From Phycisphaeraceae bacterium (GTDB taxonomy: Bacteria; Planctomycetota; Phycisphaerae; Phycisphaerales; Zrk34), in NCBI GenBank assembly GCA_028282805.1, contig JANQHD010000027.1, forward strand, positions 124,001 through 188,000: a stretch of DNA of 64,000 nt, written 5' to 3'. The translations under genes were made by a program, and so were the position numbers. Position 1 is the first letter of the stretch. Every line of letters starts with the position of its first letter. The notes under the pieces were generated by a model. That model was given only the letters and a program-made list of their open reading frames with translations. It was not told the DNA's origin and searched no databases. Shown one piece after another: positions 1 to 64,000 of the stretch.

Positions 1-1197
1 GCGATCGTCCTCGGTCAACCACGAAGCCAGCGGCAGCGCGGGGATCAAGCCGCACAGCCCGATCATGATCACCTTCAAGGGCCACGGCGAGAGCAGGCCC
101 ACCGCGACGCTGGCCAGCACCAGCGTGAGCGCGTACACGATGCACAGGGCGACGATGCGTTCGGTCTCGCCCAAGGCGTGCTTGCCCTTGGCGTCGAAAC
201 ACAGCAGCGTGTTGAAGATATGCACGGCCAGCAGGTGCGTCACGCCGACCGAGTAATAGACCACCAATAGCAGCACCAACAGCACCACGACACCGACGAC
301 GGCCGTGTTGGTGTACTGCCCAGCGATCGTAAACGCGAAACCGGGCACGAACAGGCTCACCCCGAGCAAAACGCCCACGGCGACTGTCGTGACGATCAAC
401 ACATTGATGATCTTGTTGCGCTTGTGCTCGAAACGTTCCAGCCACATCGAGATCGCCAACGGCACGCGGTAGAGCTTGTGCCTGGCCTTGAGCGCCTCGG
501 CCATGCCCTGCTTGGTCCACGGCTGGTTCGGGTCGGCGCGCATCGCCTGCGTGAAGTGTTCGAGGGCCTGGTCGGTCTTGCCGTGGCGCAGGCAGGCCCA
601 GCCGCGCAGGGTGTGGGCCTGGTGGTGTTCGGGGTCGATGGCCAGCAGTTGCTCGGCGGCCTTAGTGGCTTGTTTGATCTCGGTCTGCGCCAGCAGGGCG
701 TGGGTGCGCACGGTCAGGCAGCCGGTGTGTTGCGGGTCGTGCGCCAGGCCGCGCTCGGCGGCGGCGAGCGTTTGGTCGTGGTGCTCGAAGTCGAGCTCGA
801 TCCAGGCCAGGCGTTCGTGGTAGAGCGGCTCGTCGGGTTCGAAGCGCAACGCCTCGCGGACGAGCGCGGCGGCGTGTTCGAGCCGGCGGCGCTGCGGGTG
901 GGCCTCGGGCTTCCACCAGCGGTAGCCCGATTTTTTCGGCACGTAGTTCTCGTCGGCTTGCACGGCGCACGCCATCGCGTAGAAGGCGAACGCGAAGTTC
1001 GGGCCGAGGCGCAGCGCCTCGCGGCCCTGCTCGCGCGCTTCGGCGGCGCGGCCCATGTTCACCAGGCACAGCGCCGTCATCGCCGGCAGGTACGGGTCTT
1101 CGGGCAACCGGCCGCGCAACCGCTGGTAGGTGTCCAGCGCGTCGTCGTACCGGCCGATCTCGAACAGCGCGTCGGCTTGTCGGTAGGGCCCGCTCAT
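1..1197 (-). CDS. TPR protein with C-terminal membrane segments (partial)
   Basis: The frame runs off the left edge, so the C-terminus is missing. It starts at an ATG that overlaps the stop codon of the AAA-ATPase gene upstream (ATGA, 1194-1197), so the two genes are translationally coupled. Roughly residues 1-245 look like tetratricopeptide helix pairs (regular A..G.Y..AL spacing). From about residue 258 there are three or four hydrophobic segments. It would be a cytoplasmic TPR scaffold held in the inner membrane. Its partner cannot be read from sequence, but coupling to an AAA protein that also has TPRs suggests one complex (inference). Confidence 0.75.
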   Translation of the reverse strand, partial: MSGPYRQADALFEIGRYDDALDTYQRLRGRLPEDPYLPAMTALCLVNMGRAAEAREQGREALRLGPNFAFAFYAMACAVQADENYVPKKSGYRWWKPEAHPQRRRLEHAAALVREALRFEPDEPLYHERLAWIELDFEHHDQTLAAAERGLAHDPQHTGCLTVRTHALLAQTEIKQATKAAEQLLAIDPEHHQAHTLRGWACLRHGKTDQALEHFTQAMRADPNQPWTKQGMAEALKARHKLYRVPLAISMWLERFEHKRNKIINVLIVTTVAVGVLLGVSLFVPGFAFTIAGQYTNTAVVGVVVLLVLLLVVYYSVGVTHLLAVHIFNTLLCFDAKGKHALGETERIVALCIVYALTLVLASVAVGLLSPWPLKVIMIGLCGLIPALPLASWLTEDDR

Positions 1198-2576
1198 CGG
1201 CGGTTGATGTACTTGAGGATGTCGTCGTACGCCCCGGACTCGTTGGCGTAAACCGCGTAGTTCTTGGCCGTGGCGAACCACTCGCTGACGGTGGGCTTGA
1301 TCTGTTTGGCGGCGCGTTGCAGGTCCTTGGTGGTCAGCGGGCTGGGGGCGCCCTTGCTCATCGCCTCGCGCAGCTTGGCTTCGATGGCCAGGTCGATCAT
1401 GGCCTTGAGGTCGGCGCCGCTGTGGCCCTCGGTCTTGCGGGCGAGCAGGTCGAAGTCGATCGTTTCGATGGGCTTGCCGGCCAGCATGACGCGCACGATC
1501 TCGGCCCGCGCCACGTCGTCGGGCGGCGGCACGAACAGCACGCGGTCGAACCGGCCGGGCCTGCGGAAGGCGGGGTCGAGGTGCCACGGGGCGTTGGTCG
1601 CGCCCAGCACGAGCAGGCCGTCGTTGTTGCGTTCGGCGCCGTCGAGCTCAGCGAGGAACTGGTTGATCGCGGTGCGCCCGGCCGAGCCGCGCATGTCGCT
1701 GCGGTTGGCGCCGAGGGCGTCGACCTCGTCGAAGAACAGCACGCAGGGTGTGTTCCGCCGGGCGTACTCGAAAAGCTCGTGCAGGTTTTTTTCGCTGTTG
1801 CCGATCCACATGTCGAGCACCTGGTGGATGCCGACGTTGATGAAGTTGGCGTTGACTTGGCCGGCGGTGGCGCGGGCGAGGTGGGTCTTGCCGCAGCCGG
1901 GCGGGCCGTACATGAGGATGCCGCCGCCGATCGCCTTGCCGTAGGCCTCGAACAGCTCGGGGTGCTCGAGGGGGGCGATGATCTTGATGCGGATCTCTTC
2001 TTTGAGCGGTTCCATGCCGCCGACGTCGGCGAACTTGATCTTCGGGCGTTCGATCTCGTAGTCGGGGCGCTGGCCCATGGGCCCGTCGGGGTCGGCGGGC
2101 AGCCGGCCGTCGAAGTCGTTGGCGCCGGCGTAGGGGTTGTCGTCGGTGTCGTCGTTGCGTTCGGCGTAGGCGTTGTGGCCCACCTGCTCGGCGAGGGTGG
2201 CGTCGGCGAGCTGTGGGTTGGCGTCGATCGCGCGGCGGTACTGCTCGGCGGCCCGCTCGACCTGGCCGCTGCCAATCAGCAGCCGCGCGTGCAACAAGTA
2301 GGCGCCGGCCGGCGGTCGGGGTTGGCTGAGCAGTTCTTCGATGATCACGATCGCCGTCGAGCCCTTGCCCAGTTGCATGTAAGCCTCGGCGAGGCCCAGC
2401 TTGGCCGGCGCGTGGTCGCTGTCGCGTTCGAGCGCCTGGCGGAAGTGCTCGGCGGCCTGCTCGAACCGGCCGTGGTTGAGCATCAGCTGCGCCACGTGCA
2501 GGCGCAGCGGCAGGTTGTCCGGCGTGACTTGGAGGGCTTCGAGCAAGGGCCGGATGACGTCGTCGCTGGTGGGCAT
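1194..2576 (-). CDS. AAA family ATPase with N-terminal TPR repeats
   Basis: A 460-residue cytoplasmic ATPase. Residues 1-130 are TPR-like repeats. After an acidic linker comes one AAA module of the FtsH/Vps4/katanin type: Walker A GPPGCGKTHLAR near residue 224, Walker B VLFFDEVDALG near 278, an arginine-finger region RRPGRFDRVLF, and the C-terminal helical lid with GHSGADL. There is no protease domain, so it is probably an unfoldase or remodeller whose target is selected by the TPR part (inference). A GGGGGAAAG purine run precedes the ATG. It overlaps the next gene by ATGA and is divergent from the histidine phosphatase gene. Confidence 0.88.
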   Translation of the reverse strand: MPTSDDVIRPLLEALQVTPDNLPLRLHVAQLMLNHGRFEQAAEHFRQALERDSDHAPAKLGLAEAYMQLGKGSTAIVIIEELLSQPRPPAGAYLLHARLLIGSGQVERAAEQYRRAIDANPQLADATLAEQVGHNAYAERNDDTDDNPYAGANDFDGRLPADPDGPMGQRPDYEIERPKIKFADVGGMEPLKEEIRIKIIAPLEHPELFEAYGKAIGGGILMYGPPGCGKTHLARATAGQVNANFINVGIHQVLDMWIGNSEKNLHELFEYARRNTPCVLFFDEVDALGANRSDMRGSAGRTAINQFLAELDGAERNNDGLLVLGATNAPWHLDPAFRRPGRFDRVLFVPPPDDVARAEIVRVMLAGKPIETIDFDLLARKTEGHSGADLKAMIDLAIEAKLREAMSKGAPSPLTTKDLQRAAKQIKPTVSEWFATAKNYAVYANESGAYDDILKYINRR

Positions 2577-2716
2577 GGCTTACTTTCCCCCGCTTTACGG
2601 GCGGTGAGTTGGCGGTTGATGCTATCGGTCGGGTCGACGCCGTGTCAATTCTCAAAACCGCCTTGCGTTGCGACGGGGCCGGGTCGATCATGGCGGCCCG
2701 TTTTCAGGAGCGAGTT

Positions 2717-3421
2717 ATGCGTTTGTACATCGTCCGCCACGCCGACCCGGATTACGAGAACAACACCATTACGCCCGCCGGGCACGCGGAGGCCGAGGCC
2801 CTGGCGCCGCGGTTGGCGCGTGAGGGGATCGACCGCATCTACTCGTCGCCCCTTGGGCGGGCGCTGCACACCGCCGAGTACACCGCGGGGGCGACGGGCC
2901 TGGAGGTCAAGGTCGAGGACTGGGCGTACGAGTTGCACACGATGCGGATGGGCGACGGGCCCTGCGCCGGTTCGATGGCGTGGGACCTGCACGGCGAGAT
3001 CATCCGCGACGACCCGTACTTCGCGCGTTTGGGCAAGTGGCACACGATGCCGCCGCTCGACGATCCGCTGTTCCACCGCGAGGTGCTGCGCGTGCGGCGT
3101 GACTCCGACGCGTTCGTCTCACGCCTCGGCTACCGGCGCGAGGGCGGGCGCTACCGGGTGGTCGAGCCGCACACCGAGAAGGTCGTGGTGTTCTGCCACA
3201 ACGGTTTGGGCCTGACGTGGCTGGCGCACCTGTTGGCGTTGCCGTTGCCGCTGGTGTGGTCGGGTTTCTGGCTGGCGCCGACGAGCGTGTCGTGCGTGTT
3301 GTTCGACCAGCGCAGCGAAGACTGGGCCACCCCGCGCGCCCTGTGCGTGGGCGACACGTCGCACCTGCACGCCGCCGGCCTGTCGGTCCAGCCGCACGGG
3401 ATCAAGGCGAATTATGAATGA
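2717..3421 (+). CDS. Histidine phosphatase family protein
   Basis: 234 residues. The catalytic motif is at the very N-terminus, LYIVRHADPD, with the His that is phosphorylated at residue 8 (RHA instead of the usual RHG). A second conserved His is in VVVFCHNGLG. The start at 2717 is chosen because AGGAG lies 6 bases upstream (2706-2710) and because family members begin a few residues before RH; the frame is open further upstream but without a ribosome site. The phosphoglycerate-mutase-like superfamily is clear. The substrate (sugar phosphate, phosphoprotein or other) is not. Confidence 0.85.
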   Translation: MRLYIVRHADPDYENNTITPAGHAEAEALAPRLAREGIDRIYSSPLGRALHTAEYTAGATGLEVKVEDWAYELHTMRMGDGPCAGSMAWDLHGEIIRDDPYFARLGKWHTMPPLDDPLFHREVLRVRRDSDAFVSRLGYRREGGRYRVVEPHTEKVVVFCHNGLGLTWLAHLLALPLPLVWSGFWLAPTSVSCVLFDQRSEDWATPRALCVGDTSHLHAAGLSVQPHGIKANYE

Positions 3422-3426
3422 CGCCA

Positions 3427-3520
3427 ATAGCCACCGAGCGATCCAGCCACCGAGCCACCAAAGCGAAGCGGGCGCTCCAATCTTCTTGATGTCTGGTTGG
3501 CTTGATGGCTAGGTGGCTAT
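3427..3520. repeat. Long imperfect hairpin made of degenerate repeats
   Basis: The left arm starts ATAGCCACCGAGC (3427) and the right arm ends GCTAGGTGGCTAT (3520). The arms pair over about 35 bases with scattered mismatches, and each arm is itself a degenerate tandem repeat of a CCACCGAG-like unit. It fills the gap between the histidine phosphatase and NUDIX genes. It is one of several such elements in the window, each with a different unit. There is no T-tract, so it is not a normal terminator. Confidence 0.7.
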
Positions 3521-3551
3521 CCCACATACGTCTCCTCGCTATACTGCCCTT

Positions 3552-4091
3552 ATGACCGACCGCATCACCCGATCCGAGCGTATCTTCGACGGCGTCAAGT
3601 TCTCCGTGGACCGGATCGAGGTCCGCTCGACCGACGGGTCGCGGACCGTGACGCGCGAGCGGGTCGTGCACCCGGGGGCGGTGATCGTGCTGCCGCTGCT
3701 CGACGACGGGCGCGTGGTGATGATCCGCGTGCACCGGTTCATCGTGGGCCAGACGCTGTGGGAGCTGTGCGCCGGCACGCTGGAGGTCGGCGAGGACCCC
3801 GCCGAGTGCGCCAAGCGGGAGTTGATCGAGGAGACCGGCTACGCCGCGGGCCGGATCGAGAAGCTCACGGCGTTTTACACCAGCCCCGGTTTCTGCGACG
3901 AGTTCATGCACGCCTACGTGGCGACCGATCTAAAACACGTCGGCCAACGGCTCGAGGCGACCGAGGACATCACGGTCGAACCGATGGCGATGGCGGACGT
4001 ACTGACCATGATCCGCGACGGGCGGGTCAAGGACGGCAAGTCGATCGCGACGCTGCTGCACCACCACGCCTCCGGCTCCGATAACGGGTAG
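3552..4091 (+). CDS. NUDIX hydrolase, ADP-ribose pyrophosphatase type
   Basis: 179 residues. A complete NUDIX box is visible at residues 75-97: G(5)E(7)REL(2)EETGY, the magnesium-binding helix that hydrolyses nucleoside diphosphates linked to another moiety. The sequence before it (VIVLPLLDDGRVVMIRVHRF) and the LEVGEDP segment resemble ADP-ribose/ADP-sugar pyrophosphatases. The ATG at 3552 is preferred because family members start near here; no strong ribosome site is seen. It is first in a tight run with a rhomboid gene (10 bases on) and an M50 protease gene. Confidence 0.88.
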   Translation: MTDRITRSERIFDGVKFSVDRIEVRSTDGSRTVTRERVVHPGAVIVLPLLDDGRVVMIRVHRFIVGQTLWELCAGTLEVGEDPAECAKRELIEETGYAAGRIEKLTAFYTSPGFCDEFMHAYVATDLKHVGQRLEATEDITVEPMAMADVLTMIRDGRVKDGKSIATLLHHHASGSDNG

Positions 4092-4101
4092 ACGCACCCC
4101 C

Positions 4102-4887
4102 ATGGCCCAGACCGACCGAGACGACGCTGCGCAGACCGACGGACCGACCGGGCACAAGCGGTCGCGGTTCAAGCCGCGCCTGCCCCGCACGGTGACCACG
4201 TGGCTGATCGTGATCAACTTGGCCTTTTTCGCGGTCGACCGGGTGCTGGTCTACTTCTTCCAGGTCGGCCGCGAGTTTCAGTACTACCGGCCGGTGGGCA
4301 AGGGCCAAGTCGAGGTCGTCACCGCGCTGCAGGGTTGGCTGGAGTACTGGGGCCAGTTCACCGCCGAGACGGCGATCCAGAAGCTGCAGGTCTGGCGGTT
4401 CGTCGGGTTCCAGTTCCTTCACGGCAACTACGTGCATTTGCTGTTCAACATGTTCGTGCTGTTCATGTTCGGCTTGATCGTGGAGGACGCACTGGGCCGG
4501 CGGCGTTACCTGGCGTTCTACCTGATCTGCGGGGTGGCCGGGCCGATCGGTTACTGCCTGCTGTGGATGATGGGCTGGCTGGTCGCCACGCCCGATGCGC
4601 AGCTGGTGGGCGCGTCGGCGGGGGTGTTCGGCGTCCTGTTGGCCGCGGCGATGCTCGTGCCCAAGGAAGAGGTGCTGGTGCTGGGCTTGTTCCCGGTGCA
4701 GGTCCGCGACCTGGCGTTCGTCATGATCTTCGTGGCGGTGTACACGATCGTGTTCTTCGGCAAGACCACGATGCACAACGCCGGCGGCGAGGCGGCGCAC
4801 CTCGGCGGGGCGGCGATGGGCTTCTTGCTGATGAAGAACCCCAAACTCCTCCAAGCGTTCGCTCGATCGCAGCAGAACAAAGGGTAA
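4102..4887 (+). CDS. Rhomboid family intramembrane serine protease
   Basis: 261 residues, polytopic inner-membrane protein. The catalytic serine is in GASAGVFG (Ser about 172) and the catalytic His in AAHLGGAAMG (about 233). The TM2 motif HGNYVHLLFNMF supplies the conserved His and Asn near the oxyanion hole. A basic N-terminal tail of about 30 residues precedes the first membrane span. Rhomboids cut transmembrane segments of substrates within the membrane. The downstream neighbour is also an intramembrane protease, an unusual pairing that may mean sequential cleavage (inference). Confidence 0.88.
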   Translation: MAQTDRDDAAQTDGPTGHKRSRFKPRLPRTVTTWLIVINLAFFAVDRVLVYFFQVGREFQYYRPVGKGQVEVVTALQGWLEYWGQFTAETAIQKLQVWRFVGFQFLHGNYVHLLFNMFVLFMFGLIVEDALGRRRYLAFYLICGVAGPIGYCLLWMMGWLVATPDAQLVGASAGVFGVLLAAAMLVPKEEVLVLGLFPVQVRDLAFVMIFVAVYTIVFFGKTTMHNAGGEAAHLGGAAMGFLLMKNPKLLQAFARSQQNKG

Positions 4888-4896
4888 GATGCACCT

Positions 4897-5931
4897 ATGG
4901 CGTTTCACGATCGCCCCTATTACGGATCAGACGGTAGCGGCTCGGGCGGCGGCGGAAGGGATTGGGCCATGCGCATCCTGCAATGGCTCAACTGGTCGGC
5001 GTCGATCGGCACCTACCTCGGCGTCCGTGTTCGTGTGCACATCACGTTTATCCTGCTGATCGGCATCGAATTGATCATCCAGGGCGCACCGATGTGGACG
5101 CTACGCTGGGGCGGGTTGCTGTTTCTCAGCGTGTTGCTGCACGAGTTCGGCCACGTCCTCGGCTGTCGTGCGGTTGGCGGCAGGGCGAACGAGATCCTCA
5201 TGTGGCCCCTCGGCGGACTGGCGTACTGCGCGCCGCCCAAGCGCCCATGGCCCGAGTTCGTCACCGTCGCCTGCGGCCCGCTGGTCAACGTCGTGCTCGC
5301 GACGGCCTGTGCGCTGACGCTGTGGCTCGGGTGGGAGGGCAAGGTCGTTTCCTTCAACCCGATGAGGCTGTGGGACCACGTCTACCTCGGTGGCGTGCCC
5401 GGCTTCCTACAGGATGCGTTCGTCGTCAACTACGTCTTGCTCCTGTTCAACCTGGTGCTGGTGTTCTACCCGTTCGACGGCGGTCGGCTCGTGCAGATCG
5501 GGTTGTGGAGCAAGCTCGGCTACACCCGCAGCATGCAGATCGCCACGTCCGTCGGCATGTTGGGCGCGGTCGGTATCGGGTTATTTGGCCTAGCCACCAA
5601 CCGGTCGCTGTTGTTGCTGATCGGGTTGTTCGGTTTCTACACCTGTTACCAGCAGAAAAAGATGCTGCCGCAGATGATGGCCGGGGGATACGACGCGGGC
5701 TACGGCGGCGAGGACTGGAACCGCCCGCCGCAACGCGAGGGTTTCTTTGCCAAACGCCGCAGGGCCAAAGCCGAACGCGCCGCCGAACGCCGGGCCAAAC
5801 AACAGCAGATCGCCGACGCTGAAATCGACCGCATCTTGAAGAAGGTTTCCGATGAGGGGTTGCAGGCGTTGACCGAAAAAGAAAAAAGCACGCTCAAGAA
5901 CGCCACCGAAGAACGCCGCAGCGCGGGTTAA
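4897..5931 (+). CDS. Site-2 protease family (M50) zinc metalloprotease
   Basis: 344 residues. The zinc motif HEFGH is at residues 82-86 inside a hydrophobic segment. The second motif is FDGGR around Asp194, supplying the third ligand. Several further membrane spans are present. The C-terminal 75 residues are a soluble basic/charged tail rich in Ala, Arg and Lys, likely a coiled helix. The gene starts 9 bases after the rhomboid gene. No PDZ domain is seen, so it belongs to the shorter M50 group, often linked to regulated intramembrane proteolysis. A second ATG at residue 25 (MRILQW) is a possible alternative start. Confidence 0.85.
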   Translation: MAFHDRPYYGSDGSGSGGGGRDWAMRILQWLNWSASIGTYLGVRVRVHITFILLIGIELIIQGAPMWTLRWGGLLFLSVLLHEFGHVLGCRAVGGRANEILMWPLGGLAYCAPPKRPWPEFVTVACGPLVNVVLATACALTLWLGWEGKVVSFNPMRLWDHVYLGGVPGFLQDAFVVNYVLLLFNLVLVFYPFDGGRLVQIGLWSKLGYTRSMQIATSVGMLGAVGIGLFGLATNRSLLLLIGLFGFYTCYQQKKMLPQMMAGGYDAGYGGEDWNRPPQREGFFAKRRRAKAERAAERRAKQQQIADAEIDRILKKVSDEGLQALTEKEKSTLKNATEERRSAG

Positions 5932-5946
5932 GCCGCTAGCGGCTTA
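5929..5946. terminator. Perfect 18-bp palindrome containing both convergent stop codons
   Basis: TAAGCCGCTAGCGGCTTA is its own reverse complement. The first three bases are the TAA stop of the M50 protease gene. The central CTA (5936-5938) is the TAG stop of the NUDIX gene on the other strand. It can fold into an 8-bp hairpin at the 3' end of both transcripts. There is no T-tract, so its role as a terminator is inferred from position. Confidence 0.5.
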
Positions 5947-6397
5947 GCGCCATCGCCCGGCGGATGAACTCCTTTTCCTCATCGAACGTCAGCACCGCCT
6001 CGGCCTCGGCGAGGCCGGCGACCCAGATCGGCACGAACAGCGACTCTTCTTTGTGCTCGTCCATGTCCTGCCCGCGGTTGTGGTCGTCGGTCAGGCGCAT
6101 CAGGTAGTAATGGCTGTCGCGGGTCACGGCTCGCCGCTTGCCCTTGCGCTCCAGTTCGTAGCTGACACGGGATTCGCCGAGGTCGGCGACGATCGCCAGG
6201 GCGCAATAGCCGGTCTCCTCGCACACCTCGCGCACCGCGGCCTGCTCGTCGGTCTCGCCAGCCTCGACGTGGCCCTTGGGCAGGCGGACCTCGTGGAAAG
6301 GCTGGCCTTCTCGGGTCACGGTCCGCTCGATCAGCAGCACCCGGCCCGCTTCGTCGAGCACCACGCCGCCCGCCGCTCGATAATGCACTTGTTTCAT
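5936..6397 (-). CDS. NUDIX hydrolase
   Basis: 153 residues. The NUDIX box runs from Gly42 to Tyr64: GHVEAGE, seven residues, then REVCEETGY. The N-terminus (MKQVHYRAAGGVVLDEAG) and the RLPKGHVE segment resemble the MutT/Ap4A-hydrolase branch. The ATG at 6397 fits the family. The frame stays open upstream, but only across the antisense side of tgt. Its start lies 16 bases from the divergent tgt start, so promoter elements of each gene must lie inside the other. The substrate is not known. Confidence 0.85.
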   Translation of the reverse strand: MKQVHYRAAGGVVLDEAGRVLLIERTVTREGQPFHEVRLPKGHVEAGETDEQAAVREVCEETGYCALAIVADLGESRVSYELERKGKRRAVTRDSHYYLMRLTDDHNRGQDMDEHKEESLFVPIWVAGLAEAEAVLTFDEEKEFIRRAMALSR

Positions 6398-6413
6398 GGT
6401 GTAATGCCCGCCA

Positions 6414-7625
6414 ATGTCAGCACTCAGTTTTGAAATCTCGCATCGTTCGGCGGAGTGTAACGCGCGGGTCGGCCGGGTGACCACGCCCCACGGCTCGTTC
6501 GACACCCCCGCCTTCATGCCCGTCGGCACCAAGGCCACGGTCAAGGGCCTGTTGCCCGCCACCGTCGCCGACACCGGCAGCCAGATCATCCTGTCCAACA
6601 CGTACCACCTGATGCTCCGCCCCGGCAGCGAGCTGGTGGCCGAGGTGGGCGGGCTGCACCAGTTCATGCAGTGGGATGCACCCATCCTCACCGACTCCGG
6701 CGGGTTCCAGGTCTTCAGCCTCACCGACATCCGCGACATCGGCGAAGACGGCGTCAAGTTCCGCAGCCACATCGACGGCTCCGAACACCTGTTAAGCCCC
6801 GAACGCTCGGTCGAGATCCAGAACCAGCTGGGGGCGGACATCATCATGGCGTTTGATGATTGTCCGCCGGGGGAACAGTCGGGTGCCGGGTCTCGGGTCT
6901 CGGAGTCCGGGCCCCCGGAACCCAGCCCCCGGAACCCGGTACCCGCAACAGCGGGGGTGCGGAAGATCGCGTCGGGGGATTATGCCCGGCGCAACCGCGA
7001 GGCCGCCGAGCGGACGTTGCGCTGGTTGGAGCGGTCGATCAAGGCCCACGCCCGGCCCGGAGAGCAGGCGCTGTTCCCCATCGTGCAGGGTGGCACGGAC
7101 CTCGAGCTGCGGAGCTGGTGCGCCGAGCGGTGCGGCCAGTTCGATCAGCCGGGCTTCGCCATCGGCGGCGTGGCGGTGGGCGAGGGCCACGAGAAGCTGG
7201 TGGAGGTCGTGGAGCACACGGCGCCGCTGCTGCCGGCCGACAAGCCGAGGTACCTGATGGGCGTGGGCTACGAGCGGGATATCGTCGCCGCCGTCCGGGC
7301 GGGGGTGGACATGTTCGACTGCGTCCTGCCCACGCGGAACGGCCGCAACGCCAACGCCTTCTCCGCCACCGGCCAGGTCCGTCTCCGCAACGCCCAATAC
7401 CGCACCGACGACGGGCCGATCGACCCGACCTGCGATTGCGCGGCCTGCCGGGGGTTTTCTCGGGCCTACATCCGGCATTTGTTCCTCGCCGACGAGATGC
7501 TGGGCCCGATTCTTGTGTCGATCCACAACATCCGCCACTTCCAGCGCCTCATGCTGGACATCCGCCGGGCGATCAAGGATGATGCTTGGTCTTTACTCCG
7601 GTCGACGTGGCCGGTTATGGGTTGA
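6414..7625 (+). CDS. tgt: tRNA-guanine transglycosylase (queuine/preQ1 tRNA-ribosyltransferase)
   Basis: 403 residues, longer than the usual 370-380. It exchanges guanine for preQ1 at the wobble base of GUN-anticodon tRNAs, a step of queuosine synthesis. Visible landmarks are DSGGFQVFSL with the first catalytic Asp, FDCVLPTRNGRNA with the nucleophile Asp near residue 303, and the zinc site CDCAAC plus a downstream His. Unusual: after AFDDCPP there are about 30 extra residues (about 152-184, rich in Gly, Ser, Pro and Arg) encoded by an in-frame hairpin-forming repeat. The surface loop they enter precedes TLRWLERS, where homologs are short. The core residues are intact, so the enzyme is probably active. 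Confidence 0.95.
   Translation: MSALSFEISHRSAECNARVGRVTTPHGSFDTPAFMPVGTKATVKGLLPATVADTGSQIILSNTYHLMLRPGSELVAEVGGLHQFMQWDAPILTDSGGFQVFSLTDIRDIGEDGVKFRSHIDGSEHLLSPERSVEIQNQLGADIIMAFDDCPPGEQSGAGSRVSESGPPEPSPRNPVPATAGVRKIASGDYARRNREAAERTLRWLERSIKAHARPGEQALFPIVQGGTDLELRSWCAERCGQFDQPGFAIGGVAVGEGHEKLVEVVEHTAPLLPADKPRYLMGVGYERDIVAAVRAGVDMFDCVLPTRNGRNANAFSATGQVRLRNAQYRTDDGPIDPTCDCAACRGFSRAYIRHLFLADEMLGPILVSIHNIRHFQRLMLDIRRAIKDDAWSLLRSTWPVMG
6881..6944. repeat. Hairpin-forming degenerate repeat inside the tgt gene
   Basis: The left arm GGGTGCCGGGTCTCGGG (from 6881) pairs imperfectly with the right arm ending CCCGGTACCC (6944). Both arms are built from repeated CCGGGT/TCCGG units. The element is in frame and adds about 30 residues to tRNA-guanine transglycosylase. 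Architecture and length match the intergenic hairpins elsewhere in this window. Confidence 0.65.
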
Positions 7626-7721
7626 TGTTCGATCGACGATCGGCGATGTGCAATCTGTCCCCGTGCTCGGCCCGATTCAAGCTACGAGCGATTGAAGATC
7701 TCAGATCGCAGATCGAACATC
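7624..7721. repeat. Long imperfect hairpin between tgt and yajC
   Basis: The left arm GATGTTCGATCGACGATC begins inside the tgt stop codon (7624). The right arm ends CAGATCGAACATC at 7721, its near-perfect complement. The unit is a degenerate CGATCG-like repeat. It spans almost the whole tgt-yajC gap and ends 17 bases before the yajC start. Confidence 0.7.
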
Positions 7722-7738
7722 CTAAACAGGATTCATCA

Positions 7739-8164
7739 ATGTTTGACTACGACAACGTCACCCTCACCTTAGCGGCCGACCAGGCGCCGCCCGAAGGCGA
7801 GGCCGTCGGGGTGCGGGACACCAACACGAAGATCGAGCAGCCCGACAACAAGGAAGAAAACACCAACACCGGTGGGGGCAGCTTCGGCGGCCAGCTCATC
7901 TTCATGCTGCTCGGCCTGATGGTGCTGATGTTCATCATGACCAGCTTCTCGCAGAAGAAGGAGAAGCGTCGCCGGGCCGAGATGCTCGAGTCGCTGAAGA
8001 AGAACGACAAGGTCGTGACCATCGGCGGCGTGATCGGCACGGTGGTGGAGGTCAAGGCCACCGAGATCACGCTCAAGGTCGACGAGTCGAGCAACACGCG
8101 GATGCGGTTCAGCCGGTCGTCGATCCAAGGGGTGATCACCGACGACGGCGACACGACCGAATAA
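7739..8164 (+). CDS. yajC: Preprotein translocase subunit YajC
   Basis: 141 residues. A single membrane span (LIFMLLGLMVLMFIMTSF, about residues 57-75) is followed by the typical charged stretch SQKKEKRRRAEM and the conserved KKNDKVVTIGGVIGTV segment. YajC joins SecD and SecF at the Sec translocon, which fits the secDF gene directly downstream. The start is set at 7739 with AGGA 7 bases upstream. A 40-residue acidic N-terminal extension before the membrane span is longer than in E. coli. Confidence 0.92.
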   Translation: MFDYDNVTLTLAADQAPPEGEAVGVRDTNTKIEQPDNKEENTNTGGGSFGGQLIFMLLGLMVLMFIMTSFSQKKEKRRRAEMLESLKKNDKVVTIGGVIGTVVEVKATEITLKVDESSNTRMRFSRSSIQGVITDDGDTTE

Positions 8165-8255
8165 GTGGCGCCCTTGACGGTTAGCACGAAACGACATGCG
8201 GTCGGCGCTGCCCGGCCGACCCTCGCAGACCCAAACCCAGGGAAACACCATCGCG

Positions 8256-11200
8256 ATGTTCGGTATTGATCTTAACGTTATCCTGCTCAGCCTCTTTGTG
8301 ATCGCCGCGGTCTTCTGCGTGATCGGCTTGGCCCTGCACTGGAAACTGGCTTGGCGCACGATGCTGGTCGTGGCCATGCTGGCGGTCTGCGCGCTGGGGC
8401 TCAACCCCCGGCAGGACGCCGAGACCGGCGACTGGTCGGTCGACCTCAAGGCGGGCATCGACCTGGAAGGCGGCACGTCGCTGCTCTACGACGTGACCGT
8501 GGCCGAGGGCGTCAACCCGCGCGACGCGATCCGCGACACCATCGAGATCCTCTCCAACCGCGTCGACCCGACCGGCGTGCGCAACCTGGGGTGGCGCGAG
8601 GAGCAGGGCAACCGCATCGAGGTGCAGATGCCCCTGCCCAGCCCGGAGGTCCAGAAGGCCCGCGCGGCCCTCAACGAGCTGGAAAAACAGATCATCGCCA
8701 CCGGCCTGACCGAGGACGAGGCGATGCAGGCCGCCGAAGCCGACGGCGCCGACTTCGAGTCGGCGGTCCGGCTGCTGGTCCGCGGCGTGCCCGAGCGCCG
8801 CGCCCTGTTGGTCAAGCTCCAGCAGGCCCGCATCGACCTCGAGAAGGCCAAGGCCGACTTCAAGGCCGTCGGCGACGACCCCGACAAGCGCCTGGAGCTG
8901 GTCGGTGCGGTCACCGAGGCCGACGCGGCCTACACCCGGGCGCTGACCGAGGTGATGGCGACGAACCTGAGCGTGTCGAAGCTGCGCCAGGTGCTCGCCC
9001 GCCCGACCAAGCCGAAGAAAGGCGAGACCGTCTCTTTGCGTGAGCAGGGCCTGACCGAGATGAAGGGGTCGTACCCGCTGCTGGTCGACCGGATCGACGC
9101 GTACCGCGAGGCGTACGACGCGTACGACAAGATCAAGGGCCGGCTCGACGACCCGGCCGACCTGATCCGCCTGCTCAAGGGCTCGGGCGTGTTGCAGTTC
9201 CACCTCACCGCGTCGGCCCAGGACGGGCTCAACCTCGACGCGCTGCGCAAGCAACTGGAGAACGACGGGCCCGGCGCGTTCGCCCACCAGGACGTGGTCT
9301 GGTTCAAGATCGACGACCCCGAGAAGTTCGCCGACAGCCCCAAGGAACGCCTGGCGTACAAGCAGGACCCGGTCAAGTACCTGCAAGGCGAGGGCCTGTT
9401 GGCGGCGATGTACGGCGACACGCCGTACGTGCTGGTGTGGAACATCCCCGACCGGGCGCTGGCCGGTTACGAGGTGCAGCAGGGCTGGGGCCTGACCGAG
9501 GCGCGCACCAGCCCCGACCAGAAGGGCTTCACCGCCATCAGCGTCCAGCTCGACGCCATCGGCGCCAAGTGGATGCGGAACATGACCACCAAGTACACGC
9601 TCCGCAGCATGTGCATGGTGCTCGACGACGTGTTCATCTCGCACGCGGTCATCCAAGGTTCGTTCGGCTCGCAGTTCCAGATCACCCGCCCGGGCGGCTT
9701 CTCCGACGACCGGGCCGAGTACCTGATCTCCACGCTGAACGCCGGCTCGCTCAAGGCCCGCCTCAGCCCCGAGCCGATCGCGGTGCGTTCGATCGGCTCG
9801 AACCTCGGCGCCGACAACCTCGCCAAGGGGCTGGAGGCCGCGATCGACGCCCTGATCATCGTGATGGTCTTCATGCTGGCCTACTACCTGTTCGCTGGGC
9901 TGGTGGCCAACGTGGCCCTGCTGGCGAACATGCTGATCATCCTGGGGGTGATGTCGGCCTACCAGGCGGCGTTCACCCTGCCGGGCATCGCGGGCGTCGT
10001 GCTGACCATCGGCATGTGCGTCGACGCCAACGTGCTGATCTACGAACGCATCCGCGAAGAGCTGAACAAGGGCACCGAGTTCGACGTGGCCCTGCGCCTC
10101 GGCTACCAGCGCGCCTTCAGCTCCATCATCGACTCGAACATCACCAACCTCTTCGTCTGCGGCATCCTGTTCATGACCACGACCACCGACGTCAAGGGCT
10201 TCGCCACCACGCTCAGCATCGGCATCTGCGCCACGCTGTTCACGGCCCTGTTCATGACGCGGACCATCTTCGCCCTGTGGCACAAGCTGGTGCCCATAAG
10301 CAAGCTGAGCATGCTGCCCATGCTCGTGCCCGCGGTCGAGAAGGCGCTGCACCCGAACATCAACTGGCTGGGCAAGAAGCCGCTGTTCTTCACCGTCAGC
10401 GCGATTGCGCTGACGCTGTCGCTGGTGGGGGTGTTCACGCGCGGCGAGCAGATGCTGGACATCGAGTTCCGCGCCGGCACCGAGGTCGAGTTCAACCTCG
10501 CCGGCGCGACCACGGACGACACCGCCGACGACGTGACCATGACCTTGCAGGACGCCCGCGACCGCACGGCGGAGATCGCCGCGGCGTTCGAGTCGGGCGC
10601 CGGCGAGCTGGGCGAGGCGTTGAACAAGCGCGTGGCCGAGCGCGTCGAGCAGATCGTCGTCGACGCCCGCGTTAAGATCGAGAACGACCTGAACGCCGCG
10701 AAGAACCGGCTGATCATCGCCAAGGAAAACCTCGAGCAAGCCAAGGCCGAAGACGGGAACGTCGGCGCCGCCGAGAAGGCCGTGGCCAACGCCGAGGCGG
10801 CGATCGCCGAGGCCGAGGCCCAGGTGACCGGCTCGGTCGACGAACTGCGGGCCGAGGCGGTGGCCGCAACGAACCTGGCCGAGCTTTCCGGCGCGACGGT
10901 CGTGAGCGTCGGTGAGGCCAAGGGCAAGGACGACGGCGGCCCGGCGGTCTACGGGTCGTTCTCCATCGTCAGCACCGTGGCCGACTCGACGATCGTGTCC
11001 GACGCGATCCAGCTCGCGTTCGCCGAGGAACTCGGCGACCAGAACGCGGCCCGCCTCAGCTACCCCGCCAAGGGCGCGGCGTTCAAGCAGGCCCCCAAGT
11101 ACCAGGTCGACGACCCCCTGCTCAGCGAGGTCATCGCCCGGCCCACCGACGCCAAGGTCAGCGCCTTCCGCGGCGGCGTGGCGATCGTCGTCGAGGGCAT

Positions 11201-12092
11201 CCAGCCGGCGGCCACGATCGCCGACGTGGAAAAACGGATCGAGACCATGCGGCTCCAGCCCGACTTCGAGAACCTGCCGTACCGCCCACGCGCCGTGTTC
11301 GGCCTGACCGCCGTGCCCGGCAAGCCCGGCGAGTACGACGCGATCGCGATCGTCGCCAAGGACGACGCGATCGGCCTGAGCAGCGACCTGGACCGGTGGA
11401 ACAACTTCGCCGCCGAGGAGTGGGCGCTCGTCGACGCCGCGCTCAGCCGCGGCAAGTCGTTCAGCAAGGTCTCCAACTTCACGCCCACCGTCGCCGAGAC
11501 CCTCAGCCGGCAGGCCATCGTCGCCGTGCTCGGCTCGCTGCTGGTGATCGTGGCGTACATCTGGATTCGGTTCGGCTCGCTGCGTTACGGCCTGGCGGCC
11601 ATCGCGGCGCTGGCCCACGACGTGACCATCGCGCTCGGCTGCGTCGCGTTCAGCCACTACGTGTTCGACAAGGCGTTCGGCCAGGCCCTGCTCATCAGCG
11701 AGTTCAAGCTGAACCTCGGCCTGATCGCCGCGCTGCTGACGATCATCGGTTACTCGCTCAACGACACCATCGTGCTGTTCGACCGCATCCGTGAGAACCG
11801 CGGCAAGCTGTCGGTCGCCACGCCCGCGATCATCAACACCTCGATCAACCAGACCATCAGCCGAACCCTGCTGACCTCGGTGACCACCATGCTCGCCGTG
11901 GGCACGCTGTATATCTTCGGCGGCGAGGGCGTGCGCGGGTTCGCGTTCGCGTTGATCATCGGTGTGATCGTCGGTACGTATTCGTCGATCGCCATCGCCT
12001 CGCCGCTGCTGGCCTTCGGCGCCGGCCGGGCCCGCCCGCAGGCCGGCGGTGAGGCCGAGCCCGACGGCGAGCCCACCCCCGCGACCGCCTGA
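8256..12092 (+). CDS. secDF: Protein translocase SecD-SecF fusion with enlarged periplasmic domains
   Basis: About 1278 residues. SecD occupies roughly residues 1-690: first span near residues 5-25, the LKAGIDLEGGTSLLYDV segment of the first periplasmic domain, and a five-span block at about 527-680 with DANVLIYERIREE. SecF follows from about 700, with its span block at about 1080-1260 (SLNDTIVLFDRIREN). The fusion uses proton-motive force to drive late export. Each half has an extra Ala/Glu/Lys-rich, coiled-coil-like periplasmic insert (about 131-300 and 776-868). The start at 8256 is preferred because the first membrane span follows at once; an upstream in-frame ATG at 8196 would add 20 residues. 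It is cotranscribed with yajC. Confidence 0.92.
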   Translation: MFGIDLNVILLSLFVIAAVFCVIGLALHWKLAWRTMLVVAMLAVCALGLNPRQDAETGDWSVDLKAGIDLEGGTSLLYDVTVAEGVNPRDAIRDTIEILSNRVDPTGVRNLGWREEQGNRIEVQMPLPSPEVQKARAALNELEKQIIATGLTEDEAMQAAEADGADFESAVRLLVRGVPERRALLVKLQQARIDLEKAKADFKAVGDDPDKRLELVGAVTEADAAYTRALTEVMATNLSVSKLRQVLARPTKPKKGETVSLREQGLTEMKGSYPLLVDRIDAYREAYDAYDKIKGRLDDPADLIRLLKGSGVLQFHLTASAQDGLNLDALRKQLENDGPGAFAHQDVVWFKIDDPEKFADSPKERLAYKQDPVKYLQGEGLLAAMYGDTPYVLVWNIPDRALAGYEVQQGWGLTEARTSPDQKGFTAISVQLDAIGAKWMRNMTTKYTLRSMCMVLDDVFISHAVIQGSFGSQFQITRPGGFSDDRAEYLISTLNAGSLKARLSPEPIAVRSIGSNLGADNLAKGLEAAIDALIIVMVFMLAYYLFAGLVANVALLANMLIILGVMSAYQAAFTLPGIAGVVLTIGMCVDANVLIYERIREELNKGTEFDVALRLGYQRAFSSIIDSNITNLFVCGILFMTTTTDVKGFATTLSIGICATLFTALFMTRTIFALWHKLVPISKLSMLPMLVPAVEKALHPNINWLGKKPLFFTVSAIALTLSLVGVFTRGEQMLDIEFRAGTEVEFNLAGATTDDTADDVTMTLQDARDRTAEIAAAFESGAGELGEALNKRVAERVEQIVVDARVKIENDLNAAKNRLIIAKENLEQAKAEDGNVGAAEKAVANAEAAIAEAEAQVTGSVDELRAEAVAATNLAELSGATVVSVGEAKGKDDGGPAVYGSFSIVSTVADSTIVSDAIQLAFAEELGDQNAARLSYPAKGAAFKQAPKYQVDDPLLSEVIARPTDAKVSAFRGGVAIVVEGIQPAATIADVEKRIETMRLQPDFENLPYRPRAVFGLTAVPGKPGEYDAIAIVAKDDAIGLSSDLDRWNNFAAEEWALVDAALSRGKSFSKVSNFTPTVAETLSRQAIVAVLGSLLVIVAYIWIRFGSLRYGLAAIAALAHDVTIALGCVAFSHYVFDKAFGQALLISEFKLNLGLIAALLTIIGYSLNDTIVLFDRIRENRGKLSVATPAIINTSINQTISRTLLTSVTTMLAVGTLYIFGGEGVRGFAFALIIGVIVGTYSSIAIASPLLAFGAGRARPQAGGEAEPDGEPTPATA

Positions 12093-12141
12093 GCGCCGCG
12101 CGGTACAATGCAGCCATGACGCTCCACCACGGAGGCCGAAC

Positions 12142-13029
12142 GTGAGCAGCGGAACCAAAGTGACGCTCGGTGCGCTCGTCGTGCTCGCCATCGTGATGGT
12201 CGGGTACTACGCCATCGTTGTGAAAAACGAACCCGGCCCCAACCCCGGTGAGGTGGCCGCCGCGCCGACCGCCGATCCCCATGAAACACCGTCGCCCGCG
12301 CCCACACCCGCACCGGCGCCCATCGATCCCGTGGCCAGCGTCATCCCCGACCCCGAGCCGGCGGTGGTCGAAGAAGCGCCGCCCCCCCCGGAACTCGACT
12401 TCGGTGATACACGCCTGTCCGCCGGCGATCAGATGATCACCGACACGCCGCTCGAAGCCATCGGCGACGATCCCCCCGCCACGCAGCCCGCCGAGGTGGT
12501 GATCGACACGCCCGCCGAGGTCGCGCTCGACACGCCCGACGTGCCCGTTGACGCCCCCGGCGAAACGCCCGTCATCGCCATCGAGCCCGACACGATCGTC
12601 ATGGGCCAGGTCCCCGAAGACGGCCACGCGCCCGAGACGTACATCGTGCAGGAGGGCGACAGCCTCTGGAAGATCGCCAAGAAGACGCTCGGCTCGGGCG
12701 CCAAGTCCGACCTCATCGCCAAGGCCAACCCCAACGTCAACCCCGACCGCATCAAACCCGGCATGAAGCTCGTCATCCCCCGGCCCGTCGCCGAGCGCGG
12801 CCCGGTCTCCGAAAAAACGCCCACCGACCCGCTCGGCCTCGGCTTCGACGACGAGACCAAAATCGTCATCGTCGGCGAGAACGAGGGCCTGTGGGACATC
12901 GCCGCCCGCGAGTACGGCGATGGCACCAAGTGGCGTTTGATCTACACCGCCAACAAAGACGTGATCAAGGACCCCAACGTCATCCGCTCCGGCATGAAAC
13001 TCAAGGTCCCACCCCTGCCCCGCGATTAA
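12142..13029 (+). CDS. Membrane-anchored protein with two LysM domains
   Basis: 295 residues from a GTG start, chosen because GGAGG (12131-12135) lies 6 bases upstream. One N-terminal membrane anchor (LGALVVLAIVMVGYYAIVV) precedes a long Pro/Glu/Asp-rich periplasmic linker. Then come a clear LysM domain (about 163-216, YIVQEGDSLWKIAKKTLG) and a second, more divergent one (about 240-293, GLWDIAAREYGDG). LysM binds N-acetylglucosamine chains, so the protein probably bridges the inner membrane and peptidoglycan. It is 50 bases after secDF and 4 bases before the phosphodiesterase gene. Confidence 0.85.
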   Translation: MSSGTKVTLGALVVLAIVMVGYYAIVVKNEPGPNPGEVAAAPTADPHETPSPAPTPAPAPIDPVASVIPDPEPAVVEEAPPPPELDFGDTRLSAGDQMITDTPLEAIGDDPPATQPAEVVIDTPAEVALDTPDVPVDAPGETPVIAIEPDTIVMGQVPEDGHAPETYIVQEGDSLWKIAKKTLGSGAKSDLIAKANPNVNPDRIKPGMKLVIPRPVAERGPVSEKTPTDPLGLGFDDETKIVIVGENEGLWDIAAREYGDGTKWRLIYTANKDVIKDPNVIRSGMKLKVPPLPRD

Positions 13030-13033
13030 CGCC

Positions 13034-14362
13034 ATGCCCACCGTAGTGCTCGACCTGCCGGGGCTCTCCGCCCGCCTGCTCGACCGGTTGCCCGAAGGCC
13101 GTCGGCCCGCCTGGCTCAACCGGGTGATCGAACGCGGCCGCGCCGTGATCGAACCGGTGCTGCCCGCCGTCACGATGCCCGCCCAAGCCACGTACACCAC
13201 CGGCGTTTTGCCGCAGCAGCACGGCGTCATCGCCAACGGCCTCGCCGCCTACCGCGACCCGTCGATCCACCCGCACCTCGACCTCGCCTCGTACCCCGAG
13301 TACCGCGCCAACATCAGCTTCTGGGAACAGTCCAACGACTTGCTACGAGCGCCCCGCGCCTGGGCATTTAGCGACGCGGCTCCGCCGCGTTCAAAAACAT
13401 CGCTGCTGTTTTTTCAAAGCGCCATCTGCGCCGCCGACGTCGTCGTCACCCCCAAGCCCACCCACACGCCCGACGGCAAAACCATCCCCGACTGCTGGAC
13501 CAACCCCCCGGAATTGAACAAGCGGTTGCAGGCCGAGCTCGGCATGTTCCCCCTGCACCGTTACTGGGGCCCGATGGCGAACCTCGAGTCGTCCGCGTGG
13601 ATCGCCCGGTGCGCCCAGTTCGTGTGGGCCGAGCATGCGCCCGACCTGATGCTCACGTACGTGCCGCACCTCGATTACAACCTGCAAAGGCTCGGCCCGT
13701 CGCACGCCGGCGTTGTCGATGACCTGGCCGCGGTGCTCGAAGCGCTGTCGCCCCTCGCCGAGCGCGTGGCCGCGGACGGCGCGCAGCTCGTGCTGCTCAG
13801 CGAATACGGCATGACCGACGTCGACCGCTCGCTCGCGCCCAATGTGCTGCTACGTGAAGCGGGCTTGTTGCAAACCAACACCAACGGCGAGGTCGACTAC
13901 GCCTGTTCCGCCGCCTTCGCGATGTGCGACCACCAGGTCGCGCACGTTTACTTGAGCGACTCGGCGCACGTCGACCGCGTGGCGGCGCTGTTGCGTGAAC
14001 GCGACGAGGTCGCGTCGCTAAATGTGGGTCGTGGGCGCGCCGACGTCGGCCTCGACACCGATCGCGCGGGCGATATCGTGGTGTTTGCGAAAGAAAACGC
14101 TTGGTTCGAGTACCGGTGGTGGAACGATTGGGCCGCCGCACCCGACTACGCCTTCATGGTCGACATCCACCGCAAGCCCGGCTACGACCCGACCGAGCTG
14201 TTCGCCGACCCCGCCACCCGCCGCACCCGCGCCGACCAACCGCAGCTGGTGAAAGGCTCGCACGGCACGAAGCCCGCCGACCCCGCCGACTGGCCCGTGC
14301 TGCTCGGCGTGGGATCAACCGGTCCCACCGTCCCCGCGACCGAGGTGGCGGCCTTGATTTGA
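13034..14362 (+). CDS. Alkaline-phosphatase-superfamily phosphodiesterase (nucleotide pyrophosphatase-like)
   Basis: 442 residues, no signal peptide. The type I phosphodiesterase/nucleotide pyrophosphatase fold is indicated by PAVTMPAQATYTTGVLPQQH (nucleophile Thr near residue 48), the metal-site segments PHLDYNLQRLGPSH and LLSEYGMTD, and the C-terminal KGSHGT. It hydrolyses phosphate diesters with two metal ions; the substrate is unknown. Around residue 112 the sequence AFSDAAPPRS is encoded by a compact palindrome (13374-13390) where homologs carry a variable helix. It starts 4 bases after the LysM gene. Confidence 0.82.
   Translation: MPTVVLDLPGLSARLLDRLPEGRRPAWLNRVIERGRAVIEPVLPAVTMPAQATYTTGVLPQQHGVIANGLAAYRDPSIHPHLDLASYPEYRANISFWEQSNDLLRAPRAWAFSDAAPPRSKTSLLFFQSAICAADVVVTPKPTHTPDGKTIPDCWTNPPELNKRLQAELGMFPLHRYWGPMANLESSAWIARCAQFVWAEHAPDLMLTYVPHLDYNLQRLGPSHAGVVDDLAAVLEALSPLAERVAADGAQLVLLSEYGMTDVDRSLAPNVLLREAGLLQTNTNGEVDYACSAAFAMCDHQVAHVYLSDSAHVDRVAALLRERDEVASLNVGRGRADVGLDTDRAGDIVVFAKENAWFEYRWWNDWAAAPDYAFMVDIHRKPGYDPTELFADPATRRTRADQPQLVKGSHGTKPADPADWPVLLGVGSTGPTVPATEVAALI
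13367..13390 (+). repeat. In-frame TTTAGC-plus-hairpin palindrome in the phosphodiesterase gene
   Basis: TTTAGC at 13367-13372 is followed by the hairpin ACGCGGC-TCC-GCCGCGT (13374-13390), a perfect 7-bp stem with a 3-base loop. It is read in frame. Similar TTAGC-led hairpins are at 17973, 22776 and 36154. Confidence 0.55.
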
Positions 14363-14386
14363 ATTAGCGACCGGGTAGGCCTCTGG

Positions 14387-14392
14387 TATAAT
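14387..14392 (+). promoter_or_regulatory. Extended -10 promoter element
   Basis: A perfect TATAAT preceded by TGG (the extended -10 TGn motif) lies 35 bases before the GTG start of the 536-residue exported protein. There is no good -35 at normal spacing, as is common for extended -10 promoters. Confidence 0.55.
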
Positions 14393-14426
14393 CACGGCGA
14401 ACCAGGTCTCACAACACAGGGGGTGT

Positions 14427-16037
14427 GTGGTGTCGGTGAACAACATAAGGGCGTGGGTCGTCGCGTGTTCCGTGCTCGCGTTGATGGGGACGGCGACGAG
14501 CTTGGCGCAGGTCTCGCCCGAAGAAGCGTTGAGGCGTCTGCGTGAGCGAGAGCAAAACAAGCCGAAGCCGGCCGATCCGGAGGCGGCCACCGCGCCCGCC
14601 GGCCGATGGAACCCCGTCGCGCTGCGGTCGGGTGTGTACTTGGTCGAGGTCGACGGTCGCGTCTACTGCAACACGTACTTCAACCCCGTCTACCGATCGA
14701 AGAGCAAGCGAGCGATCAACCGCCCGCGCATCGACAAGTCCAGGACGAAAACCATCAAGCTCGGCTACTGGGTCAAGCGAACCCCGTCCGGTGGTGAACA
14801 CAAGACCAAGTACACGCACAACATCACGCACGAGCTGTCGGAGCAGGAATTGTTTGCGCGGCTGAAGGCGATCGGCGGCCCGGAACCGGGCGAGTTCGGG
14901 TTTGTCCAGTCCGCCGTGGTGGACCGCATCACGGAGCAAGGCGCGGTGGTCTTCCGCGACGTCAAGGTCGTCTACCCGGACTCGGTCAACAAAGCCTACA
15001 ACGCTGCGCGTAACAAGCTTCAAACCAGCTACCAGGGGGACTGGCCCGATCAACGCTACAACCTGTACAGCGTCATCAAGCGCCGCACCTCCGGCAAGAA
15101 GAAGGGCTCCTTCCGCCGAGACACGCCGGATGAAACTGTGCTGCGTGATCTCTACCAATCCATGATCGATTGGGAGTACGAAGGCCGGCGGGTCCTCGCC
15201 CAAGAGCAGCGGGCGTGGAACGGCCTGAGCTTGAAGCTGCACGGCGTCGACGCGGTCGACTACCACGTCGGGCAGACCTGGCAGGCCAAGGACACGCAGC
15301 TCGCGATCGTCGAACGCGAGGGCAAGACCGTCACCGCGGTCCCCACCGGGCTGTTCGGCAAGGGTCTCGGCCGGGAACGCATGGCCGAGCTCTTCGAGCA
15401 CGTCGGGCTGAGCCCCGATTCGTTGGACGAGTTGGTGCGTGACATGAACAAGTCCCGCATCCCCGGCAACGCGGTCGAGCGGCGGTTTGCCCGTCTGCTT
15501 GTCGGCAACCCGCTCAAAGAGGACCGGCCGTTCGCCGACCGCCTCGATCGCAACCTGAAGGAGGCGCCCCTTGCCTCGCCGTCCACGCCGAGCTTGTCAC
15601 CCGTTGATGCGATCGATCGCGCCCTGGCATCGCTTGTCGGCGAGCAGGAGCGCCCGTTCGACGCGCTGTTGGCCAAACGCACCGGCCAGTGGTGCCGCGA
15701 GCACCTCGAGGGTCAGTCGATCACCGCCGAAGCGGTCTTGATCGGCGCCGACACGGCGCCGCCCGGCAAGGCGATAACGCCCGAGTACACGCCCACCAGG
15801 GAATACGCACGCGGTGATTTTCGGGTCGGATCGATCACCCACCGCGGCAACAAGCTGTCGATCGAGATGATCGCCTTGTTCGAGGGTGAAACGGGGGATG
15901 TGTTGTTGCGTCTACCGGTGTACAACACGAAAACCAAGCACGTCGCACATCGGCTCACCGGTGCGCTGGCGGACGTGCAGGTCGAACCGGATGGCACGGT
16001 GACGATGGTGCTCGTCAACTGCCGCGTTGCTGAGTAA
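14427..16037 (+). CDS. Exported protein of unknown function
   Basis: 536 residues. A Sec signal peptide is visible (WVVACSVLALMGTATSLAQ) with cleavage likely after about residue 28. I recognise no known domain. The mature part is basic and rich in Arg, Lys and Glu. It contains SGVYLVEVDGRVYCNTYFNP near the N-terminus and a C-terminal region ending in VYNTKTKHVAHRLTGALADV that looks beta-rich. An AGGGGG run sits just before clustered GTG codons (14427, 14430, 14436), so the exact start is uncertain. It has its own promoter and is followed 9 bases later by a DUF456 gene. Confidence 0.75.
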   Translation: MVSVNNIRAWVVACSVLALMGTATSLAQVSPEEALRRLREREQNKPKPADPEAATAPAGRWNPVALRSGVYLVEVDGRVYCNTYFNPVYRSKSKRAINRPRIDKSRTKTIKLGYWVKRTPSGGEHKTKYTHNITHELSEQELFARLKAIGGPEPGEFGFVQSAVVDRITEQGAVVFRDVKVVYPDSVNKAYNAARNKLQTSYQGDWPDQRYNLYSVIKRRTSGKKKGSFRRDTPDETVLRDLYQSMIDWEYEGRRVLAQEQRAWNGLSLKLHGVDAVDYHVGQTWQAKDTQLAIVEREGKTVTAVPTGLFGKGLGRERMAELFEHVGLSPDSLDELVRDMNKSRIPGNAVERRFARLLVGNPLKEDRPFADRLDRNLKEAPLASPSTPSLSPVDAIDRALASLVGEQERPFDALLAKRTGQWCREHLEGQSITAEAVLIGADTAPPGKAITPEYTPTREYARGDFRVGSITHRGNKLSIEMIALFEGETGDVLLRLPVYNTKTKHVAHRLTGALADVQVEPDGTVTMVLVNCRVAE

Positions 16038-16046
16038 GTTGTTTCA

Positions 16047-16559
16047 TTGTTCTACGTCTACGCCTCCATCCTGATCCTGCTCAACAGCTGCTTCCTGCTG
16101 GTGTCGCTCGCCGGCGTGCCGGGCAACTGGGTCATGATCGGCTGCGCGGTCCTGTTCGACTACCTGATCAAGGGCGACGAGGTGTTCCACCTGTACACGC
16201 TCATCGCGGTCGTCGCGATGGCCGTGGTCGGCGAGCTGATCGAGCTGACCGCCGGCGCGGTGGGCGCGAAGAAGTTCGGCGGCACGAAACGCGGCTCGCT
16301 GGGGGCGCTCGGCGGGGGCGTGTTCGGCGCAGTCTTCGGCACGTTCCTCATCCCCATCCCGATCATCGGTACGATCGCGGGCGCCGTGATCGGCGCGTTT
16401 TCCGGCGCGACGCTGCTCGAGCTGACCAACGGCCGACCCAAGCACGAAGCGGTCCGCGCCGGGCAAGGCGCTGCGCTCGGGCACATCACCGGCAACCTCA
16501 CCAAGTTCGCCATCGGGGGCGTGATCTGGCTCACGATCGTCGTCGCCCTGTTCCGTTAG
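16047..16559 (+). CDS. DUF456 family membrane protein
   Basis: 170 residues. Four hydrophobic segments are seen, with the Gly-rich family hallmarks GAKKFGGTKRGSLGALGGGVFG and the second glycine-rich stretch GTIAGAVIGAFSGA. The family is widespread and has no established function. It begins at TTG, as no ATG or GTG is available in frame close to the first span. The TTG lies 9 bases after the stop of the upstream gene, suggesting coupled translation. Confidence 0.78.
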   Translation: MFYVYASILILLNSCFLLVSLAGVPGNWVMIGCAVLFDYLIKGDEVFHLYTLIAVVAMAVVGELIELTAGAVGAKKFGGTKRGSLGALGGGVFGAVFGTFLIPIPIIGTIAGAVIGAFSGATLLELTNGRPKHEAVRAGQGAALGHITGNLTKFAIGGVIWLTIVVALFR

Positions 16560-16611
16560 GCCGTGGCGCGACCTTGCCTCGACGCGATGCGACGGCAACA
16601 ATGAAGCAGTC

Positions 16612-17004
16612 ATGCCTGTTGATGCCAAAGCCGATGCGCTGACGGTTAAAGACCGGGTCCTCACGATTCACCGGGAGATGATTGCTCGTTACCGCATCGA
16701 GATCATCATCGTCGTCGTCGCGGCGCTGGCGGACATGGTGTCGACGATCTGGTTCATGACGCGCTTCGGCGCGGAATACGAGCTGCACCCGGTCATCCGG
16801 CTGGTCTCACAATGGTTCGGTACCGTTGCGGGCCCTGTCGTCGGCAAGGTCGGGCAGCTCGCGGCGTTGTGGGTGGTGGTGTTGCTGCTGCGCCGATGGG
16901 CGCGGCCGTTGATCTGGGTCGTCGCGGCCATCTACGCCTGGGCCGCGTGGCACAACGTCACCCACATGTTCGAACTCAACCAGCTGATCGAACTCGCCGG
17001 CTGA
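16612..17004 (+). CDS. Small membrane protein, DUF5658-like
   Basis: 130 residues with three predicted spans. The pattern ALADMVSTIWFMTRFGAEYELHPVIRLV (an Asp-x-x-Ser-Thr in the first span, then a Glu-Leu-x-Pro loop) resembles the DUF5658 family of small membrane proteins of unknown role; this assignment is by pattern only. The second half (AALWVVVLLLRRWARPLIWVVAAIYAWAAWHN) is strongly hydrophobic. It is convergent with carB, with only 4 bases between the stop codons. Confidence 0.65.
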   Translation: MPVDAKADALTVKDRVLTIHREMIARYRIEIIIVVVAALADMVSTIWFMTRFGAEYELHPVIRLVSQWFGTVAGPVVGKVGQLAALWVVVLLLRRWARPLIWVVAAIYAWAAWHNVTHMFELNQLIELAG

Positions 17005-17008
17005 ACGG

Positions 17009-20000
17009 TTACGCCATGCTCGGCGTCAGCCCCGTCGAGTACTGCGGGTAGTAATCCTGCAACGCCTTGACGGTCCACGACTCGGCCCGCAGCGCGGCGA
17101 TCGCGCGCACGGCCGCCTGTGCGCCGGTCGTCGTGGTGATCATCGGCACCGCGTAACGCACCGCCGTCGCTCGCAGCTTGCCCTCGTCCGTGCCCGCGCC
17201 CTTGCGCGTCGGCGTGTTGAGCACCAGGTGCAGCTCGCCGTTCTTGATCATGTCGACCGCGTTAGGCCGGCCCTCCGAGATCTTGTTGATCCGGTTGACG
17301 GCGATGCCCTGCTCGGCGAGGTACGCGTGCGTCCCGCTCGTCGAGTAGACGACAAAGCCCATGTCCACCAGCACCCGCGCCATCTCCACGACGTGCGGCT
17401 TGTCCGACTGGCGCACCGAGAGGAACACGTTGCCCCCCGTCGGCAGGTTCCCGCCCGCCGCCATCTGGCTCTTGGCAAACGCCACCGGGAAGTCCGCGTC
17501 GGCGCCCATCACCTCGCCCGTGCTGCGCATCTCGGGGCCGAGGATCACGTCCACGCCCTGGAACTTGCTGAACGGGAACACCGACTCCTTGACCGACGTG
17601 TGGTCGGGCAGGTAGTTCTCCTCCACGCCCAGATCTTCCAGCGAACAGCCCGCCATCACCTTCGCGGCGATCCGCGCCCAGCTCACGCCCGTCGCCTTGC
17701 TCACGAACGGCACCGTCCGCGAGGCGCGCGGGTTCACCTCGAGCAGGTAGATCTCGTAGTCTTCGTTGGCCTGCGTGGGGCGGGTGATCGCGTACTGCAC
17801 GTTCATCAACCCGCGCACCTGAAGCGCCTCGGCCAGGCGGCGCGACTGATCGATCAAGCCGTCGATCACGCCCCGCGGCAGCGAGAACGGCGGGATCGCG
17901 CACGCCGAGTCGCCCGAGTGCACACCCGCTTCTTCGATGTGCTCCATCACACCACACACCAAACTCCGCCCATTAGCCCCCGGTTCCACCGGGGGATTCC
18001 CCGACGGATCGCTGCCAAAGTCGGCCACCACGTCGACGTCGCATTCGATCGCCTCGGCGAGGAACTTATCGATCAGCACCGGCGCATCGGTCAGGTCGGA
18101 GACATTGACCGCGTTCTTCATGTAACGCAGCAGCTGTTCCTCGTCGAAGCACGTCTCCATGCCGCGGCCGCCGAGCACGTAGCTGGGCCTCACCAGCACG
18201 GGGTAGCTGATGCGGTTGGCGATCTCGACGGCCTGCTCCAGCGAGTACGCGATGCCGTTGGGCGGCTGCTTGAGGCCCAGGTCGTTGAGCAACTGTTGGA
18301 AACGTTCGCGGTCCTCGGCCAGGTCGATGCTGTCGACGCTGGTGCCGATGATGGGCACGCCGGCCTTCTCCAAGCCGTGCGCCAAGTTCAACGGCGTCTG
18401 CCCGCCGAACTGCACGATCGCGCCGTACAGGTTGCCCTCTTCTCCAAGCGGCGCGCCGTTCAACCGCTCGCACAGGTTCAGCACGTCTTCCAGCGTCAGC
18501 GGCTCGAAGAACAGCAGGTCGGACGTGTCGTAGTCGGTCGACACCGTTTCGGGGTTCGAGTTGACCATGACCGACTCGTAACCGAGCTCGTCGGCGGCGA
18601 ACGCGGCCTGCACGCAACAGTAATCGAACTCGATGCCTTGGCCGACGCGGTTAGGCCCGCCGCCGAGGATCACGATCTTCTTGCGGTCACTGATGCGGAC
18701 CTCGTCATCGACCTGCGCCACGCCGTCCACCGTGATCGGCGACTCGTACGTCGAGTAGTAGTAGGGCGTCTCCGCTTCGAACTCGGCGGCGCAGGTGTCG
18801 ACCAGCTTGTACACCGGCTCGATACCCAGCGACTGGCGGTGGCGGCGCACCTTGAGGATCGTGTCGGTCTTGATCTCGCCGAGGTACAGGTTCGCCAGCT
18901 GTGGGTCGCTGTAGCCGAGCTGCTTGGCGCGGAACAGCAGGTCGCGCGGCATGTCTTCGAGCTTCTTGTAGGCGCAAAGCTCGTCTTCGAAGTCGACCAG
19001 CTGCTTGAGCTGGTCGAGGAACCACGGGTCGATGCGCGTCATCTCGTGCACCTGCTCGAGCGTCAGGCCCATCTTGAACGCGTAGCGCACGTAGTACAGC
19101 CGGCCCTGGCAGGGCACGGTCAGCTTGCGGCGGAGCTTGTCTTTGTCAACGGGGTACTCCGGGTCCTCGGCGCCGCGCTCGGCGGCGAGCCATTTGTCGT
19201 TCGTGTCGAGGCCCAGGCCGAACCGCTTGACCTCCATCGAGCGGATGCCCTTTTGCAGCGACTCCTTGAACGTCCGCCCGATGCTCATCGCCTCGCCGAC
19301 GCTCTTCATCTGCGTGGTCAGCGTCTCGTCGGCCTCGGGGAACTTCTCGAACGTCCAGCGGGGGATCTTCGTGACGACGTAGTCGATGGTCGGCTCGAAG
19401 CAGGCGACGGTCTTGCCGGTGATGTCGTTGGGCAACTCGTCGAGCGTGTAGCCCACGGCCAGCTTGGCCGCGAGCTTGGCGATGGGGAAGCCGGTCGCTT
19501 TTGATGCGAGCGCTGAACTGCGCGAGACGCGCGGGTTCATCTCGACGACGACCAGCTCGCCGTCGGCGGGGTTGACGGCGAACTGCACGTTCGACCCGCC
19601 GGTCTCGACGCCGACCGCCCGCAGGATCGCGATCGCCGCGTCGCGCATCCGCTGGTACTCCTTGTCGGTCAGCGTCTGCGCCGGGGCCACGGTGATCGAG
19701 TCGCCGGTGTGCACACCCATGGCGTCGATGTTCTCGATCGGGCAGATGATGACGACGTTGTCGGCGTGGTCGCGCATGACCTCGAGTTCGTACTCCTTCC
19801 AGCCGAGCACCGACTGGTCGATGAGCACTTGCGTGATCATGGAGGCGTCGAGGCCGCGCTTGACGATGTCTTCGAACTCTTCGCGGTTGTAGGCGATGCC
19901 GCCGCCGGTGCCGCCGAGGGTGAAGGCGGGGCGGATGATCGCCGGCAGGCCGCACACCTCGAGGAAGTCCCACGCCTCGTCCATCGTCTCGACGGTCTTG

Positions 20001-20452
20001 GCCAGCGGCTGCTTGAGGCCGATGCCCTCGACGATCTCGCGGAACTCGTTGCGGTCCTCGGCCCGGGTGATCACGTGGCGTTTGGCGCCGATCATCTCCA
20101 CGCCGAAGCGGTCGAGGATGCCCTGGTCGTACGCCTGGCAGGCGCAGTTCAAACCGGTCTGCCCGCCGAGTGTGGGCAGCAGGGCGTCGACGGGGTGGCC
20201 GGCGTCCTTCTCGGCCTGGAGGATCTTCTCGATCGTCTCGGGCGTGATCGGCTCGATGTAGGTCCGGTCGGCGAAGCCCGGGTCGGTCATGATCGTCGCG
20301 GGGTTCGAGTTGACCAGCACGACGCGGAAGCCTTCGTCTTTCAGTGACTTACAAGCCTGCGTGCCCGAGTAGTCGAACTCGCAGCCCTGGCCGATCACGA
20401 TGGGACCGGCGCCGATGATGAGGATGTTTTGGATGTCGTCGCGTTTAGGCAT
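17009..20452 (-). CDS. carB: Carbamoyl-phosphate synthase large subunit
   Basis: 1147 residues, longer than the usual 1070-1080. It makes carbamoyl phosphate from bicarbonate, ammonia and two ATP for pyrimidine and arginine synthesis. Two homologous ATP-grasp halves are clear (starting [20 protein letters not shown] and [20 protein letters not shown]), then the MGS-like allosteric domain from about residue 965 ([17 protein letters not shown]). Unusual: around residues 812-828 the conserved join between DVDVVAD and [15 protein letters not shown] carries about 15 extra residues encoded by a palindrome. Other catalytic segments look intact. carA is not in the window. Confidence 0.96.
17973..17995. 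repeat. In-frame GC palindrome inside carB
   Basis: TTAGC (17973-17977) leads into CCCCCGGT-TCC-ACCGGGGG (17977-17995), a perfect 8-bp hairpin with a 3-base loop. On the coding (minus) strand it gives the extra residues NPPVEPGA in the second ATP-grasp half of CarB. It has the same layout as the palindrome at 13367-13390. Confidence 0.65.
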
Positions 20453-20514
20453 GGGCGGGTGTCACGCTTTTGGATTAAGGGTCAGATCTCAGTGGATCGT
20501 GGCAAATTGTGCGA

Positions 20515-20543
20515 ATCATAGCGACGCGGAAGCTTTTTTACAA
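20515..20543 (-). promoter_or_regulatory. Sigma-70-type promoter for carB
   Basis: On the minus strand: -35 TTGTAA (20538-20543), 17-base spacer, -10 TATGAT (20515-20520), 63 bases before the carB start. Spacing and hexamers fit the housekeeping consensus well. It lies in the 133-base gap between the methyltransferase and carB genes, so carB does not depend on read-through. Confidence 0.6.
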
Positions 20544-20585
20544 GTCACCGTAAAACATGGGGTTAGATGGACTTGGGGCGCGGAC

Positions 20586-21770
20586 TTAACGACGTTCTAG
20601 CAGGAACAGCTGTTCGGTGACGTGCAGCGATCGGCTGCGCAGGTTTCGGCTGCCGCGGAACGCGTTGTAAGGCGTTTCGATGATCGTTGTTTTGCCGTGC
20701 GTGTTCAGCAACGCATCGAACTGGTCGCGCGAGATAAAACCCTCGTCGTTATACGAGATCAACAAGTGAGTCGCGGGCGTGTGTTCGACCAGGTCGGTCA
20801 GCGCGCCCAGCGCATCGCGCCGGCGGTTGTAGGCCGAGCGCTGCCAGTCGGTGGGGATGCCGGAGACCTTGCTGACCCGTTTCGGCTCGCGGTTGAGCGC
20901 GATGAGGTTGAGCATGAAGTAGTTCGAGCCGTAGGGGTGTTGGTTGTAGGGCGGGTCGAAGTAAGCAAGGTCGACCGGTTCGATCTGACGCGCCACGACG
21001 TTCGCATCACCCCGGTGCGCGATCACGTCGCAGTCGAAGTGGCTGAACACGGGGAAGGTCAGCTCGATGCGGCCGAGGATGCGCGACAGCGCATCGCGGT
21101 TGTTGCCGCCGAACTGGCCGACGCCGGTTTTGCTGTTTTTGTAGAACCCCTTGAACACGCCGGACGTGTTGGCGTGGATCGACGCCTCGCTCAGCAACGG
21201 CCCGAGCAGCAGGGGGCGGTGGGGTTCGGGCGCCTGGTCGATCAGGTAGCGCAGCGAGTCGATGCGCATCGCGTTTTCATTGGTGTAGAACACGCGCTCG
21301 CCCGGCCGGATCGCGCTGTCGTCGCGTGGCGAATACAGCCGACGGACAAAGCCGTCCCGCACCGGCAGTTCGTCGACGCGCCGCGTGACATCTGCGTAAC
21401 TGGCGCGCAGCGCATCGATATCCAACGCCGAGCGGTTGGCCAGGTAACACGTGTTGAGCACGTGCGCGTAGAGTTCGATGTCGTTAACGATCAGTTTGTT
21501 GGCGTGCTGTTTGAAGAACCGCGCCGTGGCGCCCGAGCCGGAAAACGCGTCGAACACGCTCAGCTTTCGCCTGCCAAGCCGCGCCCACACGTGGTCGAGC
21601 CCCCGCTGGATCAACGGCAGCAGGGCCCGCTTGTTGCCGAGGTAGGTGACGAGCTGTTCCCGCAGGAAACGCGGGTTTTCGCGGCATTTTGCGCCGTGTT
21701 CGGCCGAGTCGTCCACCGCCATCGCTTTGTCGCACATGATCAGCCGATCGGTCGTAGAAGAGAAACACAC
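20586..21770 (-). CDS. D12-class DNA adenine N6-methyltransferase (orphan)
   Basis: Up to 394 residues. The AdoMet-binding motif is VFDAFSGSGATARFF (about 70-84) and the catalytic motif DPPYNQHPYGSNYF is near residue 271. YLGNKRALLPLI near the N-terminus matches the D12 class, giving the order motif X, I, IV. It transfers methyl groups to the N6 of adenine in DNA; the target site is unknown. No endonuclease gene lies next to it, so it is an orphan methylase (regulatory or protective). The start is uncertain: MCDKAMAV at 21737 is a good alternative, since only the part from about residue 34 is family-like. Confidence 0.85.
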   Translation of the reverse strand: MCFSSTTDRLIMCDKAMAVDDSAEHGAKCRENPRFLREQLVTYLGNKRALLPLIQRGLDHVWARLGRRKLSVFDAFSGSGATARFFKQHANKLIVNDIELYAHVLNTCYLANRSALDIDALRASYADVTRRVDELPVRDGFVRRLYSPRDDSAIRPGERVFYTNENAMRIDSLRYLIDQAPEPHRPLLLGPLLSEASIHANTSGVFKGFYKNSKTGVGQFGGNNRDALSRILGRIELTFPVFSHFDCDVIAHRGDANVVARQIEPVDLAYFDPPYNQHPYGSNYFMLNLIALNREPKRVSKVSGIPTDWQRSAYNRRRDALGALTDLVEHTPATHLLISYNDEGFISRDQFDALLNTHGKTTIIETPYNAFRGSRNLRSRSLHVTEQLFLLERR

Positions 21771-21780
21771 GTCGTTGTCG

Positions 21781-21803
21781 CGCGGCCTGTGGCCGCGAGC
21801 GGC
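21781..21803. repeat. GC palindrome between methyltransferase and HAD genes
   Basis: CGCGGCC-TGT-GGCCGCG (21781-21797) is a perfect 7-bp hairpin with a 3-base loop, followed by AGCGGC. The 13 bases GGCCGCGAGCGGC recur at 24074-24086 upstream of ispG. It lies between the divergent methyltransferase and HAD genes. Confidence 0.45.
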
Positions 21804-21907
21804 ATCGTGTTTATTCTGGCCGTTGGCGCCGGTTCGTCAACGCCCGCGGCGTGGTGTGCGCCCGGGGTGGGTTTGATACGATGTCGGATCACCCGGAGCT
21901 TGTTTCG

Positions 21908-22768
21908 ATGTCCGATGCGCTCAGCCAGGATGCCGCCCGCGAATCGGCCGCGACCGATCGGCCGCGGCCCAGCGTGCGCCTGCTGGCGATCGACCTCGAC
22001 GGCACGCTGCTGCGGACCGACAAGTTCGTGACGCGTGTGAACGCCGACGCGATCGCCGCCGCGGCTGACGCGGGGGTGAAGGTTGTGTTGGCGACCGCGC
22101 GCCCGCCGCGCGCGACGATGCCGTTCTACACCGGCCTCGGCCTCGACACGCTCATGATCAACTACAACGGCGCGTTGATCCACGACCCGGCGAAGACGCG
22201 GCGCCTCTATCACCTGCCCATGGACGCCGACCTCGCCCGCCAGATCATCGACACCGCGCGGCGGGCCTACAAAGACTGCGTGGTCAGCGTCGAGGTCCTC
22301 GACCGCTGGTACACCGACCACTACGACGAGACGCTGCCCATCGAGACCGGCCGGGTGTTCACGCCCGACTTCGTCGGCCCGCTCGACGCGTTCCTCACCC
22401 GGCCCGTGACCAAGCTCATGTTGCTCGCCCAGCCCGAGCGCCTGCGCAAGGTCATCGAGGCCGTCCAACGCAAGCACGGCGATTCGGTCGACCTGTCGCA
22501 GAGCGAGACGCACATGCTGCTGGTGATGAACCGCGGCGCGTCGAAGGGCAAGGCGCTGGCGATGGTCGCCGAGTGCTACGGCATCGATCGGTCGGCGACC
22601 ATGGCCATCGGCGATGCGCCCAACGACGTGTCGATGCTGCGCTGGGCGCAGCTGGGCGCGGCGATGGCCAACGGCTGGCAGGCCGCGCTCGACGCGGCCA
22701 ACGTCGTCGTCGCCTCCAACGACGACAACGGCGTGGCGCAGGCGATCCAGCGGTACGTGCTGGGTTGA
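21908..22768 (+). CDS. HAD superfamily phosphatase, Cof type
   Basis: About 286 residues. Motif I is AIDLDGTLL (nucleophile Asp29). The C-terminal motif GDAPNDVSML near residue 235 binds magnesium, and a Lys is in RGASKGKAL. The large cap between them is that of Cof-type (class IIB) sugar-phosphate or phospholipid-type phosphatases. The substrate is not predictable. The ATG at 21908 has GGAG 9 bases upstream. An earlier ATG at 21881 is possible. Confidence 0.88.
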   Translation: MSDALSQDAARESAATDRPRPSVRLLAIDLDGTLLRTDKFVTRVNADAIAAAADAGVKVVLATARPPRATMPFYTGLGLDTLMINYNGALIHDPAKTRRLYHLPMDADLARQIIDTARRAYKDCVVSVEVLDRWYTDHYDETLPIETGRVFTPDFVGPLDAFLTRPVTKLMLLAQPERLRKVIEAVQRKHGDSVDLSQSETHMLLVMNRGASKGKALAMVAECYGIDRSATMAIGDAPNDVSMLRWAQLGAAMANGWQAALDAANVVVASNDDNGVAQAIQRYVLG

Positions 22769-22775
22769 ACACCCG

Positions 22776-22798
22776 TTTAGCGACGGCCCGCAGGGCCG
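22776..22798. repeat. TTTAGC-plus-hairpin palindrome after the HAD gene
   Basis: TTTAGCGA is followed by CGGCCC-GCA-GGGCCG (22784-22798), a 6-bp hairpin with a 3-base loop, 7 bases after the HAD stop codon and before the convergent PilZ gene. The first ten bases, TTTAGCGACG, are identical to those of the element at 13367. Confidence 0.5.
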
Positions 22799-22823
22799 GG
22801 CTGATGCGACTTATGGCTTACAT

Positions 22824-23999
22824 TCACGCCTGCGCGCTGGGTTCGTGGCGGGCACGGCAGGCCGCGGCGCAAAGCTCGGCGAGCTTCTCGAACTGCTTGC
22901 TGAACGAATCGGTGCTGCCGTCGCCGCCGCTGGCGGCGTTGAGCAGCTCGTCGGCCGCGGCGCTGATCTGCGGGTAGCCGTAGCCGCCGCTGGCGCCCTT
23001 GATCTCGCGCACCAACCCCGTGATCGCCTCGAGCTCCTGGTGCACCAGCAGGCTCTGCATCTGGTCGAGCTTGCCCTGCAGGCGGTCGAGGTAGTTGAGG
23101 ATCAGCGGCCGCATCTTGCGGTTGTCCCACTGCTCGCTGTACACGGGCTTGATGTTCGAGTCCATCGTGCGGTCGCGGGCGAGGAACCGGCCGAGCACCT
23201 GCAACACGTCGTCCATGTCGAACGGCTTGGTGAGCACCTCGGCAAACCCGTCGTTGCGCATCTTCTGAATCTCGTCGTCGTTGTCGTCGGTGGTGACGGC
23301 CACGGCCTGGCCGGACCAGCCGCTTTCCTTCAGCTTGCCCAACAGGGTTTCCTCGCCGATGCTCGCCGCCGACTGATCGACGACGATCAGCTCGAACTTC
23401 TTGAACTGCGAGACCTGCAGGGCGCTGTCGGCGTCTTCGACGGATTCGACGGTCAGCCCGAGCGACTGGCCGAGGAACGTGAACAGCTCGCGGTCGTCGA
23501 TGCACTTGTCGGCGAACAGCACGTTGCCGCGCAGCTTGGGCAGCTCCCGGCTCTCGCACGCCGCGGCGCCCACGCGCACCTGCTGCACGAACTGGTAGAC
23601 CTCGATCGATTCTTCGAACTGCACGGCGACCTCGTGCACGTTCCCATCCACGTGGGTGCAGCGCACGACCTTGCCGCGCACGCGCGACGTCTCGTTTTCC
23701 AGCGTGCGCAGCGTCAGCGTGCACGCGGTGCCGGTGTAGCAGAAGCTGCCGTGCAGGAACGCGATGCCGCCGCGCGAAAGGTTGCGGGGGCGGACCATGT
23801 AGGTCGCGACCGACCCGCCGGGGTGGCGCATCTGAACGAGCACGCCGCGCGCCGAGTAAGTCAACCGGTCTTCTCCCCGGTTCTCGTTCGATTGGTACCC
23901 CGTGGCCCGGCCGTTGAGCGACTCGAGGATCCCTTGCTGATCCTTCTCGCTCATCCGCAGCGAGTCCACGTAGTTCTGGTCGTGATCGGGCGAAGACAC
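22824..23999 (-). CDS. PilZ-receiver protein with His-less phosphotransfer-like domain
   Basis: 391 residues from a GTG start, chosen because GGGAGG lies 5 bases upstream; open frame extends 11 codons further to an ATG without a ribosome site. Domain order: PilZ (about 35-140) with the cyclic-di-GMP motifs NRGEDR and NLSRGG; a receiver domain (about 155-280) with phospho-Asp in ELIVVDQS and Lys in LTKPFD; and a helical C-terminus (about 290-385) resembling an Hpt domain. In the Hpt motif the expected His is replaced: VREIKGASGGYG has Arg where HxxKG is normal. It probably couples cyclic-di-GMP to a phosphorelay without passing the phosphate on (inference). Confidence 0.78.
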   Translation of the reverse strand: MSSPDHDQNYVDSLRMSEKDQQGILESLNGRATGYQSNENRGEDRLTYSARGVLVQMRHPGGSVATYMVRPRNLSRGGIAFLHGSFCYTGTACTLTLRTLENETSRVRGKVVRCTHVDGNVHEVAVQFEESIEVYQFVQQVRVGAAACESRELPKLRGNVLFADKCIDDRELFTFLGQSLGLTVESVEDADSALQVSQFKKFELIVVDQSAASIGEETLLGKLKESGWSGQAVAVTTDDNDDEIQKMRNDGFAEVLTKPFDMDDVLQVLGRFLARDRTMDSNIKPVYSEQWDNRKMRPLILNYLDRLQGKLDQMQSLLVHQELEAITGLVREIKGASGGYGYPQISAAADELLNAASGGDGSTDSFSKQFEKLAELCAAACRARHEPSAQA

Positions 24000-24073
24000 A
24001 GCCACCTCCCATTTGGCAAATTGGGCCGTCATCTACTGCATCGGCGGATAAGGGGGCTTACTTTGGGCCTGGG

Positions 24074-24131
24074 GGCCGCGAGCGGCGGTTTTGCCGCACG
24101 CTGGCTCGCCGCGCGGCGTCCGGCTAAGATG
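24074..24131. repeat. GC-rich palindromic patch upstream of ispG
   Basis: It contains GGCCGCGAGCGGC (24074-24086, also at 21791-21803), a GCGGC/GCCGC pair around GGTTTT, and the palindrome CGCCGCGCGGCG ending near 24118, followed by TCCGGCTAAG. No open frame is credible here. It sits in the 198-base gap between the PilZ and ispG genes. Confidence 0.4.
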
Positions 24132-24197
24132 CCGCGTTCCCAGGCGCTTCGGTCGCGTCCGGTAACCCGCTCATTTTGGCTTAAAAAAAGGGCTCCG

Positions 24198-25460
<1,263 letters not shown>

Positions 25461-25469
25461 GCCCCGCCA

Positions 25470-27182
25470 TCACCGCACGTAAAACTCGACCGTGTACGTC
25501 CGCTTGATCGTCTGGCCGGGCTCCAGTTCCACGTCCCAGCTCAGCTCGCTGTGGTTGTTCACGCCGTACCCGTTGCGGTACCAGCCGTCGGCGTGGTAGT
25601 CGTCGAGGGTGAGCGCGCCCTCGTCCGACACCGCCGCCGCCTTGCCCGGCACGTGCGCGGTGATCCGCATCCGGATCGACTGCTTGGTGAAGTTGGTCAC
25701 GGTGACCGTGCCTTGTTTTTTGATGCGCGCAAAGGTGCTCCCGGCCCAGCGCAGCGCGCTGGATTCCCGCTCCAACTCGGTCTCCTGCAACGAGCCCCGC
25801 ACGTTCACCGCGACGGTCATGGGCAGCAGCGCCGTGCCCTTCGGCGGCGTGTACGTCAGCAGGTCCTGGCCCACGGGCAAGCCGTTGCGCAGGATCATCG
25901 CGGCCCCGGTCGTCCACGGCACCTTGGCGTTGTTGGTCAGGTCCAGCTGGTGCCACACCTGGGTCTTCAACAGGCGCAGCGGCGAGCCGACCGGTTGTCC
26001 GCCGGGTCGCGCGTTGTGGTTCACCATGCCGCCGTGGCTGGGGTGGCGCACGACTTTCAGGTCCAGCGTGTACAGGTGTTCGGCCGGCGCGGTCGCCTGC
26101 CACAGCGGCAGCGTCGCCCGCCCGCCGCGCTTGAGCGAGAAATTCGGCACGCTGTAGAAGAACAGGTCCTGCTCGCCGGTCGCGGCCAGCTCTTTCGGCA
26201 GGTCGACCGCCGCGCTGCCGCTGCCACCATGACCCGCCGTGCTGTGGGCGCGGTGCTCGCCGGCGCGCTGCGTGTACATCGCGTTGCTCATCTGCCCCAT
26301 CAGTTGCGGCGCCGCGCGGTGCAGCGTGTTGCGCAGCTGGCCCTCCAGCGACAGCGGCGAGATCACGTTGCCGAACCGGAAGTGCGGCACGCCCACCACC
26401 AGGTCCAACGCCACGTCATGCAGGTCTTCGACCTCGTTGAGCACCTCGGCCTGAAGCGCCATGTCGGCCGAGTCTTTCAGGTCGCCGCTGAGCCGGTAGG
26501 TGGGGATCCAGCGCAGGCCCGGCGTGAAGTACATCAGCGTCAGCTCGACCTCCTTGCCCGCCTGCGGCTTGCCCATCACGAAGCTCAACCGCTTGGCACG
26601 CACGAACGCGTCGCCGCCGCCGGGGCGCGACGGCAGGCTATCGCCCTCGACCCGCACCACGCGACGCAACGCGATCGTGACCGGTTGCTCGCTGCCGGCC
26701 GGTAGCACGCTGGCGTAGGTCAGCGCGTCGGTGTTGATGATCGCGAGCATCTGCCCGGTCACGGCCTTGCCGTCGTCGAGCACGAGCGTGACCGTTTTGC
26801 CCTTGACCCCGCCGAGCAGGCTCGCCAGCGGCGTCGTGGGCGCGACCGGGTTCGCCTGGTAAGCGTTGCCCAACGCCGGGGCGGCCGTCGACCGACGCCA
26901 GGCGTTGGTGTGCTCGGCGCGCATGGACAACACCGCCCCCTTCCGGCCGACCGCCCAGAAGCTGCCGAGCACGGCGTTGTCGGGCACCTGGTCGGTGTGG
27001 ACGTTGCCCTCGGCGTCGGCGGTGCCGGTCGCGCGCTTGATGATCAGCGCGTGGCCGTCCTTGAACACCACCACCCGTTCGGTTTTCAGTGTCAGTTGGC
27101 CTTGCTCGGCCAGGGTGGGCGAAGCCGCGACGGCGCACAGAAGGGCGGCCAAGGCGTAACGGCAGGTTCGGGCATGACGCAT
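25470..27182 (-). CDS. Exported DUF4139-like protein
   Basis: 570 residues. A signal peptide (YALAALLCAVAASPTLA) ends near residue 25. The mature protein is beta-rich. The segment YFTPGLRWIPTYRLSGDL and the C-terminal NHSELSWDVELEPGQTIKRTY resemble the DUF4139 domain of mucoidy-inhibitor-like surface proteins, whose function is unknown. An AAAGGAC ribosome site precedes the ATG. It is convergent with ispG (9 bases between stops) and lies downstream of two PEP-CTERM genes, separated from them by a strong terminator. Confidence 0.7.
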   Translation of the reverse strand: MRHARTCRYALAALLCAVAASPTLAEQGQLTLKTERVVVFKDGHALIIKRATGTADAEGNVHTDQVPDNAVLGSFWAVGRKGAVLSMRAEHTNAWRRSTAAPALGNAYQANPVAPTTPLASLLGGVKGKTVTLVLDDGKAVTGQMLAIINTDALTYASVLPAGSEQPVTIALRRVVRVEGDSLPSRPGGGDAFVRAKRLSFVMGKPQAGKEVELTLMYFTPGLRWIPTYRLSGDLKDSADMALQAEVLNEVEDLHDVALDLVVGVPHFRFGNVISPLSLEGQLRNTLHRAAPQLMGQMSNAMYTQRAGEHRAHSTAGHGGSGSAAVDLPKELAATGEQDLFFYSVPNFSLKRGGRATLPLWQATAPAEHLYTLDLKVVRHPSHGGMVNHNARPGGQPVGSPLRLLKTQVWHQLDLTNNAKVPWTTGAAMILRNGLPVGQDLLTYTPPKGTALLPMTVAVNVRGSLQETELERESSALRWAGSTFARIKKQGTVTVTNFTKQSIRMRITAHVPGKAAAVSDEGALTLDDYHADGWYRNGYGVNNHSELSWDVELEPGQTIKRTYTVEFYVR

Positions 27183-27300
27183 GGCGATGTCCTTTCGGTG
27201 ATCAACGTGATAAACGCACGACGCCCAGAAGGCCTCGTGCGATTATGGACGCACCACCCGCCCGCCGGTTCGCGCCCCGTGTGCCGCCCGGGCAATGAAA

Positions 27301-27328
27301 AACCGCCGAGCGCGGTGCTCGGCGGTTT
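27301..27328. terminator. Bidirectional intrinsic terminator after PEP-CTERM gene 1
   Basis: Perfect 11-bp stem AACCGCCGAGC (27301-27311) / GCTCGGCGGTT (27317-27327) with a 5-base loop. On the minus strand it is followed by a run of five T; on the plus strand by TTTTGGTTTT. It ends the PEP-CTERM gene at 27354. A near copy lies after the paralog at 28521. Confidence 0.8.
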
Positions 27329-27353
27329 TGGTTTTGCAGGACCGCGTTAAGTC

Positions 27354-28253
27354 TCAGGCCTTGCGGCGACGGGTCATCATCAGGCCGCCGAGGCCGATCA
27401 GGGCCAGGCTGGCCGGCTCGGGCGTGACGACGATGTTGTCGATGTACGCGCCACGGTTGCCGCTGCCGCCGAGGAAGATCTCGAAGGAGTTGATGTCGCT
27501 GATGCCGCCGTTGCGCGGGCCGATCACGAAGTCTGCGACGTCGCCGTCGCCGGCTTCGATCACGCCGTCGTTGTCCCAGTCGATCGTGACTTTCGCGCCG
27601 GTGGTGGGGGGCCCGCCGCCGGTGTCGCTGAGCGTCGTGGCGCCGGACACGTCGATCTTCACACCGATCGTGTTGGCGCTACCGGGGTAGCTGTCGACCG
27701 CCGGGTTGAGGAAGCCGGTGTTCGGCCCGCCGACGTTTGTGATGACGACTTCCTGGCCGTTGCTGGTGTTCAACCATGTGAAGCTCTTGGTGTTCACACC
27801 GCTGGTCTTGCCGTTGGCGCGGAAGATCAGCACGTACGCCTTGGTGTTGGTGGCGCTGTCGAGCGAGAAGCGGACCTGCCGGCTGGTGGTCCCTTGCCGC
27901 GCGGCGAGGATGTCAAACTCCATCGACAGCACGTCGCCGCCGCCGGTCAGGGGCACGTTGCTCGTCAGCAGCCCGCGGGCCTTGTTGGTCGCCCCGCCCG
28001 CGATCGCGGTGTCGTAGACGAAGGCGTTGTCGCCCGAGCCGTCGCCGATGATCGCGCCGGGCTCGGCGTTCGACAGCAGCCACGAGCCGGTGGCGGTGCC
28101 GGCGTTGAGGTTCGCCAGCGTGGCGTTGGCGGTGAGCGTACCGCTGACGGCCGTGGAGGCGTTGAAGTCCGCCTCGAACAACGCCGCGTGGGCGCTCGAA
28201 CTGATCGCCGCCATCACCGCCGTGCATAAAATGAGTTTCAACACGTTTGACAT
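27354..28253 (-). CDS. PEP-CTERM sorting domain protein (paralog 1)
   Basis: 299 residues. A signal peptide (ILCTAVMAAISSSAHA) precedes a beta-rich domain rich in Asn, Gly, Thr and Ala. The C-terminus is a standard PEP-CTERM tail: PEPASLALIGLGGL, then a basic RRRKA end, recognised by an exosortase for export to the surface or an extracellular matrix. The ATG at 28253 follows AGGAGGATGAC. It is clearly paralogous to the next gene (shared start of the mature protein, AxFxADFxASTAVSGxxTANAT). The binding target is unknown; no exosortase gene is in the window. Confidence 0.85.
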   Translation of the reverse strand: MSNVLKLILCTAVMAAISSSAHAALFEADFNASTAVSGTLTANATLANLNAGTATGSWLLSNAEPGAIIGDGSGDNAFVYDTAIAGGATNKARGLLTSNVPLTGGGDVLSMEFDILAARQGTTSRQVRFSLDSATNTKAYVLIFRANGKTSGVNTKSFTWLNTSNGQEVVITNVGGPNTGFLNPAVDSYPGSANTIGVKIDVSGATTLSDTGGGPPTTGAKVTIDWDNDGVIEAGDGDVADFVIGPRNGGISDINSFEIFLGGSGNRGAYIDNIVVTPEPASLALIGLGGLMMTRRRKA

Positions 28254-28578
28254 GTCATCCTCCTCAGGTCGCGGCACCATCGCCGCGAGTGGAAAAAACG
28301 GCCCCGTCGGCGTGAACACAAAACACGCTCGACACCATCCCTCGCTATTCCCAAGAAGGCCGGGCGAGCCGCAAACCGACCCAGAGCGGGCCGGTGTGGA
28401 CGCGACATTCCCTACAGATAAATCTCGCCAAAACGCCTAGCTGGACATCTAAAAACACGGATTAGCAAGATTTTTTCCCTGATCTGGGGTTTCCGACCCC
28501 ATGGGCCGGCGCCAATGAAAAACCGCCAAGCGTGGTGCTCGGCGGTTCTTCATTGAGTTGGTGGTTTTTGCTTGAACT
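28254..28578. other. Intergenic region between the PEP-CTERM paralogs
   Basis: Holds the 5' leader of paralog 1 and the terminator of paralog 2 (28521-28547). It also holds a small GGGGT-TTCCG-ACCCC hairpin (28486-28500) and an AT-rich patch near 28440-28480 that may carry the paralog 1 promoter. No coding frame is credible. Confidence 0.5.
28521..28547. terminator. Terminator-like hairpin after PEP-CTERM gene 2
   Basis: Stem AACCGCCAAGC (28521-28531) / GCTCGGCGGTT (28537-28547) with one mismatch. The 37 bases around it are nearly identical to those at 27294-27327, so the terminator appears to have been duplicated together with the gene. Confidence 0.7.
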
Positions 28579-29451
28579 TCAGGCCTTGCGGCGGCGGAGC
28601 ATCGCCAGGCCGCCGAGGCCGATCAGCGCCAGGCTGGCCGGCTCGGGCACTTCCGTGACCACGAGGTTGTCCAGCCAGATGCCGCGGCTGCCGGAGCCGT
28701 TGTAGCCGAGGCGGATCTTGGTGATCTCCGCGATGCCGGCGTTGCGCGGGCTGAACGCGACGTTCTGCACGTCGTTCGGCCCCGTGAAGTTGCCGTCGCC
28801 TTCCCAATCCACGCTCAACCGGCCGCTCTCGTCGTCGAGCACGGTCGAGGCGTTGGTGCCGAGCAGGTCGATCTTCACGTGGATCGGCGTGAAGCCGTTC
28901 TTGTAGCCGTCGACGGCCGGGTTCTTGAAGTCGGAGCCGGTCTGGCCGTCGGGGGCCGTCGCCAGACGCGTCGCGGCGCCCCCGGTCTCCACAAACTCGA
29001 AGTGCTTGCTGTTGTCCAGTTCGAAGCGGAAGTTGTAGGAGATCTGGTTCGTCGCGTTGCGGAACTGGAAGACGACATCACGGCCGCCGCCCTGGCGCGC
29101 GGCGTAGATGTCGAACTCGATCGTGGCGCCGTTGGCGATCTCCAGGTCTTCGGTGAAGTTCGCGGTGCTGATGAACGTGCCGCCAGCGGTGGGGCTGTCG
29201 AACGCGAACGCGTTGTCGCCCGCGCCGTCGCTGATGATCGCGCCGGTCGGCGGGTTGCCGCCCGAGGTGTTGGACCAAGTGCCCACCGAGGTGCCCGCCT
29301 CGAGGTTCGGCACGGTCGCGTTGGCGGTCACCGAGCCCGACACGGCCGTCGAGGCGTCGAAGTCGGCGCTGAAGATGACGCCCGCCGAGACGCTCCCGGC
29401 GAACATCGCCACCGCTGCCAAGCCCATGCACATCTTGAAACTGCTGGTCAT
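28579..29451 (-). CDS. PEP-CTERM sorting domain protein (paralog 2)
   Basis: 290 residues. A signal peptide (GLAAVAMFAGSVSA) precedes a beta-sandwich-like domain, then the tail VPEPASLALIGLGGLAML and RRRKA. The start is set at the ATG at 29451, six bases after GGAGG. The ATG at 29457 touches the ribosome site and is unlikely to be used. It shares its N-terminal motif, overall length and C-terminus with paralog 1, indicating a tandem duplication. Likely an exosortase-sorted surface protein. Confidence 0.85.
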   Translation of the reverse strand: MTSSFKMCMGLAAVAMFAGSVSAGVIFSADFDASTAVSGSVTANATVPNLEAGTSVGTWSNTSGGNPPTGAIISDGAGDNAFAFDSPTAGGTFISTANFTEDLEIANGATIEFDIYAARQGGGRDVVFQFRNATNQISYNFRFELDNSKHFEFVETGGAATRLATAPDGQTGSDFKNPAVDGYKNGFTPIHVKIDLLGTNASTVLDDESGRLSVDWEGDGNFTGPNDVQNVAFSPRNAGIAEITKIRLGYNGSGSRGIWLDNLVVTEVPEPASLALIGLGGLAMLRRRKA

Positions 29452-29724
29452 GTTCATCCTCCAAAAGTCGCGGCACGCCCTCCGCGGTACGCGCACTCAC
29501 CAAACAAACACGGCGTGCAGCTTCTCTCGCACACCGACGTCATCCCTCAATGTTCCCGATTCCCGGTCGGCCCCCGCCATGCACGAACGCACAGCGGCTT
29601 TTCGGGCCAACCCGTGTTTTCAGTAAACCACGTAAGAAAACATACGCAAATCGAAAAACGGAATATGCGCATATTGCAACCGATTTGCGCAATGCGGTGG
29701 GTCTTGAATCGCCGCAGTTTGGCG

Positions 29725-30729
29725 TCAGCCCACCGCGGCACGCCCGTAATACGCCCACCAGGCCGCGACCTCGCGCAGCATGTAGTGCGGCAGGCGGACC
29801 AGCGTCCGCCGCTGCTCGGCGGGCACGGTGTACACCGTCAGCCCCGCCCGCTCGTAGGCCAGCTTGATGCGCGGCAGGTGATAAAAATGGCTGACCGCCA
29901 GCGCGTGGCGGACGTTGTGTTGCTTGAACAGGCCCACCGATTGCTCGACGGTGGCGGCGGTGTTCAAGCCCATCGGGTCGAGCACGATCGCCTCGGCCGG
30001 CACGCCGTGGGCGACGGCGTAGCGCATCATCGCGGTCGGCTCGTCGATGTCGCCGTCGCCCGGCCCGCCGGAAAAGATCAGCAGCGGCGCGTAACCCTGG
30101 TGGTACAGGTCGACGGCCGTGGCCACCCGGTCGCCCAGCGCGGTGCTGAGCCGGCCGTCGGCGTAGGCGCGGGCGCCGAACACGACGATCGCATCCGCGG
30201 GCCGGCGGTAGTCGGTCTGACCGAACAGCGCCATCTGTGCCAGGGGGAAGCCCATCGCGCACACGCCGAGCGTCACGGCGAACGCGCCGCACTGCTTCCA
30301 GCCCCAGCGCCCGGTCTGTGCGCCGCGCCCGATCGCGTAGGCCAACCACCCCAAGGCCGCGGCGACCAGCAGCGACAACGGCAGCGGCGCGCCCGAACGG
30401 ATGTACCCCCGGTTCAGCAACCGCAGCACGTCGACCGCGTTGACCATCGCCACCAGCGCCAGGCCCAGCACCAGCGTGCACGTGGCGCGTCTGCGCCACC
30501 GGCTCGCTTTCGGCCGCGCCGCCCACCAGCCCAGCGCCAACAGCGCCGCCAGCAGGTAACCCACCGCCACCAATCGCGGCAGGCCGGCGAAGCTGATCCA
30601 CCAGTTGTTGAGGTCGAAACCCACCCCCGGCCGCGCCCCCAACAGGTTGAAGGCGATAAACACCCCCAGCGCCCCGGCCAGCGCGCGGGCGGCGGTGCGG
30701 GTGGCGGGCTGGTTTTTCGCTTGCGTCAC
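29725..30729 (-). CDS. YdcF/SanA-like DUF218 membrane protein
   Basis: 334 residues from a GTG start. Five or six hydrophobic segments occupy residues 1-175. The DUF218 domain then begins at RRPADAIVVFGARAYADGRLS, with LIFSGGPGDGDIDEP and ALAVSHFYHLPRIKLAYERAG. Family members (ElyC, SanA, YdcF) affect envelope barrier functions; the activity is uncertain. It follows the ferritin gene by 17 bases on the same strand, so the two may be cotranscribed. Confidence 0.8.
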   Translation of the reverse strand: MTQAKNQPATRTAARALAGALGVFIAFNLLGARPGVGFDLNNWWISFAGLPRLVAVGYLLAALLALGWWAARPKASRWRRRATCTLVLGLALVAMVNAVDVLRLLNRGYIRSGAPLPLSLLVAAALGWLAYAIGRGAQTGRWGWKQCGAFAVTLGVCAMGFPLAQMALFGQTDYRRPADAIVVFGARAYADGRLSTALGDRVATAVDLYHQGYAPLLIFSGGPGDGDIDEPTAMMRYAVAHGVPAEAIVLDPMGLNTAATVEQSVGLFKQHNVRHALAVSHFYHLPRIKLAYERAGLTVYTVPAEQRRTLVRLPHYMLREVAAWWAYYGRAAVG

Positions 30730-30746
30730 CTGTGTGACATCGGCGG

Positions 30747-31253
30747 TTACGCGCCCTCGCCTTCAGGTTTGCGCGCGCCGAACTTCTCGTTGAGCATAAG
30801 GATCGCGCTCGAGTCGTTGCCGGCCAGCTCGACCATCGCCAGCGACTCGCCCATGATCTTCTCTTCTTCGACCTGCTCGTCGAGGAACCATTGCAGGTGG
30901 CTGAGCGTGGCGAAGTCGTCTTCGTCCTTGGCCTGCTTGTACAGCTCGTTGATCGCGGCGGTGTTGGCCTTTTCCATGGCCAGGGCCGCCTCGAACGCGC
31001 CCTTGATGTCGCCGTAGTCGCCGCGCGGCTGTTCCACCGCCCCCAGCGCTACCGACCCGTCGCGGTCCAGCAGGTAGTTGTACAAACGCATCGCGTGCTC
31101 GAGCTCTTCCGAACGCTGGATCATGAACCACGCGGCAAAACCGGGCAGGTTCTGCTGCTCGAACCAGGCGCTGATCGCCAGGTAGTTGTACGCCGCGGCG
31201 ATCTCGTGGTTGATCTGGCGGTTGATCGCGGCTTCGATGGATGGGCTGATCAT
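30747..31253 (-). CDS. Ferritin (non-haem, FtnA type)
   Basis: 168 residues, the usual length. A four-helix bundle with the ferroxidase ligands visible: Glu in RQINHEIAAAYNYL, the EELEHA pair, Glu in LAMEKAN, and Gln in the QWFLDEQVEEE helix. It forms 24-subunit iron-storage shells and oxidises Fe(II). No haem-binding Met typical of bacterioferritin is evident. The ATG at 31253 matches family N-termini. Iron storage fits the nearby multihaem cytochrome gene. Confidence 0.92.
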   Translation of the reverse strand: MISPSIEAAINRQINHEIAAAYNYLAISAWFEQQNLPGFAAWFMIQRSEELEHAMRLYNYLLDRDGSVALGAVEQPRGDYGDIKGAFEAALAMEKANTAAINELYKQAKDEDDFATLSHLQWFLDEQVEEEKIMGESLAMVELAGNDSSAILMLNEKFGARKPEGEGA

Positions 31254-31309
31254 GTGGGTTTTCCTTGAAAACGAGTGACTTCGACCACGGCATTGTATCG
31301 CGCCGACGC

Positions 31310-31391
31310 GAAGGGCAAAGGGCAAAGGGCAAAACTCAAAACGGCCGATCCGAATTTTGGATTTTGCCCTTTGCCATTTGAGTTTCCTTTC
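31310..31391. repeat. Long hairpin of GGCAAAG repeats (copy 1)
   Basis: The left arm has three GGGCAAA units then CTCAAAACGG. The right arm CCGAATTTTGGATTTTGCCC... is its near complement, ending about 31391. It lies in the divergent gap between ferritin and the EamA gene. A sister element with the same unit is at 32333-32416, on the other side of the EamA gene. Confidence 0.75.
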
Positions 31392-31425
31392 TATCCTATG
31401 ACTCCACCCGCGCGAGGAACCCCGC

Positions 31426-32322
31426 TTGGCCCACGCCGCCTTCATCTTCATCTGCCTGGTCTGGGGCTCGAGCTTCATCCTCATGAAGAAGGCCGCGGAC
31501 GTGTTCGGCCCGCTCAGCATCGGCGCCGGCCGCGTCGTCGGCGGGGCGTTGTTGCTGTGGGGGGTCTGGGCGTTGGTAGGGCGGGGCAAGCGCCGGTTGC
31601 CCCTCGGTTGGCGCGACGCGCCCGCGCTGATGGTGGTGGCCGGCTGCGGTTACGTCCTGCCGTTCACCCTCCAGCCGTACCTGATCGGCAAGCACGGCGA
31701 GTCGGGGTTCTTCGGCATGATGGTCGCGCTGGTGCCGTTGATGACCATCGTGCTCAGCTTGCCGCTGCTGCGTGTCAAGCCGCGCCCCCGGCAGGTGGTC
31801 GGCGTGGTGCTCGGCTTGGCGTGCCTGGTGATGATGCTGGGCGTGGGCCACGCGCGCCACATGCCGATCGGCGACCTGCTGCTCGCCGCCGCCGTGCCGC
31901 TCGGCTACGCCACGGTCAACGTCTACGTCAAACGCCGCTTCGCCGACACGCCGCCCATCGCGCTGGCCGCGGCGGCCCTGTCGCTCGCGGCGCTGCTGCT
32001 GTCGCCCGCCGCGGGTCTGCGCGAATCGATCGGCCAAGGCCCCACGCCGCTGCCGCTGGCCGTTGGGTTCATCGCGATCCTCGGCCTGGTCGGCACGGGC
32101 CTGACCATGTGGATGTTCTACCACCTGATCCGCGCCCGTGGCCCGCTGTTCGCCGGCATGGTCACCTACCTCATCCCCGCCGGCGCCTTGGCTTGGGGCT
32201 GGGCCGACGGCGAAACCATCTCACCCGGCCAACTGCTCGCGCTGGCCGGCGTGCTGGTCGGTGTCGCCCTCGTGCAAACCACGCCAACGCCCGAGGTGGC
32301 GCCCGAAGTCGTCGAAGGGTAG
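31426..32322 (+). CDS. EamA/DMT family transporter
   Basis: 298 residues, about ten membrane spans in two homologous EamA halves. The first begins FIFICLVWGSSFILMKKAAD, the typical DMT signature, with the second near residues 150-280. It probably exports a metabolite or amino acid; the substrate is unknown. The start is TTG, supported by GAGGAAC 8 bases upstream and by the lack of an in-frame ATG. It is bounded on both sides by hairpins of the same GGCAAAG repeat. Confidence 0.85.
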   Translation: MAHAAFIFICLVWGSSFILMKKAADVFGPLSIGAGRVVGGALLLWGVWALVGRGKRRLPLGWRDAPALMVVAGCGYVLPFTLQPYLIGKHGESGFFGMMVALVPLMTIVLSLPLLRVKPRPRQVVGVVLGLACLVMMLGVGHARHMPIGDLLLAAAVPLGYATVNVYVKRRFADTPPIALAAAALSLAALLLSPAAGLRESIGQGPTPLPLAVGFIAILGLVGTGLTMWMFYHLIRARGPLFAGMVTYLIPAGALAWGWADGETISPGQLLALAGVLVGVALVQTTPTPEVAPEVVEG

Positions 32323-32332
32323 GCGGAGAACG

Positions 32333-32416
32333 AATGGCAAAGGGCAAAGGGCAAAACCCAAAAAACCCGGAGGGCGCGCCTTCGGTTTTGAGTTTTGCCC
32401 TTTGCCCTTTGGATTT
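32333..32416. repeat. Long hairpin of GGCAAAG repeats (copy 2)
   Basis: The left arm GGCAAAGGGCAAAGGGCAAA continues into ACCCAAAA. The right arm GTTTTGAGTTTTGCCC continues through CTTTGCCCTTTGG. They pair almost perfectly around a GC-rich loop. It sits between the EamA gene and the convergent membrane-protein gene. Confidence 0.75.
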
Positions 32417-32421
32417 CCCGC

Positions 32422-33228
32422 TCAAGCCCCCGCTTGATCGGGCACGCATTTCCTCATGCACAGCACGCCGATCGAGCCGAGCACCGCGAGGTTCGCAAAC
32501 AGCAGCGGCGCGAACAGCGGGGCGCTGTACGTGATCCGGTACAGCAGGTCCTGGCTGTGGTTTTCCATCTTGATCACCGCGACCAGATGCAGCACGAAGC
32601 CGAGCAGGCCCACCAGCGCCTGGCCGATCATCACCCCGAACGTGATCACGTAGAACCGGCGCGGCACGGCCGGCGACAGCGACACGACCAGAAAGCCCAC
32701 CGCGATCGCCGCGGCGAACACCGAGATCCATTCGCGCCAGTCGAAGAACCCGTTTTGGGCGTGATCGGCGAGGGAGAGGAAAAAGTTGCCGATGAATCCA
32801 CCGAGCGCCAAGAGGGTGACCCACTGGGCCCATTCGGTTATTGCTGACCGGACCGTGCGGTTCATGATGAGCAGGAGGCCGATGCCGGTATAGGCGAGGG
32901 GGGCAACGGATGGGGGCGAATAAATGAGGCGTTTGAGCGAGGGGGTTTGGAAGAATCCTTCGAGGTGGTAGATGAGTCCGGCGACGCCGACGACGATGGA
33001 AGTGAATCCGACGATGATGGCGAGGGTGCGGGAGCGAACGGCCCAGGCGAAGAGGAGCAAAAGGGGGGCGGCGATGGAGAAGACGATCGGGACGTAGGTG
33101 GCCCAGTGGTCGTAGCCCACGATGCGGTGCGCGAGCGCCACGTCCAACGCCAGGAACGCCAGGTTCCCCCACACGAACAGATCGACCCACGCCGACGGAT
33201 CAGTGAGCCGCTGCCGAAGCGTGGTCAT
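32422..33228 (-). CDS. Polytopic membrane protein, partner of the octahaem cytochrome
   Basis: 268 residues with about eight hydrophobic spans. I do not recognise the family. His residues in or near spans (VALAHRIVGYDHW, GLIYHLEGF, LADHAQNGF, GFVLHLVAV) could ligate haem b or act at a quinone site, but this is only a possibility. The start overlaps the end of the octahaem cytochrome gene by 29 bases, so the two are surely one operon. It probably anchors or wires the cytochrome to the membrane quinone pool (inference). Confidence 0.6.
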   Translation of the reverse strand: MTTLRQRLTDPSAWVDLFVWGNLAFLALDVALAHRIVGYDHWATYVPIVFSIAAPLLLLFAWAVRSRTLAIIVGFTSIVVGVAGLIYHLEGFFQTPSLKRLIYSPPSVAPLAYTGIGLLLIMNRTVRSAITEWAQWVTLLALGGFIGNFFLSLADHAQNGFFDWREWISVFAAAIAVGFLVVSLSPAVPRRFYVITFGVMIGQALVGLLGFVLHLVAVIKMENHSQDLLYRITYSAPLFAPLLFANLAVLGSIGVLCMRKCVPDQAGA

Positions 33229-34471
33229 CGCGCTTTCCTTTCGCCGCCCGCTCGCGGATCTCGTCGGCCATCTCCTGCATCTCGACGGTCTTCAGCAGCA
33301 GCTCGTAGTTGCCGTGCCACTGCACGAAGTCGGCGCCGCCCATGAACGCGCCGTGCTTCGCGGTGCGCCCGAAGTAGTGCCAGATATCGAAGTACAGGAA
33401 CTCGATCGGCTCGTCGAACGGCTGGGGCGTGAGCAGGCCCTCGGCTCTCAGGTCGTCGATGATCTTCTTCGCCGCGACGATCTTCTCGTTCGTTTCGACC
33501 ACCACCTCTTCGGCTTCCTTGTAGAACCGCTCGACGTGCGGCGTGGTGTGGCACTTGAGGCAGGTCTCCTTCATCGCGTTCTGCCCCGACTGGAACGTCG
33601 GCCTTTGCTTCGACACCGGCGCGAACAACCACCAGCTCAACCGCTCGGTCGTGTCGTGGGTGACCTTCTGGCCGTCGAGCCCGCTGAGGTGGCAGGTGGC
33701 GCAGGTCGGCACGGGCATGTCGCGCGTGGTCAGCGCCTTGGGGTCGGCCGACAGGTTGAACGAGCCGTGCTGGGCGTGGAAGAGCACGCCGTGCTTCGAC
33801 TCGTTATAAATCTCCAGCTGCGCGTGGTCGGGGCCCATGTGGCACTGGCCGCAAGTGGCGGGGGTGCGGGCGAGCTCGATCGACGCCGAGTGGCGCGCGT
33901 GGCAGGCGGTGCACTTGCCGATCGAGCCGTCGGCGTTGGGCCGGCCGATCTCGTGGCACTTGGCGCAGCCCATGTTGGTCGCGGCGGGGCCCTCGAGCAT
34001 GGCCAGCGCGTTGGGGTCTCGGTCGACGGCGCCCTTGTGGTACTTCTCGGCGAAGGCGATCTGCTCGGCCGTGAAGTCGTCGCGGCCGACCACCGCCGCC
34101 CAGGCCGGCGACGCGTGGCGCGAGCGCAGGTACTGCTCGTACTCGGTCTTGTGGCACTGCGCGCAGTTCGCCGCGGTCAGCCCGTCCTTGGCGATCACGA
34201 AGCCCATGTGGTCGAGCGCTTCCTGGTTGCCGACCGGCTTGTGGCAGTCGAGGCAGTTGATGCCGGCCACCGCGTGCTTGCTGCGCTCGAACTGGTGGAC
34301 CACCGCGCCGGTCTCGTTGCGGTGGCACTCGGCGCACTTGCCCGTGGCCTTGACGAAGCTCGCCGACGGCTGGGCCGTGTCGGACGGCGGGCGGTACTTG
34401 TTGATCATGAGTGCGGCCACGATGAACGCCGTGGCGATCACCACCGCGACGAAGACGGCTTTGAATGACAT
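33200..34471 (-). CDS. Octahaem cytochrome c, hydroxylamine oxidoreductase-like
   Basis: 423 residues. An N-terminal signal/anchor (FVAVVIATAFIVAALM) is followed by eight CXXCH motifs: CAECH, CLDCH, CAQCH, CAKCH, CTACH, CGQCH, CATCH and CLKCH. The segments CTACHARHSASIELA, CGQCHMGPDHAQLEIYNESK and the C-terminal HGAFMGGADFVQWHGNYEL identify the HAO family. Members oxidise hydroxylamine or hydrazine, or reduce nitrite. Where I recall crosslinking enzymes carry Tyr in the last motif, this one has Phe, which favours a reductive, uncrosslinked type (inference; needs alignment). It is divergent from an ECF sigma gene and has AGGAGG 9 bases before its ATG. Confidence 0.85.
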   Translation of the reverse strand: MSFKAVFVAVVIATAFIVAALMINKYRPPSDTAQPSASFVKATGKCAECHRNETGAVVHQFERSKHAVAGINCLDCHKPVGNQEALDHMGFVIAKDGLTAANCAQCHKTEYEQYLRSRHASPAWAAVVGRDDFTAEQIAFAEKYHKGAVDRDPNALAMLEGPAATNMGCAKCHEIGRPNADGSIGKCTACHARHSASIELARTPATCGQCHMGPDHAQLEIYNESKHGVLFHAQHGSFNLSADPKALTTRDMPVPTCATCHLSGLDGQKVTHDTTERLSWWLFAPVSKQRPTFQSGQNAMKETCLKCHTTPHVERFYKEAEEVVVETNEKIVAAKKIIDDLRAEGLLTPQPFDEPIEFLYFDIWHYFGRTAKHGAFMGGADFVQWHGNYELLLKTVEMQEMADEIRERAAKGKRDDHASAAAH

Positions 34472-34644
34472 GCGGGCGGCCTCCTGAAGCGAAATTGGGC
34501 AAGAAGTGTGGGGCGCCGTTTCGCGTCAGATCGTAGTATGCCGCATAACCGCGCCGCGATGCAAGAACGTTTTCTGCATAATCGACTAAACCCCAAACCC
34601 ACCAGGTGCACTCACTGGTGAACGACGCACGACGAGGCCAACCG

Positions 34645-35226
34645 ATGGAGCTTGCGATCGGTGGAAAACCAGGGCTCTGGCGCCCGACCGATCGCGCACC
34701 CAACGAGCCGGTCGGTTCGAGCGTGGTCGATCGCGCCAAGCGCGGCGACGGTCGGGCCCGCGCCGAGTTGCTGGGCCGGTTGGCCGACGTGTGGTATCGC
34801 TACTGCCTGTCGATGTTGCGCGACGCCGACGCGGCGCGCGACGCGGCGCAGGAGTCCGCCTTGCGTTTTCTCGCTCGTTTAGAGGCCTTTCGGGGCGATT
34901 CGAGCGTGGAGACCTTCGCCATCGGCATCGCCGTCAACGTCTGCCGCGAGCAACGCCGTCAAAGAACTTTCGAAGCCTGCGAGCAACCCGATGCCCACCA
35001 CGCCGACACACCGCGACCCGACCAACACGCCCAGCGGCGCGAGGCGCGCGACCGTATTTGCGAACTGGTCGCAACATTGCCCCAACGCCAGCGCGAGGCC
35101 GTGGTGTTGCGCTATTTCGAGCAACTGCCGCTCGCGGAGGTCGCCGAGGCCATGGGCTGCGCGCTGGGCACCGTCAAGGCCACGCTCGCCCAGGCCCTGC
35201 GTGCGCTGCGCAACCGGTGGGAGTGA
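34645..35226 (+). CDS. ECF-type RNA polymerase sigma factor
   Basis: About 193 residues. Region 2 is seen in RYCLSMLRDADAARDAAQES and the following RLEAFRGDSSVETFAIGIAVN. Region 4 is LPQRQREAVVLRYFEQLPLA and its helix-turn-helix. The ATG at 34645 has GAGG 8 bases upstream; a GTG at 34606 is an alternative. It heads a three-gene unit with a one-span protein and a small exported protein, as for sigma/anti-sigma/sensor sets. It is divergent from the octahaem cytochrome gene, which may be among its targets (inference). Confidence 0.87.
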   Translation: MELAIGGKPGLWRPTDRAPNEPVGSSVVDRAKRGDGRARAELLGRLADVWYRYCLSMLRDADAARDAAQESALRFLARLEAFRGDSSVETFAIGIAVNVCREQRRQRTFEACEQPDAHHADTPRPDQHAQRREARDRICELVATLPQRQREAVVLRYFEQLPLAEVAEAMGCALGTVKATLAQALRALRNRWE

Positions 35227-35232
35227 AACGTC

Positions 35233-35610
35233 ATGACCCGCTTCAAACAAGCCCTCGAGCGCTCGGCCGAAACCTACCGCGATGCGCGGTACCCCGGCGA
35301 CCTGTCGGCGTTGGTCGAACCGCCGGCGCCGCGCCGCTGGCATTGGCCCGCCGCCATCGCCGCGTCGGTGCTGATCGTCGGCCTGCTCACCACGCTGCAG
35401 ACCGGTGCACCGGCGCCGGGCGATCAACCGCTCGCCGCCAAGCCCGGCCCGCCGCCCGCGCCGACGATCGCCGCCGTCACGCACAAGCCCGCGTCGCTCA
35501 AGCCCGACTTATCGCTCAAGGACGCGCCCCGCATCAAACGTCTGACCCCGACCCGGTTGGCCTGGTCGGCCTTCCCCTCACGCAAAGCACACAAGGAGAA
35601 AACATCATGA
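35233..35610 (+). CDS. Single-span protein, candidate anti-sigma factor
   Basis: 125 residues. About 38 cytoplasmic residues (MTRFKQALERSAETYRDARY...) precede one membrane span (WPAAIAASVLIVGLLTTL) and a Pro/Ala/Lys-rich periplasmic tail. It lacks a recognised zinc-type (HXXXCXXC) anti-sigma motif. Position 6 bases after the sigma gene and topology are the only support for an anti-sigma role. It overlaps the next gene by ATGA. Confidence 0.6.
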   Translation: MTRFKQALERSAETYRDARYPGDLSALVEPPAPRRWHWPAAIAASVLIVGLLTTLQTGAPAPGDQPLAAKPGPPPAPTIAAVTHKPASLKPDLSLKDAPRIKRLTPTRLAWSAFPSRKAHKEKTS

Positions 35611-36083
35611 AACGCTACACCCCCTGGCTGTTGCTCACCGCCTTCGTCGCGGCGCTGGTGATCGGCATCGCCTTCAGCGGCACACCCACCCACGCCGGCG
35701 ACCGCGCCGCCCGCCCGGCCGATGCGCCCTCGTTCGCGATGGCCTTCCGCCCCGAGCACGACGACGACGAAGAAGACTGGGGCGAGGCTTACGAAGAGTT
35801 CGAGATGATGGTGGCCGAGGTCGAGATGTACAGCTCGCTGCTGGACCTGATCGAGCAGTACGCCGCCATCGCGGCCGACAAGGACAAGGCCGCCATCGCC
35901 GCGGTGCTCAGCGTCGACGAACACCTCGAGCCCGACGCCGCCCGCAAGTTCCTCGGCGAGATGCTCAGCGCGAACACCAGCCAGTCGGTCAAGCGCGCCA
36001 TCCACATGAAGATGTTCGACCTGTACGACGAGGAAGACACCGAGACGGTCAAGGCCCACCTCCGCGCCCTGATCACCGAGTGA
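35607..36083 (+). CDS. Small exported acidic helical protein
   Basis: 158 residues. A signal peptide (PWLLLTAFVAALVIGIAFS) precedes a mature domain of about 125 residues. It is very acidic (HDDDEEDWGEAYEEFE) and predicted all-helical, without cysteines. The ATG overlaps the previous stop (ATGA), with AGGAG 8 bases upstream. Its position after a sigma factor and a one-span protein suggests a periplasmic sensor or stress protein, by analogy with CpxP-like or CnrX-like partners. No sequence match to these is claimed. A strong terminator follows. Confidence 0.65.
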   Translation: MKRYTPWLLLTAFVAALVIGIAFSGTPTHAGDRAARPADAPSFAMAFRPEHDDDEEDWGEAYEEFEMMVAEVEMYSSLLDLIEQYAAIAADKDKAAIAAVLSVDEHLEPDAARKFLGEMLSANTSQSVKRAIHMKMFDLYDEEDTETVKAHLRALITE

Positions 36084-36106
36084 TTTAACCAACCCCTAAA
36101 CACAAA

Positions 36107-36138
36107 GGGCCCGCGCTCGAGTGAGCGCGGGCCCTTTT
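36107..36138 (+). terminator. Strong intrinsic terminator
   Basis: Perfect 12-bp stem GGGCCCGCGCTC (36107-36118) / GAGCGCGGGCCC (36123-36134), 4-base loop, then TTTT. It ends the ECF sigma unit 24 bases after the last stop codon, and can also serve the convergent PEP-CTERM gene. Confidence 0.85.
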
Positions 36139-36153
36139 CGCTTGCGCACCACG

Positions 36154-36177
36154 TTTAGCGTGGTCGCTCGCGACCAC
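36154..36177. repeat. TTTAGC-plus-hairpin palindrome encoding a PEP-CTERM tail
   Basis: TTTAGC (36154-36159), then GTGGTCG-CTCG-CGACCAC (36160-36177). Read on the minus strand it codes for the last residues, GGRERPR, and the TAA stop of the gene at 36155. Same layout as the elements at 13367 and 22776. Confidence 0.6.
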
Positions 36178-38728
36178 CGGCCTTCAAGCCCAACGCGCCC
36201 ACCGCGAGCAGCACCAGCGCCCCCGGCTCGGGCACCGAAGGCACGAACACGCCGCCGGTCCCGTCGAACCCGAAGTGCACGCCCAGCGTGTTCAGGTCGG
36301 CCAGGCTCACCTGCCCGTCGCCGTTGAAGTCACCGGTCGCCCACACGCCCGCGTTGCCGAAGTTCGCGCCCAGCGCGTTCAGGTCGATCAGGCTGACCTG
36401 CTTGTCGTTGTTGGCGTCGCCGTACTCGGTGCCGAGCACGTCGCGCACCAGCGCATCGACGTCGGCCGAGCCGGCGGGCCCGCCGTCGAGCGCCACGTCG
36501 TACCGCCCGTCGTTCGAGCCGAGGTTGTCGTACAGCGCATCGATGTCTTCGGTGTCGAGGTCGCCGTCGCGCTCGACGTCGCCGAGCAGGCCCGACACCA
36601 CGCCGGTGTCGCCCGTCGCGTCGAGCACCACGGTAAAGCTGTTGCCGCCGCCCGATAGGCCCGCCGCGCCGGTCAGGCCCGTGGCCCGCGTCCACTGAAG
36701 GCCGTCGAACGCCGCGGCCTGCAACTCGCCGTTGTGCACCTTGCGCAGCTGGTCGAACTTGAGCGTGCCGTAGGCCAGGTCGGCCGAGTCGCCGACGTCG
36801 AACATGCCCTTGACCTCGTCGGCGCTGAGCGCCGTGCCGTACAGGGCCACGTCGTCGATCGCGCCGTTGAAGTGGTTGTTGTTGCCGAGGTTCTCCGCGT
36901 CGGCGCCGATGTAGAACCTGCTGACCGTGCCGGCGAACGTGCGGATGGGCTTGTCGTTGCCGTCGGGCGTGGCGATGCGCGCGGCGTACTCGACGCCGTC
37001 GACGTAGAACAGCACGTCGCTGAGCATGTTCTCGTGCGGGTTGGGCAGCACGACCACGACGTGGTGCCACTGGTCGTCGTTGATCAGCGGGTTGTCGGCG
37101 AACGCGTTGACCGAGTTGTCGATGTTCAGCTGCACGTTGCCCGTGGCCACGCGGAAGTTGAACTCGCCGTTGGCCTTGTTGTCACCGCCGTAACCGACGA
37201 CCGTGTCCCAGCCGGCGCCGACGGGCTTGACCCACGCGCTGACGGTGCGTTGCTCGCCCTCGGTGATCAGCGCCAGCCCGTTGCCGTTGCGCAGGTAATC
37301 GCCGTTGTCGTCGAAGTCGAGCGCGTTGCCGAACTTGCCCGGCACGGTGGTGGGGTCGCCGAACTCATCGACCTCGTACAGCCAGTTGCCGACGGTGCCG
37401 GTGTTGGCGTGGGTGGTGGCGGCGTCGTCTTCGTCGAGGCCGTAGTGCGACACCAGCCCGCGGTACTCGACAAAATCGAGCAGGCCCGAGGCCTGGTAGG
37501 TCGTCTGCGCCCCGCCGGCGTCGATGACGAGCGAGCCGGACACGGTCGAAGGCGTTTTGCCGCCCTGGTCGACGCGCATCTCGAAGGTGTACAACTCCGC
37601 CTCGATGCGGTCGCCGTCGACGCTGAACACGACGTAGTTGCCGCTGCCGTTGCCGAACGGCGGGTCGCCGTGCACGATCTGCACGATGTCGCTGTTGGCG
37701 TCCTTGGTGGAGGTGATCGAGTGCACCTCGCCGCCGTAGTACATGCGGACCTTGCCGCCGTTGTTGTGGCTGTGGGCTTGCAGGGTCTGCCAGAACGGCG
37801 AGCCGTCGCGGTTGACGAACATCATGCCGCTCGACGACTGCTTGCGCACGGCCGGCAGGATCGGCGTGTGGCCCTGCACGATCACGTGGTCGATCGTCGG
37901 GTCGGTGTCGGCCGCGGCCAGTATGTCGTCGACCCATTGCAGGTGCGCGCCGGCTACTTCGGGGCTGACCGAGCCGTGGCGGTAATGCAGTTGCGTGTTC
38001 GGGTCGTCCTGCCGGAACACGTCGACGGTGAGGAACATGACGTTGTTGATCTGCTTGGCGAACGACCCGTACTGGTAATCACCGGGGGCGCGGGAGTTGA
38101 CGCCGTTGATCTGCGCCGGCAGGCCCAGCACGTCGACCATGTTCCGGCCGAAGCCCTCCTTCATGGTGATCACCTGCTGCGACTGGATCGAGCCGGTGGC
38201 CCAGTCGTTGTCGCCGACGTCGTGGTCGCCGAGCGCCGCGACCACGGTGTCGAACCCGTTCTGTCGGAACAGCTCGCGGTACCACGTGAAGTACACGTCG
38301 GTGGCGTTCTGCACGGCCTGGGTCTGCGTGCCGCCGGGGGCGAACATGGCCACGGTCTCGGCGCGGCGCGTGGCGTTCGAGTTCCACCGCCCGCTGATCA
38401 GGTCGCCGGCCACGACGAACGCCTCGGGGCTGCCGCCGGCGTTGGTGTGCATCTCGGTCAGCAGCGTGTTGTACGCCGAGGCCATGTTGGTGTTGTAGTC
38501 GTTGTTCACGCCCGCCCAGCCCGCGGCCTGGATGATGTTCGAGGGGTAGTCGGCGTCGAAGAACGCCGCGATCGCCGGGTCGGTCCCGCCGGACAGGTCG
38601 GCCAGGTCACCGTTGAACAGGTCGGGCGAGCTGACAAAGGTCCAGGGGGTTTGCGCGGCCGCTTGCGTGAAGCCGAACCATACGGTGAAGGCCACGCTCG
38701 CGATCGCGAGCGCGCTAGAACATCTCAT
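36155..38728 (-). CDS. Exported metallophosphatase-LamG-dockerin protein with PEP-CTERM tail
   Basis: 857 residues. A signal peptide is followed by a calcineurin-like phosphoesterase domain (about 30-430) with FVVAGDLISGR, ALGDHDVGDNDW, VIVQGHTPILP and AHSHNNGG. Then comes a LamG/concanavalin-like domain (about 460-640; TVSAWVKP, DDQWHHVVVV, NGAIDDVALYG). Next are dockerin-like calcium repeats (GDANNDKQVSLIDLNALG and GDFNGDGQVSLADLNTLG) and a PEP-CTERM tail (VPEPGALVLLAVGAL). The start at 38728 follows GGAGG by 9 bases. The usual first DxH motif of the phosphoesterase is not obvious. It is probably a surface enzyme; the substrate is unknown. Confidence 0.82.
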   Translation of the reverse strand: MRCSSALAIASVAFTVWFGFTQAAAQTPWTFVSSPDLFNGDLADLSGGTDPAIAAFFDADYPSNIIQAAGWAGVNNDYNTNMASAYNTLLTEMHTNAGGSPEAFVVAGDLISGRWNSNATRRAETVAMFAPGGTQTQAVQNATDVYFTWYRELFRQNGFDTVVAALGDHDVGDNDWATGSIQSQQVITMKEGFGRNMVDVLGLPAQINGVNSRAPGDYQYGSFAKQINNVMFLTVDVFRQDDPNTQLHYRHGSVSPEVAGAHLQWVDDILAAADTDPTIDHVIVQGHTPILPAVRKQSSSGMMFVNRDGSPFWQTLQAHSHNNGGKVRMYYGGEVHSITSTKDANSDIVQIVHGDPPFGNGSGNYVVFSVDGDRIEAELYTFEMRVDQGGKTPSTVSGSLVIDAGGAQTTYQASGLLDFVEYRGLVSHYGLDEDDAATTHANTGTVGNWLYEVDEFGDPTTVPGKFGNALDFDDNGDYLRNGNGLALITEGEQRTVSAWVKPVGAGWDTVVGYGGDNKANGEFNFRVATGNVQLNIDNSVNAFADNPLINDDQWHHVVVVLPNPHENMLSDVLFYVDGVEYAARIATPDGNDKPIRTFAGTVSRFYIGADAENLGNNNHFNGAIDDVALYGTALSADEVKGMFDVGDSADLAYGTLKFDQLRKVHNGELQAAAFDGLQWTRATGLTGAAGLSGGGNSFTVVLDATGDTGVVSGLLGDVERDGDLDTEDIDALYDNLGSNDGRYDVALDGGPAGSADVDALVRDVLGTEYGDANNDKQVSLIDLNALGANFGNAGVWATGDFNGDGQVSLADLNTLGVHFGFDGTGGVFVPSVPEPGALVLLAVGALGLKAGGRERPR

Positions 38729-38921
38729 CGGTTTCGTTCCTCCAGTGCACAGTTGAACCATACACCGTCAATGACGCCGGGGCCGGTGAATCTGGACACG
38801 GTTTTCGCAAAACATGGACGGCCCTGCCGCTTCTGCAGCGTGCGGGTGTGATCTGCCCTACCATATGGGCGGTAAACCGACCCCGGCTACCTCGGCCGGC
38901 GCGTCACAGGAGGCATACATT

Positions 38922-40292
38922 ATGAGACTGTTCGTATTGGCTATGGCGGTCGTCGCCGCGTTCGCGTGTGCCGCGCCGGCCGCCGAGCGCAAGCCCAATA
39001 TCATCTACATCATGGTCGACGACGCCGGCGTCGGTGATTACACGCTCTACGCCAAGGACTCGCCCATCCGGACGCCGCGCCTCGAACAGATGGCCGAGGA
39101 AGGCATGATGTTCACCAACGCCTACTCCGGCTCCGCCGTCTGCGGCCCGACGCGCTGCGTGCTCATGACCGGCACGCACTCGGGTCACTGCATCCGCCGC
39201 GCCAACCGCAGCCGAAGCCACGGCCTGCTCGCGCTCGAACCGAACACCACCACCGTCGCCAGCTACCTCAAAAAAGCCGGCTACGCCACCGCCGGCTTCG
39301 GCAAGTGGGGCCTGGGCAACCCCGGCACCACCGGCGTGCCCGAGAAGCAGGGCTTCGACCTGTGGTACGGATGCTACGACCAGAGACACGCCCACGACTA
39401 CTACACCGACTACATGGTGCGCAACTCGAAGAACGAAACCATCGCCGGCAACACCGGCGGCAAGAAGCAGACCTACGTGCACGACCTGATGGTCGACGAG
39501 ATGCTCAAGTTCATCCGCGAGAACAAGGACCGACCGTTCTTCGTGTACGGCGCCTGGCTGCTGCCGCACGGCAAGTACGTCATCCCCTCGGACGACCCCG
39601 CGCTCGAGCATTACCGGGACAAGCCGTGGAGCCGATCGGTCAAGAACTACGCGGCCATGATCACCAAGGCCGACACCGACCTCGGGCGCGTGATCGACCT
39701 GATCAAGGAACTCGGCCTCGACGATAACACGATCATCGTGTTCAACTCCGACAACGGCACGAACGGGCCGTTCGTCAAGCCGCTGGGCAGCAACGGCGGG
39801 TTGCGCGGCGTTAAACGCTCGCTCTACGAGGGCGGCATCCGCATGCCCTCCGTCGCCCGCTGGCCCGGCAAGATCAAGCCCGGCACCTCCAGCGACCTGC
39901 TCAACAGCCACGTCGACCTGCTCGCGACCGCCGCCGAGATCGCGGGTCTGCCTGAGCCGAAGGGGCACGATGGGATTTCGATCGTGCCCACGCTGCTCGG
40001 CAAGCCGCAGCCCAACGCCGACCGTCACCTGTACTGGGAGATCTACGAGGGGCCGCACCCGTTTCAGCAGGCGGTGCGCGTGGGGAAGTGGAAAGGCTAC
40101 CGCACCGCGACCAAGGCCCCGCTGGAGTTGTACGACCTGAGCAACGACCCGGCCGAGCAGGACAACGTCGCGGCCAAGCACCCCGACGTGGTCAAGAAGA
40201 TCGAAGCGATCATGGCCGCCGAGCACACGCCCACGCCGTACTTCGTCACCCCCGAACAGCCCCGCGCCAGGAAGAAGGCCAAGCCGGGCTGA
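38922..40292 (+). CDS. Secreted sulfatase (Cys-type)
   Basis: 456 residues. A signal peptide (LFVLAMAVVAAFACAAPAA) is followed by KPNIIYIMVDDAGVGD, carrying the calcium-binding acidic residues, and the catalytic VCGPTR. There the Cys must be converted to formylglycine by a maturase, which is not in this window. GFGKWGLG and FNSDNGTNGP complete the family pattern. It cleaves sulfate esters, most likely from sulfated polysaccharide. AGGAGG lies 8 bases upstream of the ATG. It is divergent from the metallophosphatase gene and followed by a terminator. Confidence 0.92.
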   Translation: MRLFVLAMAVVAAFACAAPAAERKPNIIYIMVDDAGVGDYTLYAKDSPIRTPRLEQMAEEGMMFTNAYSGSAVCGPTRCVLMTGTHSGHCIRRANRSRSHGLLALEPNTTTVASYLKKAGYATAGFGKWGLGNPGTTGVPEKQGFDLWYGCYDQRHAHDYYTDYMVRNSKNETIAGNTGGKKQTYVHDLMVDEMLKFIRENKDRPFFVYGAWLLPHGKYVIPSDDPALEHYRDKPWSRSVKNYAAMITKADTDLGRVIDLIKELGLDDNTIIVFNSDNGTNGPFVKPLGSNGGLRGVKRSLYEGGIRMPSVARWPGKIKPGTSSDLLNSHVDLLATAAEIAGLPEPKGHDGISIVPTLLGKPQPNADRHLYWEIYEGPHPFQQAVRVGKWKGYRTATKAPLELYDLSNDPAEQDNVAAKHPDVVKKIEAIMAAEHTPTPYFVTPEQPRARKKAKPG

Positions 40293-40358
40293 CCTGGAGG
40301 TTGACGACCGGCGACCCGTAGCTGCAACCAGCAGCCACCAGCGAACCACACCCCCTTC

Positions 40359-40390
40359 GCCCGCCCCACCCCACGGTGGCGGGCTTTTTT
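40359..40390 (+). terminator. Intrinsic terminator after the secreted sulfatase gene
   Basis: Stem GCCCGCC (40359-40365) / GGCGGGC (40378-40384), then six T (40385-40390). It lies 66 bases after the sulfatase stop codon. Confidence 0.75.
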
Positions 40391-40402
40391 GGCCGCGGTT
40401 TC

Positions 40403-40433
40403 ATTAGTCTATTTTCGTCGAAAATAGACTAAT
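40403..40433. promoter_or_regulatory. Perfect 31-bp AT-rich palindrome
   Basis: The half-site ATTAGTCTATTTTCG (40403-40417) is followed by one central T and its exact reverse complement (40419-40433). It stands out in a GC-rich genome. It lies between the 3' ends of two convergent genes, so it is not in a normal promoter position. It could be a protein-binding site or a rho-independent hairpin without a T-tract. The AT-rich 60 bases after it contain no gene. Confidence 0.65.
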
Positions 40434-40493
40434 GGTATCAGTCGCAAAGCATTTATTTTAAATGGTTTATATTGTTTGTGATGCGGTGAGGCT

Positions 40494-41990
40494 TCAGCTG
40501 CGTCGGCGGAGGATGGCCGGGGTGCTGATCAGCAGCAGCGCGAGGCTCGCCGGTTCGGGGATCGTCGGCGGGAACACCGGCGGGTCGCCGCCGCCGCCGC
40601 CGCCACCGCCGGGGTTGCCGCTGCCGGGGTCGAAGCCGTCGGCGAGCTGCGGGCCGGTTTTGCCGAAGTTGTTGCCGACCAGGTCCAGGTCGGCGACACT
40701 CACCAGGCCATCGCCGTCGAAGTCGCCCATGGACCAGTCACCGGTTTTGCCGAAGTTCAAGCCGACGTTTCCCATATCCAGCAGGCCGACCTCGCCGTCG
40801 CCGTTGCTGTCGCCGGCGATGAGCACGGTCGCGTTCCAGTTGATGTCCTGTTCGAGCTGGTCGAAGTCGCGGCGGACCAGGTCGAGCAGGTCGCCGCTGT
40901 GGGCGTGGTCGATCACGGTGTCGTACGCGTGCGCGGTCACCGTGTATTGGCCGGGCGCGTAGCCGAGCGCCTCGAGGTCGATGCTCGTGCCCGTCGCGCC
41001 CTCGACGAGTTCGCCGTCGACGAACCACCGCACGGCGATCACCGACGGGTCGATCACGTCGACCCACACCGCATCGTTGCCGACGGCGCCGACGGTGTTG
41101 TCCAGCCAGCCGTCGAGCGGGTCGACGTGGTCGTACAGGTCGAGGATCATCTGCTCGCGTGCCACGGCGTTGAAGGCGGTGTTGAGCGTCCGCATCTTGC
41201 TGTCGAACGACGGGCGGTAGATGCCCAGGTTGTAGTACCGGCCGCCCTCGAACACGCCGATGTCCAAGTCGCTGTCGCGCGGGTCGGTGTAGCCGATCCA
41301 CTGGCTCCACTTGCCGCCGGCCGGGTCGGTGGTGACGTTGATCTCGAACGGCTCGCCGCCGGGGTAGTTCCCGCCGCCGCCGTACTCGTCGGCGAGGTCG
41401 GAAAACGAGTGCCCCAGCTCGTGCAGCGCGATCTCCTGGGCGCTGGGGTTGCCGCCGGCGAAGGTGGCGAACGTCCCGCCCGCGCCGCCGTAGGTCGTGT
41501 CGTTGATGGTGACCAGCTTCATCTCGGCGAAGAAGCCCGCGCCCTGCAACCCGGCGTTGAGCGCCTGTTGCGCCTTGCCGCTGTTGAGGTAGAGCAGGCG
41601 CTCGGTCGTGCCGTCCCAGTAGTAGCTGGCGTCGAGCGCGGTGTCGACGTAATGGTTCTCGTTGGGGTTGTCGGCGCCGGACTCGTTAGAGACCACGTCG
41701 ATCTTGTGCACGTTGAAGAAGTTGGCGTAGCGTGGAAACGGATCGGCGATGCCGCTGGGCGCGGGGCCGAACATGTGCTCGAGGTAACCGTTGATGTGTT
41801 GGTCGTACGTGCCGGCGCTGAGGTCGGCCTGCGTGTAGCCGTCGCCGAGGAAGACGACGTCCACGCGATTATCCGACGCGCCGTTGTCGATCAACGTGAC
41901 GTAGTCGGCCGCGACCGCGGGCAAGGCGGTCGTGGCAAGCGCAGAACAAGCGACCAGGATGACGAACAGCTTAGACTTCGGGCAAAACAC
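40494..41990 (-). CDS. Exported M64-type metallopeptidase with dockerin repeats and PEP-CTERM tail
   Basis: 498 residues from a GTG start, supported by AGGTGG about 8 bases upstream and a signal peptide directly after (LFVILVACSALATTALPAVA). The peptidase domain begins VTLIDNGASDNRVDVVFLGDGY, typical of the IgA-peptidase M64 family. The zinc motif is HELGHSFSDLADEY. After an Ig-like stretch there are two dockerin-like repeats (GDSNGDGEVGLLDMGNVG, GDFDGDGLVSVADLDLVG). A Gly-rich linker and IPEPASLALLLIS with RRRS end the protein. Likely an exosortase-sorted protease. The frame is open further upstream but has no secretion signal there. Confidence 0.82.
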   Translation of the reverse strand: MFCPKSKLFVILVACSALATTALPAVAADYVTLIDNGASDNRVDVVFLGDGYTQADLSAGTYDQHINGYLEHMFGPAPSGIADPFPRYANFFNVHKIDVVSNESGADNPNENHYVDTALDASYYWDGTTERLLYLNSGKAQQALNAGLQGAGFFAEMKLVTINDTTYGGAGGTFATFAGGNPSAQEIALHELGHSFSDLADEYGGGGNYPGGEPFEINVTTDPAGGKWSQWIGYTDPRDSDLDIGVFEGGRYYNLGIYRPSFDSKMRTLNTAFNAVAREQMILDLYDHVDPLDGWLDNTVGAVGNDAVWVDVIDPSVIAVRWFVDGELVEGATGTSIDLEALGYAPGQYTVTAHAYDTVIDHAHSGDLLDLVRRDFDQLEQDINWNATVLIAGDSNGDGEVGLLDMGNVGLNFGKTGDWSMGDFDGDGLVSVADLDLVGNNFGKTGPQLADGFDPGSGNPGGGGGGGGDPPVFPPTIPEPASLALLLISTPAILRRRS

Positions 41991-42286
41991 GAAACACCAC
42001 CTGCATTTGCATCGGGACCAGAGAGGATAGCGAATATCGGACCTAAGGCGAGTAGGGGGTTGCCCCCAAGTTGCCTGGATTCGCTCTTGCTGCGCAGTTG
42101 CATCGGCTAAACCGGGCACCGACGTTGAATTAAGAATCGCTATAAGTCTCTATTTTGCCAGACTTGCCCGGATTTTTGGACAACCTTGCCGGATTTGGTT
42201 GGAGAGCGGCACCACAATTGGGCAGGCGCGGATTCGGTCGGCGCGGGGCGGGGGAGTTAACGGAACATAAGCGCGCGGTTTGCATG
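41991..42286. other. Intergenic region upstream of the M64 peptidase gene
   Basis: No credible gene. AT-rich patch at 42120-42180 containing AAGTCT and AGACTT (42143-42164) around CTATTTTGCC, which resembles part of the 31-bp palindrome half-site at 40403 (shared AGTCT...TATTTT). This may be a regulator site for the peptidase gene. The rest is unremarkable. Confidence 0.35.
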
Positions 42287-42315
42287 AAAAAAGCCCGCGC
42301 CGAATCAGCGCGGGC
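42287..42315 (-). terminator. Intrinsic terminator after the lipoprotein sulfatase gene
   Basis: Stem GCCCGCGC (42293-42300) / GCGCGGGC (42308-42315) with a 7-base loop, followed on the minus strand by six T (complement of 42287-42292). It lies 33 bases after the stop of the sulfatase gene at 42348. Confidence 0.8.
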
Positions 42316-42347
42316 CCTGGGGTTCGTTCATCTCAGTCGGTCGCGGC

Positions 42348-44291
42348 TCACTCGGCGAGCAGGTTCAACTCGCCCAGCGAGGTGTACGGCGAATCCTTGA
42401 AGTCCGACCGCGCCACCAGCTTCACGTACTGGCCGGTCACCGGCTTGGTGAAGCGCACTTGCTGTTCGTTGATCGTGTCTTCGAGGTTGCCGGCGGCGAC
42501 GGGCTCGCCGAACGTTTGCGGGTCGTCGGACACGTAGAACGCGTAGCCGTTGATCCGGCCGTTGTCCGTGCCGTCCTGCCGGGCCATCACGCGGAAGCCG
42601 GCAATGGCCTGTGCGGCGCCGAGGTCGATCGTCACGTGGTGCGGGTGCGGCGGCTGGGCGCCGTTCCATCGCGTGTGCCACCAGGTGTGGGGGTTGCCGT
42701 CGATGGCTTGTGCGGCGACCCGGCCGTTGAACTTCGACTCGCTCGAGGCGTCGATCACCTTCCAGTTGGACTGGTCGATGAGCTTCGCCTTGGGCAGGTA
42801 GCGCTCGGCGGGCAGGGGGAACTTCTCCCGCAAGAAGCCGCGCTCGAACGAGAACACCTCGGCGGGGGTGTGGGCCTCGTCCATCATCGCCGCGATCTGC
42901 GCGACGACCTGCGGGTGCCCATCGGCGATGTTGTTTTTCTCACCCACGTCGGTCGACAGGTCGTACAGCTCGATCGGCGCGTTGCGGTTCTTGCCGACGC
43001 CCAGCCGCACGCCCTTCCAGTTACCGAAGCGCACGGCCTGCTTGCCGCCGTGCTCGTAGAACTCCCAGTACAGGTACTTGTGCTTTGCCTGTTCGCCTTC
43101 GCCGAGCAGGGTGGGGGTGATGGAGATGCCATCGGTCCACCGCGGCGCATCGACGCCCGCGAGGCTGCACGCGGTGGGCATAAAGTCCCAGAACGCCGTG
43201 GGCAGGTCGCTGACGGCGCCCGCCTCGACCTTGCCGGGCCACCAGACGATGAAGGGCGTGCGGATGCCGCCCTCGTACAGGTCGCGCTTGCCGCCGCGCA
43301 GCGGGCCGTTGGAGTCGAACTCCTCGGGCGCCTTGCCGCCTTCCCACGACGGGCCGTTGTCGCTGGCGAAGAACACGATGGTGTTGTCCGCGATGCCCTC
43401 TTTCTCGAGGTGGGCCAGCACTTCGCCGACCTTCTGATCGATGAAGTTGAGCATGCCCGCGTACGTCGCCTTGGGGTGCTGCTGCTTGTAGTAGCCGCCG
43501 GTGTTGGGCGTCTCTTCGAACTTGCCCATGTACGGGGCGCGGTACTTCTCGGGCACCATCAGGTCCGCGTGCGGCGGGGTCAGCGCCAGGTGCATGAAGA
43601 ACGGCCGATCCTTGTTCTCGCTGATCCACTTAAGCGACGCGGCGGTCGCGACCTCGCTGATGTAGTGCTTGCCGGTAAAGCCTTCGTTGCCTTCGAGCGT
43701 GCGCTGGTCGGTCTGGTCGTACACGAACTCGGGGTAGTGGCGGTGGCACATCGAATGGCTGGTCAGGCCGACGAACCGGTCGAAGCCCTTGTCGAGCACG
43801 CGCTGTGGGTTCATCGTGTTGCACGACAGGCCCGACTTGCCGAACAGGCCCGTGGTGTAGCCGGCGTCTTTGAGCAGCGTGGCGATGGTGATGTCTTTGG
43901 GGTCTTTGCGGAACTCGATGGGCCCGCCGTTGCCGCGCTGGTACAGGTGGCCGGTGTGCTGCCCGGCGAGCAAGGCGGCCCGCGACGGCGCACACACCGT
44001 CGAGCCGCAGTACGCGTTGGTGAAGCGCATGCCCTCGGCGGCCATCTTGTCGAGGTGCGGCGTTTTAAAGTGCTTCTGGCCGTACACGCCCACGTCGCCC
44101 CAGCCGGCGTCGTCGATGAGCACGAAGATGATGTTCGGCTTTTCCCCCACGGCACGCTGCGTGGCGGTGGTGGCCGGTTGGGTCGTGGGCTTGGTCGCCG
44201 CGCCCGGCGGGTCGGTCGGTTCGTTCTTACAGCCGGTCAGGGCGATCGCGCCCGCGAGCAACGTCAGTGCGATAAGGTTCAACTTCCACAT
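42348..44291 (-). CDS. Lipoprotein sulfatase with C-terminal F5/8-type carbohydrate-binding domain
   Basis: 647 residues. The lipobox LTGC near residue 20 directs lipid anchoring. A Thr/Pro linker precedes the sulfatase domain (about 50-500): KPNIIFVLIDDAGWGD, catalytic VCAPSR, LFGKSGLS and FFASDNGPSWEGG. The last 135 residues (FNGRVAAQAIDGNPHTWWHT, VTIDLGAAQAIAGFRV) are a discoidin/F5-F8 type C module, commonly carbohydrate-binding. Likely an envelope-bound sulfatase that holds sulfated glycans. AGGAGG precedes the ATG. The Cys needs formylglycine conversion. Confidence 0.92.
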   Translation of the reverse strand: MWKLNLIALTLLAGAIALTGCKNEPTDPPGAATKPTTQPATTATQRAVGEKPNIIFVLIDDAGWGDVGVYGQKHFKTPHLDKMAAEGMRFTNAYCGSTVCAPSRAALLAGQHTGHLYQRGNGGPIEFRKDPKDITIATLLKDAGYTTGLFGKSGLSCNTMNPQRVLDKGFDRFVGLTSHSMCHRHYPEFVYDQTDQRTLEGNEGFTGKHYISEVATAASLKWISENKDRPFFMHLALTPPHADLMVPEKYRAPYMGKFEETPNTGGYYKQQHPKATYAGMLNFIDQKVGEVLAHLEKEGIADNTIVFFASDNGPSWEGGKAPEEFDSNGPLRGGKRDLYEGGIRTPFIVWWPGKVEAGAVSDLPTAFWDFMPTACSLAGVDAPRWTDGISITPTLLGEGEQAKHKYLYWEFYEHGGKQAVRFGNWKGVRLGVGKNRNAPIELYDLSTDVGEKNNIADGHPQVVAQIAAMMDEAHTPAEVFSFERGFLREKFPLPAERYLPKAKLIDQSNWKVIDASSESKFNGRVAAQAIDGNPHTWWHTRWNGAQPPHPHHVTIDLGAAQAIAGFRVMARQDGTDNGRINGYAFYVSDDPQTFGEPVAAGNLEDTINEQQVRFTKPVTGQYVKLVARSDFKDSPYTSLGELNLLAE

Positions 44292-44339
44292 GGTGATGCG
44301 CCTCCTGTGTCCGCGTGGCCGAACAACAAATCATAACAA

Positions 44340-44370
44340 AACCCGCGGCCACGAAGGGCGGCCGCGGGTT
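44340..44370 (-). terminator. Terminator after fba
   Basis: Perfect 11-bp stem AACCCGCGGCC (44340-44350) / GGCCGCGGGTT (44360-44370), 9-base loop, followed on the minus strand by TTTTG. It lies 34 bases after the aldolase stop. Confidence 0.75.
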
Positions 44371-44404
44371 CGGGTTTGTTGCGTTATGCGCAGTGGCTTG
44401 TGGT

Positions 44405-45451
44405 TTAGGCGACCGCGGCGCCGGCGAGCGTCTTGCCCACGCAGCGCAGGTCTTCGCACGCTTCCTTGACGCGCTCGGCCATCGCGACCTCGGCGGCCTT
44501 GAGGTACACGCGCGGGTCGTAGCCCTTCTTCTTGTCGCCGACCTCGCCGTCGATCATCAGCACCTTGTCGTAGTTGGTGAAGAAGTGGTCGGCGATGGCC
44601 CGGCTGAAGGCGTACTGGCAGTCGGTGTCGACGTTCATCTTGATCACACCGTAGTCGAGCGTCTCGTGGATGTCGGCCTTGTCCGAGCCGCTGCCGCCGT
44701 GGAACACCAGCCAGAACTTCGCGTCGTCGCCGAACTTGGCCTTGATCGCGTCCTGGCCTTCTTTGAGCAACTCGGGGCGGAGCTTGACGGCGCCCGGCTT
44801 GTACGTGCCGTGCACGTTGCCGAACGTCGCGGCGAACATGTAATGGCCGTCGACCTCGCTCATCCGCTCGTAGACGCGGACCATGTCCTCGGGGGTCGTG
44901 TACAGCTTGTCGGCGGGGGTGTCCTCGCTCCCGGCGGCGCCGTCTTCCTCGCCGCCGACCACGCCGGCCTCGATCTCGATGATCTGGCCGATCTTCGCCA
45001 TCCGCTCGTAGATGGGCACCGACAGGTCGAGGTTCTCCTCCAGCGGCAGGCCCGAGGCGTCGAGCATGTGCGACTGGTACAGCGGCAGCTTGCCCTCGGC
45101 CACGCGACGCTCCGACTCCTCGATCAGCGGGACCATGAACGTGTCGACCGCGTTGGGCGGGCAGTGGTCGGTGTGCAGCGCGACGTTGATGTCCAGCTTC
45201 TCCGCGGCGCGGTGGATGTGCTCGGCGATCGAGATCGCGCCCAGCACCATGTCCCCGACGGCCGTGCCCGAGGCGAACTTCCCGCCGCCGGTCGAGACCT
45301 GGATGATCCCGTCGCTCTTGAGTTCCGCGAACGCCGCCAGCGCCGCGTTCGCGGTGATCTCACTGGTCACGTTGATCGCCGGGTACGCGAAGTGGTGGTC
45401 GTACGCGTTCTCCAGCATCTTGCAGTAGGTGTTGTAATCGGCGATAGGCAT
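44405..45451 (-). CDS. fba: Fructose-bisphosphate aldolase, class II
   Basis: 348 residues. A zinc-dependent aldolase that splits or forms fructose-1,6-bisphosphate in glycolysis and gluconeogenesis. Visible are the zinc ligand motif LHTDHCPP, IEIEAGVVGGEEDG, the TFGNVHGTYKPG segment with another zinc His, and FHGGSGS for phosphate binding. The start at 45451 follows GAGGAAA by 9 bases. The frame is open further upstream without family similarity. It has its own promoter (45551-45579). Confidence 0.95.
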   Translation of the reverse strand: MPIADYNTYCKMLENAYDHHFAYPAINVTSEITANAALAAFAELKSDGIIQVSTGGGKFASGTAVGDMVLGAISIAEHIHRAAEKLDINVALHTDHCPPNAVDTFMVPLIEESERRVAEGKLPLYQSHMLDASGLPLEENLDLSVPIYERMAKIGQIIEIEAGVVGGEEDGAAGSEDTPADKLYTTPEDMVRVYERMSEVDGHYMFAATFGNVHGTYKPGAVKLRPELLKEGQDAIKAKFGDDAKFWLVFHGGSGSDKADIHETLDYGVIKMNVDTDCQYAFSRAIADHFFTNYDKVLMIDGEVGDKKKGYDPRVYLKAAEVAMAERVKEACEDLRCVGKTLAGAAVA

Positions 45452-45550
45452 CTTTGCGTTTCCTCGCGGGTGTGGGTGGGGTTTTGCTCGGCGCCCGCAG
45501 GATAAGGTCGGGTGGGTAAGGCGGCCCTGCGGACAATCTCCGAACCACGA

Positions 45551-45579
45551 AATATAGCGGAAACCTCCAATTTCCACAA
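45551..45579 (-). promoter_or_regulatory. Sigma-70-type promoter for fba
   Basis: Minus strand: -35 TTGTGG (45574-45579), 17-base spacer, -10 TATATT (45551-45556), giving a leader of about 90 bases before the aldolase start. Confidence 0.55.
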
Positions 45580-45644
45580 CGCGTTATAAACCGCCCCTCA
45601 CGCAGCAAATACCGCCACCCCGCTAGGCAGGGAGTCCCCAACCC

Positions 45645-45717
45645 CAAGCCGGACCGAAGCCCAGCGCAGGTCCGGATCTCTCCAACTCCGGACTCCGGAT
45701 TCCGCATTCCGGATTTC
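45645..45717. repeat. Degenerate TCCGGAT-type tandem repeat
   Basis: Five consecutive 7-base units of the form ACTCCGG/ATTCCGC/ATTCCGG (about 45685-45717), preceded by a CCGGACC...GGTCCGG pair. It resembles one arm of the long hairpins seen elsewhere. The 13-mer ATTCCGCATTCCG recurs at 62647 before serS. It fills the divergent gap between fba and the next gene; no coding frame is credible. Confidence 0.5.
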
Positions 45718-45799
45718 CCACGAATCCTTGTTTTCACCCCCGCCACCGGCTATCTTATATCTGGACTTTTCGGTGGAGAATGAACGCAAGGGGATGATT

Positions 45800-47410
45800 A
45801 TGCGCTTCCGGAATCTAGGGATCGTTGTTCTGGGCATCGTGATCCTTACGCAACCCGCCTTCGCCGGCCGGCTGTTCGTGCGTAAACCGAGCCCGAACCC
45901 GACCACGCCCAAGCCGCAACCGCTCGGCCATCCGAACGTCCAAACCGGTACGGTCAGTGGCAGCGGCACGCTCACCATCGCCACGGCGAGCGCGACGCCG
46001 AGCGACTATTGGCAAGGCACCACCACCACCGTCGAAGCCGGCACGTTCGAAGTGCTCAACGACAACACGCTCGACCAGGGCGAACTGCTCAGCTCGCAGA
46101 TCACCATCAACCCGGGCGCGACGTTCGACGTCGACGACTATTCCCGCTACTTCATCCAGCCGAACCAAAACCTCAACGGCTCCGGCACGGTCGTGGCCAA
46201 CAACCTGAAGGTCCTCGAGGGCTCGTCCGTGATGCCCGGCGACAGCGTCGGCACCTTGAACGTGAACGGGCTGTTGTTCGCGGGCACGACCGCCAACGAC
46301 GGCTCCGTCGTCGGCGGTACGGAGAACGACCTGATCAACGTGACCGGCGGGCTGGACATCTCGATAAACGGCAACAACGCCGAGCAGTTCACGGTCAACA
46401 TCCACCCCGTCACCGGTTCGCTGGGCAACCTGACCTGGTCCGGCGGTTCAACCGGCGTGTGGGATATCAAAAGCGGCATCGACCACAACGGCGGCACCGA
46501 CGAGGTGTTCTTCGACTTGGACCACGTCATATTCGTTGGCGGCTCCACGACCATCCCACCCGGCACGACCAACGACTCCGGTATCTATTTGTATGAACAG
46601 ATCAATCCCGGCAGTGTGGCGTTCAACACGACGGTGATTGTCCTAGGCACGCTCACGCCGCCAGTAGGTTTTGACATTGGGATGTCTTCGGCAACGACCA
46701 TGCACATCGAACTAGCGAGACTGGACAACGGCCCCGCTCTCAACACCACGGGCAACATTACCCTTGCGGGCGGATTGTCGATCATTCAACCAACCGAAGT
46801 GTCGCTCGGCGATGAGTACATCCTTGCCTCGGCGCAAGGCAGCCAGGGCATCACGAACCGTTTCGACCAGATCCGTATCTCGGGTACGGGGTTCAACGAC
46901 GCAATAAACGCTTTCGCTGTGCTCTACGAGGACACCGATGCCGACGCGCTGACCGACCGCGTGCGCCTGCTCGCCACGCTCAAGGGCGACGCCAACGGCG
47001 ACGGCGTCGTCTCGCTCGCCGACCTCGACGCGCTCGGCAAACACTTCGGCCAGGCCGGCGCCTGGCAGGACGGCGACTTCGACTACGACGGCCAAGTTGA
47101 CCTCGCCGACCTCGACGCGCTCGCGACACAATTCGTTAAGCCCGCCACAACCATGACGGCACCCGGTTCGGGCTTCAAGTTTACCTCTGGTGTTGACCTC
47201 AACGCGCTGGGCCTGGGCTTCGGCCAAACCAGCGGCTTGGCGCAGGGCGACTTCAAATACGACGGTAACGTGTCGTTCGTCGACCTCGACTTCCTCGGCG
47301 TGAACTTCGACAACACGATCGTAGCCCCCGCGGCGATCCCCGAACCGGCGAGCGTCGCTCTGCTGGCGCTCGGCGGGCTGGCGCTGGTGCGGCGCCGGGC
47401 GCGCGGGTAA
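45800..47410 (+). CDS. Exported autotransporter-like beta-repeat protein with dockerin repeats and PEP-CTERM tail
   Basis: 536 residues. A signal peptide (GIVVLGIVILTQPAFA) is followed by a beta-helix-like region (TLTIATASA, TVEAGTFEVLNDNTL, NLKVLEGSSVMPGDSVGTLN), typical of passenger-like repeats. Dockerin-like repeats follow (GDANGDGVVSLADLDALG, GDFDYDGQVDLADLDALA) and a third degenerate one, then IPEPASVALLALGGL and a basic end. The ATG at 45800 is 6 bases after AAGGGG. A second ATG at 45794 overlaps the ribosome site. Likely exposed on the surface or in a matrix. Confidence 0.82.
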   Translation: MRFRNLGIVVLGIVILTQPAFAGRLFVRKPSPNPTTPKPQPLGHPNVQTGTVSGSGTLTIATASATPSDYWQGTTTTVEAGTFEVLNDNTLDQGELLSSQITINPGATFDVDDYSRYFIQPNQNLNGSGTVVANNLKVLEGSSVMPGDSVGTLNVNGLLFAGTTANDGSVVGGTENDLINVTGGLDISINGNNAEQFTVNIHPVTGSLGNLTWSGGSTGVWDIKSGIDHNGGTDEVFFDLDHVIFVGGSTTIPPGTTNDSGIYLYEQINPGSVAFNTTVIVLGTLTPPVGFDIGMSSATTMHIELARLDNGPALNTTGNITLAGGLSIIQPTEVSLGDEYILASAQGSQGITNRFDQIRISGTGFNDAINAFAVLYEDTDADALTDRVRLLATLKGDANGDGVVSLADLDALGKHFGQAGAWQDGDFDYDGQVDLADLDALATQFVKPATTMTAPGSGFKFTSGVDLNALGLGFGQTSGLAQGDFKYDGNVSFVDLDFLGVNFDNTIVAPAAIPEPASVALLALGGLALVRRRARG

Positions 47411-47449
47411 ACGCGATCGCAACCAACTGACCGACCGGAGGCGGCGCAC

Positions 47450-48757
47450 ATGCGGGCGTGTCGTGCCTTGGCGATCCTTGTTTTGTTGGGCTTGTGGGCC
47501 CTCGGCTGCGAAGACCGCCAGCCGTTCGTCGATGTCGGTGCGCGCCAGGCGCAATTTGCGCTGGAACTCGAAGACCTGAACCAGCTTCGCGCACAAGAAA
47601 AATGGTCGGACGACGAGTACGCGGCGCGGTCCGAGGCCCTGCTCCGCAAGCACCTCGACGCGCTGCTGGAACTGGCCGCGGCGGAAGAGTCGGTGCCCGC
47701 GATTTTTGCCGGCGTCACCACCGCCGAGCGCGACCTGTACCTCGGTGCCCGCGGCGTACGCAAGCTCGGCGCTGAAGCCGAGGTCACCGTCGACGACCTG
47801 GTCCACACCGGTTCGAACACCAAGGCCATGACCGCCACTTTGATCGGCGTGCTTATCGACAAGGGCCTGCTCAACTGGGACTCGACGCCCGAGCAGGTGT
47901 TGGGCATGGCCGAGCCCAGCCGCAAGGGCGACACCGTCACGCTCGCCCACCTGCTGACGCACACCGCGGGCGTCCCGCCGTTCAAAAACTTCATGAAATG
48001 GGAGAAGGCCCCGAAGTTCGAGGGCGACACGCGCGCCAAACGCCTCGGTTTCGCCCGGTGGGTGCTCAATAAGCGCAAGGCGTCGGGCAAGTTCAAGTAT
48101 TCCAACGCCGGCTACGCGGTCGCCGCCGCCATGGCCGAGCGGGTCACCGGCAAGACGTGGGAAGACCTCATGGCCGAGCACGTGTTTGCGCCGTTGGAAA
48201 TCCACGCGACCATCGGTTGGCCCGCCAAGCACGACCGCGACCAGCCGTGGGGTCATTCGGACAAACGTGGTTTTGCCGAGGAAGGCTCGCCGCGCGGCGC
48301 GGTCCGCCCGCACCCGCCCGCCGATCACTGGTTCGACCTGCACATGCCCAACCGCCCGGCGGGGGACGTGAGCATGTCGATCGTCGATTACAACCGGTTC
48401 CTCCGCGAGCACCTGCGCGGCCTCGAGGGCCGGTCATCGCTCATGACCAAAGGCGCTTTCGAGTTTCTTCACACCGCCGCGGCGGGCACGAACTCCGCCT
48501 GCGGGTGGGGCGTGAACACCAACCGCGCCACCGGCCTGGCGGTGCACGGCCACGCCGGCAGCGCCGGCACGTTCTACATGGTCGCCGGTCTGTTTCCCGA
48601 GGGCGACTTTGCCGTCGCCGTGGTTGTCAACGCCGGTGCGGCCGAATCGTCCGCGGTCTGCAAGGAACTGATCCAGGCGATCATCGCCATCTATTGGCAG
48701 TGGCGCGAGCACACCACCACCGCGCCGCCGGCCGCCGCCGTGCCCGCGAAAGATTAA
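47450..48757 (+). CDS. Lipoprotein serine hydrolase, class C beta-lactamase family
   Basis: 435 residues. The lipobox ALGC ends a signal peptide near residue 20. The beta-lactamase-related fold is shown by GSNTKAM (SxxK, Ser122/Lys125), YSNAGY (YxN, Tyr217) and HGHAGSAG in place of KTG near residue 367. Such proteins are usually esterases or D-aminopeptidases rather than resistance enzymes. GGAGG precedes the ATG. Its TAA stop overlaps that of the convergent pcrA gene by two bases. Confidence 0.87.
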   Translation: MRACRALAILVLLGLWALGCEDRQPFVDVGARQAQFALELEDLNQLRAQEKWSDDEYAARSEALLRKHLDALLELAAAEESVPAIFAGVTTAERDLYLGARGVRKLGAEAEVTVDDLVHTGSNTKAMTATLIGVLIDKGLLNWDSTPEQVLGMAEPSRKGDTVTLAHLLTHTAGVPPFKNFMKWEKAPKFEGDTRAKRLGFARWVLNKRKASGKFKYSNAGYAVAAAMAERVTGKTWEDLMAEHVFAPLEIHATIGWPAKHDRDQPWGHSDKRGFAEEGSPRGAVRPHPPADHWFDLHMPNRPAGDVSMSIVDYNRFLREHLRGLEGRSSLMTKGAFEFLHTAAAGTNSACGWGVNTNRATGLAVHGHAGSAGTFYMVAGLFPEGDFAVAVVVNAGAAESSAVCKELIQAIIAIYWQWREHTTTAPPAAAVPAKD

Positions 48758-51024
48758 AACTCATCGACCCGCTCTAAACGCGCGAACTCCAGGATCAGCG
48801 TCTTGACGCCCACCCGGCCGAAGTTCACCTTCGCCCGCGCGTTGGCGCCCGCGCCGTTCACCGACAGCACCACGCCCTCGCCGAACTGCGGGTGGCGCAC
48901 CAGCGTGCCGGCCGGCAAATCCGCCGAACCCCGGCGGTGGTGCGTGCTCCGCCGCGAGCCGCCCCGATCCAGGGCGAAACCGCCCTCGTCGTCGTCAGCG
49001 TCTTCCCACGCCGACGGGCCGTAGCCCGACAGGTCTTCGGTTTCGAGCACGGCCTCGGGCAGCTCGCGGAGGAACTGGCTGGGGATCGTGCGCTCGCGCA
49101 TGCCGCGCACGGTGCGGTAGCGGGCGTGGGTCAGCAACAGGCTCTGCATCGCGCGCGTGATGCCCACGAAGCACAGCCGGCGTTCCTCTTCCATCTCGCT
49201 TTCGTCGTCGAACGCCCGGCTGTGCGGCAACAAACCCTCTTCCAAACCGATCATCGCGACCACGGGGAACTCCAACCCCTTGGCCGCGTGCAGCGTCATC
49301 AGCGTCACCGCGCCCTCGCCGGCCTTGACCGCGTCGACGTCGGCGACGAGCGCGACCGACTCGAGGTAGTCGGCCAGCTGCCGGGCGAGCGTGGCGTCTT
49401 CTTCGCCGTACTCCTCGTCGAAGCGCGCCGCGGCGCTAATCAGCTCGTAAAGGTTGTCGAGTTTCTCTTCGTCTTCCTTCTGGTAGTACGCCTCGAGGCC
49501 GCTGTCGCGCACGACCATCTCCGCCACGTCGCGCACGCCCGGCGTGAACGCGAGGTGGCCCGCCTCATCCAGCTTCTCACGCCACCCGGCGAACATCTTC
49601 ACGAAGCGGTCGATCGCGCCGGTCGCGCGCGCGGCCAGGCCCAGCTTGCCCGGCGTTTGCAGCGCCCGCCACAGCGAGACGCCCTGGCCGGCGGCGTAGG
49701 CCTGGGCGTGCTGGATCGTGGTCTTGCCGATGCCGCGCGTGGGTGTGTTGATGATGCGCAGCAGCGCGACCTCGTCGTCGCCGTTGGCCAGCACACGCAG
49801 GTACGCGATCGCGTCGCGCACCTCCTTGCGCTGGTAGAACGCCGTGCCGCGCGCGATCTGGTAGGGGATGCTCGACCGCAGCAGCGCGTCCTCGACCACC
49901 CGGCTCAGCGCGTTGATCCGGTAGAACACCGCCATCTGCGACCAGCTGACGCCCGCCTCGTGGTGCTTGCGCAGAAAGTCGATCACCTGCTCGGCCTCGT
50001 GCTCCTCGTCGACGGTCTGCACCGCGCGCAGCACGTCGCCGTCCGGGTTGTCGGTGAACAGGTCCTTGTGTCGGCGCTGCTTGTTGTGGCGGATCAGCCC
50101 GTCGGCGGCTTGCAGGATCTGCGGCGTCGAGCGCCAGTTCTGGCCCAGCGCGATCACGTGGGTGTCGGGGAACTGCTGCTCGAACTCGAGGATGTTCTTG
50201 ATGTTCGCCCCGCGCCAGCCGTAGATCGACTGGTCCGGGTCGCCGACGACGCAGACGTTGCGGTGGGCGGCCGAGAGCTGGTGGGCGATCATGAACTGCG
50301 CGTGGTTGGTGTCCTGGTACTCGTCGACCATCAGGTACTGGTAGCGGTCCTGCAGTTCGAGGCGCGTCGGCTCGTGCTCGCGCAGCAGCCGCGCGGTGAC
50401 CATGAGCAGGTCGTCGAAGTCGAGCGCGCCGTTCTTGCCCAGGCCCCGCTGGTACTCCGTGTACACGCGCGACACGATGCGCGTGTAAAAATCGCCGGCG
50501 TCGGCCGCGTACATTTCGGGGGTGACCAGCTCGTTCTTCGCGTGGCTGATCGTCGACAGCAGCGACGCGGGGGGGAAGTTCTGCGTGTTGATCTCCAGGT
50601 CCTTGCAGACCTGCTTCATCAGCCGCTTCTGGTCGTCGGCGTCGTAGATCACGAACTCGCTGCGGACGCCCGCCGCCTCGGCGAACTCGCGCAGGATGCG
50701 CACGCACAGCGCGTGGAACGTGCAGATCGTCAGCGCCCGCGCCTGGCGCTCGCTGACCATCGTCGCCACGCGCTCGCGCATCTCCCCGGCGGCCTTGTTG
50801 GTGAACGTGATGGCGCACACCTGCCACGGCGCCACGCCGATCTCCCGGACCAGCCAGGCGATGCGGCGCGTGATCACGCGCGTCTTGCCCGACCCCGCCG
50901 CCGCCACGACCAGCACCGGCCCCTCCGTCGTCGCCACCGCCTGGCGCTGCGGCTCGGTCAGGTCGGCCAGCAACGGGTGATCGGGTGGGGCGGCCGGTTG
51001 GATTTCGGGGGAGGGTTCGGTCAC
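48754..51024 (-). CDS. pcrA: ATP-dependent DNA helicase, UvrD/PcrA type
   Basis: 756 residues. A superfamily 1 3'-5' helicase for repair and replication restart. Visible are the Q motif LTEPQRQAV, Walker A VVAAAGSGKTRVI, VDEYQDTN, GDPDQSIYGWRGA, TLHAAKGLEFPVV and GITRAM. The C-terminal GTLVRHPQFGEGVVLSV is the PcrA-type tail that contacts RNA polymerase. The GTG start has AAAGGAG 5 bases upstream. A long imperfect hairpin begins 14 bases upstream of the start. Confidence 0.94.
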   Translation of the reverse strand: MTEPSPEIQPAAPPDHPLLADLTEPQRQAVATTEGPVLVVAAAGSGKTRVITRRIAWLVREIGVAPWQVCAITFTNKAAGEMRERVATMVSERQARALTICTFHALCVRILREFAEAAGVRSEFVIYDADDQKRLMKQVCKDLEINTQNFPPASLLSTISHAKNELVTPEMYAADAGDFYTRIVSRVYTEYQRGLGKNGALDFDDLLMVTARLLREHEPTRLELQDRYQYLMVDEYQDTNHAQFMIAHQLSAAHRNVCVVGDPDQSIYGWRGANIKNILEFEQQFPDTHVIALGQNWRSTPQILQAADGLIRHNKQRRHKDLFTDNPDGDVLRAVQTVDEEHEAEQVIDFLRKHHEAGVSWSQMAVFYRINALSRVVEDALLRSSIPYQIARGTAFYQRKEVRDAIAYLRVLANGDDEVALLRIINTPTRGIGKTTIQHAQAYAAGQGVSLWRALQTPGKLGLAARATGAIDRFVKMFAGWREKLDEAGHLAFTPGVRDVAEMVVRDSGLEAYYQKEDEEKLDNLYELISAAARFDEEYGEEDATLARQLADYLESVALVADVDAVKAGEGAVTLMTLHAAKGLEFPVVAMIGLEEGLLPHSRAFDDESEMEEERRLCFVGITRAMQSLLLTHARYRTVRGMRERTIPSQFLRELPEAVLETEDLSGYGPSAWEDADDDEGGFALDRGGSRRSTHHRRGSADLPAGTLVRHPQFGEGVVLSVNGAGANARAKVNFGRVGVKTLILEFARLERVDEF

Positions 51025-51038
51025 GGCGACTCCTTTGG

Positions 51039-51190
51039 GAAACTCGAAGGACGAAGCTCGAAGCTCGAATCAATGTCTAATGACCAAAGGCCCAATGCCC
51101 AATCCTAAGCCGCTATTCGGGCCATCCTTTGGTATTGGAGGCTTCGGTCATTCATTCGAGCTTCGAGGTTTCGTCCTTCGTCCTTCACTC
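51039..51190. repeat. Long imperfect hairpin of CGAAGGA/GCTCGAA units
   Basis: The left arm (CTCGAAGGACGAAGCTCGAA..., to about 51112) and the right arm (from about 51121, ...TTCGAGCTTCGAGG, ending CGTCCTTCAC) pair over about 65 bases with mismatches. This includes the less repetitive middle ATGACCAAAG / CTTCGGTCAT. It is the largest such element in the window. Confidence 0.75.
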
Positions 51191-51404
51191 ACGCCAGTGA
51201 GTGTATCAGGCCCACCAAACCCGGCCAGATTCCGAGAGTTATCGGGCCACAAATCCCCTACATCTTGTGGATAACCTGACGCCTCTTGTCACTTGACCGC
51301 AACGGGTTGTGATCGGTTAAAAAAGTTAGCCCGAGTAAGTCGCCGATTAGCGGTAGGTTAGGGCCGATGAGGAAAGTTACCCCTAGATTTTGTAAAGTTT
51401 CAGC

Positions 51405-51432
51405 TTGAAGCCCCAAGATATAGGTGTATATT
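51405..51432 (+). promoter_or_regulatory. Sigma-70-type promoter for dcd
   Basis: -35 TTGAAG (51405-51410), 16-base spacer, -10 TATATT (51427-51432), about 140 bases before the dcd start. Confidence 0.5.
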
Positions 51433-51572
51433 GAGTCCCACTGGAGTCGAGCCGAGATTTCGGCCACATCATCCGCCGGCATCGATCGGCTCCAGGTGGT
51501 GGATTGGAAAACAACGAAAGACCGCTGAACCGGCTTCGGCCGGGCGTTATCGCAGTGTCGGGAGTTTGTCAG

Positions 51573-52145
51573 ATGGGCGTTTTGTGTGATACCCAAATTC
51601 GGGAATTGGTTCCCATTGAGCCGTTCGAGGAGAACACCAAGCGGCCGGGCAAGGTCAGCTACGGCGTCTCGAGCTACGGCTACGACGTCCGCGTCGGCAC
51701 CGTCTTCAAGATATTCACCAACGCCCCGCACGACGGCGGCCAGTCCATCGTCGACCCCAAACGCTTCGACGACCGCAACTTCGTCACGGTCGACACCGCT
51801 GAGATCGGTAAAGACCACATCATCATCCCGCCCAACAGCTTTGCGTTGTGCGAGACGGTCGAGGCGTTCGACATCCCGCGCGACGTGCTGGTGATCTGCG
51901 TGGGCAAGAGCACCTACGCCCGCTGCGGCATCATCGTCAACGTCACGCCCCTCGAACCCGAGTGGCGGGGCAAGGTGACCATCGAGATTTCAAACACGAC
52001 CCCGCTGCCGGCGAAGATCTACTCGGGCGAGGGCATCGCCCAGATGATCTTCCTCAAGGCCGAGCGGACGTGCGACGTGTCTTACGCCGACAAGTCCGGC
52101 AAGTACCAGGACCAGGCGGGCCTGACCTTACCAACGGTTGATTAA
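51573..52145 (+). CDS. dcd: dCTP deaminase
   Basis: 190 residues. It deaminates dCTP to dUTP, feeding dTTP synthesis. The trimeric Dcd/DUT fold is shown by [35 protein letters not shown] with the catalytic Glu, [16 protein letters not shown] and [10 protein letters not shown]. The bifunctional dCTP deaminase/dUTPase type cannot be excluded. The ATG at 51573 has GGGAG 8 bases upstream. It is followed by a DUF4282 gene and then nrdJ, so deoxynucleotide genes cluster here. Confidence 0.93.
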
Positions 52146-52148
52146 TAG

Positions 52149-52169
52149 CCGGCGGCACACCGCCGCCGG
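52149..52169. repeat. GC hairpin after dcd
   Basis: CCGGCGG (52149-52155) / CCGCCGG (52163-52169) just after the dcd stop, followed by another pair GGCGCC / GGTGCC. No T-tract follows, so termination is only possible. Confidence 0.4.
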
Positions 52170-52215
52170 AATCGGCGCCTGTAAGGTGCCGGCTAGTGTG
52201 CTGTTTGAATTGAAC

Positions 52216-52231
52216 AAGAACACAACCCGCC
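52216..52231 (+). repeat. 16-base direct repeat, copy 1
   Basis: AAGAACACAACCCGCC, 23 bases before the start of the DUF4282 gene. An identical copy is at 52625-52640, before nrdJ. Confidence 0.55.
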
Positions 52232-52253
52232 ACGAGACAAAAGGGGTCACGGC

Positions 52254-52610
52254 ATGGAACAACAGGACGACCACAACGTCAGCGCGGGGCAGGCGGCCAA
52301 CGAGGTGCGGGACGTGCTGAGCGACACGGGCGTGTTCGGCGGGTTGCTGGACTTCTCGTTTTCGACGTTCATCACCATCCGCATCGTGAAGGTGCTCTAC
52401 ATCCTCATGCTCGCGCTGATCGCGTTGGGCTGGCTGTTCATGGTGATCGGCGCGTTCTCGCGGGGCCCTGTGGCGGGGCTGGGCGCGCTGATCCTCGGCA
52501 CGCTGGGTGCGATCATCTACGTGATCTTCGCCCGCATCTCGCTGGAGATGATTGTCGTGATCTTCCGCATCGGCGAGAACACCAGCATCATCGCGCAGAG
52601 CAAGCGGTAA
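52254..52610 (+). CDS. DUF4282 membrane protein
   Basis: 118 residues. Two membrane spans (KVLYILMLALIALGWLFMVIG and LGALILGTLGAIIYVIFARI) lie between a hydrophilic N-terminus and the conserved end SLEMIVVIFRIGENT, which is the DUF4282 signature. The function of the family is unknown. AAAGGGG precedes the ATG. It lies between dcd and nrdJ. Confidence 0.82.
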   Translation: MEQQDDHNVSAGQAANEVRDVLSDTGVFGGLLDFSFSTFITIRIVKVLYILMLALIALGWLFMVIGAFSRGPVAGLGALILGTLGAIIYVIFARISLEMIVVIFRIGENTSIIAQSKR

Positions 52611-52624
52611 GGCCGCCTGAGAAA

Positions 52625-52640
52625 AAGAACACAACCCGCC
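52625..52640 (+). repeat. 16-base direct repeat, copy 2
   Basis: AAGAACACAACCCGCC again, 79 bases before the nrdJ start. Two identical copies 409 bases apart, each upstream of a gene, suggest a shared regulator site or a small duplication. Confidence 0.55.
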
Positions 52641-52718
52641 CGCACGGAAGCGCGCGGCTCAGAAGAAAACGGATTTTGCGAACCCGAAGTAACCATAGAG
52701 CAGTAGTCAGGGGTTGCC

Positions 52719-56417
<3,699 letters not shown>

Positions 56418-56431
56418 TGTAGCCCAACACC

Positions 56432-56486
56432 CCAAGCCCGGACCCGACGCTTCGGCTTCCGCGATCCGTCATTCGGGATTGGCTTA
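56432..56486. repeat. Weak hairpin after nrdJ
   Basis: AAGCCCGGACCCGA near 56434 pairs partly with TCGGGATTGGCTT ending near 56486, enclosing TTCCGCGATCCGTCATTCGG. It looks like a decayed relative of the degenerate-repeat hairpins. The real terminator is further on. Confidence 0.35.
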
Positions 56487-56508
56487 AATCGCCTGTACCT
56501 CCCCTCCG

Positions 56509-56544
56509 CCCCCTCGAGACGCCACCACCTCGAGGGGGTCTTTT
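56509..56544 (+). terminator. Intrinsic terminator of nrdJ
   Basis: Perfect 10-bp stem CCCCCTCGAG (56509-56518) / CTCGAGGGGG (56529-56538), 10-base loop, then TCTTTT. Confidence 0.85.
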
Positions 56545-56575
56545 AATGCGCCACACAGACACGGCCGATCGCCCA

Positions 56576-56634
56576 ACACCCCGCCAGAATCAGCATTTTT
56601 GGGATGAAAAGTCATTCCTTACAATTGTAAGGAA
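56576..56634 (+). repeat. Left direct repeat ending in a perfect palindrome
   Basis: Starts ACACCCCGCCAGAATC, continues TTTTTGGGATGAAAAGTCA, and ends with the perfect 20-bp palindrome TTCCTTACAATTGTAAGGAA (56615-56634). Its core TACAATTGTA fits the TACAnnTGTA operator pattern of CopY/BlaI-type repressors. The right copy is at 57889-57957. Confidence 0.7.
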
Positions 56635-56804
56635 CAACTTTTTGCATCGTTCGTGGTTGTTGCATGGAAAGCTGGGTGACAGCGAGCCGGCTCGTGCCGA
56701 GCCGGCCCGTGAGGATGAGTTGACTTCAGCGCGCCGCGATGCACGGCGTGACATTGATGAACGTTCCCCCGGACCGGGCCGACACGGCCCGGCTCGCTGA
56801 AGCC

Positions 56805-56891
56805 GTAGGGTGCGTCGAGATTTCGAGACGCACCGCGATCGCGCATGATTGTGCTTAGGATGGTGCGTCTCGCAGACTTGACGCACCCTAC
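56805..56891. repeat. Nested hairpin repeat upstream of the EcsC gene
   Basis: The outer arms GTAGGGTGCGTC (56805-56816) and GACGCACCCTAC (56880-56891) are perfect complements. The inner arms GAGACGCACC (56825-56834) and GGTGCGTCTC (56862-56871) also pair. The left outer and left inner arms are themselves inverted copies, so several folds are possible. It looks like a REP/MITE-type dispersed element. Confidence 0.65.
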
Positions 56892-56943
56892 CTTGCTTGT
56901 TGTACTCTGGCCGATTCAGTTCAATCATGAAAGGGGAACTGCC

Positions 56944-57871
56944 ATGGGAACAGCTACGCCATCGGACTACGAGTGGATCGCGCTTGATCAGATCCACCAG
57001 TGGAAGAACCCGGAACTCGGCTGGTTTGGTCACACCATGCGGGTAATCAACTGGCCGTTGGACAAAGCTGGCGACACAGTCATGGCTACACCGGGGGTGG
57101 GGGTGGGTCATCCAAAAAGCGGTGGGCGGGGTCGTCTCGATTGCGAATGACGTATCGCAGTGGTCGGTTCGTCCTTCCGCGGTGTACCAGGAGTACCGTA
57201 GCAATGGATGCGAAGTGAACTCGCCCCGTGACATCTTCCAACTGGACTTGGAGCAGGTCGACAGGACTATCGGCTGGTTGTCCGCTAGGTACAAGGGGAT
57301 CGCGCTCGTGGAAGGCGCGGCGACCGGAGCGGCTGGCTTGCTGGGCATCCCGCCGGATGTGGTGGCCCTAGTGACTCTGAACTTGCGGGCGATCGGCGAA
57401 TACGCCACCTATTGCGGTTACGACGTGTCGAAACAGGAGGAAAGGCTCTTTGCGATGCACGTGTTGGGATTGGCCTCCAGTCCCAACGATGCCGCCAAAG
57501 GTGTTGCGATGGCGCAACTGGTCAAGATTGCCAAACAGGTTGCCCAAAAAAAACCGTGGAAGGAACTCAATAAGCACACCTTCGTCCAACTGATCCAACT
57601 GATCTCAGGGGCACTGGGGAGACGGCTTACTAAGGCCAAGCTTCAGCAAACCATCCCGGTCGCAGGAGCCGTGGTGGGTGGTGGTTTTAATGCGTATTAC
57701 ACGGCGAAGGTTTGCGACGCGGCCTACTACCTATATCGGGAACGGTTCCTGGCCAACAAATACAGCGACGAGGGCATGGTCGAAGCAACCGTACCTCCAC
57801 CCGACACGCTCGACGCGGGGTACGAAGAGGAACTGATTCCCGATTCGGATACACCCCCTGACGAAGCATAA
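56944..57871 (+). pseudogene. EcsC family gene with a frameshift in a G tract
   Basis: Frame 1 starts at the ATG at 56944 (AAGGGGA 8 bases upstream) and codes MGTATPSDYEWIALDQIHQW through MATPG. Downstream, the frame one base later continues as WVIQKAVGGVVSIANDVS to the stop at 57871. The join is a G-rich tract, CCGGGGGTGGGGGTGGGTC (57091-57109). Removing one G would give one frame of about 308 residues. The second part carries EcsC family features: GAAGLLGIPPDVVALVTLNLRAIGEYATYCGYD and IPVAGAVVGGGFNAYYTAKV. It may be a true pseudogene, a phase-variable gene or a sequencing error. EcsC family function is poorly known. Confidence 0.75.
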
Positions 57872-58106
57872 ACTGATGGAGACTCGGCACACCCGCCGAA
57901 TCCGGCAAAAACACACGTTTTTGCGATGAAAATCTATTCCTTACAATTGTAAGGAATAGCTCGACGCCACATCGAATTGGAGCCGGGCGCCGGGCGGGAT
58001 ATGTATGCGCAACGATCGCACTACGAGCATCTGAGCCGGGTTTTGCGAGCCCGGTCCGGCATCGCAGATGCCAGCTCTGATTGAGTCGAAGCGTCGGGTC
58101 GTTTAG
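57872..58106. other. Right flank of the EcsC islet
   Basis: No gene. Holds the right direct repeat (57889-57957) and small GC hairpins, including CCGGG-TTTTGCGAG-CCCGG near 58036-58054 and GCATCG/CAGATGC just after. Ends at the queF stop codon. Confidence 0.55.
57889..57957 (+). repeat. Right direct repeat ending in a perfect palindrome
   Basis: ACACCCGCCGAATCCGGCA, then TTTTTGCGATGAAAATCT and ATTCC...GGAAT around the same TTCCTTACAATTGTAAGGAA (57937-57956). It aligns with 56576-56634 along its length, with one short gap. Confidence 0.7.
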
Positions 58107-58466
58107 TTAACGCCTCGACACGTCACCGTGCGTGGCGGTGATGCGTGAGCGGATGCCGCCGCGGCCGCGCCAGTCGGTGGTTAACTCTAACCAGCGGGGT
58201 TGCATCAATTCGACCAAATCGTCGCGGATGCGGTTGGTCACCGCTTCGTAGAAAATGCCCTCGTTGCGGAACGACTGGTAGTACAGCTTGAGCGCCTTGA
58301 GTTCGACGCACAATTGGTCGGGGCAGTAGCGGAGGGTGACGACGCCGAAGTCGGGGTGGCCGGTCTTGGGGCAGACGCTGGTGAACTCCTCGGCGACGTG
58401 TTCGATCACGTAGTCGCGATCGGCCGCGGGGTTCTCGAAGCACTCGAGCAAATTGACGTCGGGCAT
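58107..58466 (-). CDS. queF: NADPH-dependent 7-cyano-7-deazaguanine (preQ0) reductase
   Basis: 119 residues, the short single-domain QueF (type I). It reduces preQ0 to preQ1, the base used by Tgt. The catalytic Cys is in TSVCPKTGHPDFG. The substrate-binding and family motif ELKALKLYYQSFRNEGIFYE and the conserved RGGIRSRI end are present. The tgt gene is in the same window, but the other queuosine genes are not. A degenerate-repeat hairpin lies just upstream of the start (58490-58572). Confidence 0.93.
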   Translation of the reverse strand: MPDVNLLECFENPAADRDYVIEHVAEEFTSVCPKTGHPDFGVVTLRYCPDQLCVELKALKLYYQSFRNEGIFYEAVTNRIRDDLVELMQPRWLELTTDWRGRGGIRSRITATHGDVSRR

Positions 58467-58489
58467 GGCGTATCGTTCCGGGTTTCAAG

Positions 58490-58572
58490 TTTTCCAGGTT
58501 CCAAGTTATACCCGCGGCGCGGTGTGCGTCCAACTTGAAACCTAAAACTTAGAACTTGGCACTTGGAACTAG
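58490..58572. repeat. Hairpin of CAAGTT-type degenerate repeats
   Basis: GGTTTCAAGTT (58491-58501) pairs with AACTTGAAACC (58532-58542). GGTTCCAAGTT (58498-58508) pairs with AACTTGGCACTTGGAAC further on. The right end overlaps the stop codon of the TPR lipoprotein gene. Same architecture as the other long hairpins. Confidence 0.7.
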
Positions 58573-59552
58573 AGCTTGCGGTAGCGTGCGATGAGGTCGA
58601 CGATGCGTTGCTGGTCGGGCTTGAGCCGGACGGAGCGTTGCCAGTGGCGGATGGCCTCGTCGCGGAGGGCGATGTCTTCGCGTTTGCCGCGGAGGTAGAG
58701 GGTCATGAGGTTGACGCCCACGCCGTTGAGCGAGGCGATGTCGTCGGGGCTGAGGGCGAGGGCCTTGCGGTAGCGTTCGAGCGATTTTTCGTACCGGCCC
58801 ATCTTGAAGTAGGTGTAGCCCATGCGTTCGGCGACGAGCGCGTTGTCGGGCTGACGTTGGGCGAGCAGGTCGAGCGTGTTGAGGGCGCGCTGGTACTTGC
58901 CGGTGCGGACGAGGGCGTCGGCCATGTTCAGCGCGATCTCGGGTTGCAGCGCGCCGAGTTCCGCGGCGGCGCGGTACTCGTCGATGGCCAGCTGGTGCTG
59001 GCCGAGCGCGGCGTAGATCGAGCCGAGGTTCACGCGGGCGGGCTGGCTCGCGGGCTTGAGCTTGACGGCGGCCTCGGCGTAGGGCAGGCCGAGCTGCGCC
59101 TGGTCGATCTGCAGGTAGGCGGTGGCGAGGTTGAGGTTGGCCTCGAAGCTGTTGGGCTTGATGGCCAGGGCGGCGAGGTAGACCTCGATCGCGTCGCGCA
59201 CGCGGTCGAGCAGCTGGTACATCAGGCCGAGCTTGTAGGTGGCCTTGAAGTTCGTCGGGTCGATCCGGCGGGCGGTGGCGTACTTGGCGGCGGCGGTTTC
59301 GTAGTCGCCCTTGACCTCGTAGATGTCACCGACGCCGACGTGGGCGTCGACATGGCTGGGGTTCTCGGCGAGCACCATCTCGAACGCCGCCAGCGCCGCG
59401 GTGTACAGGCCCTCTTCCTGGTAGGCCTGGGCCTTGTCCATCAGCGCCTGTTGCTCGGCGCTGATGCGCCGGCCGCTACCACAGCCGGTCAGCGCCACCA
59501 CCAAACCCAACACGGCCAGCGAGGCCACGGTATTTCGCATTAATCCAGTCAT
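58569..59552 (-). CDS. TPR-repeat lipoprotein
   Basis: 327 residues. A lipoprotein signal with lipobox LTGC (Cys near residue 24) is followed by about seven tetratricopeptide repeats covering nearly the whole mature protein (for example AKAYQEEGLYTAALAAFEMV and GYTYFKMGRYEKSLERYRKA). Lipid-anchored TPR proteins are scaffolds in envelope complexes. The partner is unknown. ATG at 59552; a second ATG four codons on is possible. Its final codons lie in a degenerate-repeat hairpin. Confidence 0.85.
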   Translation of the reverse strand: MTGLMRNTVASLAVLGLVVALTGCGSGRRISAEQQALMDKAQAYQEEGLYTAALAAFEMVLAENPSHVDAHVGVGDIYEVKGDYETAAAKYATARRIDPTNFKATYKLGLMYQLLDRVRDAIEVYLAALAIKPNSFEANLNLATAYLQIDQAQLGLPYAEAAVKLKPASQPARVNLGSIYAALGQHQLAIDEYRAAAELGALQPEIALNMADALVRTGKYQRALNTLDLLAQRQPDNALVAERMGYTYFKMGRYEKSLERYRKALALSPDDIASLNGVGVNLMTLYLRGKREDIALRDEAIRHWQRSVRLKPDQQRIVDLIARYRKL

Positions 59553-59650
59553 AAGCTCAGGTTAAGTATCGACCGACGGGCGGCCATTCGTTGACCCGTT
59601 CTGGCGGATCGGCACAAACTATTTCAACTGCCGGGCCTGCGAACACGCGT

Positions 59651-60991
59651 TTACGTCATACGACGGTCGGCCGGGCCGCGGTTCGCATCGGTCTCGGCGA
59701 CGCTCTCGGGCGGTTCGAGGTCCTCGGCCTCGGCGTCGAACAGGCGGCGCAGCGCCGTGGCGTACAGCGCCGCCTGCTTGCTGCCGCCGCGCGCCAGCTC
59801 GGTCACGGGGCGGTGGAGGATCTTGTTGATCAGCCGGTGCGTGTGCTCCTCGAGGATCCGCGCGTAGTGATCCTCGGGGGCGCTGACCAGCTTGCGGATG
59901 GTGCGTGCGGCCTCGTCGGCGCCGAGGTTGTGCATCTGCCGGCGCAACCGGCGGATCAGGTCGCTCACGTCGCCGGTCTGCACCAGGGCGTAGGTCTCGC
60001 CGACCGCCTGCTCGACGATCATCTCCGCCTCGCTCAGCTGCGAGGCGCGCTCGGCCTGGTTCTCGTTGGCCACGCGCTGCAGGTCGTCGAGGTTGAACAG
60101 GTACACGTTGGCCAGGTCGCCCACGCCCGGCTCGAAGTCGCGCGGCACGGCCAGGTCGATGATGAACAGCGGCCGGTACTTGCGACGCTTCATCGCGATC
60201 TTCAACCGCTTGGCCGGCACGATCGGCTTGCTCGCCCCGGTCGACGAGATCACCACGTCCGCGTCGATCAGCAGGTCGTCGAGCTGGTCGAACGGCTCGG
60301 CCCGCCCGCCGGCGCGGTGCGCCAGCGCCTCGGCGTGTTCGGTCGAGCGGCTGGTGATGATCGGCTCGGCCGCGCCGTCGGCGCGGAAGTGGCGGATGGC
60401 CAGCTCCGTCATCTCGCCGGCGCCGATCGCCAGCACGGTCTTGCCCGTGAGCGTCTCGAACAGGTGCGAGGCGAACTCGACGGCCACGCTCGCCACGCTC
60501 ACCCGCCCATCGCCCACGCCCGTCTTGCTGCGCACCAGCTTGCTCGTGGCCAGCGCCATCTGGAACATGCGGTGCAGCGCCCTGCCCGCGGTCTCCGCGG
60601 CCTGGGCCGAGTCGTAGGCCTCCTTGACCTGGGCGACGATCTGGCTCTCGCCGACCACCATCGAGTCGAGCCCGGCGGTCACGCGGTAGAGGTGGCGGAT
60701 GGCGCGTTCGTTGTCGTAGTGGTAGATGGCCGGCATCAGCTCGTCGCGCGTCGCGCCGGCGCGGGCGGCGAGTTCGTCGACGACCTGTTCGATGCGCGGG
60801 TGGCCGTGCAGCGGGCGGGCGAGGTAGAGCTCGGTGCGGTTGCACGTCGAGAGGATCGCCAGCTCGGCGTGGGCGTAGCCGTCGCGCAGGCCGATCAGCA
60901 GTTCGCTCAGCTCGGCGCGCGTCACCGCCAGCCGTTCGCGCAGCGCGACGGGTGCGGTGTGGTGCGAGATGCCGATGCAGAGGATGTGCAT
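59651..60991 (-). CDS. hemA: Glutamyl-tRNA reductase
   Basis: 446 residues. First committed step of C5 tetrapyrrole synthesis: reduces Glu-tRNA to glutamate-1-semialdehyde with NADPH. The catalytic Cys lies in AILSTCNRTELYLA near residue 50. The substrate motif GISHHTAPVALRE is at the N-terminus, and the NADPH fold is at VLAIGAGEMTELAIRHF. A C-terminal dimerisation helix region is present. Gene order with the CcsA/HemX-like and precorrin-2 dehydrogenase genes is a known haem-synthesis arrangement. Confidence 0.95.
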   Translation of the reverse strand: MHILCIGISHHTAPVALRERLAVTRAELSELLIGLRDGYAHAELAILSTCNRTELYLARPLHGHPRIEQVVDELAARAGATRDELMPAIYHYDNERAIRHLYRVTAGLDSMVVGESQIVAQVKEAYDSAQAAETAGRALHRMFQMALATSKLVRSKTGVGDGRVSVASVAVEFASHLFETLTGKTVLAIGAGEMTELAIRHFRADGAAEPIITSRSTEHAEALAHRAGGRAEPFDQLDDLLIDADVVISSTGASKPIVPAKRLKIAMKRRKYRPLFIIDLAVPRDFEPGVGDLANVYLFNLDDLQRVANENQAERASQLSEAEMIVEQAVGETYALVQTGDVSDLIRRLRRQMHNLGADEAARTIRKLVSAPEDHYARILEEHTHRLINKILHRPVTELARGGSKQAALYATALRRLFDAEAEDLEPPESVAETDANRGPADRRMT

Positions 60992-61015
60992 GGAGCGTGG
61001 CTCTTCGTGTTTTGC

Positions 61016-61948
61016 TCAGCGGCCGCCGGCGCCGCGGCCGGGGGTGACCTGGATGTCGACGCCGACGTTGACGTCATCGGGCCCGTCGGAGCCCGCGTGG
61101 GCGGTGCCGTCGATCGAGGCGCACCCGGCCAGCGCCATCGCCAGCACCGCCGCTAACAGTATAAAGCCCAGCAGGCTCATGACCGCCGCGATTTTGCCGC
61201 GCAGCTGCGGGGCGAGGCGGGCGTGGGTCAGCAGGGCGAAAATCACCCACAGCCCCACGGCTCCGATAACCTTCGGGTTGGCGTACCAGCGGGCGCCCAG
61301 GGCGGTTTCGCGGCCGAGCGTGTCGGCCATGCCCAGCACCAGCGTGACCGACAGCAGCACGAACGCCGCCAACGCCACGTGCAGCATCCACCCCTCGATC
61401 GCCTCGAGCGTGGCCAGCCGGCCGAGCAGCCGCACGCTCGCCGCCGGGTCGTCGCGCCGGCGCAGCAGCCGGTGCACGTACAAGAACAGCCCGCCCAGCG
61501 CCGCGGTCAGCACCACCGCCGCCGCCGCCGCATACACCGCGACCACGTGCAGCTTGTGCCACAGGCTCTGCGCATCGAAGCTTTCGAACGTCCACCAGCT
61601 GGCGCACACGCCCCACAGGCCCATCACGCCCAGCGCCGGCCCGACGAACAGGCCCACGCCGCGCATCCGCCGCACCAGCAGCAGGTGGGCCGCGATGCCG
61701 CCGACCAGCGCCAGCAACAGCAACAGGCCGTCGGCGTGCGATTGCAGCGGGGCCCACGTCTGGTGCACCACGAGCGTGCGATAAACCAGCAGCGCCACCG
61801 CGACCCCGGCGATCGCGGCGCAAACGTACCACCGCTCCGCCGACGCCTCGGTCGAACGCCGCACCCGGCGCACCGCGGCGACCGACACGCCGACGCTCGC
61901 CGCGGTGATCAGCATCAAACCGATGGTGGTGGGCCAGTCCTCAGGCAT
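61016..61948 (-). CDS. CcsA/HemX-like cytochrome c assembly membrane protein
   Basis: 310 residues with about eight membrane spans. Position between hemA and the siroheme gene and overall topology fit the HemX/CcsA family, linked to haem handling for cytochrome c maturation or control of HemA levels. The usual WGxWWxWD haem-binding motif is degenerate here (WGVCASWWTFESFD), so haem handling is not certain. It overlaps the upstream siroheme gene by 8 bases. It ends in a hydrophilic Gly/Asp-rich tail after a final span, LLAAVLAMALAGC. Confidence 0.75.
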   Translation of the reverse strand: MPEDWPTTIGLMLITAASVGVSVAAVRRVRRSTEASAERWYVCAAIAGVAVALLVYRTLVVHQTWAPLQSHADGLLLLLALVGGIAAHLLLVRRMRGVGLFVGPALGVMGLWGVCASWWTFESFDAQSLWHKLHVVAVYAAAAAVVLTAALGGLFLYVHRLLRRRDDPAASVRLLGRLATLEAIEGWMLHVALAAFVLLSVTLVLGMADTLGRETALGARWYANPKVIGAVGLWVIFALLTHARLAPQLRGKIAAVMSLLGFILLAAVLAMALAGCASIDGTAHAGSDGPDDVNVGVDIQVTPGRGAGGR

Positions 61949-62576
61949 CGCTCGCTTCGTCGATCAGCTTCCGGCAGTGTTCAATCAGCGCCGCTTCGCC
62001 ACCCGCACGGTAGGCGGCGATGGCTTTTTCATCGACCATCTGCGCGATCACACGCCGGCGTATAACGGGGTCGACGATCTTCCTTTGTGACTCGTAGCGC
62101 AGCGGGCCGACCGCCGCCAGCAGGCCCGGCCACACCGGCCCGATCGCTTCGATACACGCGTCGGCCAGCTTCGCCGCCGCCGCGCCGCTCGCCCCGCCGG
62201 TCGACACCGCCACGGTCACCACGCCCGCGCGTCGGTGGGCGGGCACGGCCAGGTCGCCCGCGTTCTGGTCGTCGGCGCGGTTGGTCAGTATACGCGCTCG
62301 CTCGGCTTCGGCGGCGACCGCGGCGTTGACTTCGGCGTCGTCCGTCGCCACCACGACCAGCCACGCGCCCTCGCAGTCGCCCGCCCGGTAGGCACGCTCG
62401 TGCCTGGTCACCGCCATGGTGTCGAACGCCGGGTCAAGCCGTGGCGCGATCACCACCACCTCGGCCCCGGCCTCGACCAGCGCCGCCGCCCGCCGCGCCG
62501 CGGTCTTGCCCCCGCCGACCACGACCGCGCGTCGGCCTTCCACGTGCAGCAGTGCGGGTAATCCCTTCATCCCCAC
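61941..62576 (-). CDS. Precorrin-2 dehydrogenase / sirohydrochlorin ferrochelatase (CysG N-terminal type)
   Basis: 211 residues. It oxidises precorrin-2 to sirohydrochlorin with NAD, and members of the family may also insert iron. Visible are the dinucleotide fold RRAVVVGGGKTAARRAAALVEAGA, VVATDDAEVNAAV, and the conserved NRADDQNAGDLAVPA and STGGASGAAA segments. There is no methyltransferase domain. It starts at GTG (62576) or the ATG two codons on (62570). Its stop overlaps the CcsA-like gene. It links the haem pathway to siroheme or B12, in line with nrdJ needing B12. Confidence 0.9.
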   Translation of the reverse strand: MGMKGLPALLHVEGRRAVVVGGGKTAARRAAALVEAGAEVVVIAPRLDPAFDTMAVTRHERAYRAGDCEGAWLVVVATDDAEVNAAVAAEAERARILTNRADDQNAGDLAVPAHRRAGVVTVAVSTGGASGAAAAKLADACIEAIGPVWPGLLAAVGPLRYESQRKIVDPVIRRRVIAQMVDEKAIAAYRAGGEAALIEHCRKLIDEASDA

Positions 62577-62632
62577 ATCTTACCAAGCCCCGGGGTGAGC
62601 GATGCGCGTCGGCCCGCTATGCTGTGCGCCTG

Positions 62633-62674
62633 GTTCCGAACTCCACATTCCGCATTCCGCAATCCGAACTCAAA
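62633..62674. repeat. Degenerate ATTCCGC tandem repeat before serS
   Basis: TTCCGAACTCCACATTCCGC, continuing ATTCCGCAATCCGAACTC: four to five 7-9 base units. It shares ATTCCGCATTCCG with 45697 before the dockerin/PEP-CTERM gene. No second arm is present, so it looks like a single arm of the hairpin class. Confidence 0.5.
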
Positions 62675-64000
62675 ATGATCGACCTCAAAGACCTCCGCGA
62701 AAACCCCGACAAGTACCGCACCGGCGCGGCAAACAAGAACGCCGACCCCGCCGTGGTCGACCGTTTGCTCGAAGCCGACGCCCAGCTCCGCCCGTTGCAG
62801 ACGGCCCAGCAGGAGCTGACCGCCGAGAAGAACCGCATCGGCAAGCAGATCGGCCAGCTCGCCGGCCGCTTGAAGAAAGCCGAGGGCGACGAGAAGGCGG
62901 CGCTGCAAGCCGAGATGCAGCAGCTCCAAGCGCGGCCCAACGAGATCAAGGCCGAGGAACAACAGCTCGCCGAACAGGTCGCCGAACTGACCCGCCAGCG
63001 CGATGCGTTCTGGCTCGACGTGCCTCAGCCGGCCGACGGCGACGTGCCCGTGGGCAAGAGCGCCGATGACAACGTCGAGCTGCGCACCTGGTCGCCCGAC
63101 GGTTTCGATCCGGCTAAACCGTTCGCCGAGCAGAAGGGCTTCGAGCCGAGGGGCCACGTCGACCTGATGCAAAACCTGGGCCTGGTCGACTTCGAGCGGG
63201 GCACGAAGGTCTCCGGCTCGCGCAGCTACGTGCTCGTCGGCGACGGCTTCCGCCTGCACCAGGCGATCCTGCGCTACGCGTTCGACTACATGGTCGGCGA
63301 GCACGGGTTTGTCGCCATGTCCGCCGCGCCGCTCGTGCGCGACGCATGCATGGTCGGCACCGGCTTCTTCCCCCACGGCCGCGACCAGGTCTACGACATC
63401 GCCAACCCCACCGGCGAGGGCTACGGCCTGGCGCTGACCGGCACCGGCGAGGTCGGGCTCATGGGCTACCACATGGACGAGATCGTCGACGCCGATTCGC
63501 TGCCGCTGTGTTACACGACGCTGAGCACCTGCTTCCGCCGCGAGGCCGGCGCGGCCGGCAAGGACACCGCGGGCCTCTACCGCATCCACCAGTTCGACAA
63601 GGTCGAGCAGGTCGTGATCTGCAAGGCAGACGAGGCCGAGAGCCGCGCGTGGCACCAGAAGATGATCGGCTTCGTCGAAACGCTGCTCCAGCGCCTCGAG
63701 TTGCCGTACCGCCTACTCCAGTGCTGCACCGGCGACCTTGGCCCGAAGAACGCCGACATGATCGACGTCGAGTGCTGGATGCCGTCGCGCGCTGGCTACG
63801 GCGAGACGCACTCCGCCTCGCGGTTGTACGACTACCAGACCCGGCGTTTGAACATCCGCTACAAGGACCCGGCCACCGGCAAGAACACCATCGCGCACTC
63901 GCTGAACAACACCGTCGCCGCGAGCCCGCGCATCCTGATCCCCATCGTCGAGATGAACCAGAACGCCGACGGCACGATCACCGTCCCCCCGGTGCTCCGG
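62675..64000 (+). CDS. serS: Seryl-tRNA synthetase (partial, 3' end cut)
   Basis: 442 codons are present and the frame runs off the right edge, missing only a few residues. The N-terminal MIDLKDLRENPDKYR and the long antiparallel coiled coil (about 30-110) hold the tRNA. Class II motif 2 is CFRREAGAAGKDTAGLYRIH. Motif 3 is in the segment NNTVAASPRILIPIVEMNQN, followed by DGTITVPPVLR. It charges tRNA-Ser and tRNA-Sec. The start at 62675 matches the family. No strong ribosome site is seen because a degenerate repeat abuts the ATG. Confidence 0.95.
   Translation, partial: MIDLKDLRENPDKYRTGAANKNADPAVVDRLLEADAQLRPLQTAQQELTAEKNRIGKQIGQLAGRLKKAEGDEKAALQAEMQQLQARPNEIKAEEQQLAEQVAELTRQRDAFWLDVPQPADGDVPVGKSADDNVELRTWSPDGFDPAKPFAEQKGFEPRGHVDLMQNLGLVDFERGTKVSGSRSYVLVGDGFRLHQAILRYAFDYMVGEHGFVAMSAAPLVRDACMVGTGFFPHGRDQVYDIANPTGEGYGLALTGTGEVGLMGYHMDEIVDADSLPLCYTTLSTCFRREAGAAGKDTAGLYRIHQFDKVEQVVICKADEAESRAWHQKMIGFVETLLQRLELPYRLLQCCTGDLGPKNADMIDVECWMPSRAGYGETHSASRLYDYQTRRLNIRYKDPATGKNTIAHSLNNTVAASPRILIPIVEMNQNADGTITVPPVLR

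Follow-up and report, generated by a model that had tools for sequence, protein, structure and literature searches.

The PadR-family regulator LmrR (PF03551) of Lactococcus lactis reportedly binds its own promoter and is autoregulated (PMC4534193). The system described here resembles that of LmrR in that the gene for a winged-helix regulator has a site upstream, but differs in the site, which is TTACAATTGTAA, and in the presence of 11 copies in one genome, mostly away from gene starts. Operators of the BlaI/MecI/CopY type share a TACAnnTGTA core with the palindrome examined here, and the PadR protein of this genome gives a weak, sub-threshold match to Penicillinase_R; the difference is that the gene linked to the site in this organism is padR. 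REP elements, which are associated with RAYT transposases, are similarly dispersed, extragenic palindromes, whereas the present copies have a near-invariant, predicted operator core that is common to promoters in other genera and were not seen next to a transposase. No matching PadR operator came up in the literature that was searched.

The ecsC islet and its bracketing palindromes

The window is the whole 64,000-nucleotide stretch of DNA from a Phycisphaeraceae bacterium that was analyzed, and the features of its nrdJ-queF region are listed in Table 1. Two direct repeats (56596-56639 and 57918-57961) exhibited 86% identity over 44 nt without gaps, and extension of the similarity leftward beyond 56596 and 57918 required a gap. 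The two predicted operators within these repeats are separated by 1322 bp. A -10-like TACAAT is present inside copy 1 (56620-56625) in the direction of ecsC, while copy 2 is located behind ecsC, opposite the 3' end of queF, and faces no gene start. Covariance-model matches of the surrounding modules had E values of 1e-11 for copy 1 and 4e-12 for copy 2, each copy being itself among the input of the model. Two GC-rich, REP-like inverted repeats are present upstream of ecsC (56680-56891), and AGCGAGCCGG, from the first of these, was frequent in the sampled part of the genome.

The ecsC reading frame starts with an ATG at 56944, is interrupted by a frameshift within a run of G near 57090-57115 and resumes to a stop at 57871. 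Homologs in three other records (L117-L119; 71%, 56% and 46% identical) have a single frame across this junction, indicating that the gene is damaged or was misread in assembly, and hence the frameshift represents either a sequencing error or a pseudogene. No ecsC gene was found in the genomes of eight family relatives. The recognized relatives of this gene are in records assigned to different phyla, a spread which suggests horizontal transfer.

In a same-genus relative (G001, 85% complete), the nrdJ and queF genes are convergent and separated by ~180 bp, with the nrdJ terminator retained; the exact islet junctions are beyond resolution at the divergence of this genome. Either the ecsC block was inserted in this lineage or it was lost from G001, and insertion is favored because ecsC is absent from the other relatives too. 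The comparison of presence and absence with G001 covered two places, this islet and a cluster on contig C52, where a segment with four palindrome copies was also missing from G001.

Table 1. Features of the nrdJ-queF region, by position in the window
Feature	Position	Strand	Remarks
nrdJ intrinsic terminator	56509..56546	+	Kept in G001; terminator-like match at 56527-56539
DNA absent between nrdJ and queF in G001	56547..58106 (approximate)	.	Gap of ~180 bp in G001
~60-bp repeat module, copy 1	56578..56639	- (alignment orientation)	Palindrome plus T-rich flank; 11-copy alignment
Palindrome copy 1, predicted PadR operator	56615..56634	.	Perfect, 20 bp; core shared with padR promoters in other genera
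GC-rich imperfect inverted repeat, REP-like	56680..56799	.	Inverted repeat I3
GTAGGGTGCGTC...GACGCACCCTAC inverted repeat, REP-like	56805..56891	.	Inverted repeat I2
ecsC-family gene	56944..57871	+	PF12787, E 3.5e-34 (Pfam); lies between repeats
~60-bp repeat module, copy 2	57899..57961	-	Alignment
Palindrome copy 2, predicted PadR operator	57934..57959	.	Perfect, 26 bp, CTATTCCTTACAATTGTAAGGAATAG

A sequence-only reading of this DNA had described bracketing repeats, a TACAnnTGTA core and further palindromic repeats inside the block; all of these were present, the first as two direct copies with perfect palindromes of 20 and 26 bp around ecsC and the last at the positions of I3 and I2. The same reading had placed an EcsC-family gene between the repeats, and the domain (PF12787) was detected, although the frame was not intact as sequenced. 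Its statement that no promoter position fits both copies was correct for copy 2 but not for copy 1, which is suitably placed upstream of ecsC. The view of the block as an islet was upheld by the absence of ecsC from the eight family relatives and by the near adjacency of nrdJ and queF in G001, which provided the empty site that the reading had suggested looking for. Other copies of the repeat, for which it had also suggested a search, amounted to nine beyond the window pair.

Distribution and anatomy of the palindrome copies

Searches with the 20-mer, allowing up to 2 mismatches, detected 11 occurrences in the 3.9-Mb genome and none with a reversed control, indicating that the palindrome is not due to chance. 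A search with the 14-bp core CTTACAATTGTAAG that tolerated at most 1 mismatch detected the identical 11 sites and no others. These copies are grouped at 8 places, 6 of which (9 of the 11 copies) are gaps between convergent genes, although such gaps make up 22% of intergenic bases (P of ~0.002, with both islet copies assigned to the nrdJ-queF gap, genes from a simple gene-calling model and independent places of our own choosing). Three copies were located upstream of a gene start, namely, those of padR, ecsC and a prepilin-like gene (L008:7516), and the putative promoter at each aims at its gene, an agreement which, with three cases, proves little. A perfect 50-bp palindrome around the second operator type described below was observed just behind the prepilin-like gene (L008:6081-6130).

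The mean pairwise identity of the 14-bp core across copies was 0.987. On one flank, identity was 0.50 over the first 20 nt and 0.37 over the next 20; on the other flank, it was ~0.33. This one-sided conservation was above that of shuffles (0 of 2000), in a test that is inflated by the picking of copy orientations by eye from the same data. The copies are probably parts of a common longer module, which would be old, with diverged flanks and a core that has been held. The consensus fold is a 10-pair stem capped by an AAUU loop, with a T-rich tract after it; a second hairpin, noticed by eye in the right flank, was missing from this fold and was rejected. Integron attC and dif sites were considered as possible parallels and likewise discarded. 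Base composition switches from C rich to G rich around the copies, and 6 of the 9 strongest switches were at palindromes in a 0.53-Mb sample in which palindrome loci were overrepresented. Similar skew switches, some of them at hairpins, were detected in another genus (G007).

A covariance model detected no further or decayed copies in this genome, matching the known 11 only, on both strands, and found no copy of the module in eight family genomes. Among 60 relatives, there was one site with 2 mismatches, and the exact 20-mer had no match in GTDB contigs (in which this genome is possibly not included) or in viral contigs. Two copies (L008:4559 and 4759) have an alike flank of ~70 bp, on the side opposite the generally conserved one, which suggests a local tandem duplication.

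Association of the palindrome with padR genes

The padR gene of this genome (G000:C20:68326-68685; PF03551, E 5e-13) has a palindrome copy upstream, and TTCCTTACAATTGTAAGGAA is the site that PadR is predicted to bind. Within locus L007, the gene starts at 5827 and the palindrome is at 5574-5597, about 230 bp upstream, a greater distance than in the PadR homologs. The exact 12-mer TTACAATTGTAA was present at 3 places among 120 relatives outside this genome, and one of these was close upstream of the closest padR homolog in the family (G006; 50% identity). Within the family, a padR gene of at least 50% identity and the 12-mer were found together only in the present genome and G006; G001 and the remaining family genomes had neither a padR gene of 50% identity nor the 12-mer.

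Further PadR homologs were obtained by a class-wide search, and ten homologs from other genera (40-57% identical) were compared. The 12-mer, with up to 2 mismatches, was located within 150 bp upstream of 6 of these 10 genes, while shuffles gave 0.05 on average and never more than 1. The match was exact in L121, L148 and L155, had 1 mismatch in L147 and had 2 mismatches in L149 and L152. The 12-mer was absent upstream of four more distant PadR genes (30-34% identical). Most of the six homolog promoters have a TTGAC-like -35 box followed by a -10 hexamer within the palindrome, and a -10 element in this position is a usual arrangement for the operator of an autorepressor. The homolog sites are 14-16 bp long, and the palindrome in the present genome is longer, at 20-26 bp. 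Copies in the present genome have weak -35 boxes, and a simple sigma-70 scan detected no promoter in the islet. Overall, these comparisons point to an operator of a PadR autorepressor as the most likely identity of the palindrome; from them we infer PadR binding, promoter activity and regulation of ecsC.

A small protein is encoded 3' of several PadR homologs (L147:453-965, L148:1820-2302, L150:995-1465 on the minus strand and L151:889-1341), with a recurring IPRxxREAxxGDLxED-like motif and no Pfam family above its cut-off. The padR gene of the present genome is followed by a different gene.

Alternative explanations and a proposed mechanism

One alternative is that ecsC was moved by a small mobile cassette that has the repeats as its ends, or by a mobile palindrome of the REP/MITE type. 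The block is insertion-like in comparison to G001, the C52 cluster is also in DNA missing from that genome, the extragenic copies have a REP-like placement, mostly at 3' ends, with a flank partly in common, and there are five Y1-transposase-like (Y1_Tnp) matches in the genome, none of them at a listed palindrome position. However, no transposase or integrase was recognized beside the copies among the genes examined. Furthermore, strongly diverged flanks around a near-invariant core, with decayed copies not found, are not what recent mobility predicts, and this palindrome also occurs in the promoters of padR genes from other genera. As 9 of the 11 copies bracket neither the ecsC block nor a similar block, the repeats are at most putative cassette ends; this proposal of the sequence-only reading failed on its own terms, and we consider mobility of either kind to be unlikely. 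We also regard as improbable that the palindrome is a 3'-end signal, either an intrinsic terminator or an RNA hairpin between convergent genes. The stem, loop and T-rich tract of the consensus fold would suit such a role, both window copies score as terminator-like, having a hairpin and a U tract with stems low in G+C, and the excess of convergent gaps and the strong C-to-G skew switch point in the same direction. A terminator, however, requires a stem and not an invariant sequence, and a Rho-site or terminator reading of the C-rich and G-rich flanks, in which the skew is real, was set aside since it leaves the invariant core unaccounted for. The nrdJ gene already has a conserved terminator, retention of which in G001 indicates that copy 1 is dispensable for ending nrdJ; moreover, the copies upstream of genes and the use of the core as a promoter element in PadR homologs do not fit with this explanation.

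An operator of the BlaI/MecI/CopY type was suggested by the core of the palindrome and is compatible with the presence of two PF03965 genes in the genome. No TACAnnTGTA box was detected at either PF03965 locus (L110 and L111; ~3.3 kb each), and the same site is contained in the promoters of PadR homologs. These two results led us to reject BlaI/CopY as the regulator, such that from the sequence-only reading the operator-like palindrome was retained but its assignment to this family was not; an operator of this type is the least credible of the three alternatives and is very improbable.

We regard as likely, on comparative sequence evidence, that a winged-helix repressor of the PadR family, encoded elsewhere in the genome, has this palindrome as its operator. 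A PadR dimer would bind CTTACA-AT-TGTAAG, overlapping the -10-like TACAAT, and so exclude RNA polymerase; release of PadR by some ligand would lift autorepression. Multiplication of this operator to 11 copies in this lineage would have included about 20-40 bp of the flank upstream of it. Copy 1 lies upstream of ecsC, a gene probably acquired by horizontal transfer, and is oriented such that PadR could control it. Copy 2 may assist binding through looping, give rise to an antisense transcript or be a passenger. At the other gene ends, too, the copies lack a gene to drive in sense; these copies and copy 2 could serve in antisense transcription, looping or titration of PadR or may be passengers. 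The location of 6 of the 8 places in convergent gaps is unusual for repressor operators and counts against the PadR-operator explanation, as do the weak -35 boxes, the negative sigma-70 scan of the islet, the distance of the padR copy from its gene and the greater length of the palindrome. The palindrome would be mostly explained as a PadR operator, with its multiplication into gene ends being the interesting and unexplained part. One tentative idea, which we hold to be doubtful, is that a PadR operator-promoter module has spread into convergent gene ends, where one ligand-controlled repressor governs antisense or gene-end transcripts or roadblocks and not the usual promoter regulon.

The pairing of a regulator with its DNA word was made by comparison alone, in a little-studied bacterial group. 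The PadR-operator explanation would also provide a case of operator multiplication, in which an autoregulatory site is present 11 times, mostly at gene ends, and was not seen in a same-genus relative (85% complete). Functional gene-end sites would represent an unusual use of a repressor; non-functional ones would be an example of operators spreading and persisting.

Other palindromes were observed in this genome. A second dispersed palindrome, TTCTAAnGTTCTTAAGAACnTTAGAA, had 30 sites genome-wide with up to 2 mismatches and none for the control. Two of these (L030:3221-3246 and 3533-3558; G000:C52:203221 and 203533) flank an ArsR/SmtB-type HTH gene, one at each end, and this palindrome looks like an ArsR-type operator; one similar site was detected in another genus (G007, L085 about 4483). 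The sequence ATGTTTCACGTGAAACAT is present at L025:7698-7715, and we take it to fit the general parS pattern of other bacteria.
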